A DNA stretch of 64,000 nt, taken from positions 248,001 through 312,000 of the forward strand of contig CALAJH010000001.1 of the NCBI GenBank assembly GCA_937922655.1. Reading direction: 5' to 3'. This DNA comes from an uncultured Bacteroidia bacterium (GTDB taxonomy: Bacteria > Bacteroidota > Bacteroidia > J057 > CALAJH01). Made by a program: the position numbers and the translations under genes. Under the pieces are notes generated by a model. That model did not search any database. It saw only the letters and a list, made by a program, of their open reading frames with translations, and was not told the DNA's origin. Shown here piece by piece: positions 1-64,000 of this stretch (its first letter is position 1; each line of letters opens with the position of its first letter).

Positions 1-2632
1 CGACGGCCTGTTCGGTCGAACGCCGTATCATGTCGAAGAACAGCGCTTTTTCTTTGTCGGTCAAAGCGTTGAAAACGCCGGGATAGGACTTTAGAACTCT
101 CGGAAGAAGCTCTTCGAGGTTGGCGTTGGCGGCGTTGATGGCGCCGATGGGCGTGTTGATTTCGTGCGCAACGCCGGCAATCAACTGACCGAGAGCCGCC
201 ATTTTTTCCGACTGTACCAGTTGGTCTTGGGTTTTGGTGAGATTTTCGTAAGCGGCGGCCAATTCTTGATTGCTTTTTTCGAGTTCGGCTTTTTGTTTTT
301 GAACTTCGGCCGTACGTTCCTTGACGATTTTTTCCAACTCTTCCTTTTGCCGAACAAGCCGGGCGGAATTGAGCTTGACGGCGCCGAAAACCACGCCGCC
401 GAGCGCAACGGCAAAGAGAAGCATGGCCCAAACGGTTTTGTACCACGGCGTGGCTATCGCAAAAGCAAAAACGTACTCTTTGCTTACAACCCCGACGCCG
501 TTTTTGGCCTGCAAACGAAATTTGTAGTTTCCGTTGGCTAGGCCCGCAAACTTGACTTCGGCTTGGGTTTGCCAAGGCGACCATTCGGTTTCGCCCGAAC
601 CCTCGAGCAGATAACGATATTGCGTCCCATCGGCGTTAAAATACGAGGGAAAGGCAAAAGAGATTGCAACGGCGTTGAGAGAAAAAGGAAAGGTCGGTGT
701 TTGGTCGGTTGGTTGAAAATATACGGGCGCGTTGCGTGCACCGCTCCACGCACCGCCGAAATACACCGAATCCCGTCCAATAACGATGCTCCGAATCAAG
801 ACGGAAAAGTCTTTGTTGGGGGAAAACTCGCGTTTGCGGTCGTAACGCATAAGCGCCTCTTGATGTGCGACCCACACGCGTTCGTCGTTCAAAAAGAAGG
901 CTTCGGGCTTTTTGTTGAAAACGTTGATGGGCAGGGCGTCGTCGAACTTAAAGTCGCTTGCTTCGAGCGTAGCCAAGGTCAAACCCGTAGGCGTAAAAAG
1001 CCAATAGCGCGTGTCGGACTCGGAATAAAAATCACGGGGCGCGGGGCCGAAAACCTTGGTATACTTTTCGTTCAAAACGAATTTGTTGTCGCCGGGCAAA
1101 AAGTCAAACATGCCGGACTTTGTTTGAAAAGCGGGTTTGCCGACAATTTTACGGACGTAAACCGCGCCGTCGCTCAATCCGTCCTTGCCGCCGTATCTGA
1201 CAACCGTACCGCCTTTGACCCACGCCAGCCCGTGCGAACTTGTGCCCAACCACAAATTTTCCCCGTCTTCAACAACGGAAACGGCCTCAAAATTTACCCC
1301 CTCGATGGGGCCCAAGTCTTTGACGCCGCCCGCATCGGCCTGAAAACGGTTCACGCCCTTGGCATGACAAACGTAAAAACGTCCCGCTTGTCGGGAATCG
1401 GAAATCGAAAAACAAGGGATGTCGTTGAGATAAAGGGTTTTGGCGCCGCCGGTAACGTCGTAAAGCCCTTGGTTGGTGGCGGCGACCAATCGCGAACCGA
1501 TTTTTTTGAGCGACAAAACCTCGGCGTTCAAACCCGCGCCGGCAAATCCGCCGCCCGCCACCTCGCCGACAAAAAGACCCATGAGCGTGCCAACGTACAG
1601 TTTTGTGCCGTCTTCGACGATGGACGTGATTTTTCCCGAAATTCCCGAATAGCTGAAAACGGGCAACGAGGGCCGGACAAGCGTAAGACCGTAAGCGTGG
1701 GCTATCCACGCGCCGTTTTCGGCGTCGAGAAAAACGCTGTATATTTCATCGGACGGATAACCGCCCGCCTTGGAATAACGGTTCAACACCGCGCCCGTCG
1801 ACGACAAATGCATCGCGCCGCCACTATACGTCCCAATAAGCATGGAACCGTCCTTACCCATCGAGCCCGTGAAAATACCCGCGTTACGAAAGAGGTCGTT
1901 GGCGCCGCCGCTCATCGGCAAAAATTTGCCGCCCGAAGCGCCAACGAACATCCCTTCGTTCTCCGTACCGACGTAAACTTTGCCGTCGGGGGATTGGGCC
2001 ATAAATCTGATGTACGACGACGCCAGCGTTTCGCCGCCCGGCACGGGCGTCAAACGTCCACCCGAAAACGTGTGCAAGCCTTTTCCGTCGATGTTGACAA
2101 ACAGCGATTGGCCGTCGGTTCCCGAACCCGCAAACCCCGAAACGGGCGTGGCCGTGATGGTGGCCAACTTGCCGTCGTCTTTGGCCGTGAAAATAAAATT
2201 TTCGGCAACGTAATAGACGTTGTCGCCCAAACAATAAACCCTTTCGACGTCGGTAAGCTGTTGGGCTTTTTCCGGCAAATATTTTCGAAAAGAACGGTAT
2301 TCAAACCGTCCTTGTCCGTTGACGTCGAGGCAACCGACGTCGCTTTTTCCACCGACGTAAAGCTTTCCGTCCTTGTCAAGAGCGACGGCGCGGGCGGCGG
2401 TTTCGGTTTCGACCACGTCCCAACGGGCGCCGTCGTAAACAACAACCCCCGCGTCGTTGGCCATAAACATCATGCCTTGCGGATTTTGAGCGATGGACCA
2501 CATCGTCGGACGCGACGTGCCAAAGCGATAGACCCCAAAATCCTGTCGAAAAGGCGTTTGAGCAAAAGCGCCGACAACAAGCGCCGGCATCAAGAAAAAT
2601 GCAGTACTTATTCTTGACAAATGATTTTTCAT
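1..2632 (-). CDS. Two-component sensor histidine kinase with propeller sensor (3' end outside window)
   Basis: The frame is open from the ATG at 2632 to the left edge, giving 877 visible residues. An N-terminal signal peptide ([14 protein letters not shown]..., cleavage after about residue 24) is followed by repeated blades such as [15 protein letters not shown] and [15 protein letters not shown], typical of the two-component regulator propeller. A Y_Y_Y-type Ig domain follows at about residues 640-725 ([16 protein letters not shown]), then one membrane helix at about 730-750, then a coiled coil ([20 protein letters not shown]). The dimerisation/H-box is [14 protein letters not shown] near residue 825, with His as the expected phosphoacceptor. 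The ATPase domain would lie beyond the window, so whether a receiver or DNA-binding domain follows is unknown. The likely role is periplasmic sensing coupled to cytoplasmic phosphorylation. The ligand is unknown. Confidence 0.88.
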
Positions 2633-2756
2633 GAAATAAAACGTATCGCCGCAAGACGCAGGCTACTCTGCGCTTTGCTTACGCAAATTTGCAACAAAAA
2701 AATATAATTCCTTTCACAAACCTATTTTTTTGTCCGCGGGGGAAAAACAATTCAAA

Positions 2757-3683
2757 TTATGCGCGGGCGGCGTACTCTTCGTAGACCCGGGCGACGCCTT
2801 CGCCAAGCGGGATTCGGGGGCGAAACCCCGTGGCGAACAAACGCGAAACGTCCAAAAGTTTTTTCGGCGTGCCGTTGGGTTTGGACGTATCCCAACGAAT
2901 TTCGCCGCCGTAACCGACGATATCCTTGACCATAAGCGCCAAATCCTTGATGGACAGGTCCTCGCCCGTGCCAACGTTAATCGGTTCGGGCTCGTCGTAA
3001 TGTTGCATAAGATGAAGGCAGGCGGCGGCAAGGTCGTCGGCATGCAAAAATTCACGGAAGGGGGAACCGTCGCCCCAAAGCTCGACGAACGGCTTGGCCT
3101 CGCGCTTGGCCTCGTGAAACCTGCGTATCAACGCCGGCAAAACATGCGAATTTTCAAGGTCGTAATTGTCGTTGGGGCCGTAAAGATTGGTCGGCATGAC
3201 GCTCACAAAACGACAAGCGTACTGTTTTCGGTAGGCTTGGCACATTTTCAAACCGGCGATTTTGGCGACGGCGTAAGCCTCGTTGGTCGGTTCCAACGGC
3301 CCCGTCAAAAGATATTCCTCTTTTATCGGTTGCGGGCAATGTTTGGGGTAAATGCACGAACTTCCCAAAAACATGAGTTTTTTGACCCCGAACACATACG
3401 ATTGATGGATAACGTGGGTTTGGATGGCAAGGTTGTCGTACAAAAACTCGGCGGGATAAGTGGCGTTGGCCATGATGCCGCCGACTTTGGCCGCGGCCAA
3501 AAAAACGTATTCGGGCCTTTGGGACGCAAAAAAATCACGTACGGCGGCGCCGTCGCGCAAATCCAATTCTTTCGACGTTCGGACGACGAGGTTTTCATAG
3601 CCTTCGCTGTTCAAGGCCCTGACCAAGGCCGAACCGACCATTCCTCGATGACCGGCCACGTATATTTTCGCCGATTTTTCCAT
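2757..3683 (-). CDS. fcl: GDP-L-fucose synthase
   Basis: A 308-residue short-chain dehydrogenase that makes GDP-L-fucose from GDP-4-keto-6-deoxymannose by epimerisation and NADPH reduction. The nucleotide-binding motif [10 protein letters not shown] lies at residues 10-19. The catalytic triad is visible: Ser in LGSSCIYP (108/109), and Tyr137 and Lys141 in [20 protein letters not shown] is also characteristic of the family. The ATG at 3683 is preferred over upstream in-frame starts because it gives the normal N-terminus ([11 protein letters not shown]) and lies 16 bases after a TATCTTTG -7 box. No GDP-mannose dehydratase is in the window. The gene is divergent from the methyltransferase to its right. 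Fucose would feed surface polysaccharide or glycoprotein synthesis. Confidence 0.95.
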
Positions 3684-3699
3684 GACGACAAAATAGACG

Positions 3700-3707
3700 C
3701 AAAGATA
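3700..3707 (-). promoter_or_regulatory. -7 box TATCTTTG of fcl
   Basis: Matches the Bacteroidota TAnnTTTG element and lies 16 bases before the fcl ATG. Confidence 0.55.
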
Positions 3708-3793
3708 ACTCAAAACGGCGCGAAAACCACGCCCGTACCGAAAACGATGCTTTTTCACATACCGCCACGCCTCCACATAAAAAGCGCACGCCG

Positions 3794-3801
3794 TAAATTT
3801 G
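3794..3801 (+). promoter_or_regulatory. -7 box TAAATTTG of the m5C methyltransferase
   Basis: Lies 4 bases before the GTG start, so the transcript probably begins at or next to the start codon. It supports GTG 3806 as the true start. Confidence 0.65.
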
Positions 3802-3805
3802 CGTC

Positions 3806-4786
3806 GTGAAAACACAAAACGACGACGCGGTTGCGGCACCAACGCCGACGCTTGAACGGCTTTCGGGTTGGCGGGCGCTCGACCTTTTCGCGGGTATTGG
3901 AGGCATACGTTTGGGTTTTGAAGCCTTGGGGGTGGAAACGGTCTTCGCCTCCGAATGGGACAAGGACGCGGCCGACGTTTACGAATCCAACTTCGGTTTT
4001 CGGCCCGCCGGCGACATTACCCAAATTCTCCCCGAATCCGTCCCCGACCACGACCTGCTCTTGGCCGGCTTTCCTTGTCAGCCCTTCAGCATCATCGGAA
4101 AAAGGGAAGGTTTCGCCGACACGCGCGGCACCCTCTTCTTTTACATCGAAGAAATTCTGCGGGTCAAACGGCCGTTCGCCTTCCTGCTCGAAAACGTCAA
4201 ACAACTGCGTTCCCACGACGGCGGACGCACTTTTGCCACGATAATCGGACGGCTTCGACAATTGGGTTATTTTTTGCATTACACGGCGCTAAACGCCCTC
4301 GACTTTGGCCTGCCCCAAAAACGGGAGCGTATGTTCATCGTCGGTTTTCGGAAAAATTTGCCCTTTGTTTTCCCATCGCCCCTCGGCCCTTATACCCCGT
4401 TGTCGCAAATCTTGGAGCCGGACGGCGACGTTTGCCCCAAACTGTTCGCCTCGGAAAAAATCGTCTCGCAACGAAGGAAAAAAATAAAAAACGAACCGTT
4501 TTATCCGTCGATTTGGCACGAAAACAAAGGCGGAAATATTTCGATATTGCCGTATTCGTGCGCCCTGCGTTCGAACGGCTCCTACAACTATTTGTTGGTC
4601 AACGGCGTACGCCGCCCGTCGGTGCGCGAGATGTTGCGTTTGCAGGGCTTTGACGAAAGTTTTTCGATGAACGTCGGTTATACGGCGGCACGAAAACTCG
4701 CGGGCAACAGCGTGGCCGTTCCCGTAATTAAAGCCGTGGCCGAACGCATGGCCGCCGCTTGTACGTTCGTCTTCAAAGTCCAATGA
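3806..4786 (+). CDS. DNA (cytosine-5-)-methyltransferase, apparently solitary
   Basis: A 326-residue m5C DNA methyltransferase with the conserved motifs in order: I ([13 protein letters not shown], about residue 26), IV with the catalytic Cys91 (GFPCQPFS), VI (LLENVKQL, about 127-134), VIII ([11 protein letters not shown]), IX ([14 protein letters not shown]) and X ([12 protein letters not shown]). The region between VIII and IX should hold the target-recognition domain, and the recognised sequence cannot be read from this. The GTG start lies 4 bases after a perfect TAAATTTG box, which supports it over later starts. No restriction gene flanks it: the neighbours are fucose synthase and a GmhB-type phosphatase. 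It is therefore probably an orphan enzyme, or protects against a nuclease encoded elsewhere. Confidence 0.93.
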
Positions 4787-4927
4787 GCAAAAAATTCAAA
4801 AAGTAAAACAAACCATGATGAAATAAATCATTTCCGTGATTATCGTTATTTTATCTGTTCAACGGCGCCCAAACAAATATTGCCGCCCTTGGCACGACGT
4901 TTGGTTACGGGCGCGATGGATTTTGGT

Positions 4928-4935
4928 TAATTTTG
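4928..4935 (+). promoter_or_regulatory. -7 box TAATTTTG of the GmhB-like gene
   Basis: Lies 17 bases before ATG 4953 and argues against the longer frame upstream. Confidence 0.6.
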
Positions 4936-4952
4936 CCCGCAAGACAAACGAT

Positions 4953-5462
4953 ATGCGGGCGGCGATATTCGACAGGGACGGGGTTGTCAACGTAGAGACG
5001 GGTTACGTCAGGCGCGAGGCGGACTTTGTCCTTGTGCCGGGCATTGAAGAACTTTTCGGTCGTTTGCACGCCGACGGATACGCCGTTTTCATTATCACCA
5101 ATCAGGGAGGGATTGATTTGGGCATGTACGACCGTACGTGGTTGAAAAAGTTGCATGCGCCGTTGTCGGAAATGGGGGTGAAAGAGATATTTTTTTGTCC
5201 CCACCACCCGCTTGTGGGTCGTTGTCTTTGTCGCAAACCGGAATCGTTGTTTTACGAACGGATAAAGGCTAGGCACGCCGTTTCGGCGGCGACGATGGTT
5301 GGGGATAGAGTTCGGGATTTGGCGCCCGCGCGAAAAATGGGATGGAAGACGGTTCGCATCGGTAAGGCCCACGCGGACGACCCGCCCTTCGCCCCCGATT
5401 TTTCGTTTGCCGACGTCGTTGAGTTGAACGACAATTATTTGTCGGTTTTTGCCAAAAACTGA
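4953..5462 (+). CDS. HAD-IIIA phosphatase, GmhB family (heptose-bisphosphate phosphatase-like)
   Basis: A 169-residue HAD-superfamily phosphatase. The nucleophile motif is FDRDGVVN at residues 6-13, motif II is IITNQGG, and motif IV is MVGDRVRDL. The zinc-binding loop CPHHP...CLCRKP is the mark of the GmhB/histidinol-phosphatase subfamily. GmhB dephosphorylates D-glycero-manno-heptose 1,7-bisphosphate during heptose synthesis for LPS or glycans. No other heptose gene is in the window, so substrate assignment rests on family resemblance only. The ATG at 4953 is chosen because it starts the domain directly and lies 17 bases after a TAATTTTG box. A longer in-frame extension upstream would run through that box. 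Confidence 0.85.
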   Translation: MRAAIFDRDGVVNVETGYVRREADFVLVPGIEELFGRLHADGYAVFIITNQGGIDLGMYDRTWLKKLHAPLSEMGVKEIFFCPHHPLVGRCLCRKPESLFYERIKARHAVSAATMVGDRVRDLAPARKMGWKTVRIGKAHADDPPFAPDFSFADVVELNDNYLSVFAKN

Positions 5463-5636
5463 AAAATCGGCACGTTTTTTCGGCGTGTTGCGCCAAAAAA
5501 TGTCATTCACGGCGGCTTTTTGGGTTATTGACGGTCGTTTTTGGCAAAAAATCGTTTCGGCACGCACTTTGTAGAAATTCCCCGCGAAGGGCGCAAGCCT
5601 AAAACCACAACCAAAAATTTAGATAGTAAAACAACA

Positions 5637-5912
5637 ATGAGCGTTAAAATCACTCCCTTGGCCGACAGGGTCGTTATCGAACCCGCACCGGCGGAAGAAA
5701 AAACGGCGGGGGGCATCATCATCCCCGACACCGCCAAGGAAAAACCCCAGCGCGGAACGGTCGTCGCAGCCGGTCCCGGCAAAAAAGACGAACCCACCAC
5801 CGTCAAACCCGGAGACGTCGTACTCTACGGCAAGTACGCCGGCACCGAAATTTCCATCGACGGCAAAGACTACCTTATCATGCGCGAAAGCGATTTATAC
5901 GCAATTATCTAA
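5637..5912 (+). CDS. groES: Co-chaperonin GroES (Hsp10)
   Basis: A 91-residue GroES, the usual length. It carries [20 protein letters not shown], the mobile loop ([16 protein letters not shown]), the [14 protein letters not shown] strand and the terminal [13 protein letters not shown]. It caps the GroEL folding chamber in the cytoplasm. The ATG at 5637 matches the family N-terminus ([12 protein letters not shown]). It sits 38 bases upstream of groEL in a standard bicistronic operon. No CIRCE inverted repeat is seen in the 175 bases upstream, so HrcA control of this operon is not supported by the sequence. Confidence 0.98.
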
Positions 5913-5950
5913 ATCAATCCTTAAAAAACCGAAATTACCAATCCAAAAAT

Positions 5951-7603
5951 ATGGCAGGCAAGTTGATTAGCTTCGACGTAGAGGCGCGGGAAAAACTCAA
6001 AAAAGGCGTGGACGCTTTGGCGAACGCCGTAAAAGTAACGTTGGGTCCCCGCGGCCGAAACGTGGTCATTGACAAAAAATTCGGCGCACCCTTGGTCACG
6101 AAAGACGGCGTGACCGTCGCCAAAGAAATCGAACTCAAAGACCCCATCGAAAACATGGGGGCGCAAATGGTCAAGGAAGTGGCGTCGAAAACGGCGGACG
6201 TCGCCGGCGACGGTACCACCACCGCCACCGTTCTGGCCCAAGCCATCTTTCGCGAAGGCCTCAAAAACGTTACGGCCGGCGCCAACCCCATGGACATCAA
6301 ACGCGGCATCGAGGAAGCGACCAAAATCGTCGTGGCCGAACTCAAAAAAATGAGCCGCCCCATCTCGGGCTCCAAAGAAATTGCGCAGGTCGGCACCCTT
6401 TCCGCCAACAACGACGCCGAAATCGGCAACCTTATCGCCGAGGCGATGGAGAAAGTCGGCAAAGACGGCGTCATTACCGTCGAAGAAGCCAAGGGTATCG
6501 AAACCTACCTTGACACCGTCGAGGGTATGCAGTTCGACCGCGGCTACATCTCCCCTTACTTCGTGACCAACGCCGACAACATGACCGTCGAGTTGGACAA
6601 CCCCTACATCCTCATCTACGACAAAAAAATCTCGTCGATGAAGGATTTGTTGCCCATCCTTGAATCGGTCGTTCGCACCAACCGCCCGATGCTCATCATC
6701 GCCGAGGACGTCGACGGCGAGGCGCTTGCCACCTTGGTCGTAAACAAACTTCGGGGTTCGTTGCGCATCGCCGCCGTCAAAGCCCCGGGCTTCGGCGACC
6801 GTCGCAAAGCCATGCTCGAAGACATCGCCATCCTTACCGGCGGTCAGTTCATCTCCGAAGAACGCGGCTACAAACTCGAAAACGTTACGCTCGACTACCT
6901 CGGCGTTGCCGACAAAGTAACGATTGACAAAGACAACACGACCATCGTTGGCGGCGCGGGCAAAGCCGACGACATCAAGGCCCGCATCAACCAAATCAAG
7001 GCGCAAATCGAAACGACGACCTCCGACTACGACAAGGAGAAGTTGAACGAGCGTTTGGCCAAGTTGTCGGGCGGCGTAGCCGTGTTGTACATCGGCGCCC
7101 CGACCGAAGTCGAAATGAAAGAGAAAAAAGCGCGCGTCGAAGACGCCCTGCACGCCACGCGTGCGGCGGTCGAAGAAGGCATCGTACCGGGCGGCGGCGT
7201 GGCCTTCGTTCGCGCCATCCCCTCGATTGACAAAGGACGCGGCGGCATCAACGACAACTTCCTTAAAGGCGACGTGGGCATCGGCGTGGCCATCGTACGC
7301 CGCGCGCTCGAAGAACCGCTGCGTCAAATCGTGCGCAACGCCGGCCTTGAAGAGGCGCTCATCCTGCAAAAGGTGCGCGAATCCAAAAAAGACGACTTCG
7401 GCTTCAACGCCCGCACCGAAACCTACGAAAACCTCATCGAAACCGGCGTCATCGACCCGACCAAAGTCTCTCGCACCGCGTTGGAAAACGCCGCGTCCAT
7501 CGCCGGCTTGCTTCTGACCACCGAGTGCGTCATCACCGAAGAACCCGAACCCGCACCCAAAATGCCCGGCGGCATGGGCGGCGGCATGGGTATGGACATG
7601 TAA
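5951..7603 (+). CDS. groEL: Chaperonin GroEL (Hsp60)
   Basis: A 550-residue full-length chaperonin. It has the ATP-binding segment [16 protein letters not shown] near residue 85, KRGIEEATK, and the nucleotide-site [10 protein letters not shown] region. The C-terminal Gly-Met tail ([12 protein letters not shown]) is typical of GroEL. It forms the double-ring folding machine with GroES, encoded just upstream. A hairpin with a T-run follows at 7622-7649. Nothing in the sequence is unusual, and a single copy is seen here. Confidence 0.99.
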
Positions 7604-7621
7604 TTCCCCAAGATTTATCGC

Positions 7622-7649
7622 AAAAGGGCGCCCCACGGCGCCCTTTTTT
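7622..7649 (+). terminator. Rho-independent terminator after groEL
   Basis: An 11-bp stem (7622-7632 with 7637-7647) around the loop CCAC, GC-rich at its top, whose descending arm runs into six T. Confidence 0.9.
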
Positions 7650-7891
7650 GTTGGCAATAAAATAAACAAACGACCAAAATCACTTCTTGACGTCTTCAAA
7701 TTATTTGCTTGCCAAAGATAATTGTTTTTAATCCCGGTCGATTGTCCGTCGTTATCGGTTTAATACCGTGTCGTGGATTTTGATTTTTCACCAAAACCAT
7801 TAACCATACTTATAAAAAAAAAACCAACACAAAAAACGACGGCAATCGGAATAAAACAAAACTTCGCATGGGAAAATATTTTCCGTCAAAG

Positions 7892-8619
7892 TCAATTCAT
7901 TGAATTCAACTTGACGATTTTTTCCCAATCCAACTCGCCCGTTGGTTTGCAATATGCATTGATAAATTCAAAAGTAAGTTTATTGAGTATTTGGGCATAA
8001 GCGGCCATAAAATTCTCGGAATGTTTATTGGCTTTATGGCCAAGAGGTTCGATGATGTCCATGTACAGTGACGGAGAGCCCGAGACAAATTCCCAAAATT
8101 TGGAACCACAGTATTTTTCGTATCCGTCTTTGTGAATTTGGGTCTCTTTTCCGTAACAACAACCGTTTACGCAACGTATTTCGCGCTTAACGTTTCCGGA
8201 GGTTCGCAAGGTTTTTATCGCCTTGGAAAATTCAAGTTTCATTTTTTTGATTTGACTACTGTTGCCCCAATTCGGCCCGGATTTAATATTGACTAAATAA
8301 CGAACGGCGTCCTTTTCAAATTCTAAATCTATTCCTTCAATACCCGATTTCTTTCCGCCATAAACCAATTGATTTATGTGTATCGCAAGACCTTCGAGCC
8401 AATCGCCAAACAAAGCTTCCTCACTCGACGACAAATAGGCGTCCACGATGTTTCTTACAAAATCCGCCGCCGTTTGAATGTTTTTTGCTTTTAAGGATTT
8501 TTGCGTTTGACGATAGCGTCAAGTTTGATTTTTCCAACGGATTCAACTCGCTTTCGGTGAAAGGTCTCGATATTGTTTTCGACGTATGCGACAACGTCGT
8601 CAATGTTGAGGGGATTCAT
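7892..8619 (-). pseudogene. Type II restriction endonuclease, PmeII/EcoO109I-like, frameshifted
   Basis: Two adjacent frames together resemble one PD-(D/E)XK nuclease of about 240 residues. The first begins at ATG 8619, overlaps the methyltransferase stop as ATGA, and reads MNPLNIDDVVAYVEN... to ...DAIVKRKNP before a TAA at 8491-8493. The second resumes one base back (TTA AAA GCA) as LKAKNIQTAADFVRNIVDAYLSS and runs to the stop at 7892. It contains GIDLEFEKD...YLVNIKSG (probable catalytic Asp and Lys), GPNWGNSSQ, CCYG and LDWEKIV. Relatives, as I remember them, read KRKNPYLFKAKN across the junction, so about 7 bases appear deleted. A -1 ribosomal slip would restore a protein lacking two residues, so inactivity is likely but not certain. 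Family naming is from memory of conserved motifs. Confidence 0.78.
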
Positions 8620-9464
8620 AACATACGGGCCGAAGCAAATAAACCAACGTTTCGAGAGGATAGTTTTTCCATAACGGCACGACAATAATCCTCGTTTACA
8701 TCTATTCCCACCGCGATCCTATCGAGTTCCAAAGCTACATCGAGCGTCGTTCCCGAACCCATAAACGGATCCAAAACGACGTCTCCGGGACGGGTGAAAA
8801 GACGTACGAACCAACGAGGCAAAGCGGGCGGAAAAGCGGCGGAATGGTTTTTGTTGCCGCACTCGGTCGCCAAGTGCAAGACGTTGGTCGGATAAGACAT
8901 TTCCCTACCCAGCCAATGGGAGATGTTTTTTCCAAACCCGCTTCCCGCTTTGGAGGGATCGCGAATTTTGTCGGTTTCACTCAAATTCTTCAACCGGGAT
9001 TTGGCCCAATTGCCCATCGGCTCCATGACCTCCTCCTGATACATATTAAACTTGCGGGACTTGTTGAACTGCAACAATCTTTCCCATGCGTCGCGAAAAC
9101 GATTGGGCCACTTGCCCGGGTAACAATTTTTTTTATGCCAAATAAATTCTTCGGTCCAAAGCCAGCCGGACTTGCGCATTTCCAAAATCAATTCCAGCAC
9201 GTAAACATGGCGTTCGCCGTTCTGCACTTTTTCTTTGATGTTGAGAACAAAAGTACCGGTGGGTTTCAATACACGCCGAAGTTCCGCAGCAACGGGCATG
9301 AACCATTCGACGTATTTGTCGGGAGATACGCCGCCGTAAGAAAACTTTCTTTGGTCGGCGTAAGGAGGCGAGGTTACGATAAGATCTATACTTTCGTCGG
9401 TGATTTTTTTCAACTCGTTTCGGGCGTCGCCGCAAAAAATTTTTACGCTTTCGGTCATAAACAT
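8616..9464 (-). CDS. Site-specific DNA methyltransferase (beta-class, probably N4-cytosine) of a type II RM system
   Basis: A 282-residue amino-methyltransferase. The catalytic motif IV TSPPY (residues 31-35) comes before the SAM-binding motif I DPFMGSGTT (232-240), the order expected of the beta class. SPPY is usual for N4-cytosine enzymes, though N6-adenine is possible. The middle region (WHKKNCYPGKWPNRFRDAWE) likely includes target recognition. The start may be the ATG at 9464 or at 9458. Its TGA overlaps the ATG of the restriction nuclease gene as ATGA, so the two form a translationally coupled RM pair. Because the nuclease frame is broken, this methylase may now act alone. Confidence 0.92.
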   Translation of the reverse strand: MFMTESVKIFCGDARNELKKITDESIDLIVTSPPYADQRKFSYGGVSPDKYVEWFMPVAAELRRVLKPTGTFVLNIKEKVQNGERHVYVLELILEMRKSGWLWTEEFIWHKKNCYPGKWPNRFRDAWERLLQFNKSRKFNMYQEEVMEPMGNWAKSRLKNLSETDKIRDPSKAGSGFGKNISHWLGREMSYPTNVLHLATECGNKNHSAAFPPALPRWFVRLFTRPGDVVLDPFMGSGTTLDVALELDRIAVGIDVNEDYCRAVMEKLSSRNVGLFASARML

Positions 9465-9686
9465 AGATTGAAAGTTTTATTTTTTCTTCGGCCGAAGACC
9501 TTGGCGCCAACGGCGGCTGTAACGCAAAGATAATCATTTTAGAACCTTACGATTGTGGACAAAGTAATCAATGAAAAAGAAATATCCACAAACAATCGAA
9601 AAGCTCAAACGTCGTTCAGCGTTGTTTGCCCAAAAAACCAACATTTCTTCTACTTTTTTATATATTTTCTTTAAATTCGCGACGTT

Positions 9687-10877
9687 ATGGGCGGATACGA
9701 AAAAATACGCGCTCAGTTGGCGCGGGAGCTGGAAGAGACGAAAGAAGCGGGACTGTTTAAGACCGAACGGCTCATCGCCGGGCCGCAGGGGGTGGAAATC
9801 ACGCTGAGCGACGGGCGCAAGGTACTCAACTTTTGCGCCAACAACTATTTGGGTTTGTCGAGCCATCCGAGGGTGCTGGCGGCGGCGAAGGCGGCTTTGG
9901 ACCGTTACGGTTACGGCATGTCGTCGGTGCGCTTTATTTGCGGCACCCAAGACCAACACAAACACCTCGAAGAAACGACGGCCAAGTTCGTCGGCGCCGA
10001 GGATTGTATTTTATACGCGGCGTGTTTCGACGCCAACGGCGGGGTGTTCGAACCGCTTTTGGGTCCCGACGACGCCGTCGTATCCGACGCCCTCAACCAC
10101 GCCAGCATCATCGACGGCGTGCGCCTTTGCAAAGCCAAGCGCTACGTTTACGCCCACAACGACCTCGACGAACTCGAATCCCGACTCAAAGAAGCCCAAG
10201 GCGCAAGACGCATACTCATCGCCACCGACGGCTGTTTTTCCATGGACGGCACCATCGGCAGGCTTGACGACATTTGCAACCTCGCCGACCGCTACGGTGC
10301 CATAACCATGGTCGACGAATGCCACGCCACGGGATTTTTGGGTAAAACGGGACGCGGAACCATCGAATACCGCAACGTCATCGGACGGGTGGACATTATC
10401 ACCGGCACCTACGGCAAGGCGTTGGGCGGCGCTTTGGGAGGTTTTACCGCCGCAAGAAAGGAAATCGTCGAAATTTTGCGCCAACGTTCCCGGCCCTACC
10501 TTTTTTCCAATTCGTTGCCGCCGGCGGTGGTCGGCGCCACGCTCGAAGTTTTCAAATTGCTCGAAGAAAGCACCGAACTGCGCGACAAACTCGAACGCAA
10601 CACCCAATACTTCCGCCGACGCATGACCGAAGAAGGTTTCGACCTCAAAGCCGGCGAGCATCCCATCGTCCCGGTCATGCTTTACGACGCGCCTTTGGCC
10701 CAACGTTTTGCCCACGCCCTTTTGGACGAAGGCGTTTACGCCGTCGGATTTTTTTACCCCGTCGTTCCCAAAGGACAAGCCCGCATTCGTTTGCAACTTT
10801 CCGCCGCACACGAAATCGAACACATCGACCGAGCCGTGCAGGCGTTTATCAACGTCCGCAAAAAATTGAGCGCTTAA
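9687..10877 (+). CDS. kbl: Glycine C-acetyltransferase (2-amino-3-ketobutyrate CoA ligase)
   Basis: A 396-residue PLP enzyme of the alpha-oxoamine synthase family, the normal Kbl length. It has [14 protein letters not shown] near the N-terminus, [23 protein letters not shown] with the cofactor-binding Asp, and [13 protein letters not shown] with the PLP-binding lysine. It cleaves 2-amino-3-ketobutyrate with CoA to glycine and acetyl-CoA, the second step of threonine breakdown. Threonine dehydrogenase, its usual partner, is not in the window. The ATG gives the standard N-terminus. It is followed 26 bases later by an unrelated TPM-domain gene. Confidence 0.96.
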
Positions 10878-10903
10878 GAGTCAGTCTAAAAAATCCCCCC
10901 CCA

Positions 10904-12445
10904 ATGACAACGCGTATGTGGCTCGGATTTATAGGACTAATTTTGACCTCGTCGGTTTGCGCGCAAACCGTTTATACCGTTGAAACGGTTCCCAATCCGA
11001 AATCGGGCGGAAGAGGTTACGTTTCCAATCCCGACAAAGTGTTGAGCGATAACGCCGTTTTTCGGCTCAACATCCTTTGCGACGGCATAGAAAAAAACCA
11101 CGGCGCCCAATGCGCCGTCGTCGTCCTTCGTTCGATAGGCTCGGCCGTTCCCAAAAACTTCGCCACCGAACTGTTTAACCATTGGGGCGTCGGGGGAAAA
11201 GAAAAAGATTCGGGACTGTTGTTGCTTATCGTCATGGACCAAAGACGTTCGGAGTTCGAGACGGGCTACGGCATGGAAGAGTTTTTGCCCGACATGGTCT
11301 GTGTTCGTCTTTTGGAAAACCACCTCAATCCCAAGTTTAAGGCGGGGTTGTACGACGAGGGGGTGATAAACGTCATGCAGGCGGTAAACAACGAGCTGAC
11401 CGACCACGAAGTACGCGACTACTTTAAATCGATAGGTTTGTTGGACGGTGAAACCAAGGAAAAAGACGAGGGACGCCCATGGATTTTGTTTTTTGCGTTT
11501 ATATTGTTTTATGGGGTCGTCGCGTATTTTATTTGGAACGGCAACGAAGAAGAACGGAACCAGTGGCGCGTTCAAACGAGCGCATCGCTGCCCAATAGTC
11601 AAAAAAAGAAATACAAAACAAAATTGCGCATCGCGCCCCTCCCTCGCTTTTGGCTTTTTGTGGCCTTGGCGCCGTTTCCTGCAACGATGACGCTTATTTT
11701 TGCTTCGGAAAGTACCGATTCGGCGACGTTGTGGGGCGGTTTTTTTCTGTTCGGGTATTTTTCCCTGCTTTTTGGATTGTTGATAAACCGCATTTACCGT
11801 ACGCGGGCAATAAGAAAGCACTACGCCGGCGACCCCTATAAAATTCATCAAACGCTGAACGACGACCATTCGGGCTGGTGGATTGCGCTTATTGTTTTTT
11901 TCCCCGTATTCATATTGTATTATTTGCCGTATTGGTTTTCAAAAATGGGTTTGCGAAAGGCGCCGCGAAACGGACCCAAAACCGGTTTGCCGATGCGACG
12001 GCTGTCCGAGGCCGAAGAGGACAAATACCTCACCCCCGGCCAACAAAAGGAAGAAAAGCTAGGGTCGGTGGACTACGACGTTTGGGTAACGCCCAACGCC
12101 GAAGAAATCGTCATTTTGCGTTATCCGTCGTGGTGGTCGAGTTACACCGATTGTCCGCAGTGCCAACATAAAACGCTTTCCCAAAAAACGACGACCGTCG
12201 TTCAACCCACGTATACCGGCACGGGAACGGGCCAAACCGTATACACCTGTCATCATTGCGGTCATACGAAAACGACCACGTTCGTCATTCCGAAGAAGGA
12301 ACGAAGCGAATCGAGCGACGGAAGTTCTTGGTCGAGCAGCGGAAGTTCTTGGTCAAGCGGTGGAAGATCTTGGTCAAGCGGCGGGGGTTCGTCGAGTTGG
12401 GGCGGCGGAAGTTCGGGCGGCGGCGGAGGCGGCTCAAGTTGGTAG
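10904..12445 (+). CDS. TPM-domain (YgcG-like) membrane protein with zinc-ribbon and Ser/Gly tail
   Basis: A 513-residue exported membrane protein. A signal peptide (about 1-20, ...TSSVCA) leads to a TPM domain (about 25-175) with TVETVPNPKSGG, YVSNPDKVL, FNHWGVGG and FETGYGMEEFLPD. Hydrophobic helices are seen at about 192-210, 245-263, 272-292 and 322-343. After these comes a Cys4 zinc-ribbon-like pair, CPQC (about 418) and CHHC (about 448), then a low-complexity tail of repeated SSWSSGG units ending GGGGGGSSW. TPM proteins (Psb32/YgcG) include phosphatases and membrane-associated factors, and the function here is unknown. The tail resembles YgcG tails. The zinc ribbon between membrane part and tail is less usual. 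Confidence 0.85.
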   Translation: MTTRMWLGFIGLILTSSVCAQTVYTVETVPNPKSGGRGYVSNPDKVLSDNAVFRLNILCDGIEKNHGAQCAVVVLRSIGSAVPKNFATELFNHWGVGGKEKDSGLLLLIVMDQRRSEFETGYGMEEFLPDMVCVRLLENHLNPKFKAGLYDEGVINVMQAVNNELTDHEVRDYFKSIGLLDGETKEKDEGRPWILFFAFILFYGVVAYFIWNGNEEERNQWRVQTSASLPNSQKKKYKTKLRIAPLPRFWLFVALAPFPATMTLIFASESTDSATLWGGFFLFGYFSLLFGLLINRIYRTRAIRKHYAGDPYKIHQTLNDDHSGWWIALIVFFPVFILYYLPYWFSKMGLRKAPRNGPKTGLPMRRLSEAEEDKYLTPGQQKEEKLGSVDYDVWVTPNAEEIVILRYPSWWSSYTDCPQCQHKTLSQKTTTVVQPTYTGTGTGQTVYTCHHCGHTKTTTFVIPKKERSESSDGSSWSSSGSSWSSGGRSWSSGGGSSSWGGGSSGGGGGGSSW

Positions 12446-12527
12446 TTCGTCCGAGGTTTTACGGCTCGGCGCCGTCTTTCAACCCAAAATTGCTTCGGCA
12501 CGCTTTGGGAGAAAGGCCGAATCCGCG

Positions 12528-12535
12528 TAACTTTG
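12528..12535 (+). promoter_or_regulatory. -7 box TAACTTTG of the M49-like gene
   Basis: Lies 6 bases before ATG 12542, an apparent leaderless arrangement. Confidence 0.65.
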
Positions 12536-12541
12536 CGCCCT

Positions 12542-14179
12542 ATGTTGAGAACGATTATTTTGGGGGCGGCGCTGGCGATGCCGGTCGCATGCCGCGAGTA
12601 CAAATATCGAAACGTCGAAACGGCAACGATGGAACCCGTGAGCGAAAAACTCAAAAAATACGCGAGCGTCAAGCTGACGGCCGACCTTTCCCATCTTTCC
12701 GAGAAAGAAAAACAAATTTTGAGCCTAATGATAGACGCGGCTCAAATTTGCGATTCTTTGTATTGGCAACAGACCTTTGGCGGGGACGTTCAAGCGCTGC
12801 TCGCCCAAGCCACCGAGGACGAACGCAAATTCATCGCCATCAACTACGGCCCGTGGGACGTTCTCGACGGCAACAAACCTTTTATCAAAGGCGTGGGCGA
12901 AAAACCCAAGGGCGCATGGTTCTATCCACCCGATATGACCAAAGAAGAATTTGAAAAAGCGGATTTGCCTTGCAAAACCAATCCCTATACCTACATCCGC
13001 CGCAACGCCGAAGGAAAACTGTATTGTATACCTTATTCGGAGGCTCATCGCGCCGAATGCACCCGGGCCGCGGAGCTGCTGAACAAAGCCGCCGAACTCG
13101 CCGACAACCCCGAACTTAAAACCTTTCTCAACGCCCGCGCATATGCTTTAATCAGCGACGGCTATCCCGCCTCGGACCGTATTTGGCTCGATATGAAAAC
13201 CTCCCATCTCGACCTCGTCATCGGCCCCATCGAACACTACGAAGACGACCTCTTCAACTATAAAACCGCCTATGAAGCCTTCGTTCTCGTCAAAGACCAA
13301 GAATGGTCGAAAAAACTCGAAAAATTCAAAGCCTTTTTACCCGAACTCCAACAGAATCTACCCGTACCCTCGGAATATAAACAAGAAATCCCCGGCACGG
13401 AAGGCGACCTTGCGGCCTACGACGCCGTCTATTACGCCGGCGACTGCAACTCCGGCTCCAAAACCATCGCCATCAATTTGCCCAACGACGAACAAATCCA
13501 ACTCGAAAAAGGCACCCGACGGCTTCAACTCAAAAACGTCATGCGGGCCAAATACGAAAACATCCTTTTGCCCATCGCCGACCGGCTCATCGTTCCCGAA
13601 CAACGAGCAAAAATTACTTTTGAATCGTTTTTTTCCAACGTTATGTTTCACGAAGTGGCCCACGGTTTGGGCATAAAAAACACGATAAACAATCGGGGAA
13701 CGGTCAAAAACGCTTTAAAAGAAACGTATTCTCCGTTTGAAGAGGCGAAAGCCGACATTCTGGGCGCCTACATGGTTACCCAACTTCTGGACAAAGGCGA
13801 ACTTCAAGGCGACGCCGAATCCCACTACGTTACCTTTGTGGCGAGCGTTTTTCGCTCGGTGCGCTTCGGTTCGGTGAGCGCCCACGGCAAGGCCAATATG
13901 ATTGGTTTCAACTTTTTCCGCGACCGGGGCGCGATCATTCGTCAAGCCGACGGTAAATATCGCGTCGACGCCGCCAAAACCCGTACGGCCATTGCCGCTC
14001 TCGCCGAAAAAATCCTCAAACTTCAAGGCGACGGCGACTACCAACGCGCCGTCCAATGGCTCGACGAGGCCGCCAAAATCCCCGCCGACTTACAAAAAGA
14101 CATCGACGGCCTCAAATCCGCCGGCATCCCCGTCGATATCGTCTTTGAGCAAGGAAAATCCGTTTTGGGTTTGAACTAG
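12542..14179 (+). CDS. Dipeptidyl-peptidase III-like (family M49) metallopeptidase, lipoprotein
   Basis: A 545-residue protein beginning MLRTIILGAALAMPVAC, so Cys17 can serve as the lipidation site. The zinc site is HEVAH at 370-374 followed by GLG, with a second motif EEAKAD at 400-405 supplying a Glu ligand. The architecture (YGPWDVLDG, PASDRIW, HLDLVIGPIEHYEDDLF) matches the M49-related zinc hydrolases common in Bacteroidota. Classic DPP III has HEXXGH, and this protein has HEXXH. It probably removes dipeptides from, or otherwise hydrolyses, peptides at the cell surface or periplasm. The start is chosen because the ATG lies 6 bases after a TAACTTTG box and opens the lipoprotein signal. A perfect 17-bp inverted repeat begins at its stop codon. 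Confidence 0.85.
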   Translation: MLRTIILGAALAMPVACREYKYRNVETATMEPVSEKLKKYASVKLTADLSHLSEKEKQILSLMIDAAQICDSLYWQQTFGGDVQALLAQATEDERKFIAINYGPWDVLDGNKPFIKGVGEKPKGAWFYPPDMTKEEFEKADLPCKTNPYTYIRRNAEGKLYCIPYSEAHRAECTRAAELLNKAAELADNPELKTFLNARAYALISDGYPASDRIWLDMKTSHLDLVIGPIEHYEDDLFNYKTAYEAFVLVKDQEWSKKLEKFKAFLPELQQNLPVPSEYKQEIPGTEGDLAAYDAVYYAGDCNSGSKTIAINLPNDEQIQLEKGTRRLQLKNVMRAKYENILLPIADRLIVPEQRAKITFESFFSNVMFHEVAHGLGIKNTINNRGTVKNALKETYSPFEEAKADILGAYMVTQLLDKGELQGDAESHYVTFVASVFRSVRFGSVSAHGKANMIGFNFFRDRGAIIRQADGKYRVDAAKTRTAIAALAEKILKLQGDGDYQRAVQWLDEAAKIPADLQKDIDGLKSAGIPVDIVFEQGKSVLGLN

Positions 14180-14223
14180 ACCAAGAAAGGGGGGCGCGCA
14201 AACCGTCCCCCTTTCTTGGTCTA
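14177..14223. terminator. Perfect 17-bp inverted repeat between convergent M49-like gene and eno
   Basis: Arms 14177-14193 and 14207-14223 pair perfectly, with a 13-base loop. The left arm begins with the TAG stop of the peptidase gene. Neither strand has a clear T-run, so it may act as a bidirectional block or protect mRNA ends. Confidence 0.65.
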
Positions 14224-14294
14224 CCGAAAACAAATTAAAACAACGGGTTCGGAAAAAGCATGAATTCGACTTTTTCGGCGGTCGAAAACAACGG

Positions 14295-15653
<1,359 letters not shown>

Positions 15654-15669
15654 TTAAAGTTGCGGCGGA

Positions 15670-15677
15670 CAAAATTA
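15670..15677 (-). promoter_or_regulatory. -7 box TAATTTTG of eno
   Basis: Lies 25 bases before the enolase ATG on the minus strand. Confidence 0.6.
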
Positions 15678-15986
15678 GCGCTTTTTGACGTAGTTTTGAC
15701 CGACTTGGCAAGACAACCCCGAAATCGTAAATAAAATATTGAAAATTGAATCCAAACGACAAACAACGGGAGAAAACCGTATCCGGCCGGAATCGGAAAT
15801 TTTCACGGAGCAAAAAATTTTCGGTGGATAAAAATCAATAATCACAAACATGGAGATTATTTCCCGATTTTTTTAACGTTGCGACTTAACGCCAAAGATA
15901 AACGATTGTCGTTGGGGTTCAAACGAATTGGGCTCGTTACCATTCAAGGCCGGCGAATATTTTGAGTTTTGGAATCAAAAAATATG

Positions 15987-15994
15987 TAACTTTG
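15987..15994 (+). promoter_or_regulatory. -7 box TAACTTTG of the fibronectin T9SS gene
   Basis: Exact TAnnTTTG match, giving a leader of about 55 bases to ATG 16053. Confidence 0.6.
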
Positions 15995-16052
15995 CGGGGT
16001 ATACGTTGATATCCAACGATATATATCAATCTTGAAATTTTTATCACAAAAT

Positions 16053-19000
16053 ATGAGGTATTTAGCCGTATTATTTTTGATTTTGGGTCTTGGAGCCATG
16101 CGCGTCCACGCCCAGAATCCGACGGTAACGATATTTAGTTCGGTAAACGACGGAGGCGTTCCCGTCTTTTGCGGGGTGGGAAGCGACATCTTGGTCAGCG
16201 GCCGAATTACCCCCGTCAACGCCCAAACCCTCGGCGGCTTTTTAACCACCGAAGTGGTTTTAAGCGTCGCTTACGACGGAACCGAACAAGAGTACGACAA
16301 CCAAAATCCGTCGACGCTGCTCGTTCCCCAAATCGTGAGTTTCAACTCTTCGCTGGGAATCTTCACCTACCGTGTCTTTTTCGCCAACCACGCGGAAAAC
16401 GCCATCGTGCGTTATCGCGTCAACTACACGTTGATTACGGGCGAGGTGATTTCGGGCGAGTTCCAAACGGCGAACTACGACGTGGCCTTCGACGTGCCGG
16501 CCTTCGCCGCCTCTTTGCCGACCTGTGCCAATCCCGTCGTTTTGGACGGAACGGGAACGGCCCTACCCGCCGGTTTTCCCCTCGAAAACGTAACCTATTC
16601 CGGTCCGGGCGTGGGCGTGAACACCAACAACGAAACGGTATTCAATCCCAACGCCGCCGGCGTCGGAACCCATACCATTACTTTTGGCGGCATTTATCGC
16701 GGTTGCACGCTTTCAAAATCGATTTTGGTAACCGTTACCCAAACGCCCGCCCCCCAAATTATCGGCGCCCCTCAAACGATATGCAAGTTGGCCGAGGAAG
16801 AGGTCCGCGTCGGTCTGCGTCTAAGCCCGCTTTATATCGACGAAACCGATTCACCGTTTAGCGCGGAAATCCAAACCACCGCCGGCGTTCAACCCCTAAC
16901 GATGGAACCCATACAAAACACGGACAGCGTTTACGTAACCATTCCGCAAACCTCCAATTCGGGAACGGTGCGTTTGCGTTACCAATATTTGGCCGGCACC
17001 TGCAACGAAGAAACCACCGCCGAGTTCATCGTCAACGAGGTGGCCAACCTAAATTTGGGTATTATTTCCCCCAACGTTACCGATTTGAACGCCAATCTAT
17101 GCTACGTCGCCGGCGCCAACAACGCGCTTCGTCTCGAAGGCGTTCCGGGCGGAGGGGAATTCACCCTCGTTTCCGGCCCCAACGCCACCATCGTTCCCGC
17201 GGGCGTAGGCGTGGACTTCACCCCGTCGGCCTCGGGAACCTATCGCGTTCGCTATTCCGTTGTGAACAGCAACTGCCTGTTCTCCTTCGAACAAAATCTT
17301 CGGTACGTGGCGCCGGCATATCCCGCGATGTTCAAGAACGTCGCGGATACGACCCAGTTGTGCGTAGGCCCCGGTGAACAAACGCTGAACTTCGGTTTGT
17401 CCAATCCGGGCGACGGCAATACGGGACGTGTAATCGACCCCGACGGCGCCGAAATTCCTTACGACGGCTCGACGACGTATCAATACACCTTTGCGCTTTC
17501 GCCCGCCCGCACGATAGTTTTGGTTTACGAAGTCAATGAAACCGAAGGCTGCACCACCCGCGACACCATTCGCATCATTATTCGCAACAGCATCTTGGCC
17601 GACGTCTATTACCCGACCTTAAACAAAACGGCCGTTTCCGACACGTTCTGCAAAGACGTAAACCTACAAATTCCCTTGCAAGTTACGCCCGAAGGCGGTA
17701 CGATTACCCCGCAAATCATCAGCGGCCAACAGGTTGTAACGAACGTTAACGGTACGTGGTATTTGCGTCCGATTGTTACGGGCCAGCACGTGTTTCTGTA
17801 CAGCGGTTTCCAAGGCAACTGTCAATACAACCGCATTTTCCTTGTAACCGTCCTCGACCCCGACAACATCGGCCCGGTAACCATCAACACCGCGGGCGGT
17901 CAAACAACGTTTACAACGGCGCAAGGCGCGGTGCAATTGTTCGGTTCGCCCGCGGGCGGGGTCTTTTCCGGCCCCGGGGTATCGGGCAATACGTTCAATC
18001 CTTTGATAGCGGGCGTGGGTACGCACAACCTTACCTATACCATTACCCAAGGCGGGTGCGACGCGGCGGCCTCGATTACCGTTACCGTCAACGACGGCTC
18101 AACGTTGCCGTGCACCTCCCCCTCGAATTATAGCGCCATTCCCTCGGCCAACGGCGCAACCATCGTTTGGGACGCAGTGCCGGGCGCGCAAAGCTATCAA
18201 ATTCGCTACCGCCGCGTGGGTACGATAAGCTGGATTTTCCGCACCGTCTCCGCGAATTTCACTTCCCTTTCCATAACGGGCTTGGAGTTGAATACCGAAT
18301 ACGAATATCAAATTCGTACCAATTGTATCGGCAACGTCATTTCTCCGTTTGGTTCCGTTTCCAGCTTTGTTACGGGCGCCGGTACGGCGTGTTTGCCGCC
18401 CGCGTCTTTGACGGTAAGCAACGTTACCTCCAACTCCGCGTCGATTGGCTTTTCCGCGCCGGTCGGAGGTTCGACGCCCGCCGATTACGACGTTATCCTA
18501 CGCTTCAATTCCGGTCCGAACGCCGGCCAAATCGTTCCCAACGGTCAAATCAACATCAACGCCGGCCAATCCCTAGTTTATCAATTCACGGGCCTGGGAG
18601 CGAATACGTCGTATCGTGTCGAAATTCGCACCAACTGTTCGGACGGTTCGGCGGCGGGCGACGTACGCACCGCTACATTCACGACTTTGCCCGGCGAAAC
18701 GCCTTGTGCCGCTCCCACGGGCTTGGTCGTTACCCCGACGTCCGAAACGACGGCCAACGCCACGTGGAACGCCGTCGCCGGCGCCACCGAATACGTTTTC
18801 GACCTTAACGGCCCGGGAACCGTTGACGCTCAAGTCGGCGCCGCTAGCGCGACGCTTACCGGATTGAATCCGGGTACCACGTATGTTTTTACCGTCCGGG
18901 CGTTGTGCGACGGCACGCAGTCTCCCCTCGCCACGTTTAGCTTTACCACGCCGGGCGTCGGCGCCGTCTGCTCGGGTTTGACTCCGAACATCACCTCGAT

Positions 19001-19535
19001 TTCCTTGCAATCCACGCAAGCGACCGTGCGTTGGACAAGGATAGAAGGGGCGACAAGTTACAACCTTCAATATCGTCTGTTCGGCAGCGCCACCTACACG
19101 TCCCAAATCGTAACGGCAACGTTGGAAAACACGCAGTCGGCGGTACTGACGGGTTTAAGCCCCGCAACCCGTTACGAAGTGCGCGTTACGGCCACCTGCC
19201 CGGGCGGCAACTCGTCGCCGTCGGTAACTCGTCGCTTCCAAACGCTTTCGGGTGGCAAGGCGGGAGAAATCGAAATCACTTTCGACGACCACGTTTCGGT
19301 ATATCCGAACCCGAGCCGCGGCTTGTTCAACCTTGGCTTCAACGCCGCGTGGGAATCGCAAGCGAAAGTAGCCATTTTCGATTTGACGGGTCGCAACGTC
19401 TTTTCTCAAACTTTCGACGTCGTCGAAGGACTCAATACGGTGGAAGTGGATGCGACGGGCCTTGGCGCCGGCCTCTACGTCCTTAAATTTGATTCCGACG
19501 TTCATTCCCAAACCGTCAAAATTTCGATTCGGTAA
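16053..19535 (+). CDS. Large secreted fibronectin type III protein with T9SS sorting domain
   Basis: 1160 residues from the ATG at 16053 (an in-frame TTG 21 bases earlier is less likely because it would sit before the signal peptide). A signal peptide MRYLAVLFLILGLGAMRVHA is followed by about 660 residues of Ig-like beta modules with regularly spaced Cys. Then come four fibronectin-III domains, recognisable by starts such as CTSPSNYSAI, CLPPASLTVS, CAAPTGLVVT and CSGLTPNITS, and by internal LNTEYEYQIRTNC-type strands. The last about 80 residues form a type A T9SS domain (VSVYPNPSRGLFNL...GLYVLKFDSDVHSQTVKISIR). It is expected to be exported through the T9SS and attached or released at the surface. 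An adhesive role is an inference. A promoter lies at 15987 and a terminator follows at 19572. Confidence 0.9.
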   Translation: MRYLAVLFLILGLGAMRVHAQNPTVTIFSSVNDGGVPVFCGVGSDILVSGRITPVNAQTLGGFLTTEVVLSVAYDGTEQEYDNQNPSTLLVPQIVSFNSSLGIFTYRVFFANHAENAIVRYRVNYTLITGEVISGEFQTANYDVAFDVPAFAASLPTCANPVVLDGTGTALPAGFPLENVTYSGPGVGVNTNNETVFNPNAAGVGTHTITFGGIYRGCTLSKSILVTVTQTPAPQIIGAPQTICKLAEEEVRVGLRLSPLYIDETDSPFSAEIQTTAGVQPLTMEPIQNTDSVYVTIPQTSNSGTVRLRYQYLAGTCNEETTAEFIVNEVANLNLGIISPNVTDLNANLCYVAGANNALRLEGVPGGGEFTLVSGPNATIVPAGVGVDFTPSASGTYRVRYSVVNSNCLFSFEQNLRYVAPAYPAMFKNVADTTQLCVGPGEQTLNFGLSNPGDGNTGRVIDPDGAEIPYDGSTTYQYTFALSPARTIVLVYEVNETEGCTTRDTIRIIIRNSILADVYYPTLNKTAVSDTFCKDVNLQIPLQVTPEGGTITPQIISGQQVVTNVNGTWYLRPIVTGQHVFLYSGFQGNCQYNRIFLVTVLDPDNIGPVTINTAGGQTTFTTAQGAVQLFGSPAGGVFSGPGVSGNTFNPLIAGVGTHNLTYTITQGGCDAAASITVTVNDGSTLPCTSPSNYSAIPSANGATIVWDAVPGAQSYQIRYRRVGTISWIFRTVSANFTSLSITGLELNTEYEYQIRTNCIGNVISPFGSVSSFVTGAGTACLPPASLTVSNVTSNSASIGFSAPVGGSTPADYDVILRFNSGPNAGQIVPNGQININAGQSLVYQFTGLGANTSYRVEIRTNCSDGSAAGDVRTATFTTLPGETPCAAPTGLVVTPTSETTANATWNAVAGATEYVFDLNGPGTVDAQVGAASATLTGLNPGTTYVFTVRALCDGTQSPLATFSFTTPGVGAVCSGLTPNITSISLQSTQATVRWTRIEGATSYNLQYRLFGSATYTSQIVTATLENTQSAVLTGLSPATRYEVRVTATCPGGNSSPSVTRRFQTLSGGKAGEIEITFDDHVSVYPNPSRGLFNLGFNAAWESQAKVAIFDLTGRNVFSQTFDVVEGLNTVEVDATGLGAGLYVLKFDSDVHSQTVKISIR

Positions 19536-19571
19536 TCGACGTTGAAAAAAATGGATTAAAGGTGAATCGGT

Positions 19572-19597
19572 AGGCCCCCGCAATGCGGGGGCCTGTT
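19572..19597 (+). terminator. Hairpin terminator after the fibronectin T9SS gene
   Basis: A 10-bp GC-rich stem (19572-19581 with 19585-19594) with a 3-base loop. The T-run is short. Confidence 0.75.
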
Positions 19598-19605
19598 TAA
19601 TTTTG
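19598..19605 (+). promoter_or_regulatory. -7 box TAATTTTG of the small lipoprotein gene
   Basis: Lies 4 bases before ATG 19610, immediately after the terminator of the previous gene. Confidence 0.65.
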
Positions 19606-19609
19606 AGCG

Positions 19610-20113
19610 ATGAAAATTTGGACGATTTATTTGGCGGGAGCGTTGATTTTTTTCGGATGCGAAAAACCGCCGCGAACCGTTTCCCTCAAACCGTTTCCGC
19701 TGACGGCACAAATGGGCGAACGTTGGACGCCCGAACCGATAAAACATCCCCAAGACAGTTTGATTCAAGCGGTGGCGATAAAGTTTGAAGGCAGGAACGT
19801 TTTAAACCTCCTTGACGCAACGCGCATTCCCGAAAACATTACGCCCGATACGCTTGTCAAACGCATTGCCGCACGCAAGGGCAAACTTTTGAGAAAAGAC
19901 AGCCTCAAATACGGTTTCGGGGGAATATTCGATTTTAGCGAAAACACGGGCGCCTTCGGCATTCCGGGCGAATTTCACGCGCCGGTTTACGTGCTCAATA
20001 TCGAAGACCGTCGCTACGTCGTCGAATTCGGCCTCGAATATACGCCCGATTTGCTCGAGCCGTGCCTGAAAATCATTCGTTCGATAGCGCCCGTTCCCAA
20101 GCCTAAGCCGTAG
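19610..20113 (+). CDS. Predicted lipoprotein of unknown function
   Basis: A 167-residue protein with a lipoprotein signal (MKIWTIYLAGALIFFGC, Cys17 as acceptor). I do not recognise the mature domain. It holds segments such as DSLIQAVAIKFEGRNVLNLL and PVYVLNIEDRRYVVEFGLEY and ends in a Pro-Lys tail. The start lies only 4 bases after a perfect TAATTTTG box, right behind the terminator of the preceding gene, so it has its own promoter. Its last 11 bases overlap the 3' end of the convergent ABC transporter gene. Confidence 0.75.
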   Translation: MKIWTIYLAGALIFFGCEKPPRTVSLKPFPLTAQMGERWTPEPIKHPQDSLIQAVAIKFEGRNVLNLLDATRIPENITPDTLVKRIAARKGKLLRKDSLKYGFGGIFDFSENTGAFGIPGEFHAPVYVLNIEDRRYVVEFGLEYTPDLLEPCLKIIRSIAPVPKPKP

Positions 20114-21839
20114 CGTATTGCAAGCGGTAAAGCTTTTTGTAATGGCCGTCGAGGGCCAAAAGCGATTGATGGTTTCCCGATTCGACGATTTCACCCCGCC
20201 GCATGACCAAAATTTGGTCGGCTTTTTGAATCGTCGAAAGCCTGTGCGCAACGACCATCGAAGTGCGTCCGTTGAGAGCGACGGCAATCGCGTTTTGAAT
20301 CATGGCCTCGGATTCGGAGTCGATGTTGGCCGTCGCCTCGTCCAAAAGCAAAATTTTGGGATTGTAGACCAAAACACGCATAAAAGCCAAAATTTGCCGC
20401 TGACCGGTGGAAAGGTTGGCGCCGCGTTCGCCGACCTCGAAGCGATAGCCGCCGGGCAAACGTTCGATAAACGCGTCGGCGCCGATAAGTTCCGCCGCCC
20501 GTTTTACCCGCCCCTCGTCTATCCCGTCGTTGAACAGGGTAACGTTGTCCAATATCGTTCCCGAAAACAAAAACACGTCCTGTAAGACCAAACCCATTGC
20601 CCCACGCAATTTTTCAAGTTTTATTTTGCGGATATCCATGCCGTCGATAAGAATTTGCCCTTCGGAAAATTCGTAAAAACGCATCAGCAAATTGACAACG
20701 GTGGACTTTCCCGAGCCCGTCGCGCCAACGAACGCCGTCGTCGTCCCCGGTTCGACGACAAACGACACCCCCTTTAACACCTCTTGCCCCGCTACGTACG
20801 CGAAACGAACGTCGCGAAATTCAATTTTTGGGCAAAGAGGACGAAAGTCCTCGATTTCGCCGTCGCAAATGAACTCATGAGTGTCGAGAACGTTGAAAAT
20901 GCGCTCGCCGCTGACCAAACCCAGTTGAAGAGTGTTGAAACGGTCGGCCAACATCCGTATCGGACGAAAAAACATCGTCAAATACATAATGAAAGCCACC
21001 AACGTTCCAAAAGTGGTGTAGCCCTCCAAAACGGCCCCGCTCCCGTACCAAACCAACGCCGCGGTCGAAAGGGCGGCAATCACCTCGACCACGGGAAAAA
21101 AAACACTGTAATAAAAAACGGTGTCCAAATGAGCGTCGCGGTGGCGTGCGTTGATTTTTTCAAATTTGTCGTACTCTCTTTTCTCTTGATTGAAAATTTG
21201 TACAACGGACATTCCCGTGATGTGTTCTTGGAGAAAAGTGTTGAGTTCGGCGACGGCTTTTCTCACCCGTTGAAACGCGGCGTTGACCTTAACCTTAAAT
21301 ACGTACGTGGCCAAAACCAAAAGCGGAATGGGAATCAGGGCTACGAGCGTCAAACGAAAATCGGTATAGAACATGAGGACGAGGAGGGTCAAAAGTTGTA
21401 AAAGTTCGCCGAAAATGGATATAAACCCTTCGCTAAAAAGGGCGTTTAGGGTTTCGATGTCGGAAACGACGCGGGTTTGGAGGGCTCCGACGGGCGTTTT
21501 GTCGAAAAATTGGGGACGCAAACGAACGATGTGGTTGAACGCTTGCCTTCTCAGGTCGTCGACGACGGATTCGCCCAGTTTGTGCGACCACGAAATTTGC
21601 AGATAATTGACGAGGGTTTGCAAAACGGTCAAAATAATCATGACCACAATCCAAAACCGGACGCCGGCCACGTCGCCGGCGGACAAAGGGACGTCAAGGA
21701 CGTACTGAATAAGGTAGGGCCTTGCGGGACCCAAAAAAGAAAGCGCCAGCGTCATGAGAAATGCGGCGACGAACAAACCTTTGTACGGTTTGACGTAAGC
21801 AAAGAGCCGCCGTAAAGGGCGGGGCGGAGAGGAGGCCAA
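20103..21839 (-). CDS. ABC exporter, fused permease and ATPase (MsbA/multidrug type)
   Basis: About 578 residues from the TTG at 21839. An earlier in-frame TTG at 21869 would lie just upstream of the TATTTTTG promoter box at 21866-21859, so it is less likely. Residues up to about 310 form a six-helix exporter domain, starting with a helix near VKPYKGLFVAAFLMTL. The ATPase has Walker A GATGSGKST, signature LSTGQRQI, Walker B ILLLDEATANID and the switch His in VAHRLSTI. Such half-transporters dimerise in the inner membrane and export lipids, drugs or peptides. The substrate is not evident. It is followed downstream on the same strand by nothing close, and overlaps the convergent lipoprotein gene by 11 bases. 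Confidence 0.92.
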   Translation of the reverse strand: MASSPPRPLRRLFAYVKPYKGLFVAAFLMTLALSFLGPARPYLIQYVLDVPLSAGDVAGVRFWIVVMIILTVLQTLVNYLQISWSHKLGESVVDDLRRQAFNHIVRLRPQFFDKTPVGALQTRVVSDIETLNALFSEGFISIFGELLQLLTLLVLMFYTDFRLTLVALIPIPLLVLATYVFKVKVNAAFQRVRKAVAELNTFLQEHITGMSVVQIFNQEKREYDKFEKINARHRDAHLDTVFYYSVFFPVVEVIAALSTAALVWYGSGAVLEGYTTFGTLVAFIMYLTMFFRPIRMLADRFNTLQLGLVSGERIFNVLDTHEFICDGEIEDFRPLCPKIEFRDVRFAYVAGQEVLKGVSFVVEPGTTTAFVGATGSGKSTVVNLLMRFYEFSEGQILIDGMDIRKIKLEKLRGAMGLVLQDVFLFSGTILDNVTLFNDGIDEGRVKRAAELIGADAFIERLPGGYRFEVGERGANLSTGQRQILAFMRVLVYNPKILLLDEATANIDSESEAMIQNAIAVALNGRTSMVVAHRLSTIQKADQILVMRRGEIVESGNHQSLLALDGHYKKLYRLQYATA

Positions 21840-21858
21840 AACGGAGTTAAGTTTTCGG

Positions 21859-21866
21859 CAAAAATA
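21859..21866 (-). promoter_or_regulatory. -7 box TATTTTTG of the ABC exporter
   Basis: Lies 19 bases before TTG 21839 and rules out the upstream TTG as start if used. Confidence 0.55.
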
Positions 21867-21872
21867 CAAAAG

Positions 21873-24071
21873 TTATCGCAGGTTTCGGAAGGCGTCGACG
21901 AGTTCGCGCGCTCCGGCAAAGTCGGCACGGACGAATGCGGCGGGCGAACCGTAGGGCGCTTCCACCACGTGTTTGCCTTCATGGAATCGTTGTCCCGTAA
22001 AAAGATGTATCCAAGCCGTTTGGGGCGGAAAAAGCGCCTCCACCTCTTGCGCCCCTTTTTTCAACACGGGCGCGACCATGACGTATTCGCCCAAAAGAAA
22101 CTGGGACGTCAAATGATGCGCCGCCGACCATTCGGGATAATGAAAATACAAGGGACGGACGGCGGGCCAACCGTTTTCCGCCGCCTCGTCGCACACCCGG
22201 CGCAAATAAGGCGCAAAAATTTTACGGATTTTGCCCATGCGTTCGGTGAAGGCGACGGTTTCGTCGTCGGTGTAAGGCTGGACGTTTTTTTCGGGTTTGA
22301 GTCCTTCGTGAGTGCGAAAAACGGGGGTGAAGACCGCCCATTCCGCCCAACGATAATACACCTCTTGGGTACGGCGGATGTTCAGGCCCAAAACATTGAC
22401 GTTGGTGTAACCGCCGACGTCGGCGTGGCACAGGGCGAATCCCGAAATTCCGGCGGAAAGCATGCCCGTGAGCGCCGAGGGCATGCCGTCGTGTTTTCCG
22501 AAGTCGGGGGTTTGGTCGCCCATCCAAAACAAGGGCGCGTATTTGGGCGAATGGGTAAAGCCCGAACGACAAAAAAACAGGGCTTCGGGCGCGGCTTCGC
22601 GATTGATTTTCGCCCATTCGACGGGATAACGATTGTGAACGCTCCAGCCTTCGCTTGCGTCGTGAAGCCGGGCGTCGAGCGGCAACCATTCGCCAAAATC
22701 CGCCATCCACCCCGAAAACCCCGTTTCCCACAAATTTTTTTGTATCGTTTCTTTTAAGAACGTTTGGGTTTTGGGATGAGTGAAGTCGTTGAGGAACGCG
22801 TTGAACCCGCCGGCTTTAAGTTTGTAGGCTTCGCCCTTCCAGTTTTTGACCAATCGCCCGTCGCGGATGGCGGCCTGCGCCATCGGCGTGTTTTCGGCCA
22901 AAAACGGATTGATATACCCGAGGACTTTAACGTTTTTTTCGTTCATGAGCCGACAAAACCCTTTGAGGTCGGGATAAAGCCGGGGGTCGGCTTCCCAATT
23001 CCAACGCAAACGGGCGCCGAATTGGGTGTCTTTTCTTCCGACCCAATCCTGAATCCAAAGGGCGGAAACGTTCGCGCCGGCCAAACGTTCGTAGAGGGCT
23101 TTAACGCGCTCGCCGCCGCCCTGAACCCCCAGCCATATTCCGAAAGCCCAATCGGGCAGCTTGGGGGGCCGGCCGACATGGGCGGTGTACTTTTGGGTTA
23201 AATCGGCGGGAGTGGGCGCGGTCCAAATTCTCAAAGTGAATTCGTGGTTCCAAACGTCGAGAACGGGTCGTTCGGGACGGCGAAGGTCGAAATACAAGGG
23301 TTCGGCACATTCGAGCAAAAGGCCGCGCTTGAACCCCGGACGGTCGGCTATCAGATAAGGAACGGCGGCATAGGTCGAAAATTCGTCGCCCGCAATCCCC
23401 AAAAGCCTTGTGAAAAAAGAAACGGGCTTGTCGCCCCGACCCACCCCCTGCTCTTCGGTAAAAATTCTGACGTTTTTTCCCGTGAGGTTAAAATGCGAGA
23501 ATTGCGCCCCGCCGCCGAAGTATTGTTCGTTTTTTTCGCCGTTCAGAGCCAAACGCAAACGGTTGTAGTGCTTGTCGTAAACGACGACCGTCAGCCGAAG
23601 GCCGCCATCCTCCGACGATTCAATTTCCAACGAAAGTTTGGCCTGACTTTTTTGCTTGTTTTTTCGCCCGGGATTGAAGGCAAAGCCCTCAAGCACAAGG
23701 CCGAAGTTCGTTTTACGAGCGGCGGTGATTTTCGATTTTTCAAGCTTGACCACGTCCCTGTGCTTAAATTTAAAAGAGGCGTACTTGCTTTTGACGATGG
23801 TCAAATCTTCGTATACGGCCAAAAAATCCCCCTCGCAAGGTAAAATTAAAGCGGGAAGGCTGTCGCCGGCGGCAAAAACGGCGAATTTTTCGCGGTCGTA
23901 TTCCACTTTTCCCCCGGCGGACAGAGAAAAGGCAAAGTCTTTGTTCAACGACAAGGGTTGTCCGACGGCGACGTTGAAAACGGAAAAAACGAAGCCCCAA
24001 GTAAACCACGCGGTAAATGGGACAAAGATTTTGCGCAAAAGTAACGTAATTTTTGGTAAGTCTTTGCGCAA
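21873..24071 (-). CDS. Exported glycoside hydrolase family 31, probable sulfoquinovosidase
   Basis: About 732 residues from TTG 24071. A signal peptide (hydrophobic segment about 15-37) precedes a beta-sandwich and a GH31 barrel. Numbering from 24071, the nucleophile is Asp458 (WMADFGEWLP) and the acid/base Asp519 (FWMGDQ). Residues that bind the sulfonate in E. coli YihQ are all present with matching spacing: Gln341 (QDW), Arg354 and Trp357 (FGARLRWNW) and Tyr555 (DVGGYTN). This predicts cleavage of sulfoquinovosides, the sulfolipid headgroup, rather than ordinary alpha-glucosides. No sulfoglycolysis genes are in view. The start is uncertain: no ATG or GTG fits, and a TACTTTTG promoter lies at 24043-24036 within this N-terminus. 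The M43 protease gene is 46 bases upstream. Confidence 0.85.
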   Translation of the reverse strand: MRKDLPKITLLLRKIFVPFTAWFTWGFVFSVFNVAVGQPLSLNKDFAFSLSAGGKVEYDREKFAVFAAGDSLPALILPCEGDFLAVYEDLTIVKSKYASFKFKHRDVVKLEKSKITAARKTNFGLVLEGFAFNPGRKNKQKSQAKLSLEIESSEDGGLRLTVVVYDKHYNRLRLALNGEKNEQYFGGGAQFSHFNLTGKNVRIFTEEQGVGRGDKPVSFFTRLLGIAGDEFSTYAAVPYLIADRPGFKRGLLLECAEPLYFDLRRPERPVLDVWNHEFTLRIWTAPTPADLTQKYTAHVGRPPKLPDWAFGIWLGVQGGGERVKALYERLAGANVSALWIQDWVGRKDTQFGARLRWNWEADPRLYPDLKGFCRLMNEKNVKVLGYINPFLAENTPMAQAAIRDGRLVKNWKGEAYKLKAGGFNAFLNDFTHPKTQTFLKETIQKNLWETGFSGWMADFGEWLPLDARLHDASEGWSVHNRYPVEWAKINREAAPEALFFCRSGFTHSPKYAPLFWMGDQTPDFGKHDGMPSALTGMLSAGISGFALCHADVGGYTNVNVLGLNIRRTQEVYYRWAEWAVFTPVFRTHEGLKPEKNVQPYTDDETVAFTERMGKIRKIFAPYLRRVCDEAAENGWPAVRPLYFHYPEWSAAHHLTSQFLLGEYVMVAPVLKKGAQEVEALFPPQTAWIHLFTGQRFHEGKHVVEAPYGSPAAFVRADFAGARELVDAFRNLR
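24036..24043 (-). promoter_or_regulatory. Possible -7 box TACTTTTG of the GH31 gene
   Basis: Exact match within the presumed N-terminus of GH31. If used, no ATG, GTG or TTG follows before the signal peptide core, only an ATC 6 bases downstream. Confidence 0.4.
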
Positions 24072-24117
24072 ATGAGCTAAAACGGGGGTTGGAACCAAGC
24101 GGACGGAACGATTCGGG

Positions 24118-25365
24118 CTAACGGACGACAACGATTTTTTGTTTGAATATTTGTCTGTTGTTTTGAACGAGGGCGGAATAAACGCCCGTCGTGGCGTCGA
24201 AAGCCACTTGTTGTGTGCCCGTGCCCGAATATTCGCCGAAAAACCGCCCCGTAACATCAAAAATACGCATTTTCCAATCGCCTTCGGCTTCAAGGGTAAA
24301 CGTGCCGTTGCATGGCCGGGGAAATAGACGGACGACGGCGTTCGGCGCGGCTTTGTTTGCTTTTTTGCCCGTCGCACAACCGGTGGAAACAAGGTTTTCG
24401 GGCGATACGAGTTTTTTTCGGTTGGGATAGATTTCAAAGACGTTGCGCATGCGAACGGCTTGGCCCGGCGTGAAACGGTGCATGCAAGCGTCGTTGCCAT
24501 AGTTCATGTAATTGTCGTTGGCGTCGGGGCCGTCGAACGGGTATTCGGCACAGGTGTTGGCGCTGTCGCCGACGTTACATCCAAAGGCTTCGAAAAGCGA
24601 CTGGGGCGTGTCGCAAATGTTGTCGCCGAATTCGAGACAGGTCGAAGGCAACGAACCCAAACATCCCCCCTGAAACGGATGAAAAAGTCCGAGGCTGTGG
24701 CCGATTTCGTGCGTAAGGGTTCGGCCCCGGTTGTAGGGGGGCGTGAGTATGCCCGTACGTCCGAAGTTGCGGTAGGAAATGACGACGCCGTCCAATCCCG
24801 CCGGGTCTTCGGGGTAACGCGCATAGCCCAAAATCCTGTTTTCTCCTTCGCCGCCGATGGATTTAACCACCCAAATATTAAGATAGCGTTCGGGGTCCCA
24901 GCGAATCAAGGCTTTGAGTGCGGCTTCGTCGGCTTGAACGTGTTCGGCCAACGGCGATTGGGTACGGGTAATGCCCGTGGTGGGGTTGCCGTCGGGGTCA
25001 AGTTTGGCCAAACAAAATTCTATTTTGGTATCGAACCCGCGTTCACCGGCCGTACCGGCTTTGGCGCGATAATCCTCGTTCAACACCTCGACTTGGCTTA
25101 GTATTTGATTTTCCGAAACGTTGTCCTGTCCGCCCGTGTGTATCACGTGAACGACAATAGGAACGGTGATGACGGGAACATCCTCGGCTTGGGTTTTGGC
25201 GGCTTGTTGGGCCAAACGCGCCCATGCACGGTTTTTGTCCACAAAACTAGGACTTTCCGTCAAACCTTTATGAATTTCGTCAAAAATACATCGCTTCACT
25301 TGCCCCCATACGACGCCTGCCGTTAGAAAGAGAATCGTTGCGACCCAAACACCCCCCCGTTTCAT
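24118..25365 (-). CDS. Secreted M43-family zinc metalloprotease with T9SS sorting domain
   Basis: 415 residues from ATG 25365, beginning with a signal peptide ending ...GVVWG. The extended zinc motif HEIGHSLGLFH places His219, Glu220, His223 and His229, and MNYGNDAC is the Met-turn. These define the pappalysin/cytophagalysin family M43B, extracellular endoproteases common in Bacteroidota. Six or more Cys in the catalytic domain (GGCLGSLPSTCLEFGDNICD) suggest disulfides. The last about 70 residues (VVRLFPRPCNGTFTLE...IFKQKIVVVR) form a T9SS type A sorting domain, with PRPC in place of the usual PNP. An upstream in-frame TTG is possible but less likely. It lies 46 bases before the GH31 gene and may be cotranscribed with it. 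Confidence 0.92.
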   Translation of the reverse strand: MKRGGVWVATILFLTAGVVWGQVKRCIFDEIHKGLTESPSFVDKNRAWARLAQQAAKTQAEDVPVITVPIVVHVIHTGGQDNVSENQILSQVEVLNEDYRAKAGTAGERGFDTKIEFCLAKLDPDGNPTTGITRTQSPLAEHVQADEAALKALIRWDPERYLNIWVVKSIGGEGENRILGYARYPEDPAGLDGVVISYRNFGRTGILTPPYNRGRTLTHEIGHSLGLFHPFQGGCLGSLPSTCLEFGDNICDTPQSLFEAFGCNVGDSANTCAEYPFDGPDANDNYMNYGNDACMHRFTPGQAVRMRNVFEIYPNRKKLVSPENLVSTGCATGKKANKAAPNAVVRLFPRPCNGTFTLEAEGDWKMRIFDVTGRFFGEYSGTGTQQVAFDATTGVYSALVQNNRQIFKQKIVVVR

Positions 25366-25540
25366 TATCCTTTTCAAGTTCGAAACGCAAAGCTAACAAA
25401 AATCGGAATTTGCAAAACCTCGGTCTTTGCAACGCGTTCGCGGGCAAGAGAACGTCGTTTTCTAAGCGTACCGGGTCTAAAAACAACCTTTTTTTACAAA
25501 TTGATAACAATGCGTAAATTCGGGGGCGCAAAGGGCGTCT

Positions 25541-25548
25541 TAATTTTG
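25541..25548 (+). promoter_or_regulatory. -7 box TAATTTTG of the first TonB receptor
   Basis: Exact match 19 bases before ATG 25568. Confidence 0.6.
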
Positions 25549-25567
25549 TGCCGATAAAACAAGGCCG

Positions 25568-28279
25568 ATGAGGGGAATACTTTTGCTAGGGATGTTGTGG
25601 CCGGCGTGGTGCGCGGCGCAAACGGTGGTAACGGGCCGGGTGGTGGACGAGTTCAACGTCGACGAACCGCTCGTAGGGGTAACCGTCCGCAACGAAAACA
25701 CGGGCGCCTTCACCGACCCCGACGGCTATTTTTTTCTGCGTTCGTCGGGCGGACGATTTGTTTTCACTTACGCGGGCTACGATTCTTTGGTGCGCGAAGT
25801 GAAAATCCCGGCGGGAAAAGACACCTTCGACCTCGGCACGTTTTCGCTCAAAACCGTGTCGTTAAAGGATGTGGAAATCGTCGCGGACGTGGCGCAAGTG
25901 CGTGAAACGCCCGTGGCCTTCAGCACCGTTTCGCTCATGCAGATACGCGAGGAATTGGGCGGACGCGACCTGCCGATGGTACTCAACACCACGCCGGGCG
26001 CCTATGCTACGGAGTCCGGCGGCGGCTACGGCGATTCGCGCATCAACATTCGCGGCTTCGATTCCCGGGTCGTCGGCACGCTTATCGACGGCGTTCCCGT
26101 AAACGACATGGAAAACGGACGCGTGTATTGGTCGAATTGGGCGGGGCTCGGACAGGTTACACAGTCTTTGCAGGTGCAACGCGGCCTTGGAGCATCCAAA
26201 TTGGCCATCAACGCCGTCGGTGGAACCATCAACATCATCACCAAAGGCATCACCGCCAAACGCGAACTTTTTTTTCGTCAAGAATACGCCTCGAATTCGC
26301 TTTTTACCACGATTTTGGGTTTCAACAGCGGACAACTCAAAGGCGGATGGGGCGTAACGGTTTTGGGGTCGAGGGTGATGGGCAAAATGTGGGTACGCGA
26401 AAGTTTTGTGGACGGCTGGGCGTATTTCGTCAAGGTGCAAAAGCTTTTGGGTAACCACATGCTGACCTTTTCGGCGAACGGCGCTCCCCAAAGCCACGGC
26501 CAACGGCCCAACAAACTTTTTCCCACCTATTACAGCCACGAATACGCCCGAAAAATCGGCGTTACCAACGAAAGCCTTTTTCTCATCCCCGAGCGAGGAC
26601 GCAATTACAACCAAAATTGGGGATACATCGAACGCGAGGGCGAACGCCGGCGCGTGCTTAACGAAGGAATCAACTTTTATCACAAACCGCAAATCAGTCT
26701 TTCCCACAACTGGAACCCCAACGCCCGCATCTATTGGAGCTCCGTCGCCTACGTTTCCATCGGCATGGGCGGCGGAACGGGTCTGTCCCCATCGTTTACC
26801 ATTTCCGCCGACACCACGGCCGAAGGACAAGTGGACTTCCAACGCTTTTACAACAACAACCGCAACAACCCCTTCGGCATAGACCCGCTCTTTTCGCAAA
26901 CCGAGCGCAAGTCGTCGAAATTTTTGCAGGTCGCCCGCAACGAACATTTTTGGTACGGCGTGTTAAGTACGTTTCGTTATCAATTGACGCAGCGTTTGGC
27001 GCTGACGGGCGGGGTGGACGCACGCAGTTTCCGCTCCAATCGTTATCGGTCGCCGTATGATTTGTTGGGCGGCGACTACGTAGTCGATTTTGCCAACGCC
27101 AACGCTTCGACTTACGAAATGCGGCGCGTCGGCGACAAAATCGGCTACCACGTTTCGGGACGCATTCATTGGGGCGGGCTGTTCTTGCAAGGCGAATACA
27201 AAGGCGAACGCTTTACGGTCTTTGCCGCCGTTACGACTTCGGTTTCCGCTTATCGGCAAGTCAATTATTTCCGCAAACGGGATTTGGTCTTGTCCGATAC
27301 GACGATACGCGCGGCGGTGGGTTATGGAGACACGCTTGTACGCAACGGACGGCAATATACCGTCAATTCCCCTGAAGCCCGCCCCAATACCACCGACCTC
27401 AAAACCTTTCCGGGCTTTACGGCCAAAGGCGGCGCCAACTACAACATCGACGAACGCTTCAACGTCTACGCCAACATCGGCCATTATACCATGGCCCCGC
27501 GCTTCAACAACGTTTTTCGTTTCGACAATTCGCTTTTTCCCTTCATCAAAAATCAAAAAATTTACTCGGGCGAAATCGGCGCCGGCTACCGCGACAAACA
27601 CGGCTCGGTCAATCTCAACGGTTATTACACGTATTGGCAAAACCGTCCCCCCGACGGGGTGGTTCGCGGTCCCGACCCCGACCTCAATTACAACATGGTC
27701 GTGGACGCGGCCCACGCCGGCTTTGAACTCGACGGCAAATACCGTCCGCTCAAATGGCTCCAACTCGAAGCCTTGTTTTCATGGGGTGAATGGACCTACG
27801 TTTCCGAAGGCTGGGCCTACGGCGAAAACCGCATGACCGGCGCCGTCGAAGACTCCTTTCGTTACGCCGCCAAAGGCGTGCGCGTCGGCGACGCCGCTCA
27901 AACCCAAATCGGATTTTCCCCACGATTCGAACCCTTCAAACGCTTTTACGTCAAACCCCGTTGGACGTTTTTCGGAAGACATTGGGCCGATTTCGACCCT
28001 TACATTCTCCAAGAATTTCGTTATCCCGACGGCCGCGTAACCGACAACCGCAACCGACAGTCTTGGCGCATCCCCGACTATCACCTCGTCGAACTGCATT
28101 TGGGCTATGCGTTCACGGCGTGGAAACTGCGTTTCAACGTTACGGGAAGCGTTCTCAACCTGCTTGATACTTACTATATTACCGACGCTCAAAACGGCTC
28201 GTCTTTCGACGCCAATACCGCCACCGTCTTTATGGGGCAAGGCATTCGCTTCAACGCCGCTCTTACGGTTACGTATTGA
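25568..28279 (+). CDS. TonB-dependent outer-membrane receptor with CarboxypepD_reg-like domain
   Basis: A 903-residue protein. A signal peptide (ending WCAAQ) is followed by a carboxypeptidase-regulatory-like beta domain (about 20-105: VTGRVVDEFNVDEPLVGVTV, then TDPDGYFFL), a plug (about 110-225: INIRGFDSRVVGTLIDGVPVND, then NAVGGTINIITKG), and a long beta-barrel ending in an aromatic strand RFNAALTVTY. It imports a large substrate across the outer membrane using TonB energy. No SusD partner is adjacent, so a glycan-specific Sus-type pair is not supported and siderophore or other ligands are possible. A TAATTTTG promoter box lies 19 bases before the ATG. Confidence 0.93.
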   Translation: MRGILLLGMLWPAWCAAQTVVTGRVVDEFNVDEPLVGVTVRNENTGAFTDPDGYFFLRSSGGRFVFTYAGYDSLVREVKIPAGKDTFDLGTFSLKTVSLKDVEIVADVAQVRETPVAFSTVSLMQIREELGGRDLPMVLNTTPGAYATESGGGYGDSRINIRGFDSRVVGTLIDGVPVNDMENGRVYWSNWAGLGQVTQSLQVQRGLGASKLAINAVGGTINIITKGITAKRELFFRQEYASNSLFTTILGFNSGQLKGGWGVTVLGSRVMGKMWVRESFVDGWAYFVKVQKLLGNHMLTFSANGAPQSHGQRPNKLFPTYYSHEYARKIGVTNESLFLIPERGRNYNQNWGYIEREGERRRVLNEGINFYHKPQISLSHNWNPNARIYWSSVAYVSIGMGGGTGLSPSFTISADTTAEGQVDFQRFYNNNRNNPFGIDPLFSQTERKSSKFLQVARNEHFWYGVLSTFRYQLTQRLALTGGVDARSFRSNRYRSPYDLLGGDYVVDFANANASTYEMRRVGDKIGYHVSGRIHWGGLFLQGEYKGERFTVFAAVTTSVSAYRQVNYFRKRDLVLSDTTIRAAVGYGDTLVRNGRQYTVNSPEARPNTTDLKTFPGFTAKGGANYNIDERFNVYANIGHYTMAPRFNNVFRFDNSLFPFIKNQKIYSGEIGAGYRDKHGSVNLNGYYTYWQNRPPDGVVRGPDPDLNYNMVVDAAHAGFELDGKYRPLKWLQLEALFSWGEWTYVSEGWAYGENRMTGAVEDSFRYAAKGVRVGDAAQTQIGFSPRFEPFKRFYVKPRWTFFGRHWADFDPYILQEFRYPDGRVTDNRNRQSWRIPDYHLVELHLGYAFTAWKLRFNVTGSVLNLLDTYYITDAQNGSSFDANTATVFMGQGIRFNAALTVTY

Positions 28280-28334
28280 CAACAATCGTGAATAAACAGG
28301 CCCCTTTTATTTACGAAGAAAGCCAAGCGCGTTT

Positions 28335-30860
28335 CTAAAACATTTCGGTTTGACCGTTGGTGTTTTCGACGGCGACGATGTTTTTTTCGTCGTCGAGGGG
28401 TAAGCCTTGAACGTCGTCGTCGTTTTCGGCGAGTTTGGTGAGTCCGGCGATGGCGTCGTTTTCGCGCAAGCGTATCAGACGAACGCCTTGCGTGTTGCGG
28501 CTGGTTTGCGGAACGTCCTTCATGGAAAAGCGAATGGCCACGCCTTCGCGGGTCATAATCATGAGTCCGTCGGTGTCGCCGACTTCGGCGATGCCCGCCA
28601 ACATGCCGGTTTTTTCGGTGATGTTCATGGTTTTGACGCCCTTGACGCCCCTTGCGGTAAGCCGGTAATCCTCGACCATGCTCCGTTTGCCGAAACCGTT
28701 TTCGGAAAGCACCAAGACTTGGGCGTTGGGACTGCGGACGATAATCATTCCAACGACGACGTCGTTTTTGTTTTCATCGAGTTTCACCCCTCTGACTCCC
28801 GTAGCGGTGCGACCCATGTCGCGAATTTCCGTGGCTTCGAAGCGTACGGCGTAACCGGAGCGCGTAGCCAACATAACCTGACAAGAATCGTCGACGAGGG
28901 CGGCGCTTAAAAGCGAGTCGCCTTCGGAGATATTGATGGCATTAACGCCCGTACTGCGCGGGTTGCTGTATTCGGAAAGCAGGGTTTTTTTGACGGTGCC
29001 GTTTTGAGTACACATCAACACCGAATGACTTGCGCAATATTCGGGGTCGCTGAGCTTGGGAACGTTCAAAACGGCTTTAATTTTGTCGTCGCCGGAGATT
29101 TGAATAAGGTTTTGGATGGCGCGGCCTTTTTGGGAGCGCGTGCCTTCGGGTATTTCGTAAGTTTTAAGCCAATAACAACGCCCTTTTTCGGTAAAGAACA
29201 GCATATAATGGTGGGTGTTGGCGATAAACAGATGTTCGACGAAGTCTTCTTCTTTGGTGGCGACGCCTTTGGCCCCGACCCCGCCCCGTGCCTGCCGACG
29301 ATAGTCTTTGAGCGGCGTGCGCTTGATGTAACCCGAATGGGTAATGGTCACGACGACGTCCTCTTCGGCGATGATGTCCTCGATGCGGAAGTCTTCGGCC
29401 GAATAAACGATTTGCGTGCGGCGTTCGTCGCCGTATTTTTTGTTGATTTCGGCCAATTCGTCCTTGATGATTTGCATTCTCAGGGGTTCTTCGGCCAAAA
29501 CGCGACGCAGATATTCGATTTTTTCCAACACTTCCTTATACTCGTTGCGAATTTTGTCGCGTTCGAGGTTGGTCAGGCGTTGGAGGCGCATATCGAGAAT
29601 GGCCTTGGCTTGGATTTCGGAAAGTCCGAAATTTTGCATCAGACCGTTTCTGGCGGTTTCGGCGTTGCTTGAGGCGCGGATGAGGGCGATGACTTCGTCC
29701 AAATGGTCGAGAGCGACAATCAAACCTTCGAGAATGTGGGCCCGTTGGAGGGCTTGGTCGAGGTCGAACTGCGCTCTGCGTATCACCACCTCGTGGCGGT
29801 GGTCGACAAAATGGCGAATGAGGTCTTTGAGGTTGAGCAGTGCGGGCCGGCCCGCAACAAGGGCGACGTTATTGACGCTAAAACTCGTTTGCAGGTTCGT
29901 CATTTTAAAGAGGGAATTTAAAACGACGTTGGCTTGGGCGTCTTTTTTGAGTTCGATCACCAAACGCAGGCCGTCGCGGTCGGATTCGTCGCGCACCTCC
30001 GAAATGCCTTCGATTTTTTTGTCTACGGCCAACTCGTGGATTTTTTCGTGCAAGACGGCCTTATTGACCATGTACGGCAATTCGGAAACGATGATGCGCT
30101 CGCGTCCGGAGCGGGCATGGGTTTCGATGCGTGCCAAAGCCCGCACCACCACCTTTCCACGACCCGTGCGGAAGGCTTCGCGAACGCCCTCCATGCCGTA
30201 AATGACCCCGCCCGTGGGAAAATCCGGCGCCTTGACGTACTTCATCAGTTCGTCTACGCCGATGTCTTTGTTGTCGATGTAGGCGATGATTCCTTCGATG
30301 ACCTCCCTAAGGTTGTGCGGGGCCATGTTGGTGGCCATACCGACGGCGATGCCCGCCGCACCGTTGATAAGCAGGTTGGGGACTTTGGCGGGCAGTACGG
30401 TGGGTTCGGTCAGCGAGTCGTCAAAGTTCGGTCGAAAATCGACGGTGTTTTTTTCAAGGTCTTCGAGCAGTTCTTCGGCAATGGCGCGTAACCGGGCTTC
30501 GGTGTAACGCATGGCCGCCGGACTGTCGCCGTCGATGGAGCCGAAGTTGCCTTGGCCGTCCACGAGAGGGTAGCGCAACGACCAAGGTTGGGCCATACGC
30601 ACCATGGTGTCGTAGACGGCGCTGTCGCCGTGGGGGTGGTATTTGCCCAAGACTTCGCCAACGATACGCGCCGACTTTTTGTACGGGCGGTTGGAGGCCA
30701 AGCCCAATTCGCTCATGCCGTAGAGCACGCGTCGATGGACGGGTTTGAGGCCGTCGCGAACGTCGGGCAAAGCACGCGATACAATGACGGACATCGAGTA
30801 GTCGATGTACGCGGTGCGCATTTCCTCCTCGATGTCGCGGATAATGATTCTGTCGCTCAC
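28335..30860 (-). CDS. gyrA: DNA gyrase subunit A
   Basis: An 841-residue type IIA topoisomerase subunit that cuts and rejoins DNA to introduce negative supercoils with GyrB. The N-terminus [25 protein letters not shown] is typical. The catalytic Tyr119 lies in [10 protein letters not shown]. The quinolone-resistance region [13 protein letters not shown] carries Ser80 and Asp84, the susceptible-type residues. The C-terminal half holds the six-bladed beta-pinwheel with the GyrA box QKGRAIQ. It ends in an acidic, flexible tail ([17 protein letters not shown]). A TAATTTTG box lies 19 bases upstream of the ATG. Confidence 0.98.
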
Positions 30861-30879
30861 AAAATTTGGGTACGATATG

Positions 30880-30887
30880 CAAAATTA
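30880..30887 (-). promoter_or_regulatory. -7 box TAATTTTG of gyrA
   Basis: Exact match 19 bases before the gyrA ATG. Confidence 0.6.
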
Positions 30888-30930
30888 ACAAAAAAACGAC
30901 CGGACGGCAAACCCGCCGGCCGTATGACGG

Positions 30931-31338
30931 TTATTTGCCGCCCATGTACGGGAATTTGGAGAAATCGATTTTACCCGTTTCGTCGCTGACGTATCGAGCC
31001 ACCAAATAGTCTTTGTACTCTCCTTCAACGACGGGGTTTTCTGCATTGACGGCGTCCAAGGTGTGGTGGGGACAGTCGAAAAACAAGACGGTGGTTTTCC
31101 CTCCGGGCTCGTAGGGTTTTTCTTTGGCCGCTTGGTTGAGCTGCTCCCAACAAGGCGCGTCGCGGTCGAAGTTTTCCACAAAAACCGAATATGCGCGAAT
31201 CTTTGCGCTGTCGCCGGCCACGGCTTCGGCTCTTTGTTCAAATTTGAGCGAAGAGCAGTCCGTTGCGGATTGTTTGGTGGTGTTTTTACCTCCGCAAGCG
31301 GCCAGTACCGTTGCCGAAATCAATACAAAAAATCTCAT
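30931..31338 (-). CDS. Small predicted lipoprotein coupled to metF
   Basis: A 135-residue protein beginning MRFFVLISATVLAACGGK, a lipoprotein signal with Cys15. The mature part has three more Cys (DCSSLKF, APCWEQL, FFDCPHH) and the segment KTTVLFFDCPHHTLDAV. I do not recognise the family. Its ATG overlaps the TGA of metF as ATGA, so translation is coupled and the two genes share a transcript. Function is unknown, and the conserved Cys and His suggest disulfides or metal binding without proving either. Confidence 0.72.
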   Translation of the reverse strand: MRFFVLISATVLAACGGKNTTKQSATDCSSLKFEQRAEAVAGDSAKIRAYSVFVENFDRDAPCWEQLNQAAKEKPYEPGGKTTVLFFDCPHHTLDAVNAENPVVEGEYKDYLVARYVSDETGKIDFSKFPYMGGK

Positions 31339-32291
31339 AACTTTTTTTTCAATCTTTCCATCAATTCAATAAAAGGATTGGCGTTGAGCATGACGTAATA
31401 ATGCAAATGCTTCACGCCTTTGTCCAACAAATCCAAGGCTTGGTGGTAAGCGAAGTCCAGACCGATTTGTCGGGCTTGCACATCGTCTTTGGCGTTCATA
31501 AGCGCGTCCACGAATTCTTCGGGGAAATTTATATGAAACGCCGCCGGCAGCGCTTGCAAGTGTTTTTTCAGGGTAATGATTTTCAAACCCGGAATGATGG
31601 GAATGGTAACCCCCGCCGCCCGACATTTTTCAACGTAGTCGAAGTAGTGGCGGTTGTCAAAAAACATTTGGGTAACGGCGTAATGGGCGCCGGCGTCCTG
31701 CTTTTTTTTTAAGACTTCGATATCGAATTTGAGGTTGGGAGACTGAAAGTGTTTTTCGGGATAGGCGGCGACGCCGATGCAAAAATCGGTGGGAACCGCG
31801 TCCATGAGTTTGTCCAAATAACATCCCCGGTTCATGGCGGCCACCTGTTCAACCAAATTGACGGCGTAACGATTGACGCTTTTGCCTTCGGCGACGGGTT
31901 TGTCGTATTTGGCGTCGCCACGAATGAGCAAAAGGTTTTCCACGCCCAGATAATTGAGTTCGATGAGCGCGTCCTCGGTTTCTTCGCGCGTGAAGCCCGC
32001 ACACAAAATATGCGGAACGGGGTCGATGTTGTATTTGTATTTGATGGCCGCGCAAATCCCAAAAGTGCCGGGAGACTTGCGCTTGACCACCCGTTTGAAC
32101 GTGCCGTCGGGTTGTTCGTCCCAAATGACCTCCGCCGAATGGCTGGTAACGTCAATGAACGGGGGTTTGTAAGGTAAAATTGAAGCGATGGCGCGGTCGA
32201 TTTGCTCAAAACTCCCGCCCCGTTTGGGCGGAATGATTTCTATGCTGACAAACGGCGCGGTTGTCCGTTCGATATGTTCGATGACTTTCAT
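31335..32291 (-). CDS. metF: Methylenetetrahydrofolate reductase
   Basis: A 318-residue flavoprotein that reduces 5,10-methylene-THF to 5-methyl-THF for methionine synthesis. It opens MKVIEHIERTTAPFVSIEIIPPKRG, the conserved start with the catalytic Glu in SIEIIPP. It also shows IDVTSHSA, the NLLLIRGD strand, AAYPEKHFQSPN and ALYDNRHYFDYV-type strands (here MFFDNRHYFDYV). The ATG at 32291 gives the usual N-terminus, and in-frame codons further upstream lie outside the domain. It overlaps by 4 bases with a small lipoprotein gene downstream. Confidence 0.96.
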   Translation of the reverse strand: MKVIEHIERTTAPFVSIEIIPPKRGGSFEQIDRAIASILPYKPPFIDVTSHSAEVIWDEQPDGTFKRVVKRKSPGTFGICAAIKYKYNIDPVPHILCAGFTREETEDALIELNYLGVENLLLIRGDAKYDKPVAEGKSVNRYAVNLVEQVAAMNRGCYLDKLMDAVPTDFCIGVAAYPEKHFQSPNLKFDIEVLKKKQDAGAHYAVTQMFFDNRHYFDYVEKCRAAGVTIPIIPGLKIITLKKHLQALPAAFHINFPEEFVDALMNAKDDVQARQIGLDFAYHQALDLLDKGVKHLHYYVMLNANPFIELMERLKKKL

Positions 32292-32431
32292 CCGTATTGC
32301 AAATATCGAAAATCTTTTGTTGTAACCCAAATTCTTCGAGCCTTAATTTTTTGCGTGAAGGCCGACGTTCGGCGATGCGGACGATGGAAAAATAGGCGCG
32401 AGGACGGTTTGGGGATACGGCGGCGATGGCT

Positions 32432-32439
32432 TAACTTTG
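32432..32439 (+). promoter_or_regulatory. -7 box TAACTTTG of the MoxR gene
   Basis: Lies 5 bases before ATG 32445, apparent leaderless arrangement. Confidence 0.65.
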
Positions 32440-32444
32440 CGTCC

Positions 32445-33458
32445 ATGAGCGAGTATTCATCGCAGGCGGGGTGGCAAGCGCGACAGGCGGCGAACTTGGA
32501 GGGAATTTTGGGGCCGTTCGTACAAAAAATCGAACGTTTGACCTCGGAAATGAGCCGCGTCGTCGTCGGCCAACAAACGATGGTGCATCGGCTGTTGGTC
32601 GGTTTGTTCACCGGCGGCCACGTGTTGTTGGAAGGCGCCCCGGGCTTGGCCAAAACCCTGACCGTTTCGACGTTGGCCAAAGCCCTGAGCCTGCGCTTCA
32701 AGCGCATTCAGTTTACGCCCGACCTGTTACCGACCGACCTCGTCGGCACGCTCATTTACAATCCCCGCGACGGACGTTTCGAAGTTAAAACGGGCCCCGT
32801 TTTCGCCAACATCGTTTTGGCCGACGAAATCAACCGTTCGCCGGCCAAAGTGCAAAGCGCCCTGCTCGAAGCCATGCAGGAAAAACAGGTAACCCTCGGC
32901 GACGAAACCTATCCCCTGCCCAAACCCTTCCTTGTTTTGGCCACCCAGAATCCCATTGACCAACAAGGCACCTACCCCCTGCCCGAAGCCCAACTCGACC
33001 GCTTCATGCTCAAAGTACACATCGACTATCCCACGCGAGAAGAAGAACTCAAAATCCTGAAAATGTCCGCCGAACCGCCCTACGAAGTGCGCGCTCAACT
33101 TTCGGGAACGGACGTGATGGAAATACGTTCGCTCGTTCACCGCGTGTATTTGAGCGAACGACTGGAAAACTACATCGTGGATTTGGTGGGCGCCACACGC
33201 AAGCCCGAGGCCTACAAGCTTGCCGAACTCAAAAAATACATCGAATTCGGCGCCTCGCCCCGAGCGACGATAGCGTTGGCCGCCGCGTCCCGCGCCGCCG
33301 CGTTTATCGCCGGGCGTTCCCACGTCACACCCGACGACGTCAAATCCCTCGCCAACGACGTCCTCAACCACCGCATCATCCTACGCTACGAAGCCGAGGC
33401 CGACGGACTCAACGCCCGAAAAATCGTCGATATCTTCATGGAAAAACTCCCGATTTAA
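32445..33458 (+). CDS. MoxR-family AAA+ ATPase
   Basis: A 337-residue ATPase of the MoxR type. Walker A is GAPGLAKT, Walker B VLADEINRSPAKVQ, sensor 1 LATQNPIDQQGTYPLPEAQLDRF, and the C-terminal lid contains ASPRATIALAAASRA. MoxR proteins act as chaperone-like factors, often with DUF58/VWA partners, in maturing complexes or stress responses. Those partners are not next to it. A DUF4129 protein, usually part of the same cluster in Bacteroidota, is 14 kb away. The ATG lies 5 bases after a TAACTTTG box, which decides the start. Confidence 0.93.
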   Translation: MSEYSSQAGWQARQAANLEGILGPFVQKIERLTSEMSRVVVGQQTMVHRLLVGLFTGGHVLLEGAPGLAKTLTVSTLAKALSLRFKRIQFTPDLLPTDLVGTLIYNPRDGRFEVKTGPVFANIVLADEINRSPAKVQSALLEAMQEKQVTLGDETYPLPKPFLVLATQNPIDQQGTYPLPEAQLDRFMLKVHIDYPTREEELKILKMSAEPPYEVRAQLSGTDVMEIRSLVHRVYLSERLENYIVDLVGATRKPEAYKLAELKKYIEFGASPRATIALAAASRAAAFIAGRSHVTPDDVKSLANDVLNHRIILRYEAEADGLNARKIVDIFMEKLPI

Positions 33459-33482
33459 CTCCCCCCTAACCATTCCGTTGTT

Positions 33483-34559
33483 TTAGGGTTTGTAGCCCGA
33501 ATCTTTGAGAATCGTCGAATAATCTTCGGTGTTGAGCAGTTGTTCGAGTGTGGTTTCGGGGCGTTTTTTCATGTATGCGCGTACAATTTGCCAGCCCATG
33601 TATTCGCCCAGTCGCGGCGCCGACTCCTGTGCCAATCCCGACGTATACGGCGACTCGTTGATAAACTTTTGATATTTCAAGGGGTTCTGCTCGTAAAAAA
33701 GCGGGGCAAGGTCGTGGTAAATTTCCCTGACGAACTCTTGACACCATTTCAATTGCGCCCCCGAATAATAGATTTTCAATGAATCGGGGGTGTCGGGTAA
33801 AAACACGTCCAAACAATAATTCTGAATACCGAAATGAATCATCCAGTCCAACAACTTGGGATTTTGGGCGGGGGTGAGTTTTCTTTGTCTGCGGCCGACC
33901 AACGATTTCATCACCGTCACGGGAAGATATTTGGCTTCAAAACGCGCGGCGATGTAAGTCGGGGTTTGGGCGGGACGAAAAGGAAATTTCGGGCCGGCAA
34001 AGCAATTCAACCCTATGCCCAAATAATTTTTCGTCCAAAACGCCTGTTGCGTGGAAACGGCGTATTCGGGCGGAAATTGCGGGTCGGGCGGAAACGAAAA
34101 AGTGAGTACCGTCGGCGCGACAAAGTCCGGAAAATGTTTCATCGCCCGTCGAAACGGTTTTTCCAACGCCGCTTTGAAATCGTAGTTCGGCGGAAAAACG
34201 GCGAGCGTCGAATCGACGAGTTTCATCCAATGTTCGTCTTGCGCCAACGGAATGAGCATTTGGGTCAGCTCGTCGTCGATGGATTGAGGCGGAAGGGTGT
34301 CGAAGGCCGTCGGGTCCCAAACCTCGGGGTAAAACCAACGAATGTACATATCCCGGTAGGGTGCAAACCGGTTTTGATAAACCTCTTGCGGGCTCAGACC
34401 GGCTTTAAGGTCGGCGGCGGCCTGTTTAAGCGCCCATTCGCCCCGCTCGACTTTTAAGTCCAATGTCGGAAGTTCATCCTCTTCGGACTTGCATGCCCAG
34501 AGCGCCAATGCCGGCGCCAACATCAGCATCCAGCGAAGTATGGTTTTCTTTATTCCCAT
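33483..34559 (-). CDS. gldB: Gliding-motility lipoprotein GldB-like
   Basis: A 358-residue lipoprotein (signal MGIKKTILRWMLMLAPALALWAC, Cys23). Family-type segments include NYLGIGLNCFAG near residue 180 and the conserved C-terminal run of FINESPYTSGLAQESAPRLG followed by GWQIVRAYMKKRPETTLEQLL and ...ILKDSGYKP. GldB is required for gliding in Flavobacterium and associates with the Gld/T9SS apparatus in the envelope. Here it sits alone between moxR and dihydroorotase, with a TATTTTTG box 8 bases before the ATG. Its presence is consistent with the several T9SS cargo genes in the window. Confidence 0.85.
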   Translation of the reverse strand: MGIKKTILRWMLMLAPALALWACKSEEDELPTLDLKVERGEWALKQAAADLKAGLSPQEVYQNRFAPYRDMYIRWFYPEVWDPTAFDTLPPQSIDDELTQMLIPLAQDEHWMKLVDSTLAVFPPNYDFKAALEKPFRRAMKHFPDFVAPTVLTFSFPPDPQFPPEYAVSTQQAFWTKNYLGIGLNCFAGPKFPFRPAQTPTYIAARFEAKYLPVTVMKSLVGRRQRKLTPAQNPKLLDWMIHFGIQNYCLDVFLPDTPDSLKIYYSGAQLKWCQEFVREIYHDLAPLFYEQNPLKYQKFINESPYTSGLAQESAPRLGEYMGWQIVRAYMKKRPETTLEQLLNTEDYSTILKDSGYKP

Positions 34560-34567
34560 CGTATCGG

Positions 34568-34575
34568 CAAAAATA
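34568..34575 (-). promoter_or_regulatory. -7 box TATTTTTG of gldB
   Basis: Lies 8 bases before the gldB ATG at 34559. Confidence 0.55.
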
Positions 34576-34627
34576 GAACTTTATTCCCAATTTCGAAGCT
34601 CGCAAAACTTATGTGCGGCGTCGTAAA

Positions 34628-35959
34628 TTAGCGCATAAAACGCAATCTTTTTCCGCGAACGCCGTCGTCGAACCGGCCTTGCGAATAAACCAAGGCGCCG
34701 TTGACGAAAACGCGTTCGACCCGCGCGGAAAACGTTTGGCCTTCGAGCGGCGACCATCCGCATTTGTACAACAACGCTTCGGGGGTAACGACGTGCAACG
34801 AATCGGGACGGACAAGGACGATATCGGCATAACCGCCTTCGCGCATAAAGCCGCGGTCTTGAATACCAAAGAGTCTTGCCGGAGCGTGGGCCGCACGTTC
34901 AACGGCCGTCGCCAAATCGAACGCCCCCGCCGCAACAAGTTCAAAAATCATCGGCACGACGTGCTGCACCAACGGCCCGCCCGACGGCGCGTCGAAATAA
35001 GGTTTGTTTTTTTCGTCTCGGGTGTGAGGTGCATGGTCGGTGGCCAAAACGTCGATACGTCCTTGGGCAAGGGCTTGGCGAAGGGCTTGACGGTCTTCGG
35101 CGGTTTTGACGGCGGGGTTCCACTTGATGCGGTTGCCGAGACGTTCGTAGTCGGCGTCGCAGAACCAAAGGTGGTGCAAGCAGGCTTCGGCGGTGATGCG
35201 TTTGTCGGGCCGTTCTTTGAGCGGTGCGGGGTCGAACAATTCGATTTCGTCGGCGGTGGAAACGTGTAAAACATGGAGGCGCGTACCGTGTTTTTTCGCC
35301 AATCCCACGGCCTTGGAACTCGAAAGCCAACAGGCCTCGCGCGAACGAATTTCGGGATGGAGTCGGGCATGACCGCCGTCGGGATGAAGCCCTTTGAACC
35401 GGGCGGTGTTGGCGCGAACGGTGGGTTCGTCCTCGCAGTGCGTGGCAACAAGAACGGGACTTTCGGCAAAGATACTTTCCAACGCCGCGTCCGAATCCAC
35501 GAGCAAGTCCCCCGTTGACGAACCCATAAACACTTTGAGTCCGCAAACGTTTTGCGGGTCGAGGCGCAGCCATTCCTCGCGGTTGTCGTTGCTTGCGCCA
35601 AGATAAAAAGAGAAATTGGCCGCCGAAACTTGGGCGGCGCGGACGTATTTTTGTTCAAGAAGCTCGAGCGTAACGGCGGCGGGAAAGGTGTTGGGCATTT
35701 CCATAAACGAAGTTACGCCGCCCGCAATCGCCGCCCGGCTTTCGGTATACAAATCCCCTTTGTGCGTCAGCCCCGGTTCGCGAAAATGCACTTGGTCGTC
35801 AATCAAACCGGGTAAAAGATACATGCCGCGTGCATCGATAAAGCCACCCGTATCCGACGGCCCGCCTTCGACCACCCGTTCGATGCGTTCCCCTCGCACC
35901 TTCACCGAACCCTCGAATATTTTACCCTCGTTGACCACTAGGGCGTTGGCTATCCACAT
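34628..35959 (-). CDS. pyrC: Dihydroorotase (amidohydrolase, type I)
   Basis: A 443-residue amidohydrolase. Metal ligands are in DDQVHFREPG (His-x-His-like, here VHF with Arg-Glu-Pro), ATHCED and LHVLHVST. The bridging carboxylysine is Lys in GLKVFMGSSTG, and the catalytic Asp is in ATDHAPHT. Length and DQVHFREPG fit dihydroorotase of pyrimidine synthesis. Allantoinase-like hydrolases are close relatives and cannot be wholly excluded. The ATG lies 4 bases after a TAACTTTG box. Confidence 0.88.
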   Translation of the reverse strand: MWIANALVVNEGKIFEGSVKVRGERIERVVEGGPSDTGGFIDARGMYLLPGLIDDQVHFREPGLTHKGDLYTESRAAIAGGVTSFMEMPNTFPAAVTLELLEQKYVRAAQVSAANFSFYLGASNDNREEWLRLDPQNVCGLKVFMGSSTGDLLVDSDAALESIFAESPVLVATHCEDEPTVRANTARFKGLHPDGGHARLHPEIRSREACWLSSSKAVGLAKKHGTRLHVLHVSTADEIELFDPAPLKERPDKRITAEACLHHLWFCDADYERLGNRIKWNPAVKTAEDRQALRQALAQGRIDVLATDHAPHTRDEKNKPYFDAPSGGPLVQHVVPMIFELVAAGAFDLATAVERAAHAPARLFGIQDRGFMREGGYADIVLVRPDSLHVVTPEALLYKCGWSPLEGQTFSARVERVFVNGALVYSQGRFDDGVRGKRLRFMR

Positions 35960-35963
35960 GACG

Positions 35964-35971
35964 CAAAGTTA
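35964..35971 (-). promoter_or_regulatory. -7 box TAACTTTG of dihydroorotase
   Basis: Lies 4 bases before ATG 35959, apparent leaderless arrangement. Confidence 0.65.
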
Positions 35972-36267
35972 ATCCGGTTTTGACGAAAGCAAAAACAGGG
36001 AACGATGTAGCCGCGTACAACGGGCAACGACGAAAAAATATCCGCATTGAAAGTATTGTTTGTTGCATGGCAAACATCGCACGCGCACGGCCCTTAATAT
36101 CGCAAAAAACGGAAAACGAAACAATGCTTTGGACAGGATACAACGGATATGTAATGATAAAGCTTATGCATCGGCATTTTCACTTTAAAGTTATCCTTGA
36201 ATAAAGGTTTTAATTCACGCCGACTTTTCATCGTCAATTGTTTGGCGCTACCTAGGCTTGGGGTTGG

Positions 36268-36295
36268 CGTGCAAAAAAAATTTTTTTTTTGCACG
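36268..36295. repeat. A/T palindrome CGTGC-A8-T10-GCACG
   Basis: An inverted repeat with a five-base GC clamp at each end and an uninterrupted A-run and T-run between. It could act as a weak bidirectional terminator after dihydroorotase's upstream region or as a curved DNA element before the regulator gene. Purpose unproven. Confidence 0.5.
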
Positions 36296-36362
36296 AGTTT
36301 TGCCAACCTGTGTGCCATTGCGTCAATTTTTGTTAATTTTACGGTTTGAATACTGTATTAGT

Positions 36363-38006
36363 TTGAATATCGGTAAGCCAATTGTGTTGTGCGTCGACGA
36401 CGAGCCGATAGTTTTGGCGGGTCTGCGCGATACGTTGGAAAAAAAGTTAAGCGACGTTTGCCGTGTCGAGGCGACGAACTCTCCCGTCGAAGCATTGGAA
36501 ATACTGGCGGACCTTGTCATCGAGGGCGAACCCATTGCCGCCGTCATCACCGACCAAAACATGCCCAAAATTCCGGGCGACGAACTTTTGGTTCGCGTGC
36601 ACCGTACCGACCCGCGTATTCGCACCATCCTGCTGACCGGGCAAGCCTCCGCCGACGCCGTCGGCCGGGCTTTGAACGACGCCGGCCTTTACCGTTACAT
36701 CCCCAAACCATGGGATTATAAAGACCTCATTCTCACGGTCAAAGAAGCGGTCGCCAGCTGGGAAAAAGGCGTCGAACTCGAAGCGCGGGTGGCGATGTTG
36801 CAAGAACTCCAACACAACATCCGCACGCTTTCCCAAATCATGGACCCCGAGGCATTGGTCAAGGAGATATTGTCCATTGGTTTGAAAAAAACATCCGCCG
36901 ACCGCGGCATGCTGGCCTACGGCGGAAAAATTTATCGAAAAGAGACTTTTGGCGAGGTGGACTCCGCCGTTTCGTCCTTTCCGGAGGCCGCCGCCAGACT
37001 TGCGTTGGACGAACGCCGATACGTCGGTTTGAACGAAATGGACCTTGCGCCGGGGCCGCGTCCCTCGGACGCCTTATGCGCCCCCATATTTCGCCTCGAC
37101 CAATCTTTGGCCGTATTGTATTTGGAGAAAAAAAACGGTTTTTTTCACCCCATCGCCCTCGACCACCTCAAATTGTTTTTGGAACAGTGCGCCATTTTCA
37201 TCGAAAACACGCTCATGTACCAAAAGCTTAACGCGGGCGTCAAAGAACGAACCCAAGCCTTGGAAAGAACCGAACGCGCCCTTTCCGATTCGCTTGCCTA
37301 CGCCAAAATCGTACAATCCGCCCTTGCCCCCCGACAACCCGAATTTTCCGACCATTTTTCCGATTATTTTCTTCACTACCTCCCCGGAAAGACGCCCGGC
37401 GGCGACGGTTATTGGCTCGTCTCCGAAGGCAACACGGTCTATTTTTGTGTGGCCGAAGTTACAAACCCGGGCTTGGCCGCCCCCTTTTTGGCTCTTTTGG
37501 GAAGCACCCAATTGACCGAAATCGTACTGCAAAAACGCGTCGAGTCCGCCGGCGACATCCTCTACTTTCTTCACCAAAAAGTGGCCCAAATGGGACCCGA
37601 ACTTTGCATCGAAGTCGGCGTCAACGTCGCCTTGTGCGTCTACGACAAATCCGAACGATGCGTACGGTTTGCGGGCGCGGGTCTACCCATCGTCCACTTG
37701 CACGCAAACGACTTCGACGTTTACCCCACCGACGAAATCCCTCTCGGCATGAACAACGACGAATTTGGCGTTCGGTTGTTTTTGGAAGGCGAATTTTACG
37801 TCGCACCCGGCGACCGGCTGATTTTAGCCACCGATTCCGCCCTCAAAATTGCGGGAAACGGAAATATTTTCGTCGGCGCCGAAAAAATAGCCCAATACCT
37901 TTTGGCCGTACCGCCAACGGATTTTTCCAAAAAACATTTCGCCGAACATTTTTTCCCCCGCGAAACCTATGACGAGGATATTCTTGTTTTGGGATTAAAA
38001 TTGTGA
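36363..38006 (+). CDS. Response regulator with GAF and SpoIIE/PP2C-like phosphatase domains
   Basis: About 547 residues from TTG 36363. Residues 1-130 are a receiver domain with phosphoacceptor Asp64 (VITDQNMP), LLTGQAS and the Lys in YIPKPWDY. A helical linker leads to a GAF-like domain (about 170-320: DALCAPIF, LAVLYLEKKNGFF), a coiled coil (RTQALERTERALSD) and a PP2C/SpoIIE-like domain (about 335-547). In that domain the usual GDFYW appears as GGDGYW, but the following VADCTGHG-type motif reads VAEVTNPG, and the end is DEDILVL. Such proteins usually control anti-sigma or partner-switch systems, and none is adjacent. The upstream in-frame sequence overlaps an A/T palindrome and is unlikely to be coding. 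Confidence 0.82.
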   Translation: MNIGKPIVLCVDDEPIVLAGLRDTLEKKLSDVCRVEATNSPVEALEILADLVIEGEPIAAVITDQNMPKIPGDELLVRVHRTDPRIRTILLTGQASADAVGRALNDAGLYRYIPKPWDYKDLILTVKEAVASWEKGVELEARVAMLQELQHNIRTLSQIMDPEALVKEILSIGLKKTSADRGMLAYGGKIYRKETFGEVDSAVSSFPEAAARLALDERRYVGLNEMDLAPGPRPSDALCAPIFRLDQSLAVLYLEKKNGFFHPIALDHLKLFLEQCAIFIENTLMYQKLNAGVKERTQALERTERALSDSLAYAKIVQSALAPRQPEFSDHFSDYFLHYLPGKTPGGDGYWLVSEGNTVYFCVAEVTNPGLAAPFLALLGSTQLTEIVLQKRVESAGDILYFLHQKVAQMGPELCIEVGVNVALCVYDKSERCVRFAGAGLPIVHLHANDFDVYPTDEIPLGMNNDEFGVRLFLEGEFYVAPGDRLILATDSALKIAGNGNIFVGAEKIAQYLLAVPPTDFSKKHFAEHFFPRETYDEDILVLGLKL

Positions 38007-38108
38007 TTCGACTTCGACGTTGTTTCCGTCGTTGTGCGTTGTATTTTGCGTTCGTTTTTTTGAAAAAAACAACGATTTTTCTTCCCTTAATTCAAGAAGA
38101 AGCTCCAC

Positions 38109-39785
38109 ATGCTTAAAAGTTTGACGATAGAAAATTACGCGCTCATCGCCCGCACGGAAATTCAATGGGGGCCGAGGCTCAATTTAATTACCGGCGAAAC
38201 GGGTGCGGGAAAGTCTATGGTCGTCGGGGCGCTGGGATTGGTTTTGGGGCGCCGCGCCGATGCCGCCGTCCTTCGCGACCCCGAAAAAAAATGCGTCGTC
38301 GAAGCAACTTTCGGCGTTCGCCCCGCCGAATGGACGGACTTCGAGGACGTCGAAATTTCCGAAGACGAACTCATCGTTCGTCGCGAAATTTTACCCTCGG
38401 GAAAGTCCCGGGCGTTTGTCAACGATTCGCCCGCCAACCTGCAAACCCTGCGTAAAATCGCCGACCGTTTGGCCGACGTCCACGGACAAAACGAAAGCGT
38501 TTTGTTGCAAAACCCCGAGGTACAACTCGAAATTTTGGACAAGTACGCGGGATTGGATTTACATTCGTATACGGCACAATACAAAACCTTTCGACAAACG
38601 GCAACTCGGCTGGCCGAACTCAAAGAGGCGAACGTACGCGCGTTGCGCGAGGCCGAATTTTTGCGTTTCCAAAGCGAGGAGCTGGGCAAAGCCGCGCTCG
38701 TTTCGGGCGAGGACGACGTTCTTGAACGGGACTTGGCCCGAATGTCCCGTGCCGAAGAGATTGGCGCCGTGGTTTCCGGGCGGATTTCCGTACTTGAAAC
38801 CGACGAAAATTCCACGGTCAATGTTTTGGCGGCGACGGTCAAAACCTTGGAAAGGCTTTCAAGCGTTTGTCCCGAATTGGGGACGGAGGCGCAAAAGTTG
38901 GCCGAGGCCCGTCTTTTGATTTCCGACGCCGTCGCCGAGCTTGAACGCGTGGTCGAATCCATCGAACTCGACCCCCACCAAATCGAACGTCTCCAACGCC
39001 GCCTCAACCTCATCAACAAACTCAAAGTCAAATACGGCGCCCGAACGGTGGACGATTTACTGACCATCCTCAACGACGTCAACGAACGACTTAGGGTCGT
39101 GGACGAGGCCGCCGACGAAATTCCGCGTTTGGAGGCCGAACTTTGGCGTTTGGAAAAAAGCGTTTTGGCGGCGGCGGCCACGCTCGAAAAAGCACGAAAA
39201 CAAGCGGCGACGGCTTTAGACCAAAAAGTCAACGAGTTGTTGGAAGCCGTTGGTTTCAGGGGCGCCGCTTTTTACACCGACGTTTCCCGCCTCGAAGGCG
39301 AAACGCCATTCGATGGCGCGTCGGTCAAAACGACGGCGACGGGTTTCAACGCCGTGCGTTTCATGGTGCGCACGAACGTCGGCTCGAATTTCGGACCGTT
39401 GGACGTGGTGGCTTCGGGCGGGGAAACGTCACGGATACTTTTGGCCCTTAAAACCGCGTTGGCGGAAAAAATGGAGCTTTCCCTACTGATTTTCGACGAA
39501 ATAGACACGGGCGTGGGTGGAGAAACGGCGTTGAAAGTGGGCAGAGTGTTGGAATCGTTGGCGGTCAAACACCAAGTATTGGCCGTTACCCATTTGCCCC
39601 AAATCGCCGCAAGAAGCGGCAATCATTATTACGTATACAAAGAGTCGGACGGGGAAAAGACGGTTTCGCGCATTGTCCAACTTGACGGCGACGAACGAAC
39701 GACGGAAATCGCCAAAATGATGAGCGGGGCGGAAACGCCGTCGGAGGCGGCGTTGCGCTCCGCGCGGGAATTAATCGCCGGGTAA
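38109..39785 (+). CDS. recN: DNA repair protein RecN
   Basis: A 558-residue SMC-like ATPase acting at double-strand breaks. It starts MLKSLTIENYALIARTEIQW, has Walker A ITGETGAGKSMVV, a long coiled-coil centre, the ABC signature VASGGETSRI and Walker B LLIFDEIDTGVGGETA, with the switch His in AVTHLPQIAA. The length matches the family. It stands alone, about 100 bases after the regulator gene, and its last 15 bases overlap the convergent hypothetical gene. Confidence 0.96.
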   Translation: MLKSLTIENYALIARTEIQWGPRLNLITGETGAGKSMVVGALGLVLGRRADAAVLRDPEKKCVVEATFGVRPAEWTDFEDVEISEDELIVRREILPSGKSRAFVNDSPANLQTLRKIADRLADVHGQNESVLLQNPEVQLEILDKYAGLDLHSYTAQYKTFRQTATRLAELKEANVRALREAEFLRFQSEELGKAALVSGEDDVLERDLARMSRAEEIGAVVSGRISVLETDENSTVNVLAATVKTLERLSSVCPELGTEAQKLAEARLLISDAVAELERVVESIELDPHQIERLQRRLNLINKLKVKYGARTVDDLLTILNDVNERLRVVDEAADEIPRLEAELWRLEKSVLAAAATLEKARKQAATALDQKVNELLEAVGFRGAAFYTDVSRLEGETPFDGASVKTTATGFNAVRFMVRTNVGSNFGPLDVVASGGETSRILLALKTALAEKMELSLLIFDEIDTGVGGETALKVGRVLESLAVKHQVLAVTHLPQIAARSGNHYYVYKESDGEKTVSRIVQLDGDERTTEIAKMMSGAETPSEAALRSARELIAG

Positions 39786-40322
39786 AAACAAACGAACGAC
39801 CTCGTTGCGAAAAGTGCGAAGCGCTTTGTCGCGGGCGGGTTCGGACTCGGGCGCGTTTTTCAGCGACGCCGCCACGGCTTCGACAAAATCCGCCGCCGTT
39901 GCGCGTTCGGGCATGTTTTGGGCAAGGTCGGTAAGAAACGTAACCACTTCCTCGCGGGCTTCGAGCAACGCCCCCCACGCCCGTTCCGATACATAGATTT
40001 GTTGGACGATGTTGTGTTCGAACTCGAGGCGAATCTCCTGTACCATGACGTCGCGCAATTGTTTGGCGCTGAGTCCGCCGGCGTTCGGCATTCGCGACAA
40101 TATTTGAAAAGGGTGGATGCGTTCGACGTAGAGCGTCAAGCGCTCGTAAGCTTGAAGGGTCAGGGGCAGGACGGATTCGTAGGCGTGAAAACGCCTCTCG
40201 CGTTCGGCCTTGCGGTCTGCGGCCCGTTGCGCCGCCGCAAACACCATGCGCCCCGCGCCGATGCTCAGCAGGGCCGGTATCGTGTATTTGGCGATTTCCA
40301 AAAGCTCCTTGACGATTTCCAT
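39771..40322 (-). CDS. Hypothetical protein with N-terminal membrane helix
   Basis: A 183-residue protein. Residues about 14-32 (TIPALLSIGAGRMVFAAAQ) form a single hydrophobic helix, followed by a basic stretch (RAADRKAERERRF) and a mostly helical cytoplasmic part. I recognise no catalytic motif. The ATG lies 4 bases after a TAATTTTG box, which is good evidence that it is a real gene despite its 15-base overlap with the end of recN. Confidence 0.75.
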   Translation of the reverse strand: MEIVKELLEIAKYTIPALLSIGAGRMVFAAAQRAADRKAERERRFHAYESVLPLTLQAYERLTLYVERIHPFQILSRMPNAGGLSAKQLRDVMVQEIRLEFEHNIVQQIYVSERAWGALLEAREEVVTFLTDLAQNMPERATAADFVEAVAASLKNAPESEPARDKALRTFRNEVVRLFLPGD

Positions 40323-40326
40323 CGCC

Positions 40327-40334
40327 CAAAATTA
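40327..40334 (-). promoter_or_regulatory. -7 box TAATTTTG of the hypothetical membrane gene
   Basis: Lies 4 bases before ATG 40322 and supports that small gene as real. Confidence 0.65.
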
Positions 40335-40456
40335 TCACTTTCGCCGTCGGCAATCAAATTCCCGGGCGTTTGACCCCTATTTTTATCATTTTGCCCGTCG
40401 TTTTTTCCGTGCAAACTATTTTAGCGCGTTTTCCGTTCTATCAAAATATACACATC

Positions 40457-40705
40457 ATGCGTATGACGTTCGAACCGCCGATAACTTGGTCGGATTACGA
40501 AGATATTGCGATGGGGCTTTACGAAAAGTTCGGCCCCGATTTTGACGAAGGCAAAATTTACCGCATCCGTTTTACCGACCTACACAAATGGGTCATGGAA
40601 TTGCCGAATTTTGTAGGCAAGCCCAATGAATCCAACGAAGGACATTTGGAAATGATACAAAGCCAATGGGTTTACGAATGGCGGCAAAACGCCAAACGCG
40701 AATAA
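40457..40705 (+). CDS. iscX: IscX-like Fe-S cluster assembly protein
   Basis: An 82-residue acidic protein. It shows the IscX pattern: WSDYEDIAMGLYEKFG, then YRIRFTDLHKWVMELPNF, then SNEGHLEMIQSQWVYEW. IscX binds IscS and modulates sulfur transfer and frataxin function. No other isc or suf gene is nearby. The ATG at 40457 is preferred, and another ATG 6 bases later is possible. Confidence 0.85.
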   Translation: MRMTFEPPITWSDYEDIAMGLYEKFGPDFDEGKIYRIRFTDLHKWVMELPNFVGKPNESNEGHLEMIQSQWVYEWRQNAKRE

Positions 40706-40792
40706 AACCGTTTGCCTAATTTTTGCATTTTTAAGGCTCAAAAGAGGGAAAAAATCTAATGAAAAAAATTGGCCGGCTTAAAATTTTTTACG

Positions 40793-40800
40793 TACTTTTG
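40793..40800 (+). promoter_or_regulatory. -7 box TACTTTTG of the response regulator gene
   Basis: Exact match, with a TTGG about 25 bases upstream that could be the -33 element. The leader to ATG 40879 is about 70 bases. Confidence 0.55.
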
Positions 40801-40878
40801 CGTAGTAAATTACGTAATGTATTCGGCACGGCATTTTTAGTGAATTTAAGTGCTTGGGCCGTTTGCCAATTGAACGTC

Positions 40879-41343
40879 ATGAATTCAAAACCTCTAACAA
40901 GCCTTAAAATCATAGACGTGGACCTTCCTCTCGTGATTTGGCTTGTAGACGACGACCCGATTTCTTCGGTTATGTTCCGTATGGAAAGCCAACGCACGGG
41001 GCTGGGACTACAAACGGCGGATTTTGTCGAACCCCAATCGGCGTTGGCGGCCCTACGCTCGATGTCCGAAGTCGGGCGCTTCAACGCCTTGCCTTGTTGT
41101 ATTTTCTTGGACTTGCATATGCCCGGCATGACGGGATGGCAATTCATCGAGGAGATGCGCAAAGTATCCTTGCCGCGCGGCATTGCCGTTTTCGTCGTTT
41201 CGTCCACCGAAGACCAAGAAGACTACGCCCGCGCCGCCTCGACCCCCGAAGTCGTCAGTCTCATGCCCAAACCTTTAACGGCGGAAAAAATCAAGACCGC
41301 CCTGCAAACGTTGGACCCCGCCGCGTGTGAACAAACGTTCTAA
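40879..41343 (+). CDS. Single-domain response regulator (CheY-like)
   Basis: A 154-residue receiver protein. WLVDDDPIS carries the acidic pocket, FLDLHMPGMTGW the phosphoacceptor Asp, FVVSSTEDQED the switch Ser/Thr and SLMPKPLT the conserved Lys. No output domain follows. A TACTTTTG box at 40793 gives a leader of about 70 bases to the ATG at 40879. A GTG at 40840 is an alternative. It is 2 bases from the downstream oxidase gene, so the two are probably cotranscribed. No cognate kinase is adjacent. Confidence 0.88.
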   Translation: MNSKPLTSLKIIDVDLPLVIWLVDDDPISSVMFRMESQRTGLGLQTADFVEPQSALAALRSMSEVGRFNALPCCIFLDLHMPGMTGWQFIEEMRKVSLPRGIAVFVVSSTEDQEDYARAASTPEVVSLMPKPLTAEKIKTALQTLDPAACEQTF

Positions 41344-41345
41344 GA

Positions 41346-42419
41346 ATGGACGCAATAGTCGTCGGCGGAGGAATGGCCGGCTTGTGTGCCGCCGTAGAGT
41401 TGAAAAAACTTGGCGCCGACGTCAAACTCTTCGACGCGGGGGCGGGCGCAAGCCTTGCCGCCGCGGGCATGCTCGCACCCGTTCACGAACTCGAATACAC
41501 CGAAATCGACCTGCTCCGCACCGGTCTGGCCGCCAGAGATTTTTATCCCCTTTGGCTCGACGCTTTGGATATCAAAGCCGATGCGGTAGGTTTGGATTTT
41601 TCCGGCGCCCTCGAAGTAGCCGTCGACGCCCGGGAACTTCCCGAGCTCAAACGTCATTTTGATTTTCAGCGCAACGCCGGCTTAAAGGTGGAATGGCTCG
41701 AAGCGTCGGGGCTGCGCGAAATCGAACCCGCGCTCGGACCGGACGTTTGCGCCGGCGTTTTCGCACCCGACGAAGGCCGGGTCGATCCTCGACTGCTTCT
41801 TCAACAAATCAAAAGCAGGGTGGGATATGCCGTCCAACGCCGCATCGTTTCCGTGGAACCCGCCGCAAACGGCGTGAAAATCACCGACGAAGCAGGCCGG
41901 TTTCATTATTCCCAATATTTGCTTTTGGCGACGGGCATAGGGATTCCGGCGTTTTGTTCGGGGTTTTCGCCGACCGAACCCGTCCCCGGTTTGGACGTTG
42001 CGGGCACGCCCAAAATATTTCCCGTTCGCGGAGAAATGGTTTCCGTCGGAGGCGGGGTTTTGAAAACGACCGTACGCATTCGTTCTAAAAGATTCGGACG
42101 CGGCTACGTCGTACCCCACCCCGAACGAACGATAATCGGTTCGACGAGCGAAGAACGAGGACGCGACTTGTCGCCGACGTTCGGTGGATTGTCCGACGTG
42201 ATGCAACGCGCTTATTGCGCCGTTCCCGCGCTTTACGACCTTCCCGTTACCGAGATATGGACGGGCCTTCGCCCCGCAACCCTTTCTCGAAAACCCGTCG
42301 TGGAAAAAATTGCCCCGCGCGTTTTTGTTTTCAACGGCCTGTATCGCCACGGGATTCTGTTGGCGCCGTATTTGGCCGTACAAGTGGCCAAGACGATGGC
42401 CGACGACGCAAATAGATAA
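41346..42419 (+). CDS. FAD-dependent oxidoreductase, glycine oxidase ThiO/DadA-like
   Basis: A 357-residue flavoprotein beginning with the dinucleotide fold MDAIVVGGGMAGLCAAVEL. The substrate domain includes VRGEMVSV, VVPHPERTIIGSTSEE and the C-terminal FAD strand WTGLRPATLSRKP with YRHGILLAPYLA, which is characteristic of ThiO and related D-amino-acid or glycine oxidases. ThiO makes dehydroglycine for thiazole synthesis, but no thi gene is next to it, so the substrate is open. It starts 2 bases after a response-regulator gene. Confidence 0.88.
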   Translation: MDAIVVGGGMAGLCAAVELKKLGADVKLFDAGAGASLAAAGMLAPVHELEYTEIDLLRTGLAARDFYPLWLDALDIKADAVGLDFSGALEVAVDARELPELKRHFDFQRNAGLKVEWLEASGLREIEPALGPDVCAGVFAPDEGRVDPRLLLQQIKSRVGYAVQRRIVSVEPAANGVKITDEAGRFHYSQYLLLATGIGIPAFCSGFSPTEPVPGLDVAGTPKIFPVRGEMVSVGGGVLKTTVRIRSKRFGRGYVVPHPERTIIGSTSEERGRDLSPTFGGLSDVMQRAYCAVPALYDLPVTEIWTGLRPATLSRKPVVEKIAPRVFVFNGLYRHGILLAPYLAVQVAKTMADDANR

Positions 42420-42488
42420 ATCAAAACATAGCGCCGTTGAATACGGCGGCATGGAATGAATTTCCGAATGAATTTCTTACGGGGGGGG

Positions 42489-43619
42489 TTAGTCGTCGAC
42501 GTCGCCGAACTGGAAGCTTAAACTGAAACGAAGGGTGTGTTCCAGCGGGTGGCGTTGAGCAAAAGGCACCAAATAAGCGGCGTCGAGGGTGAAAACACGA
42601 AAGCGTATGCCCGCGCCCAAGGTCATAAATTGGCGGTTGCCTTTGTCCGCCGCCTCGTAGAACATCCCCATTCGGGCGGCGAAAAGATTGTTGTACCAAT
42701 ATTCCACCCCCACCGACGGAATGATTTCCCTTAGCTCTTCGGCAAAGCCGTCGGGTGCGTCGCTAAAACTTTCGAACACGCCGCTCAAATACGGCACTTG
42801 CTTGTTGCCGCCGGCCGACGGCACCATGAGTTTGCTGAAATCGTTGGTGAAAGTGAGCGAATTGTATTCGTCGAAAGCATAGGTAAGCCCCCAGCCTAAG
42901 CGCAGATTGGTGGGAATGAAGTCTCGATTCGAAGACTGGGTGTAGTTCATTTTGGCGCCGAGGTTGTGGATTGTCCCTCCGATTCGGAGACGCAAGTCGC
43001 GTCCGCGAACCCTGAAAGGCTTGTCCCAATGGACGTAAACGTCGCCGGCGAAGGATTGTCCGGGTTTGGTGTTCGGCTGTCCGGCCGACGCGCCTATCAA
43101 CGAGCTGAATATATACCTCAGCCCTACCCCGGCGGAAAGGGTTTTGGTTATCAAGTGGGAATAATAGCCCGAAAAGGCGAATTCGCTGGCGTTGAATTCT
43201 CCGGTTTTGATGCCGTTGTCGTTGGTGTATTCGATGTTGCCTAACGAAAAGAAAGTCAAGGCTGCGCCGGCCACGCCTCCGCGTTCGCCGAAGTTGTAAT
43301 AAGCGGGAACGTAAAAAAGGTTGATGTCCGGTACGATTCGGAACAGCCACGGGGAATAATTGACGGCAAAACCGAATTTTTTTTGGTCTTGGGTAAGGGC
43401 GGCGGGATTCCAAAACAAGCCGTTGGGGCCTTCGGCTATGGCCGTTCCCGTTTCCGCCATGCCGCCGTGGCGCGAGTCGGGGCATATGGTTAAGAACGGT
43501 ACCGCGGTGGTTATCGCACGGGTGCGCCCCGCCGCGTCCGGATTTTGGGCATACAGACCGCCGAAAAGCGCCAACAACGTTAGCGTCGTTATTAACGGCT
43601 TAAAAGACTTGCAACGCAT
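42489..43619 (-). CDS. porV: T9SS outer-membrane protein PorV (LptO)
   Basis: A 376-residue FadL-like beta-barrel. After a signal peptide (ending FGGLYAQ) comes the PorV hallmark AITTAVPFLTICPDSRHGGMAETGTA, then GLFWNPAALTQDQKKFGFAVNYSPWL and many alternating barrel strands, ending SLSFQFGDVDD. PorV collects T9SS cargo from the SprA translocon and passes it to the PorU attachment complex. PorU is often adjacent but not here. The ATG at 43619 is used because it begins the signal peptide, and a TATTTTTG box lies 9 bases upstream. Confidence 0.92.
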   Translation of the reverse strand: MRCKSFKPLITTLTLLALFGGLYAQNPDAAGRTRAITTAVPFLTICPDSRHGGMAETGTAIAEGPNGLFWNPAALTQDQKKFGFAVNYSPWLFRIVPDINLFYVPAYYNFGERGGVAGAALTFFSLGNIEYTNDNGIKTGEFNASEFAFSGYYSHLITKTLSAGVGLRYIFSSLIGASAGQPNTKPGQSFAGDVYVHWDKPFRVRGRDLRLRIGGTIHNLGAKMNYTQSSNRDFIPTNLRLGWGLTYAFDEYNSLTFTNDFSKLMVPSAGGNKQVPYLSGVFESFSDAPDGFAEELREIIPSVGVEYWYNNLFAARMGMFYEAADKGNRQFMTLGAGIRFRVFTLDAAYLVPFAQRHPLEHTLRFSLSFQFGDVDD

Positions 43620-43947
43620 AATTTCGCTCAAAAATAAAGGGCGTAAAGTCTTTGCTATTCGGCGTTCGTTGAATTTTAATGTTCGGCAAAACGTCATTTT
43701 TACGTTTGACTTGCAAAAATAACGGGTATCCCCCGCGCTTCCAAATTTTTTTGATTTTTTTCGATTATTTTTCTGACGCCAACGCGACCTCCGTTCGCTT
43801 TAAGCTTGTGTAATCGAATAAAATGTGAAACCATCTTACCCAAGCCAATCCTTGTTAAGATAAGTTGGGCGGTATAGGTTAAATTTTTCCACAATTTTAA
43901 TTTATTTGAATACAAAGCTTAATTTGGGGTGAATTTTAATTGACGAT
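43620..43947. other. Intergenic region between divergent porV and TonB receptor
   Basis: About 330 bases, AT-rich. It holds the porV -7 box at 43629. A 71-codon open frame on the minus strand (43700-43915) has no recognisable features and lacks a promoter box, so I do not call it a gene. Confidence 0.55.
43629..43636 (-). promoter_or_regulatory. -7 box TATTTTTG of porV
   Basis: Lies 9 bases before ATG 43619. Confidence 0.55.
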
Positions 43948-46900
43948 ATGAAATTGGGTTGGTTTATGGCGGCGACGTTGGCGCTGGCGGTACAAGCGGC
44001 GTGGGCACAGGACACCCGCCGCAAAGGAGAAATCCGAAAAGAAGAGAAAAAAGAAGAGGCGGCCCCCGTTCCTGCGGGTACCGTGCCCCCTCAAAAAGGC
44101 GTTTTCATTTCGGGCAAACTCGTCGACGCCGACAACGGCGATCCCGTCATCGGCGCCTATATCAAGGTTGTCGGAACGGTGAACGGAACCGTCGCCGACG
44201 CTTCGGGCCATTTCAAACTCAACCTCCCCGAAACGACCAAGGCCGTACTCGAAATTACGTCCGTCGGTTTCAAGCCGGAAACCCTTGAAGTTTCGGGTTC
44301 GCGCGACGACGTTATCGTCAAAATGTCTCCCGACAACGTGATGTTGGACGAGGTCGTCGTTTCGGCGTCGCGCATCGGCGAACGGGCTTTGGAGTCGCCC
44401 GTAACGATTGAAAAAATCGACCTTCAAGCGGCTCGCGAAAACCCTTCGCTCAACGTCTACGACATGATTTCGACGCTCAAAGGCGTTGACCAATATTCGT
44501 CGAGCATGACGTTCAAAGACGTGAACACCCGGGGCTTCGGCTGGCCCGGAAACACGCGCATGATTCAGCGCGTCGACGGCGTAGACATGCAGGCCCCCGG
44601 GTTGAACTTTCCGGTGGGTATGCTCACGGGTGCATCGGATTTGGACTTGGAAAGCCTCGAACTCATTCCCGGCGCGGCCTCCGCACTCTACGGCCCCAAC
44701 GCCCTCAACGGCGTTATCGACATCGTCACCAAAAATCCGTTCAAATACCCCGGTTTGAGTGTCAGCGCCCGGCTTGGCGCCAACCACCTCGACGGCCGCG
44801 ACACCACCCCCCAACCCACCATGGATTTTTCCCTGCGTTATGCGGGAAACATTAAAAACAGGTTCGGATATAAAATTACGGGAACGTACTTTCGGGCGCA
44901 CGACTGGGTCGCGGCCAACTACGACGACGAGGCCGACTACCTCGGCACCACCAACTTTCAAAAATGGAACCCCGCCGAAGGCCGGTTCGTGCAAAAAGAC
45001 CTCAGCTATGGAAACCCGGGCTACGACGGGGTCAATAAGTACGGCGACGAAATCGCACAGGTCTTTACGCCCGCCGTTTTTCAATATCTCGGCCTGCCCG
45101 ACCTGCTCAACGGCGACACCCTCCTCGTCGCCAGAACGGGATACCGCGAACGCGACGTCGCCGATTACAACACTTATTTCGGAAAAGCGGATTTGAGCCT
45201 TTACTACAAAATCAATTCCGACCTCATGATTTCCGCTTCTTCGAAGTTCAACATGGGAACATCCATTTACCAAGGGGGAAATCGAAACGTACTGACCAAT
45301 TTTATCTTTCATACGCACAAGGTCGAACTTTCCGGGCCGAGGCTTTTGGTTCGCGCCTACGCCTCCATCGAGGATGCGGGCCAAAGCTACGATTCGAGAT
45401 TTTCGGGCGTATTCCTCAATCGTGCCTATAAACCCGACATCAGCTGGTTCTATCAATATCTTTTGGCCTATTCGCCCACAACCAACTTCATCGTCAACGA
45501 CCTCATCAACAACTACCGGCGCGACAACGGCCTTCCCGAAATTCCCAAAGACCAACAGATACGTCCCCAAAACGACGCCGACGCCCGCGCCTTCGCCGAA
45601 AAAGACAACCGCTACCTTTTCGATTACGTTCTGCCCTTAGGCCCCGTTTTTGGCTTGGACAGCGCCACGGTGCGCACCATTACCGCGGGCGGTTCGCGCC
45701 TTTTGCCCGGCACGGCGGACTTTCGCCGCGTTCTCGACAGCGTCAACGCCCGCCCCATCGGCCGCGGCGGCGCCCGTTTTCTCGACCAAACCCAAATGTA
45801 CCACGCCGAAGGCCAATACGACTTTACCGGAAAGGTCAAGCTTGTGGACATACTCGTCGGCGGCCACGTGCGGCTTTTCAACCTCAATTCGCAAGGAACG
45901 ATATTCATCGACACAACCGACAAACCCTTGGCCGTATTCGAGTACGGCGCCTTCGTGCAATTGACCAAACGATTTATCGACGAAAGACTGCGGATTTCCG
46001 CGTCCATACGCTTGGACCAATCCTTGGGATTGAAACCGCAAGCAAGTCCGCGCATTGCGGCGGTGGGCTTGTTGGGGCCGAACAAAAACCACGCCGTTCG
46101 CGCCTCGTTCCAAACCGCCTTCCGCAACCCCACTCTACAAGGCCGGTTCATGAACCTCGACGTCCAAATCTTTCGTTACCTCGGCGGCACCGAACGCATC
46201 GACCGAGAATACAACCTGCTTTATTACGAAGGCGGTCAAAGAATATCGAACTGTTATCTTTACACCGACGTCCAAAAAGCCCTTGAAACCGGCGATTCCG
46301 CGTCGCTCAAATATTACAACATCCGCGACGTTTCGCCCGAATTGGTCATCGGCCCCGAAATCGGTTACAAAGCCTCGCTCTGGAACCGGCTCGCCTTCGA
46401 CGTCAGCTTTTTCTACAACATCTATTCCAACTTCATCATCACCCGCCGACTTCTCGGCCCCGAACCCGGAGAAAACGGATACCAAGGCCAAAGACTTACC
46501 TTCCAAGACCTCGTCGCCAGAAATTACCGCGTCTACCGCAGATACACCAACGAAGAAGGAAACATGTACGTCTACGGCACGACCGTCGGCGTTACCTACG
46601 GTTTCAACCGCCATTTTTCCGCCTCGTTCAACTATACCTACACCGACATTTCCACGCAACTCGACCTCGACCAAGCCGAAATCGGTTTCAACACCCCCGT
46701 TCACAAAACCAACGCCGCCTTTGTCGGTCGCAACCTGTTCAAATACTTTGGTTTTGCGATAAAACACAAATGGGTCGACACCTACGATTACTTGTACAAC
46801 ATCGGCATGGTGCGTATTCCGTCGTACAACGTTCTGGATTTACAGGTCTCGTACAGGGTGCCGAAAATCAAAACGGAGTTTAAGGTGGGCGGTTCGAACG

Positions 46901-46992
46901 TTCTCAATTATCGGCACATCGAGGCTTTTGGCTCGCCGATGATTGGCGCGATGGTCTTTTTCCAAGCAACGTTCGACCAATTTCTGAACTAA
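43948..46992 (+). CDS. TonB-dependent outer-membrane receptor
   Basis: A 1014-residue receptor. A signal peptide (ending VQAAWAQ) and a charged spacer (RRKGEIRKEEKKEE) precede a CarboxypepD_reg-like domain (about 50-130: ISGKLVDADNGDPVIGAYI), then the plug (about 135-255: DEVVVSASRIGERALESPV, GASALYGPNALNGVIDIVTK-like) and a large barrel ending GAMVFFQATFDQFLN. Its ligand is unknown, and no SusD-like lipoprotein is present. It is 2 bases from the DUF4129 gene downstream, suggesting cotranscription. Confidence 0.93.
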   Translation: MKLGWFMAATLALAVQAAWAQDTRRKGEIRKEEKKEEAAPVPAGTVPPQKGVFISGKLVDADNGDPVIGAYIKVVGTVNGTVADASGHFKLNLPETTKAVLEITSVGFKPETLEVSGSRDDVIVKMSPDNVMLDEVVVSASRIGERALESPVTIEKIDLQAARENPSLNVYDMISTLKGVDQYSSSMTFKDVNTRGFGWPGNTRMIQRVDGVDMQAPGLNFPVGMLTGASDLDLESLELIPGAASALYGPNALNGVIDIVTKNPFKYPGLSVSARLGANHLDGRDTTPQPTMDFSLRYAGNIKNRFGYKITGTYFRAHDWVAANYDDEADYLGTTNFQKWNPAEGRFVQKDLSYGNPGYDGVNKYGDEIAQVFTPAVFQYLGLPDLLNGDTLLVARTGYRERDVADYNTYFGKADLSLYYKINSDLMISASSKFNMGTSIYQGGNRNVLTNFIFHTHKVELSGPRLLVRAYASIEDAGQSYDSRFSGVFLNRAYKPDISWFYQYLLAYSPTTNFIVNDLINNYRRDNGLPEIPKDQQIRPQNDADARAFAEKDNRYLFDYVLPLGPVFGLDSATVRTITAGGSRLLPGTADFRRVLDSVNARPIGRGGARFLDQTQMYHAEGQYDFTGKVKLVDILVGGHVRLFNLNSQGTIFIDTTDKPLAVFEYGAFVQLTKRFIDERLRISASIRLDQSLGLKPQASPRIAAVGLLGPNKNHAVRASFQTAFRNPTLQGRFMNLDVQIFRYLGGTERIDREYNLLYYEGGQRISNCYLYTDVQKALETGDSASLKYYNIRDVSPELVIGPEIGYKASLWNRLAFDVSFFYNIYSNFIITRRLLGPEPGENGYQGQRLTFQDLVARNYRVYRRYTNEEGNMYVYGTTVGVTYGFNRHFSASFNYTYTDISTQLDLDQAEIGFNTPVHKTNAAFVGRNLFKYFGFAIKHKWVDTYDYLYNIGMVRIPSYNVLDLQVSYRVPKIKTEFKVGGSNVLNYRHIEAFGSPMIGAMVFFQATFDQFLN

Positions 46993-46994
46993 CC

Positions 46995-47618
46995 ATGCCC
47001 GCAACGGACAGTTTGCGCACCTTCGAGCCGTCGGCGATGGAAGACCTTCGCCGACGGCTCGACTATTCCCCCACATGGTGGGACAAGCTCAAGCAGTGGG
47101 TGGCGACGTGGTGGCCGTCGTCGCCCAACGCACCCGAATTGGACAACGAAACGATTGACAACGTTCAAAAAGCCGTCGTTTACGCGATGGTTGCGATAGG
47201 GGCGTTGGTTTTGGCGTGGATGTTTTTTCGCGCCGATTTGGCGGGAATTTGGGCCGCAAGGCCCCGACGCGCCCTCGACGACGTTCGCATTACCGACGAA
47301 AATCTTGACGAAATCGACTTTGAGCGGGCCATTGCCGCCGCCGTCGCGCAACAAGACTATCGTTTGGCCGTGCGCTATTCCTACCTCAAACTGCTAAAAC
47401 TCTTGGCCGACAAGGGGCTGATTGTCTACCAAGCCGACAAAACCAACCGGCAATACGTTCGTGAATTAAAGGAGCCCTTGCGTTCGGGATTTCGGGATTT
47501 GACCCGACGTTTCGATTACGCATGGTACGGAAACCGTCCCGTTTCCGAAGCCGAATTCAACGACGGACAAAAGACGTTTGCCGAAATCGAACGCATGGCC
47601 GCGAGGCACAACCCATGA
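46995..47618 (+). CDS. DUF4129-domain membrane protein
   Basis: A 207-residue protein with one helix at about 62-82 (AVVYAMVAIGALVLAWMFF) and a C-terminal DUF4129-type segment: AVRYSYLKLLKLLADKGLI, KTNRQYVRELKEPL and FRDLTRRFDYAWYGNRPVSEAEF. In Bacteroidota such genes usually precede a DUF4350 protein and a MoxR/DUF58 cluster. Here the next gene is instead an ankyrin-repeat remnant whose ATG overlaps this TGA as ATGA. Function is unknown. Confidence 0.85.
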   Translation: MPATDSLRTFEPSAMEDLRRRLDYSPTWWDKLKQWVATWWPSSPNAPELDNETIDNVQKAVVYAMVAIGALVLAWMFFRADLAGIWAARPRRALDDVRITDENLDEIDFERAIAAAVAQQDYRLAVRYSYLKLLKLLADKGLIVYQADKTNRQYVRELKEPLRSGFRDLTRRFDYAWYGNRPVSEAEFNDGQKTFAEIERMAARHNP

Positions 47619-48063
47619 AAAGGCCGTCTCTTGTTTCCGGAATCAGCCCTTTTTGGAAGCGGCCGAAAACGAAAAAACCGCCTTGCATTACGCCTGCGAA
47701 CAACACGGGCCCGACTTGGCTGCCATCCGTTGGAGCCCATCCGTTTTTGCGCGACCGTAGGGGCTACAGCCCGGTGTTCCGGGCGTTGAAAAAACGATGG
47801 AAGCCCTTTTTCGCATCGGTGAAAACCCCAAGTCCATTTCGCCCGGCGGCAATACGCTGCTACATTTTGCCACCGAATCGGGTTTTCCGCCGTCGCCGTA
47901 CGCTACCCTCTTCCGCTCGGACTCGACCCCGGCGTAAAAAACGCCGACGGACAAACGCCCTTGAAACACGTCCAAACCAAAGCCAAGTCCCTTCGCGGGT
48001 TATAAAGAAATTGTTAGGAAATTAAAGGACGCGGCAACGGCACGCCAACAAGCGCTTCGATAG
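47615..48063 (+). pseudogene. Decayed ankyrin-repeat gene with several frameshifts
   Basis: No single frame is open, but successive frames give an orderly series of ankyrin motifs. ATG 47615 (overlapping the upstream stop as ATGA) opens one frame. About 47650 the signal continues in another as FLEAAENEKTALHYACEQHG. Near 47725-47735 it moves to VGAHPFLRDRRGYSPVFRAL, then near 47785 to EALFRIGENPKSI and GGNTLLHFATESGF. About 47885 it moves to AVAVRYPLPLGLDPGVKNAD, then GQTPLKHVQ, and finally to GYKEIVRKLKDAATARQQAL, ending at TAG 48061-48063. Several switches fall at runs of T. About four or five indels are needed. The intact ancestor would have had some 150 residues. Neighbouring genes are intact, which argues for real decay over poor sequence. 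Confidence 0.75.
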
Positions 48064-48069
48064 CGCAAA

Positions 48070-48840
48070 TTAGCGGGCGCTCCCCGCCGCATGCCACGCA
48101 TAGGCAAGTATTCCCGCGGCAACGGCAAGGTTGAGCGATTCGGCGCCGCCGCTACCCGGAATAAACACGGTTTTCAGAGCTTTTTTGACGTGTTCGGGCA
48201 GTCCTTTGGACTCCGACCCCAAAACAATATATCGGGCGCCGTTCCAAATTTTAGGGTTTTGGACGGAAAACTTTCCGTGTGCGTCGGCGCCGACGCATTC
48301 GCGGGCGTGACGTTGAAGAAATAGGTCTCCGTTTCCGATGTCGTGAACGGGAACACGAAACGCCGAACCCATGGCCGCACGCAGCGTTTTGATATTGAAA
48401 ACGTCGACCGCACCGCCGGCCACAGCCACGCAACGCATTCCGAACCAATCCGCGACGCGCAAAACGGCGCCAAGATTGGCGGGGTCTTGAACGCCCCACA
48501 ATACCACGCCGGGGCCATCGGGCAAGGTTTGCGGCGGCGGCGGCATCAACATTACCGCACCCACCGGTTCCGAACGCTCCAAATGAGACAACTTCTCGAA
48601 AACCGAAGGCGAAACAAACGCCGTTTTTGCGGGGTCGAACGGGAAGTCCGCTTTTTTTTCGGCGTATTCGCGGGTCGTAACCACGATTTTTACGGCCGTG
48701 GGAATTTGGTTCAAGGCTTCGCGCGTCAATTTTTCGCCCTCGACCCAAAACAAACCGGTGGCACGGCGGTGTTTGCGCTCTTTTAAGTCGGCTATCGCGG
48801 CGGCCTCGGCGCGACTCAACGTCTTGAACGCTTGCGGCAT
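48070..48840 (-). CDS. SpoU/TrmH-family RNA 2'-O-methyltransferase
   Basis: A 256-residue SPOUT methyltransferase with an N-terminal substrate-binding domain (KERKHRRATGLFWVEGEKL). The three knot motifs are visible: DPANLGAVLRVADWFG, IVLGSESKGLPE and IPGSGGAESLNLAVAAGILAYA. It methylates ribose in 23S rRNA or tRNA, and the target cannot be told from sequence alone. Its ATG overlaps the stop of the M23 peptidase gene by one base, so it is the last gene of the minus-strand operon beginning with the omega subunit. Confidence 0.92.
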   Translation of the reverse strand: MPQAFKTLSRAEAAAIADLKERKHRRATGLFWVEGEKLTREALNQIPTAVKIVVTTREYAEKKADFPFDPAKTAFVSPSVFEKLSHLERSEPVGAVMLMPPPPQTLPDGPGVVLWGVQDPANLGAVLRVADWFGMRCVAVAGGAVDVFNIKTLRAAMGSAFRVPVHDIGNGDLFLQRHARECVGADAHGKFSVQNPKIWNGARYIVLGSESKGLPEHVKKALKTVFIPGSGGAESLNLAVAAGILAYAWHAAGSAR

Positions 48841-49787
48841 CAATCCATGGATTCGTTGTACCGAGCGGCGGCCTCCCGGTATTGAACGTACTCTTCGGCG
48901 TCGAGGTCGGAATAAAAATAATCGATGGGGTCGACGGCGACGTTGTTTTTGTAAACCGAATAATGAAGATGAGGACCTTTGGAAACGCCCGAATTTCCGG
49001 ACTTGGCGATGACCTGCCCGCGTTTGACCGCCTGCCCCACCCGCACCATCGTTTCTTTTAAGCACGAATAGCGCGAGACATAACCGTGGCCGTGGTTGAT
49101 GGCGACGGTAAGCCCGCCGCCTTTGAGGCTTTGCCCGGCCTCGATAACGTACCCGTCGCCCGTAGCCACAACTTCCGTTCCTACGTCGGCGCGAAAGTCC
49201 ACGCCGTCGTGATGTTTATCCTTGCCGGAAATGGGGCTTTTTCTTTTTCCGAAACCACTGACGATTTCGTTGCGTACGGGACGAATCGCGGGGATTTTGC
49301 GAAGTTCGTTTTTGTTTTTTTGCCCGATTTCCAAAAGTAAGCTTTGGAGTTGGGTGTTTTTGGAAAGTTGTTCGTCGAGGGCTTTGAGTTGGGCCTCCAA
49401 ATCGGCGTCGCTGATTTTTTTGGGTGCAAACGTCGAATCGTGAACGGGTTCGTCTTCGGCTTCGGGTATGGGTTCGGCGTTGAGAATGGCCCGATAAATG
49501 TTTTTGTCCGTTTCTTTAATGACACGCAATTCGTCTTTGAGTTTTTCCACTTTTTGCGTGTACACCGCCGAAGAATCGCGCAACTTCTCGTTTTGGGTTT
49601 TGAGTAGATGGGTTTCGGGGCTGTCGAAAAACCAAAAATACAACCCCATCATGACCATCGTACTGAAGGCAACAATCACCGCATTGCGAAGCGTCCACTT
49701 CGCCCAAAAAGACAAATTTTTTTTTCTTTTGACGTAAGTAAACGTTTCGGTGTCGTAGTAATAAATTTCCCCGGGCGGGAAATACAT
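48840..49787 (-). CDS. M23-family peptidase, membrane anchored with coiled coil
   Basis: 315 residues from ATG 49787. In-frame GTG and TTG codons up to 49841 are possible starts. A short basic N-terminus (YYYDTETFTYVKRKK) precedes a membrane helix (about 33-53: AVIVAFSTMVMMGLYFWFF), a periplasmic coiled coil, and the M23 domain. Its zinc and catalytic motifs are HHDGVDFRADVGTEV and HGHGYVSRYSCL, then GPHLHYSVYKN (HxH). The HxxxD site reads HDGVD, as in active enzymes. It would act on peptidoglycan cross-links or bind them during division. It shares the operon with SUI1, coaBC and rpoZ upstream and the RNA methyltransferase downstream. Confidence 0.9.
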   Translation of the reverse strand: MYFPPGEIYYYDTETFTYVKRKKNLSFWAKWTLRNAVIVAFSTMVMMGLYFWFFDSPETHLLKTQNEKLRDSSAVYTQKVEKLKDELRVIKETDKNIYRAILNAEPIPEAEDEPVHDSTFAPKKISDADLEAQLKALDEQLSKNTQLQSLLLEIGQKNKNELRKIPAIRPVRNEIVSGFGKRKSPISGKDKHHDGVDFRADVGTEVVATGDGYVIEAGQSLKGGGLTVAINHGHGYVSRYSCLKETMVRVGQAVKRGQVIAKSGNSGVSKGPHLHYSVYKNNVAVDPIDYFYSDLDAEEYVQYREAAARYNESMD

Positions 49788-49859
49788 TTTTTTTATAAAT
49801 TCAATAAATTTTTTCACAAGCCTTATAAATTTTGATTTCAAGATTTTGACGGCCGACGT

Positions 49860-50177
49860 TTACACGCCCGCCACCTTAAACTTGTAGCCCAATTTGGTCA
49901 ATTCCGCTTTTACTTTTTCGAGATGGTCGCCTTGCAGGATGATTTCGCCGTTTTTGACCGTTCCGCCCACTCCGCAAGCGGTTTTCAAGGCTTTTCCCAA
50001 TTCTTCGAGGTCCGATTGTTTGCCCACGAATTTGTAAACGACCGTCGCTTTTTTACCGGCTTTGAGTTTTTTGTCGAGGGTGATGCGCAGGTCTTGTTTT
50101 GCCGGGGGCGGGGTTTCGGGTTCGTCGTCCTCGACGAGAGGCCGGTAATCGGGGTCGGTGGAATAGACTATGCCCAT
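49860..50177 (-). CDS. SUI1/eIF1-family translation factor (YciH-like)
   Basis: A 105-residue protein. After an acidic, Pro-rich N-terminus, the SUI1 fold is clear from GKKATVVYKFVGKQSDLEEL, LGKALKTACGVGGTVKNGEI and ILQGDHLEKVKAELTKLGYK. Bacterial homologues (YciH) influence initiation fidelity in vitro, and the role in Bacteroidota is not established. It overlaps the 3' end of coaBC by 10 bases in a different frame, which indicates translational coupling. Confidence 0.93.
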   Translation of the reverse strand: MGIVYSTDPDYRPLVEDDEPETPPPAKQDLRITLDKKLKAGKKATVVYKFVGKQSDLEELGKALKTACGVGGTVKNGEIILQGDHLEKVKAELTKLGYKFKVAGV

Positions 50178-51358
50178 GTTCCTTTTCTGTATTCGATGAT
50201 ATGGTTCCAGATTTGTTTGGCGATTTCGGATTTGGAGGCTTTGGCCAAACGCTTTTGACCGCCGTGTTTATCTAAAATGGTTACGACGTTGGAGTCGCCG
50301 CCGAAACCCGCGCCTTCGTCGCGCAACGAATTTAGCACGACAAGGTCGGCGTTTTTTTGACGAAGTTTGGAGAGCGCGCGGGTAATTTCGTCGTCGGTTT
50401 CGAGGGCGAAGCCTACGAGCGTTGTGGAAGTTTTTTTGTTTTTCCCCAATTCGAGAAGGATGTCGGGGTTGGGAACGAGTTCGATGACGGGAGGCGCGTC
50501 GTTTTTTTTGATTTTCGTTGTTCGAACGTTGGCGGGACGAAAATCGGCGACCGCCGCGCATTTGACGACGACGTCGGCGTCGACGCTTGCCTTCGTCGTT
50601 GCGTCGAACATTTGCCGGGCCGTCGTTACGCAAAGGCGTTCGACGCCGTAGGGCGCGGGAAGTTGGACGGGACCGGAAACGAGGGTGGTTCGGGCGCCGC
50701 GCCGCGCCGCTTCCGCCGCCAATGCATAGCCCATTTTTCCCGTGGAATGGTTGGAAAGAAAACGCACGGGGTCCAAGGCCTCGACCGTCGGTCCGGCGGT
50801 AACGACCACCCGCAAACCCGCCAACGATTTGGGGGTAACGGCGGCAAAAACCGCCTCGAGGAGCGTTTCGGGTTCGGGCATTCGCCCTTGTCCCAACAAT
50901 CCCGAGGCCAAATAACCCGTTTCGGGTTCGACTAGCGTGTATCCGTATCCGCGCAGGATTTCCATGTTGCGGTGTGTGCTCGGATGGCGGTACATTTCCA
51001 AATCCATGGCCGGCGCCAAAACCACGGGACAATGGGCGGAAAAGACCGTGGCGACAAGGGCGTTGTCGCACAAACCGGTAGCAAGTTTGGCCAAGGTGTT
51101 GGCCGAACACGGCGCAACCACGACCGCATCGGCCCAATTCGCCAATTGAACGTGGGCGGAACGTTCGCCGTTGGCGGCCCAAAGTTCGGAGAACACCGCG
51201 TGTCCCGACAAGGCGGAAAACGTCAATTCGCCAACGAACTTTTTTGCGCTTTCGGTCATGACTACCCGTACGTCGGCGCCGTTGTCTTGGAGCCGGCGCA
51301 AAAGATATACCGCCTTGTAAGCCGCCACCCCGCCCGTAACGCCCAAGACCGTTTTCAC
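50168..51358 (-). CDS. coaBC: Bifunctional phosphopantothenoylcysteine decarboxylase/phosphopantothenate-cysteine ligase
   Basis: A 396-residue fused CoaC-CoaB enzyme of coenzyme A synthesis. The N-terminal flavin domain has GVTGGVAAYKAVYLLRRL, the active His in SAHVQLANWAD, PAMDLEM and ASGLLGQGRM. The CoaB domain starts near residue 190 with VVTAGPTVEALDPVRFLSNHSTGKMG and contains AAVADFRP. Two positions differ from the E. coli motifs: PAMN is PAMD and the ACG Cys is Ser. The GTG start at 51358 overlaps the TAG of rpoZ by one base, and its end overlaps the SUI1 start. Confidence 0.95.
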   Translation of the reverse strand: MKTVLGVTGGVAAYKAVYLLRRLQDNGADVRVVMTESAKKFVGELTFSALSGHAVFSELWAANGERSAHVQLANWADAVVVAPCSANTLAKLATGLCDNALVATVFSAHCPVVLAPAMDLEMYRHPSTHRNMEILRGYGYTLVEPETGYLASGLLGQGRMPEPETLLEAVFAAVTPKSLAGLRVVVTAGPTVEALDPVRFLSNHSTGKMGYALAAEAARRGARTTLVSGPVQLPAPYGVERLCVTTARQMFDATTKASVDADVVVKCAAVADFRPANVRTTKIKKNDAPPVIELVPNPDILLELGKNKKTSTTLVGFALETDDEITRALSKLRQKNADLVVLNSLRDEGAGFGGDSNVVTILDKHGGQKRLAKASKSEIAKQIWNHIIEYRKGTWA

Positions 51359-51690
51359 TAGAAATCCAACGATTCGTCGCGAACGATTTTAATTTTGTCG
51401 TTGAGAAAATCGTTAAGGGCAATGAGCGAGGGTTTGGGCAACTGCTCGTAAAGCCGGGACACCTCGATTTGTTCGCGGTTTTCGATGACCTCGTCCATCG
51501 CGTCGCCCGCCGTAACCACGGGGCCGAATTCGTCCAACTGTGCCCGAAGCTCTTTTTTCAACTGTTTGGAAATGATGTTTGCGCGTTTGCCCGTAATCAC
51601 CAACGCCTTGTAAATGTTGCCCGTGCGTTTGGTCAATTCGGTCAAGTCCAAAGGCCGAATATTCTGCTCGATAAATCTGCGATTGTTCAT
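51358..51690 (-). CDS. rpoZ: RNA polymerase omega-subunit-like protein (RpoZ/Rpb6 family)
   Basis: A 110-residue protein. TGNIYKALVITGKRANIISKQLKKEL matches the conserved omega/Rpb6 helix, and PKPSLIALNDFLNDKI is the C-terminal part seen in Bacteroidota forms. It stabilises the beta-prime subunit of RNA polymerase. Its place directly before coaBC matches the usual arrangement in this phylum. The ATG at 51690 lies 6 bases after a perfect TAATTTTG box, which excludes the longer in-frame extension upstream. Confidence 0.88.
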   Translation of the reverse strand: MNNRRFIEQNIRPLDLTELTKRTGNIYKALVITGKRANIISKQLKKELRAQLDEFGPVVTAGDAMDEVIENREQIEVSRLYEQLPKPSLIALNDFLNDKIKIVRDESLDF

Positions 51691-51696
51691 AACTTG

Positions 51697-51704
51697 CAAA
51701 ATTA
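51697..51704 (-). promoter_or_regulatory. -7 box TAATTTTG of the rpoZ-coaBC operon
   Basis: Lies 6 bases before ATG 51690 and would drive the five-gene minus-strand operon. Confidence 0.65.
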
Positions 51705-51876
51705 CAAAAATAAAGTTAAAAGGAAAAGGTTGAAGGCGGACGTTGCAGGCCCCGCCTTCGCAGTCCGCCGTATTCCCGCAACCGGCGAACGATATTGTCA
51801 AGAAAGTACGGCAACGACTTGTCCGTTCGATTATTGCGGGCGGAAACGGATTCCATAAAGCGGAAGGGCGAAAAGC

Positions 51877-52716
51877 TTACTTTTGGGGTTTAAGGGCGCG
51901 AAACATTTGTTTAATCGTTTCGCGGGGTGCCATGTGGGAATAGACGTTGAACTCTGCGCCTTGGAGACGTTCGCCGCCGTCAATAACGACGCATTCGCCG
52001 TTGATGTAAGGCGCAAGGTCGGACATTAAAAATATCGCGAGGTTGGCGAGTTCTTGTTTGTCGCCGACGCGTCCCATGGGATGTTTTTCGACCATAAGTT
52101 TTTGATAGCGTTCGTCGGGTGCGAGCCTGCTCCATGCGCCTTCGGTGGGAAAAGGACCGGGGGCGATGGCGTTGCAACGAATGCCGTATATTCCCCACTC
52201 GTAGGCGAGGGAGGTGGTCAAGGCGTAAACGCCGGCTTTGGCGCAGGCCGAAGGCAAGACAAAGGCGCAACCCGTTTCGGTATACGTCGTTACGATGTTC
52301 AACACCGTTCCGGGACGACGAGCCTCGATTTGGCGACGGCCGAAATGATGCGTACAATTAAAGGCGCCGTGCAAAACGATGTCCACCACGGCTTTGAACC
52401 CGCCGGGAGTCAGGTCTTCGGAGGCGGCCAAAAAGTTGCCCGCCGCGTTGTTGACCAGCCCGTCCATGCCGCCCCAGAGGTCGTAAAGACGGTCGAACAT
52501 TTGGCCGACGGCGACATGGTCGCGCACGTCGCAAACGACGTATTGAGCGTCGGGGCCGAGGGCGGGCAAAGCCGCTTGCAACTTGGCCTCCGTACGTCCG
52601 CATATCGCCACTTTTGCGCCCACCCGGGCAAAACCCTCGGCCATCGCAAGCCCCAAACCGCTTCCCCCCCCTGTAACCAATATCCGTTTGCCCGCCAGCG
52701 TATCTTCCTTAAACAT
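51877..52716 (-). CDS. Short-chain dehydrogenase, 2,4-dienoyl-CoA reductase-like
   Basis: A 279-residue SDR. The NADP-binding site is LVTGGGSGLGLAMAEGFA, the Asn-containing motif LVNNAAGNFLAASEDL, and the active segment GCAFVLPSACAKAGVYALT with Ser and Lys in the S-x3-K spacing used by dienoyl-CoA reductases instead of the ordinary Tyr-x3-Lys. CNAIAPGPFPTEGAWSRL follows. It probably reduces unsaturated acyl-CoA intermediates of beta-oxidation. No other fatty-acid gene is adjacent. The ATG at 52716 gives the standard N-terminus. Confidence 0.86.
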   Translation of the reverse strand: MFKEDTLAGKRILVTGGGSGLGLAMAEGFARVGAKVAICGRTEAKLQAALPALGPDAQYVVCDVRDHVAVGQMFDRLYDLWGGMDGLVNNAAGNFLAASEDLTPGGFKAVVDIVLHGAFNCTHHFGRRQIEARRPGTVLNIVTTYTETGCAFVLPSACAKAGVYALTTSLAYEWGIYGIRCNAIAPGPFPTEGAWSRLAPDERYQKLMVEKHPMGRVGDKQELANLAIFLMSDLAPYINGECVVIDGGERLQGAEFNVYSHMAPRETIKQMFRALKPQK

Positions 52717-52770
52717 AGCGTTGATTTTCCAAAACGCGAAAATACGCAAACTTTCGTCTTCAAAAAGTCG

Positions 52771-52778
52771 TAAATTTG
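52771..52778 (+). promoter_or_regulatory. -7 box TAAATTTG of the tudor-like gene
   Basis: Exact match 36 bases before ATG 52815. Confidence 0.55.
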
Positions 52779-52814
52779 CACGTCCGTCAAACGGCGAAAA
52801 CAATCCCTACCCCT

Positions 52815-53342
52815 ATGTTGGAAATCGGTTCGCGGGTCGAGCATCCAAAATACGGTCCGGGCGTGGTGATAGACGTCCGCACCGACGCCCACGTTATCAC
52901 CTTCATCGAACACGGCGTTAAAACCATATCTTTGGACTACTCCGAAATGACGGTCGTCGAAGCCGTCCCGCCCTACAAAGACCGCGTCAGCTTCTACGAC
53001 ATGGAAAAAGCCCTGACCGCATTGTTGCGGCGTTGGTCGGGAATTACCGAACTCATCCCCATTGCCGACAAATGGCGCGGCGGCGTCATGATTATACAAC
53101 CCGTCAACAAGGAACTCAAACCCAAGGAAATTCCGACGGATACGTTTTTTCACAAAATCGTCATGATTCGGGAAAAACTCCGGGTACTTGAACAAAAAAT
53201 CAACAACAGCCCCAAACTTTCCGACGACGAGCGCATCGAATGGCAACAGTACATCACCCGCATCTACGGCACACTCACGACGTTCAACGAGCTTTTTGCC
53301 GACAAATCCGACCATTTTGTCGGGCAAAAGGGAGGAAATTAA
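52815..53342 (+). CDS. Conserved hypothetical protein with N-terminal tudor/KOW-like domain
   Basis: A 175-residue protein. The first about 50 residues (LEIGSRVEHPKYGPGVVIDV...) resemble the small beta-barrel at the end of UvrD-type helicases and in CarD-like proteins. The rest is mostly helical with WQQYITRIYGTLTTFNEL near the end. I do not recognise a catalytic site. A TAAATTTG box lies at 52771, giving a leader of about 36 bases. Its stop codon overlaps the stop of the convergent T9SS gene (shared TTAA). Confidence 0.75.
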   Translation: MLEIGSRVEHPKYGPGVVIDVRTDAHVITFIEHGVKTISLDYSEMTVVEAVPPYKDRVSFYDMEKALTALLRRWSGITELIPIADKWRGGVMIIQPVNKELKPKEIPTDTFFHKIVMIREKLRVLEQKINNSPKLSDDERIEWQQYITRIYGTLTTFNELFADKSDHFVGQKGGN

Positions 53343-53863
53343 TCGGCAACAAGGATTTTGTAAACCGCACGACGCAAAGGGGTTTCGATTTTGAGCAGAT
53401 AAAGGCCTGAGGGGAGGCTTGTGGTTTCGAGGCGGTAGGGTTGCAAGGGGTCGAACCGGTCTTCGACGGGCGCAACGACCGCCCTGCCTTCAAGGTCGTA
53501 CAGGGCCAACCCAAAAGGCTGTGCGGCGTCGGAGGCGATGAACACCGCCTCCGACGCCGGATTGGGGTACACCCGAAATTCGGGCACGGGAACGGTGGGA
53601 TTGCGCACCAACACCGTGCGCGAGTAAGGCTGAACCACGCCCTGAACCACGAAAATATTGGGGGTGTACGCGGGCCCCGAAACCGCCTGCCCCACCGCAA
53701 AAGCGACGTTGAAACCCGTCTGAGACGACGACGCGCCGCCCACGACAATCGCATTCTGGCTTCGCGCCGCGCCCAGAAGCAAGAGCAAAAACCCTAATAT
53801 CGCCGCCGCCGTCCGAACAAAATCCGCAAGCGCACGGCGCAAAAACGTCGTTTTGTTGTTCAT
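53339..53863 (-). CDS. Small secreted protein with T9SS sorting domain
   Basis: 174 residues from ATG 53863. A long signal peptide (hydrophobic AAAILGFLLLLLGAA) is followed by about 60 residues with SSQTGFNVAFAVGQAVSGP, the motif seen in many small Bacteroidota proteins with a PorSS tail. The C-terminal about 80 residues are a type A sorting domain (FRVYPNPASEAVFIAS...GLYLLKIETPLRRAVYKILV). The cargo part is tiny, so function is unknown. It converges on the preceding gene and shares four bases with its stop. Confidence 0.82.
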   Translation of the reverse strand: MNNKTTFLRRALADFVRTAAAILGFLLLLLGAARSQNAIVVGGASSSQTGFNVAFAVGQAVSGPAYTPNIFVVQGVVQPYSRTVLVRNPTVPVPEFRVYPNPASEAVFIASDAAQPFGLALYDLEGRAVVAPVEDRFDPLQPYRLETTSLPSGLYLLKIETPLRRAVYKILVAD

Positions 53864-54088
53864 CGCTTTTTCCACAATTTTCGGTGTATCGTTACGCCCT
53901 CAAATTTCGTACCAAAAATCCCCTATACAAATCCACGGCTAGCGTTCCATCGACAATCGCGGTTTCCCCGCCCCTATAACCCGACGGCTCCGAAAACGTC
54001 AAATTATCCCTAAATTCGCGTTTATTCGTTTTCGCCAAAGAAATTAACAAACGATTGCTCTCGTCAAGCGAACCGAAAAAACGTTAAT

Positions 54089-56434
54089 ATGCCGCACCGT
54101 TTTTTCCGTCTACGAACGCCTTCGCCAACCAAACGGGCGTTATTCAACAACCGAAATTTACGTCGTTGGGCGTATGGAATAATGAACGCGTCGGCCATGA
54201 CGTGGCTGCTCTTCGCCGCCGCCGACGCGCTTTTGCCCTTCAACGTACGGGTCGATTATTCGCCGGTGGTCTACGATGCGGACGGACGCTTGGTCGCCGC
54301 CTATCTTTCCGCCGACGACAAATGGCGCTTTCACACCGACAACGTCCCCGAAGCCCTTAAACAAGCGTTGATGTTCAAAGAAGACAGACGCTTTTACTAC
54401 CATTTCGGGGTGGACGTGTTGGCGGTGCTGCGGGCGGCGATAACCAACGCCGTTACGAGGCGGCGCACCTCGGGCGCCTCGACGATAACCATGCAGGTGG
54501 TGCGACTGTTGCACCCCGGGCCCAGAACGTACGAACGCAAAATTTTTGAGGCTTTTTACGCCCTTCGTCTCGAATACCGCTTGTCCAAACGTCAAATATT
54601 GGAACTTTACTTCAATTTGCTGCCGTTCGGTGGAAATATTGAAGGCGTTGAAGCGGCGGCAAGGTTTTATTTCCAGAAAAGCGTGGCCGCGCTTAGTCCC
54701 GCCCAACTAACCACCCTGTGCGTTCTTCCCAACCGTCCCAACGGCTTGCGCCCCGACAAACGCGGCGCCGAACTCATTAAGGCTCGAAACAAATGGTTGG
54801 AAAAGTTCAAGTCCGCCAAGATATGGACGGAAGAAACGTTGGAAATCGCCAAAATCGAAGCGCTGACCGCCCGCCGCAGACCTTTGGGTATGTACGCCAA
54901 ACATTTGAGTCGAAAGTTGGTGGACGAGGCCCGCGACGCAAAGTCCGTGGCAAGCACGTTGAAATTGGACTTGCAAATCCAAGCCGAAACAAGGGTAAAA
55001 AACTACGTTCAACGCCTCAAAGCTTACCGCATTACGAATGCGGCGGCGGTGGTGGTGGAAAATCAAGACCGGGCCGTGCGGGCATACGTCGGCTCGGCGG
55101 ACTTCGACGACGCGGCAACGGCGGGACAAGTGGACGGCGCGGCGGCCGTGCGCTCCCCCGGCAGCGCGCTCAAACCCTTGATTTACGCGCTCGCCATCGA
55201 AAAAGGCCTCAACCCCAAACGAATGCTTTTGGACGCACCAACGAATTTCGGCGGCTTTTGGCCCGAAAACTACGACCGCAAGTATCGCGGCCTCGTGCGC
55301 GCCGAGGACGCCCTCGCGCAATCTTTGAACGTTCCCGCCGTGGCGATACTCGAAAAAATCGGAATTTCCGCGCTGACTCAAGCCTTGTCCGCGGCGGGTT
55401 TCGCTCAAATCGAAAAAGACGCAAAAAAATTGGGATTGGCGGCGGCCTTGGGCGGTTGCGGCGTTCGCCCCGTGGAAATGGCCGGTTTGTACGCCGCATT
55501 CGCCGACGGCGGCCGCTACCGGCCCATCCGCAAACGCGTCGCCGACCCCGTCGAACCCCCGATATCGCTTTTTTCCCCCGAAACGGCGCAAATCGTCGGC
55601 GAAATTTTGCGTCGGCGCGACCGGCCCGACTTGCCCGCACCGTTCGTCGAAGCCGCCGACGCACCCGCCGTTTCATGGAAAACGGGCACCTCCCTCGGAC
55701 GACGCGACGCATGGGCCTGCGGCTATTCCCAAAAATATACCGTCGTCGTTTGGACGGGCAACTTCGACGGCGAACCCTCCCCCTTCCTCACGGGAACGGA
55801 CGTCGCCGCACCCTTGATGTTCGATTTGTTTTCGATGCTCGAACCCCGACACAGCTCCGCCGTCGCCGCACCCCTGCGACTTCCGAAAACGGAAGTGTGC
55901 GCATACACGGGCTTGCCCCCCGGCCCCTTTTGCCATGATAAAATTTTCGACGTTTACGTCGCCCCAAGCCGGGAAACCTGCGACCACCGAAAAGAATATT
56001 GGGTTTCCAACGACGGAAAAACAAGCTATTGCATGGAATGTTTGCCCGAAAAAGGAGCCGAAAAACGGATATACGACCACCTGCCGGCGGAATGGACGGC
56101 CTACTTCGAGCGCGAAGGCATAAAACACGACTTCCCCCCGCCCCACAATCCCCAATGTTCGAAGTTGGGGGCTTCGCAAACCAAAATCGTATTTCCGACG
56201 CACGGCGCCGAAATTTTCACGACGACGGCCGGACAACGTCTCCGCGCCCAAGCCCACGCCGACGCCCGCGCACACCACTTGCATTGGTTCGTCGACGAGC
56301 GCTACGTCGGCGCCACGGTTTCGGGCGAAAGCCCGCCCCTACCCCACTCCGACGGAAAAATAAAACTGACCGTCCGCGACGATTTGGGTGGAAAACACAG
56401 CGTCGAATTTAAAGTCAAGTCCGCCGGGCGTTAG
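54089..56434 (+). CDS. pbpC: Penicillin-binding protein 1C
   Basis: A 781-residue bifunctional peptidoglycan synthase. After a short cytoplasmic segment and a membrane helix (about 31-50) comes the GT51 glycosyltransferase: FKEDRRFYYHFGVDVLAVLR, GASTITMQVVRLL, and RLEYRLSKRQILELYFNLLPF. The transpeptidase has SxxK in SPGSALKPLIY, SxN in SLNVPAVAI and KTG in KTGTSLGRRDAWACGYS. The C-terminal extension with several Cys (CAYTGLPPGPFC, CDHRKEYW) and a beta domain (VRDDLGGKHSVEF) is the PBP1C-specific BiPBP_C domain. It often pairs with an alpha-2-macroglobulin gene, which is absent here. Confidence 0.95.
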   Translation: MPHRFFRLRTPSPTKRALFNNRNLRRWAYGIMNASAMTWLLFAAADALLPFNVRVDYSPVVYDADGRLVAAYLSADDKWRFHTDNVPEALKQALMFKEDRRFYYHFGVDVLAVLRAAITNAVTRRRTSGASTITMQVVRLLHPGPRTYERKIFEAFYALRLEYRLSKRQILELYFNLLPFGGNIEGVEAAARFYFQKSVAALSPAQLTTLCVLPNRPNGLRPDKRGAELIKARNKWLEKFKSAKIWTEETLEIAKIEALTARRRPLGMYAKHLSRKLVDEARDAKSVASTLKLDLQIQAETRVKNYVQRLKAYRITNAAAVVVENQDRAVRAYVGSADFDDAATAGQVDGAAAVRSPGSALKPLIYALAIEKGLNPKRMLLDAPTNFGGFWPENYDRKYRGLVRAEDALAQSLNVPAVAILEKIGISALTQALSAAGFAQIEKDAKKLGLAAALGGCGVRPVEMAGLYAAFADGGRYRPIRKRVADPVEPPISLFSPETAQIVGEILRRRDRPDLPAPFVEAADAPAVSWKTGTSLGRRDAWACGYSQKYTVVVWTGNFDGEPSPFLTGTDVAAPLMFDLFSMLEPRHSSAVAAPLRLPKTEVCAYTGLPPGPFCHDKIFDVYVAPSRETCDHRKEYWVSNDGKTSYCMECLPEKGAEKRIYDHLPAEWTAYFEREGIKHDFPPPHNPQCSKLGASQTKIVFPTHGAEIFTTTAGQRLRAQAHADARAHHLHWFVDERYVGATVSGESPPLPHSDGKIKLTVRDDLGGKHSVEFKVKSAGR

Positions 56435-56467
56435 TCGAGCCTTGCAAGCCGAATTTGAATTTGACGC

Positions 56468-56500
56468 GGTGCGCTACCGCCGCCAAAGGAGCGAAGAATC
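56468..56500. repeat. 33-base direct repeat, copy 1 (downstream of queA)
   Basis: Identical to 56534-56566, with a period of 66 bases. It lies in the 105-base gap between the convergent pbpC and queA genes. Confidence 0.9.
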
Positions 56501-56533
56501 ACCCGCGAGTTAGCCGCCGCCGCGAAAAATGAG

Positions 56534-56566
56534 GGTGCGCTACCGCCGCCAAAGGAGCGAAGAATC
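56534..56566. repeat. 33-base direct repeat, copy 2 (encodes the queA C-terminal tail)
   Basis: Identical to 56468-56500. On the minus strand it encodes the last residues of QueA (SSLLWRR) and the stop codon, so the present QueA end appears to come from the repeat unit. Confidence 0.9.
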
Positions 56567-57655
56567 GCCATAACTTAGAAATCGAAAGTCGTTTTCGAGT
56601 GCAAAATCGTATATTTTTTTCCAATCCCGACCGACGAAAGCGGCGACCAGAAGCAAAAGCGTGCTTTTGGGCTGATGAAAATTGGTAATGAGTCCGTCGC
56701 ACAAGGCAAATGGGTAACCCGGGGCAATCATCAGACGGGTAGAGGCCGAAACGCCTCCGAATTCCAAAAGTCTTTTTCGGTCTCCGGAAACGGCGACGGG
56801 AAACCGGCCAACGTCTTGTCCGGGCCTATCCAACATTTGCCACAAGGATTCGAGGGTACGCATAACGGTGGTGCCAACGGCGATTATCGGCCCTTTCGCT
56901 TCGGCCAAAAGTCGAATCGTTTCAGGGGGAACGCTGAAATTTTCGGCGTGCATGACGTGGTCGAGGGCGTTTTCGACGGTGACGGGCTTAAACGTTCCGG
57001 CACTGACGAAAAGGGTCAATTTCGCCGTTTTTACGCCCCGGTTCTCCAATTTTTTTATGAGTTCCGGAGTAAAGTGCAGGCCGGCGGTGGGAGCGGCGAC
57101 GGCTCCCGGTGTTTGCGCGTAACAAGTTTGATATCGTTCTTGGTCGACGGCCTCGGTTTCTCGGCGCAAATACGGCGGTATCGGCAACCGGCCCGCAACC
57201 TCCAACGCTTCGCCGAACGTCGTTTCGTCCGGTTGCCACTCGAAGCGCACAAGCCGTACATCGTTTTCGACGTCCACGATTTCCGCCGTCATTTCGAGGT
57301 TGGGAGCCGTCAGACGAACTTTTCCCCTCTTCCATTTTTTTGCGCCGCCGACGTACGCCGTCCACAGCGACGAACCTCGTTCCGACAACGCCCGTTCGTA
57401 ATCCAAAACATGGGGACGAAGACAAAAAATTTCCACGTCCCTACCCGATTCGGTGCGGAAAAGCATTCGCGCGGGAATGACCTTTGCGTCGTTGAAAACG
57501 AGTACTGCGCCGGGCGGAAGCGCGGATTCCGGCTCGCCAAAACGATGCACGGACATTTGACCGTCGCGATAAATCAACCACTTCGAATCGCCGCGCTTTT
57601 CCGGCGGATACTTGGCAATACGCTCGTCGGGAAGGACGTAGTCGTATTCGGACAT
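56540..57655 (-). CDS. queA: tRNA preQ1(34) S-adenosylmethionine ribosyltransferase-isomerase
   Basis: A 371-residue enzyme that transfers and isomerises the ribosyl of SAM to make epoxyqueuosine in tRNA. It starts MSEYDYVLPDERIAKYPPEKRGDSKW and includes ARMLFRTESGRDVEIFCLRP, APTAGLHFTPEL, FVSAGTFKPV, HAENFSVPPETI, VGTTVMRTLESL and TNFHQPKSTLLLLVAAFVG. The expected ending YGDxMLI is here YGDSSLLWRR. That tail lies inside a 33-base direct repeat whose other copy is just downstream. The ATG at 57655 matches the family start. Confidence 0.95.
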   Translation of the reverse strand: MSEYDYVLPDERIAKYPPEKRGDSKWLIYRDGQMSVHRFGEPESALPPGAVLVFNDAKVIPARMLFRTESGRDVEIFCLRPHVLDYERALSERGSSLWTAYVGGAKKWKRGKVRLTAPNLEMTAEIVDVENDVRLVRFEWQPDETTFGEALEVAGRLPIPPYLRRETEAVDQERYQTCYAQTPGAVAAPTAGLHFTPELIKKLENRGVKTAKLTLFVSAGTFKPVTVENALDHVMHAENFSVPPETIRLLAEAKGPIIAVGTTVMRTLESLWQMLDRPGQDVGRFPVAVSGDRKRLLEFGGVSASTRLMIAPGYPFALCDGLITNFHQPKSTLLLLVAAFVGRDWKKIYDFALENDFRFLSYGDSSLLWRR

Positions 57656-57885
57656 CGCTATTTCGGTGGAGTACACGTTGTAAACTCAATGCGATGGCGG
57701 CTAAACGATTAACGGCGCCAAATGCGGATAAGGCAAACAAACAACGGACGGCGCCGAAACTTTGTTTTCCGCTTCAAACAATCAACCCCCGAATTTCAAC
57801 CTCGATTTTATCGTTGTTTGTTTGTCGCCGTGTTGTTTGGTTGCGTTTCATTTTTTGCCAAAATTACAAAATTTTATCCCCAAAA

Positions 57886-57923
57886 TACGAAAGCGCGAAA
57901 CGCCGGGGTTTCGCGCTTTCGTA
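57886..57923 (-). terminator. Hairpin terminator after the lamin-tail T9SS gene
   Basis: A perfect 16-bp stem (57886-57901 with 57908-57923) and 6-base loop. On the minus strand it is followed by TTTTGGGG, so it serves the minus-strand gene ending at 57945. Confidence 0.8.
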
Positions 57924-57944
57924 AAACGGCAACGCCGCCAACGA

Positions 57945-60900
57945 CTATTGCCGAATCAAGACGGCCGCTGCCGTACCGTATTCGGTTTGGAATTTCAAGA
58001 CATAAACGCCCGGAACGTCCAAGACAATGTCCATTTCGGCGCCGGCGCCGTTGTTTTCCCAAACCATTTTGCCCGTCGCGTCGTAAACCGTCGCCGCAAG
58101 TTTTTGAGCCGGCTTCGCCAACGACAACACAAATCGTCCGTCGAAAGACGGATTAGGATAAATTTTGTGTTCCAAACCCGCAAAAAGCGCGCGGGACGTC
58201 AAAACTTGAACTTCGACCGTGGCCACGACGCTCGAACAGCCTTGCACCACCGCGACAACGGAATACGTTCCCGCATGGTCGCCCGTAACGTTGCCGCGGG
58301 TAACGGTCGAACCTTCGGCGGAAAAACCCGCCGGTCCCGACCACAACAACATCGCCCCCGCGGGTGCGTCGGCGCTTAGGGTAAGCGTTTCTCCGCTCGA
58401 AAGCGTGATTTGCGCGTTTTGCGGCACGGGCGAAGACGGACGCGGCGTTATCGTTATCGTTACCGTATCGTAAGCGGTGGGGCCGCACCCGTTCGCCGGA
58501 CGGGCCGCCACAATATATTCTCCACTCTGAGCGGGCGTGGCGTTGGGAATCGTAGGGCCCGCAATCGACGAACTAAACGCGTTCGGCCCCGTCCATGAAA
58601 ACACCGCGCCCGGCGTTCCCGTCGCATTCAACGAAACCGTACCGCCTTCGCACACCTGGCTCGAAACCGCCGTACCATTGACGCTCACGTTTACGTTCTG
58701 ACCGATGCTTACGTTCACCGTCGCGGGAGCGCTCACGCACCCGTTGCCGTAGGCCACGACGGTATACGTTCCCGAATTTTGCGTTGTAACGTTGAAGACA
58801 ACGGCGTTGCTGTCGGAAACGGCGGCGAAACCGTTCGGCCCGTACCACAAGACGTAATCCGTTCCCGAAGGCGTTACCGCCCGAAGCGTCAAATCCTGAC
58901 CCACGCAGGCGGGTCCCGCCAACGCCGTCGGCGTTCCCAAACCCGTACATCCTCCGCCCACACCACAGCTCGACGTATGTTGTCCCAGACCCGAATACGT
59001 GTTCACGGGAAACACCTCCCATTCCAACAAGGGGTTAAACGGCGCGGAAGCGTTGCGACGACCCGATTGAACAAAAGACTTGCGACGCAAAGTTTGGTCT
59101 TTGGTGACGACGACGCCGTCCGGCCCCGCCCAGCCGTCCACGGGATTTTGTCCCGGAACGCCGAAAACGTCCAATATCACCGAATCCGTCGGGCTGTTGT
59201 ATTTGACCAACAAAACGGCGTCGTTGCCGTTGAAATTGACGGCGAAAGAATCGAGTTGATCGGCCAAATTGAGAATGTCGTTCCATGCAAAATGACGGAC
59301 GACGACATGCGTTCCCAACGGTTCTATCGTTCCTTCGAGTTGAGCGGACTTGCGTTGATTGGCCCCGCCTTGGTTGAATACGCCCCACAATTTATAGGCG
59401 GAAAGGTTTATAATTTCGGGGGTGGGGTTGTAAATTTCGATGGCTTTATTGTTGCTAAAACCTTCGAGGTATTCGGAAATGAAAAGGTCTTGACAACCGT
59501 TGGGGTCGAGGTAGGCAATCGAAACGCCGACGACGGTGTCGTTGCAACCCGCGTCCAGATGAAGCGAATAAACGCCCGAACCCGGAACCAAAACGACGAA
59601 CGGCGAATGGTTAACGGTATCGGTAATGGTTTGCCCCGATGCGGTAAGGGTGTAAACGTACGGCAGGGCGGCGCCGCCGTTGCGGGTAACGACCACGGCT
59701 CCGGGTTGGCCCGGCGAAGCCGGAATTTCTTCGACGGCAACATCAAAGTTGCAATCCCCCGTGCCGACAACGACCGTTACCGACGATACGGCCGACGTGC
59801 ATCCCGATGCAACGACGTAGGCCGAATACACGCCCGAATCAAAAACGGAAGCGTTGGGAATTTGTACGCCCGGGCCTTGCGCGGTAAAACCGTTGGGACC
59901 CGTCCAAAACACCATGCCCGGCGGTTCGTATATCGCGCTCAATTCAATGGTTCCCCCCACTTCAACGGGACTGTTGGACTCGGCCACGGGGGCGGGGATG
60001 TTGACGACGTTCACCTCGAAAGTTTGCGTACCCGCCGTACCACAAGACGGCGTAGCCGCAACCGTCCATGTACCCGATGCGGGATTGACGACGTTGATTT
60101 CGAGGCCGAAATAGGTTTGCCCCCCCGGGGCCGTCCAAACTACGTTACCCTCTCCGCCCGTAACTTGGGCCGTCAGCGCCAACGCCGTACCGGCGCAAAC
60201 GGTCGTCGAACCTTGGATTCCAACGCTCAAATTCACGGGATTGGAAACAAAAACGTCCACCGACGCGGCGGGGGTTGCACAACCGTTCACCAGTGCAAAC
60301 GCACGATAGGTTCCGCTCATTTGCGCCGTCGCGGACGGAAAATCGATTTCTTCGGGATAAACCTGTCCGTTGGGACCGACGATAATCAAATAGTCGTAGG
60401 CCAGAGAGGATTCGGCAACCATGGAAAGCGGCTGGCCAACGCATCCGCCCGAAACATTCAGTGTCGGTGCGGTTGCAAGGTTGCAATCCGTTCCCCCCCC
60501 CGACGAACAAGCCGACGAATGCATACCCAAATTCGAATAGGTGTCGATAGGCAAAACGTCCCATTCGTCAGTCGGTACGAACGTGTTGAGATTGGCCGTT
60601 CGACCTTGCGTAACCGAAGGTTTGCGAACGAGGGTACGGTCGGCGGTAACGACGGTTCCACCGGCGTCCGTCCATCCGCCCGTAGGATTTTGAAACTTAA
60701 CCCCGAACATATCGACCAAAACGCTGTCTCCGCCGGGATACTTGTAAAGAGCCACGGCGTCGTTGCCGTTAAACTGCAAGGCCGTACCCGTACCGCCGGC
60801 TTGAGTCTGTTGTGCCAGATTCAGTATTGCCTGAGTGGCTTGGGCATGGGCTACGACATGCGTTCCATAGGGGGCAATTGTTCCCGAAAGTTGGAAAACG

Positions 60901-61352
60901 CCGCCCGACGGCCCCGCATTGTAATATGTACAAATCTTGTACAACGACAAATCTATCGGCGAGGGGGTGGGGTTGTAAATTTCAATGGCTTTATTGTTGC
61001 TCGAACCTTCGATGTATTCGGAAATAAAAAGTTCGTTGCAACCGGTCGCGGCCGCCCCCAAAAAGAACGTCGTGTCCTCGGCGCAACCGTCGGCATCGGT
61101 AACGGAAACGGTATGCGTCGTACCGGAAGCCAAACCTTCAAGCCAATAACCGTCGGAAAAAGTTATTGCCGGCCCGCCGTTTAGGGAAACGAAGGTCTGC
61201 GCCGGATTTTCTTCGACAATAAACACCGCCCCCGTGGGATTTTGCGCCGACGGGCCGACAATGTAAAAAGTTGCCCACCCTCCCGGACATTGCGCCCGAA
61301 GCGATACGAACGCCGCCGTGAGCATGAACAATAAAAATACCGCTTTTTTCAT
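57945..61352 (-). CDS. Large secreted protein with two lamin-tail domains, Ig-like modules and T9SS sorting domain
   Basis: 1135 residues. A signal peptide (MKKAVFLLFMLTAAFVSLRA) precedes an N-terminal beta module, then a lamin-tail (LTD) domain at about 106-280 (ELFISEYIEGSSNNKAIEIY), Ig-like modules, a second LTD at about 620-795 (DLFISEYLEGFSNNKAIEIY), more Ig-like modules with single Cys pairs, and a C-terminal type A T9SS domain (HKIYPNPSFDGRFVLSLAKP...GVYVLKFQ). LTD domains occur in secreted or surface proteins of bacteria, sometimes with nucleases, but no nuclease domain is seen. The role is probably adhesive or structural. A TAAATTTG box lies 16 bases before the ATG and a hairpin terminator follows the stop. 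Confidence 0.9.
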   Translation of the reverse strand: MKKAVFLLFMLTAAFVSLRAQCPGGWATFYIVGPSAQNPTGAVFIVEENPAQTFVSLNGGPAITFSDGYWLEGLASGTTHTVSVTDADGCAEDTTFFLGAAATGCNELFISEYIEGSSNNKAIEIYNPTPSPIDLSLYKICTYYNAGPSGGVFQLSGTIAPYGTHVVAHAQATQAILNLAQQTQAGGTGTALQFNGNDAVALYKYPGGDSVLVDMFGVKFQNPTGGWTDAGGTVVTADRTLVRKPSVTQGRTANLNTFVPTDEWDVLPIDTYSNLGMHSSACSSGGGTDCNLATAPTLNVSGGCVGQPLSMVAESSLAYDYLIIVGPNGQVYPEEIDFPSATAQMSGTYRAFALVNGCATPAASVDVFVSNPVNLSVGIQGSTTVCAGTALALTAQVTGGEGNVVWTAPGGQTYFGLEINVVNPASGTWTVAATPSCGTAGTQTFEVNVVNIPAPVAESNSPVEVGGTIELSAIYEPPGMVFWTGPNGFTAQGPGVQIPNASVFDSGVYSAYVVASGCTSAVSSVTVVVGTGDCNFDVAVEEIPASPGQPGAVVVTRNGGAALPYVYTLTASGQTITDTVNHSPFVVLVPGSGVYSLHLDAGCNDTVVGVSIAYLDPNGCQDLFISEYLEGFSNNKAIEIYNPTPEIINLSAYKLWGVFNQGGANQRKSAQLEGTIEPLGTHVVVRHFAWNDILNLADQLDSFAVNFNGNDAVLLVKYNSPTDSVILDVFGVPGQNPVDGWAGPDGVVVTKDQTLRRKSFVQSGRRNASAPFNPLLEWEVFPVNTYSGLGQHTSSCGVGGGCTGLGTPTALAGPACVGQDLTLRAVTPSGTDYVLWYGPNGFAAVSDSNAVVFNVTTQNSGTYTVVAYGNGCVSAPATVNVSIGQNVNVSVNGTAVSSQVCEGGTVSLNATGTPGAVFSWTGPNAFSSSIAGPTIPNATPAQSGEYIVAARPANGCGPTAYDTVTITITPRPSSPVPQNAQITLSSGETLTLSADAPAGAMLLWSGPAGFSAEGSTVTRGNVTGDHAGTYSVVAVVQGCSSVVATVEVQVLTSRALFAGLEHKIYPNPSFDGRFVLSLAKPAQKLAATVYDATGKMVWENNGAGAEMDIVLDVPGVYVLKFQTEYGTAAAVLIRQ

Positions 61353-61368
61353 CGAAAAAATGTTTTGG

Positions 61369-61376
61369 CAAATTTA
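61369..61376 (-). promoter_or_regulatory. -7 box TAAATTTG of the lamin-tail T9SS gene
   Basis: Exact match 16 bases before ATG 61352. Confidence 0.6.
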
Positions 61377-61452
61377 CAAAGGCCCGGCCATTTAAAGGCG
61401 GATTATAATCAAAATTTATACGTTGGCAACAATTCCATAACGCTTTCATAGT

Positions 61453-61493
61453 CTAAAAAAGCAAAGGGCCGCCCTTTTGAGGCGGCCCTTGCG
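61453..61493 (-). terminator. Rho-independent terminator after the Ig-like T9SS gene
   Basis: Arms 61461-61473 and 61481-61492 form a GC-rich stem with one bulged base. On the minus strand the T-run TTTTTT follows directly. Confidence 0.88.
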
Positions 61494-61511
61494 CTTAACC
61501 CTACGAAACGA

Positions 61512-64000
61512 TTACTCGATGACGACTTTCGTCTTGCTCGTTATGCCGTTAAGCGTAACGTTCACCATGTAAACGCCGGCGGTTACATTACCCGGTAGCG
61601 ACACTTGGAACTGATTTTCTCCATCGACCGCATCAAAACGGGTTTGATAAACCGTACGACCCAAAGCATCGGTCAGGTTCAAGAGCGCCGTTCCGGGTTG
61701 AGCCGATTTGACGACGATGTTGAACGCACCATTGTTGGGATTCGGATAGAGGGTGATGGATTGCAGTTCGGAGGCGTCGAAACCTTCGCGGGTGTTGGGT
61801 TTGAAGCTCGAACTCGTCGTCGACCACGGCGACGTTCCGGGACCTTGCACCGTATTGCTATAAGCCGAGGTACAGTTGGCCAACACGCGCACGCGATAGG
61901 TCGTCGAGGGATTGAGGCCCGTGAGGGTCGTCGACGTCGTGGGAGCGCCGACGATGACCGTCGCCCACGTCGAGGGATTGACCAAAACCGAACCGTAAGC
62001 CACGGCATAAGAAATGGCGCCCGATGTTCCGACCCAGCTGACGAAGCGGTAACCCACGCCTGCGGGCGAGGTCGTTACCGACGTCGGAGCGTTGCAAACA
62101 TTGGCCAAGGTTGTAAACGTCGAAACGTTCGACCATACCGAATAACCACCCGAGCATTCGTAACGTACGCGCACTTCATAGGTATAGCCGGAGTTCAATG
62201 CCGAAATCGTGTACGATGTGTCGGTCAAAGAACCCGTCGTATCCCAAGAACCCGTTCCGGGAGCGATTTCACGGTATTCGAGCCAAAAGCGTCCATACGG
62301 AGCGCCGGGTTGCGGTTGGGCGCTGTTCCAAATCGCACGAGCACTCGAACCCGAAATTTGGTCGACGGCCACAATCGTAGGTTGGTCGCAAACCACCAGT
62401 TCGACGTCTTGCGAATTGGTGCATCCGTTGTCGTCGTAGCCGTCAACGTCGTACATGCCAATTCCCAATCCCGTAAACGTACCGGAGGTCGGGCTTCCGC
62501 CGTTGAGCGTGAACATAAACGGCGCCGTGCCCGCCGTTCCCGTGGCAACGATTTCGCCGTTGGTACAGCTTACACAGCTCGGATGGACGATTTCAACGTC
62601 AAACTGCATTTGGTCGTATACCGTCACGACCACGTTCGCCGACGTGTTCATACATCCGTTTGAATCGACGACGGTAACGGAATACGTTCCCGATTCGGAA
62701 ACGGTAATCGTCTGAGTCGTGGCGCCCGTACTCCAGAGATAGCTTTCCCATGCACCGGCGTCGAGTATGACACTGCCCGGAGCGCAGAAGGTGAGCGGTC
62801 CGTCGGGGGTAATTTCAACGTTGGGCAAGGGATTGACGACGAGAGTAAACGCGTTGGAAAAAGCGGAACAACCGTTGTCGTCGGTAACCATGACGGTGTA
62901 AGCGCCCGCTTGGTCGGTCGTCAAAGTCTGGTTGGTTTCGCCGACAATCGCCACGTCGTTCAGGTACCATTGATACGCGGCAAAAGCGCCGGTAGTCAAT
63001 ACGGAGGCGTCGCCGTCGCAAATCGAGTCGTCGCCGGTTATTGTCGGTTCGGGCAAGGGGAAGACCGTAACGACAATCGAGGCGGAGTTTACGCAACCGT
63101 TGTCGTCGGAGATGCTCACGGCGTAATTTCCGGAGGCGGAAACGGTGAGGGTCTGCATGGTTTCGCCCACAATTGGATTGCCGTTCAAATACCATTGGTA
63201 GGTTGCGTAGGGCGCGCCGGCGTCGAGCGTAACCGAACCTCCGTCGCAGAACGAAACCGGCCCCGAAGGCGTAATGCTTACCGACGGAAGGTCATAGACG
63301 ACAATCGAGATATCGGCCGTATTGTAACATCCGAATTCGTTTTCGACCAAAACGGTGTATGTACCGGCATCGTAAACGGTAATCGTCTGAGTTGTGTCGC
63401 CCGTACTCCAGAGGTAGCTTTCCCATACGCCCGCATCGAGCGTAACCGAATCTCCGGGACAGAAGGTCGTCGGGCCGTCGGGAGTAATCGAAACGGCGGG
63501 CAAAGGATGCACCGTCACCGTAATTGGTGCGGAGGAGCCCACGCATCCGTTGACGTCTTCTACCACCACGCTATAATCGCCGCTATTTTCGGCTACATAG
63601 AAGGAAGCGGTTTCGCCAACGATGGGGTTGCCGTCTAAATACCATTGATAGGCCACGTAACCCATTCCCGCATCGAGGAACACAACATCGCCCGCGCAGA
63701 AGGTCGTCGGACCGTCGGGCGTAATCGTCGGCGTCGGCAAAGGATGCACCGTCACCGTCGTTATCGCGGACGTGTTCACGCAGCCGTTGACATCCGTAAC
63801 CTCAACGGTATAGTCGCCCGAAGCGTCCACGTACAACATAGAGGTGGTTTCACCGGGGATGGCAACGGCGTTGAGATACCATTGATAAGCGACATACCCC
63901 ATTCCCGCATCAAGGTTTACCGAATTACCGATGCAGAAGGTCGTCGGACCGTCGGGCGTAATCGTCGGCGTCGGCAAAGGATTGACAATGACGTCGACTT
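61512..64000 (-). CDS. Very large repetitive Ig-like surface protein with fibronectin-like and T9SS domains (5' end outside window)
   Basis: The frame is open through the right edge, so the N-terminus is missing. 829 residues are visible. At least six Ig/PKD-like modules of 70-80 residues each begin with ITPDGPTTFC-type strands and end NGC...ITVTVHPL. They come in two forms: YQWYLNGNPIVGET and the shorter YLWSTGDTTQTITV. Then follow a SprB-like module (HPSCVSCTNGEIVATGTAGT), two fibronectin-III-like domains (TIVAVDQISGSSARAIW, APTSVTTSPAGVGYRF) and a type A T9SS domain (ITLYPNPNNGAFNIVV...GVYMVNVTLNGITSKTKVVIE). Such proteins are surface adhesins, and some relatives (SprB) serve in gliding. 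A terminator follows. Confidence 0.9.
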   Translation of the reverse strand, partial: VDVIVNPLPTPTITPDGPTTFCIGNSVNLDAGMGYVAYQWYLNAVAIPGETTSMLYVDASGDYTVEVTDVNGCVNTSAITTVTVHPLPTPTITPDGPTTFCAGDVVFLDAGMGYVAYQWYLDGNPIVGETASFYVAENSGDYSVVVEDVNGCVGSSAPITVTVHPLPAVSITPDGPTTFCPGDSVTLDAGVWESYLWSTGDTTQTITVYDAGTYTVLVENEFGCYNTADISIVVYDLPSVSITPSGPVSFCDGGSVTLDAGAPYATYQWYLNGNPIVGETMQTLTVSASGNYAVSISDDNGCVNSASIVVTVFPLPEPTITGDDSICDGDASVLTTGAFAAYQWYLNDVAIVGETNQTLTTDQAGAYTVMVTDDNGCSAFSNAFTLVVNPLPNVEITPDGPLTFCAPGSVILDAGAWESYLWSTGATTQTITVSESGTYSVTVVDSNGCMNTSANVVVTVYDQMQFDVEIVHPSCVSCTNGEIVATGTAGTAPFMFTLNGGSPTSGTFTGLGIGMYDVDGYDDNGCTNSQDVELVVCDQPTIVAVDQISGSSARAIWNSAQPQPGAPYGRFWLEYREIAPGTGSWDTTGSLTDTSYTISALNSGYTYEVRVRYECSGGYSVWSNVSTFTTLANVCNAPTSVTTSPAGVGYRFVSWVGTSGAISYAVAYGSVLVNPSTWATVIVGAPTTSTTLTGLNPSTTYRVRVLANCTSAYSNTVQGPGTSPWSTTSSSFKPNTREGFDASELQSITLYPNPNNGAFNIVVKSAQPGTALLNLTDALGRTVYQTRFDAVDGENQFQVSLPGNVTAGVYMVNVTLNGITSKTKVVIE
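63696..63745. repeat. 50-base direct repeat, copy 1, in Ig-like modules
   Basis: Identical to 63933-63982. The 237-base offset equals exactly one 79-residue Ig-like module, so recent module duplication or gene conversion is likely. Confidence 0.85.
63933..63982. repeat. 50-base direct repeat, copy 2, in Ig-like modules
   Basis: Second copy of the 237-base-period repeat, encoding the module boundary HPLPTPTITPDGPTTFC-type sequence on the minus strand. Confidence 0.85.

Follow-up and report, generated by a model that had tools for sequence, protein, structure and literature searches.

The window, a stretch of 64,000 nucleotides from an uncultured Bacteroidia bacterium, carries on its minus strand a glycoside hydrolase gene of family GH31, which an earlier note on this DNA read as 21873..24071, a protein of 732 amino acids with a TTG start at 24071. 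The mechanical open reading frame is longer (21873-24500, minus strand), and its 5' part overlaps, in another frame, the upstream gene for an M43 metalloprotease (24118..25377, minus strand), which is separated from TTG 24071 by 46 bases. On the downstream side, an ABC transporter open reading frame (20103..21869, minus strand) begins, at its mechanical start, 3 bases after the GH31 stop codon and is possibly co-transcribed with the GH31 gene. These two neighbours, together with a TonB-dependent receptor, gyrase A and enolase, make up a housekeeping and envelope context. In line with the earlier note, a Pfam scan of 20 window proteins recognised no sulfoglycolytic gene in the surroundings. The host genome (3.58 Mb in 84 contigs) has a single match to PF01055, the GH31 barrel.

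The complete set of sulfonate-binding residues of the E. coli sulfoquinovosidase (SQase) YihQ had been claimed for this protein, and alignment to the K-12 sequence bears the claim out. Residues Q341 (codon 23049..23051), R354 (CGT, 23010..23012), W357 (23001..23003) and Y555 (22407..22409), all encoded on the minus strand, align exactly with Q288, the sulfonate-binding R301, W304 and Y508 of YihQ. The catalytic aspartates are likewise aligned, the nucleophile D458 (22698..22700, minus strand) with D405 and the acid/base D519 (22515..22517, minus strand) with D472, and all four spacings given as identical to YihQ (13, 3, 101 and 36) are right. A seventh matching residue, Q317 (23121..23123, minus strand), corresponds in the alignments to YihQ Q262. 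The pocket taken here as the mark of an SQase (Q262, Q288, R301, W304 and Y508, or the K/E variant of SmoI) is found in the window GH31, where the five residues presumably have the roles of their YihQ counterparts. A chance match of residues was ruled out by 37% identity over YihQ 89-668 and an unambiguous motif alignment. The residue set is not trivial, as 23 of 40 aligned rows of the clade that contains the window protein (the sister clade described below) have Gln in place of its Arg.

Both PF01055 and PF21365 matched the protein above their cut-offs. In a sequence search of the Protein Data Bank, YihQ ranked first with 397 bits; SmoI came next, then the E. rectale enzyme and then 8r56, none of them below 384 bits. 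The model NF007746 (PRK10426) of NCBIfam gave 663 bits against a curated cut-off of 553. When the same model was applied to ten relatives, which are named here by their residue at YihQ position 301, both Arg rows and the four Gln rows L021, L032, L040 and L045 passed (626-832), as did the Asp row L047 (579), and L050 (Gly), L070 and L081 fell below the cut-off. Because Gln rows and an Asp row pass as well, a match to NF007746 is no proof of SQase specificity.

An AlphaFold2 model of the window GH31, built from 40 rows, reached a mean pLDDT of 93.2 and a pTM of 0.91. The first 23 chains retrieved with it by Foldseek were all YihQ or SQase entries (E 1.1e-79 to 1.4e-72), the next standing at 5.4e-49. 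Superposition on YihQ had been suggested as a check by the earlier note, and the solved SQases did fit the model best: for nine SQase entries at 32-33% identity, VIA-align yielded Z scores of 52.0-53.6 over 648-659 residues, the highest being 53.6 to 5aee, and the next GH31 structure, an alpha-xylosidase, scored 40.3. Among the best structural matches are 5oht, 6pnr and 8r56, which are SQases with SQ-type ligands (SQ, sulfoquinovose). By itself, the SQase-like fold of a predicted model says nothing decisive on the substrate.

The characterised YihQ-type SQases (E. coli YihQ, A. tumefaciens SmoI, E. rectale SftG and BmSQase) have in common with the window protein a GH31 fold that extends along nearly the entire chain, both aspartates and all pocket residues. 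The window protein differs from them in its position outside their clade, in its signal-type N terminus and in a host genome in which no searched sulfoglycolysis gene was found. The YicI-type alpha-xylosidases and other GH31 glucosidases share the fold and the catalytic aspartate pair with it, but at position 288 the Gln is replaced by Asp in both YicI rows, which also lack the Arg/Trp pair, and YicI scored far lower than YihQ in the Protein Data Bank search (139 vs 397 bits).

In the translation from TTG 24071, no Met precedes the catalytic domain, so an export-type signal depends on a non-ATG start. A second TTG at 24038 (residue 12) gives the best signal sequence, with a peak 11-residue Kyte-Doolittle mean of 2.03, and is preferred over 24071. 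The probable signal peptide would then span residues 12-37 (23961..24038, minus strand), with a cut before Q38 by our reading, and the AlphaFold2 model shows a helix at residues 2-23 (pLDDT ~75) preceding the folded domain. The hydrophobic N-terminal segment described in the earlier note is accordingly present, although best read from TTG 24038 rather than from 24071. Codon-position composition near the start was not decisive.

TTG 24038 is overlapped by a promoter-like TAnnTTTG box, TACTTTTG, at 24043-24036, a pattern which we take to be the Bacteroidota -7 consensus. If the box were a promoter, the transcript would start beyond this TTG, and translation could begin at a TTG near 23955, leaving the hydrophobic stretch untranslated and the protein in the cytoplasm. 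The lack of a Met ahead of the domain would suit such an arrangement as well as the overlap does. However, by our count the box lacks a convincing partner element at the usual spacing, and the frame encodes a typical signal sequence at a site where most relatives begin theirs with ATG. A cytoplasmic protein is therefore regarded as very unlikely.

Export was also assessed across the relatives by a rule that asked for a peak 11-residue hydropathy of at least 1.9 after any ATG, GTG or TTG ahead of the domain. An export-type N terminus was assigned to 37 of 40 sister-clade rows (L040 and L112 being one protein counted twice) vs none of five controls (L045, YihQ and the three operon SQases), a comparison in which the threshold was set after the N termini had been viewed and long open frames get more chances, with 14 candidate starts in the window frame and 1-2 in the controls. 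The three rows missed were L023 (1.83), L113 (1.55) and L114 (1.61), and among the passing rows only L028 (1.97) scores lower than the window protein (2.03). Many of the Spirochaete rows resemble lipoproteins by eye; a scripted lipobox pattern, too narrow for several of these, marked nine of the 40 rows. The window GH31 has no lipobox by this narrow pattern and no type IX tail (T9SS, Por_Secre_tail) by Pfam, a tail that is present in two of the 20 other window proteins. Since neither was found, the place "outside the cytoplasm" is most probably the periplasm, and, as judged from the sequence, the window GH31 is likely to be exported there.

Relatives were taken from GTDB genomes as the best 80 of 90. 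A search for further relatives matched 18 of 100 genomes at E 1e-30, host included, seven of these with only distant GH31 proteins (E >1e-50), and a class-level search matched 17 of 395 genomes at E 1e-80, again with the host. With so few matching genomes, the gene is patchy across the class of the host. E. coli YihQ as the query against 395 genomes of the phylum gave E values <1e-70 in two, the host and the genome of L118 (30%). Of the 100 open reading frames collected, five exact duplicates were dropped, as were the fragments L058, L062 and L072. A first tree of 96 rows omitted L016, L017, L019, L052, L053, L093 and L095. The second, of 55 rows, was calculated with the motif columns excluded and omitted L114, L048, L111 and L034 from 59 aligned rows. 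The SQases were represented by four rows with solved structures, three from annotated SQ-type operons (Salmonella yih, and Shinella and Microvirga, both sulfo-ED-like by our reading) and two unannotated plasmid homologues.

In the 55-row tree, these nine SQase rows form one clade (100/100) with the window protein outside, and the Gln row L045 from Treponema joins them at 100/99. Phylogenetic placement had been put forward in the earlier note as a check of its reading, and here the outcome departs from it: the window protein falls in a neighbouring sister clade (37 rows, 100/99) made up of Bacteroidota, Bacteriovoracales and Spirochaetes, Leptospiraceae among them, a placement in which nine rows are a thin sample of SQases and the groups were named after the first tree had been seen. 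A topology that forced the window protein together with the nine SQase rows and left L045 outside was rejected (log-likelihood lower by 77.5, p-AU 1.4e-5). The 96-row tree gives the same placement and puts the window protein beside the Arg rows L031 and L043 (SH-aLRT 89, not starred). Its position within the sister clade is left open by the 55-row tree, as is most of the deep order; its branch there is long (1.37, with six rows above 1.5), and the rows nearest to it by path include the Gln rows L021 and L027. In most of the rows that branch deeper (Riflebacteria, Wallbacteria, many Myxococcota and others), Asp or Gly stands in place of the Arg, and Tyr in place of the Trp.

In PMC13219744, a YihQ SQase is defined as a member of the monophyletic orthologous group of characterised SQases. 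Being outside that clade, the window protein is not filed as a YihQ SQase under this definition, and "SQase" is for it a reasonable prediction from residues, carrying no clade assignment. It shares its clade and its motif with the other YihQ-like proteins with export-type N termini from Leptospiraceae, other Spirochaetes, Bacteroidota and Bacteriovoracales, which differ from it in their frequent Gln and, for many Spirochaete rows, in the lipoprotein-like N terminus. We know of no activity reported for any of these YihQ-like proteins of the sister clade.

Across the 40 aligned sister-clade rows, position 301 is Arg in 17 and Gln in the remainder, and the flanking motif, QDW...G-x-R/Q-L-x-W, is otherwise nearly constant. 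The two residues occur together in several supported groups of the 55-row tree: L003 (Arg) with L021 (Gln) at 98/88, L010 and L011 (Arg) with L041 and L044 (Gln) at 96/86, L024 and L055 (Arg) with ten Spirochaete Gln rows at 98/94, and the Arg-bearing SQases with L045 at 100/99. At least ten changes among all five states at this site are needed on that tree, and a single clade of the 16 exported Arg rows, a group that was likewise named with the first tree already in view, was rejected (p-AU 0.0045). Given the open deep order, each exchange may have been a gain of either Arg or Gln.

Such alternation of Arg and Gln in a nearly constant motif, between supported sister rows, is what would be expected if the window protein were an exported alpha-glucosidase or other neutral alpha-glycosidase whose site 301 is loosely constrained, the Arg then being uninformative on sulfonate. 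The locus of the Gln relative L045 has a context of this kind, with a C-terminal GH31 fragment, a sugar transporter of the MFS_2 type and, on the opposite strand, a GH13 gene with a glucodextranase-type C-terminal module, and none of the searched SQ pathway genes was found in the host. On the other hand, the L045 context is one locus, and the sister clade keeps Gln at position 288, where both YicI rows have Asp. Moreover, the 17 Arg rows use five of the six Arg codons (CGT, CGC, CGA, AGA and AGG), with a synonymous difference even between the near neighbours L008 (AGA) and L009 (CGT). What is kept is thus the residue rather than the codon, and selection looks to maintain Arg in the Arg lineages. 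The Arg also goes with YihQ column 368, which is Gly in nine of nine SQase rows, 15 of 17 exported Arg rows and two of 24 Gln rows, counts that lean on relatedness, for a column picked afterwards as the best of all and with no implication that it lines the pocket. A neutral-sugar glycosidase is the chief rival to an SQase-like function and is considered rather unlikely.

The search for a sulfoglycolysis pathway covered YihT, YihS, PF07221 (the YihS family), the sulfo-ED aldolase and DUF4867. YihT, YihS, the sulfo-ED aldolase and DUF4867 were found in none of the 15 genomes carrying the GH31 gene, host included. The YihT positive control, a Salmonella plasmid record, matched and the host did not; the negatives for the single YihS query, DUF4867 and the aldolase are weak ones that had no positive control. 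PF07221 gave no match above the cut-off in the 15 genomes and one below it (G226), in a search whose control run matched two of 14 control genomes, E. coli not among them. When open reading frames were clustered at 80 loci and the window, and 24 loci were inspected by eye, no conserved neighbour tying the sister clade to SQ was recognised; clusters besides GH31 were common to up to 12 loci, not all of them identified. Two context repeats, which are too few to argue from, were observed: L024 and L055, both from Bacteriovoracales, have an exported GH1 that overlaps the start of GH31, and MFS_2 and MFS genes stand ahead of GH31 in L029, from a Leptospiraceae bacterium, and L072, from an uncultured bacterium.

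The same pathway negatives would suit a hydrolase for another alpha-sugar with an anion at C6, such as algal alpha-glucuronosyl diacylglycerol or a 6-sulfated or 6-phosphated sugar, with the Arg binding carboxylate, sulfate or phosphate. Arg, Trp and Tyr together could presumably bind such anions. Glucuronide lipids of microalgae have been reported (PMC11771548). Nothing points to another anion, however, and it is SQases with SQ-type ligands that carry this complete set of residues; this substrate class is judged improbable.

We lean slightly towards the window gene encoding a retaining GH31 alpha-glycosidase that acts in the periplasm in the manner of an SQase, with SQ-glycerol or a similar compound as its predicted substrate. 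This reading is favoured by the seven aligned residues, the structural matches, the diversity of Arg codons, column 368, the export-type N termini and the grouping with L031 and L043. Counted against it were the position outside the SQase clade, the Gln rows near by path, the lack of an SQ-linked neighbour and an export that depends on a TTG overlapped by the promoter-like box. Residues, spacings, fold and likely export bear the earlier note out, but the outcome that it named as refuting its reading, a placement outside the SQase clade, is the one obtained. Its suggestion that SQ is released outside the cytoplasm keeps the export-type N terminus, with the periplasm as the likely site, but since the protein lies outside the known SQase clade, its SQase activity is only predicted.

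From the residues and fold observed, and from a sister clade with export-type N termini, we infer the following course. D458 would attack C1 of an alpha-sulfoquinovoside, D519 would protonate the leaving group, and the glycosyl-enzyme would then be hydrolysed. R354, W357 and Y555 would grip the C6 sulfonate as their YihQ counterparts do, with Q317 and Q341 completing the pocket. The likely substrate would be sulfoquinovosyl glycerol or sulfolipid that reaches the periplasm, a substrate left without pathway support by a host that has a single GH31 and gave no match for the sulfoglycolysis genes searched. Because none of these genes was found in the host genome, the bacterium may take the released glycerol or lipid part, or leave the sulfoquinovose for others. 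A broader proposal, made tentatively, is that SQ specificity was gained or lost several times in the exported sister clade by Gln/Arg exchange at position 301. The Arg members (Bacteroidota and Bacteriovoracales) might then free SQ in the periplasm or outside, some at least without sulfoglycolysis of their own, and so supply other bacteria.

The output of sulfoquinovose is put at about ten billion tons a year in PMC10755693, and yihQ has been proposed as a marker gene for sulfoquinovose degraders in PMC13219744. If the Arg-type proteins of the sister clade are SQases, bacteria that have no known pathway for SQ could free it, a point of relevance to cross-feeding. Otherwise, degraders could be over-counted in surveys that tally YihQ-family matches by whole-protein score, an annotation hazard since NF007746, an "equivalog" model, passes Gln rows and one Asp variant. 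Among the matches listed from the open-access literature, in the portions available, no account of exported GH31 SQases, of an exported GH31 SQase-like clade or of an Arg-to-Gln variant was found. The Arg/Gln pairs constitute a natural experiment on the evolution of sulfonate recognition. A further family of SQases, GH188, has a fold different from that of GH31. Its NAD-dependent members (SqgA) carry out the same net reaction, freeing SQ from glycosides, and also have an Arg in the sulfonate site, but they differ in using an oxidoreductive mechanism with NAD, as described in PMC10755693.

The sulfonate-binding arginine (R301 in the E. coli sulfoquinovosidase YihQ) is absent from the YihQ-like proteins of loci L021, L032, L040, L045, and L047, yet all five pass the NCBIfam model NF007746, which is of the equivalog type and labelled "alpha-glucosidase." Because this model passes YihQ-like proteins devoid of the arginine, yihQ counts made at the family level may include proteins that are not sulfoquinovosidases (SQases).

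Some relatives have glutamine at the R301 site (Gln-type). Ahead of such a GH31, a Leptospiraceae locus (L029:7081-12073) and one from an uncultured bacterium (L072:3472-7654) each carry genes for an MFS_2 transporter and another MFS protein. A Treponema contig (L045:3-6631) carries a C-terminal GH31 fragment and a full Gln-type GH31 that lacks a signal, together with an MFS_2 transporter; its opposite strand encodes a GH13 with a glucodextranase C-terminal module. Among relatives that retain the arginine, the start of the GH31 gene is overlapped by an exported GH1 gene in two Bacteriovoracales loci (L024:8219-11711 and L055:8362-11938). As a guess, such a pair of a beta-glycosidase and an SQase would suit the breakdown of thylakoid glycolipids.

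In the window, the box TACTTTTG (24036-24043, minus strand) overlaps the TTG codon that starts the best signal sequence of the GH31. By its consensus, it is a Bacteroidota -7 type box. Elsewhere, the window encodes large proteins that combine a T9SS tail with lamin-tail/Ig or fibronectin III domains, at 57945-61352 (minus strand) and 16032-19535 (plus strand).

One GH31 relative, from a small genome of genus g60 (L115, G164:C23:15707-17077), is broken by four stop codons, one TGA and three TAG; the GH31 matches in two congeners (G193 and G271) are free of stops. The GH31 of a metagenome-assembled genome titled "Klebsiella pneumoniae" (L063) clusters with Myxococcota-type sequences, and that of one titled "Brachyspira murdochii" (L084) with an uncultured Spirochaetales sequence; both names appear doubtful.
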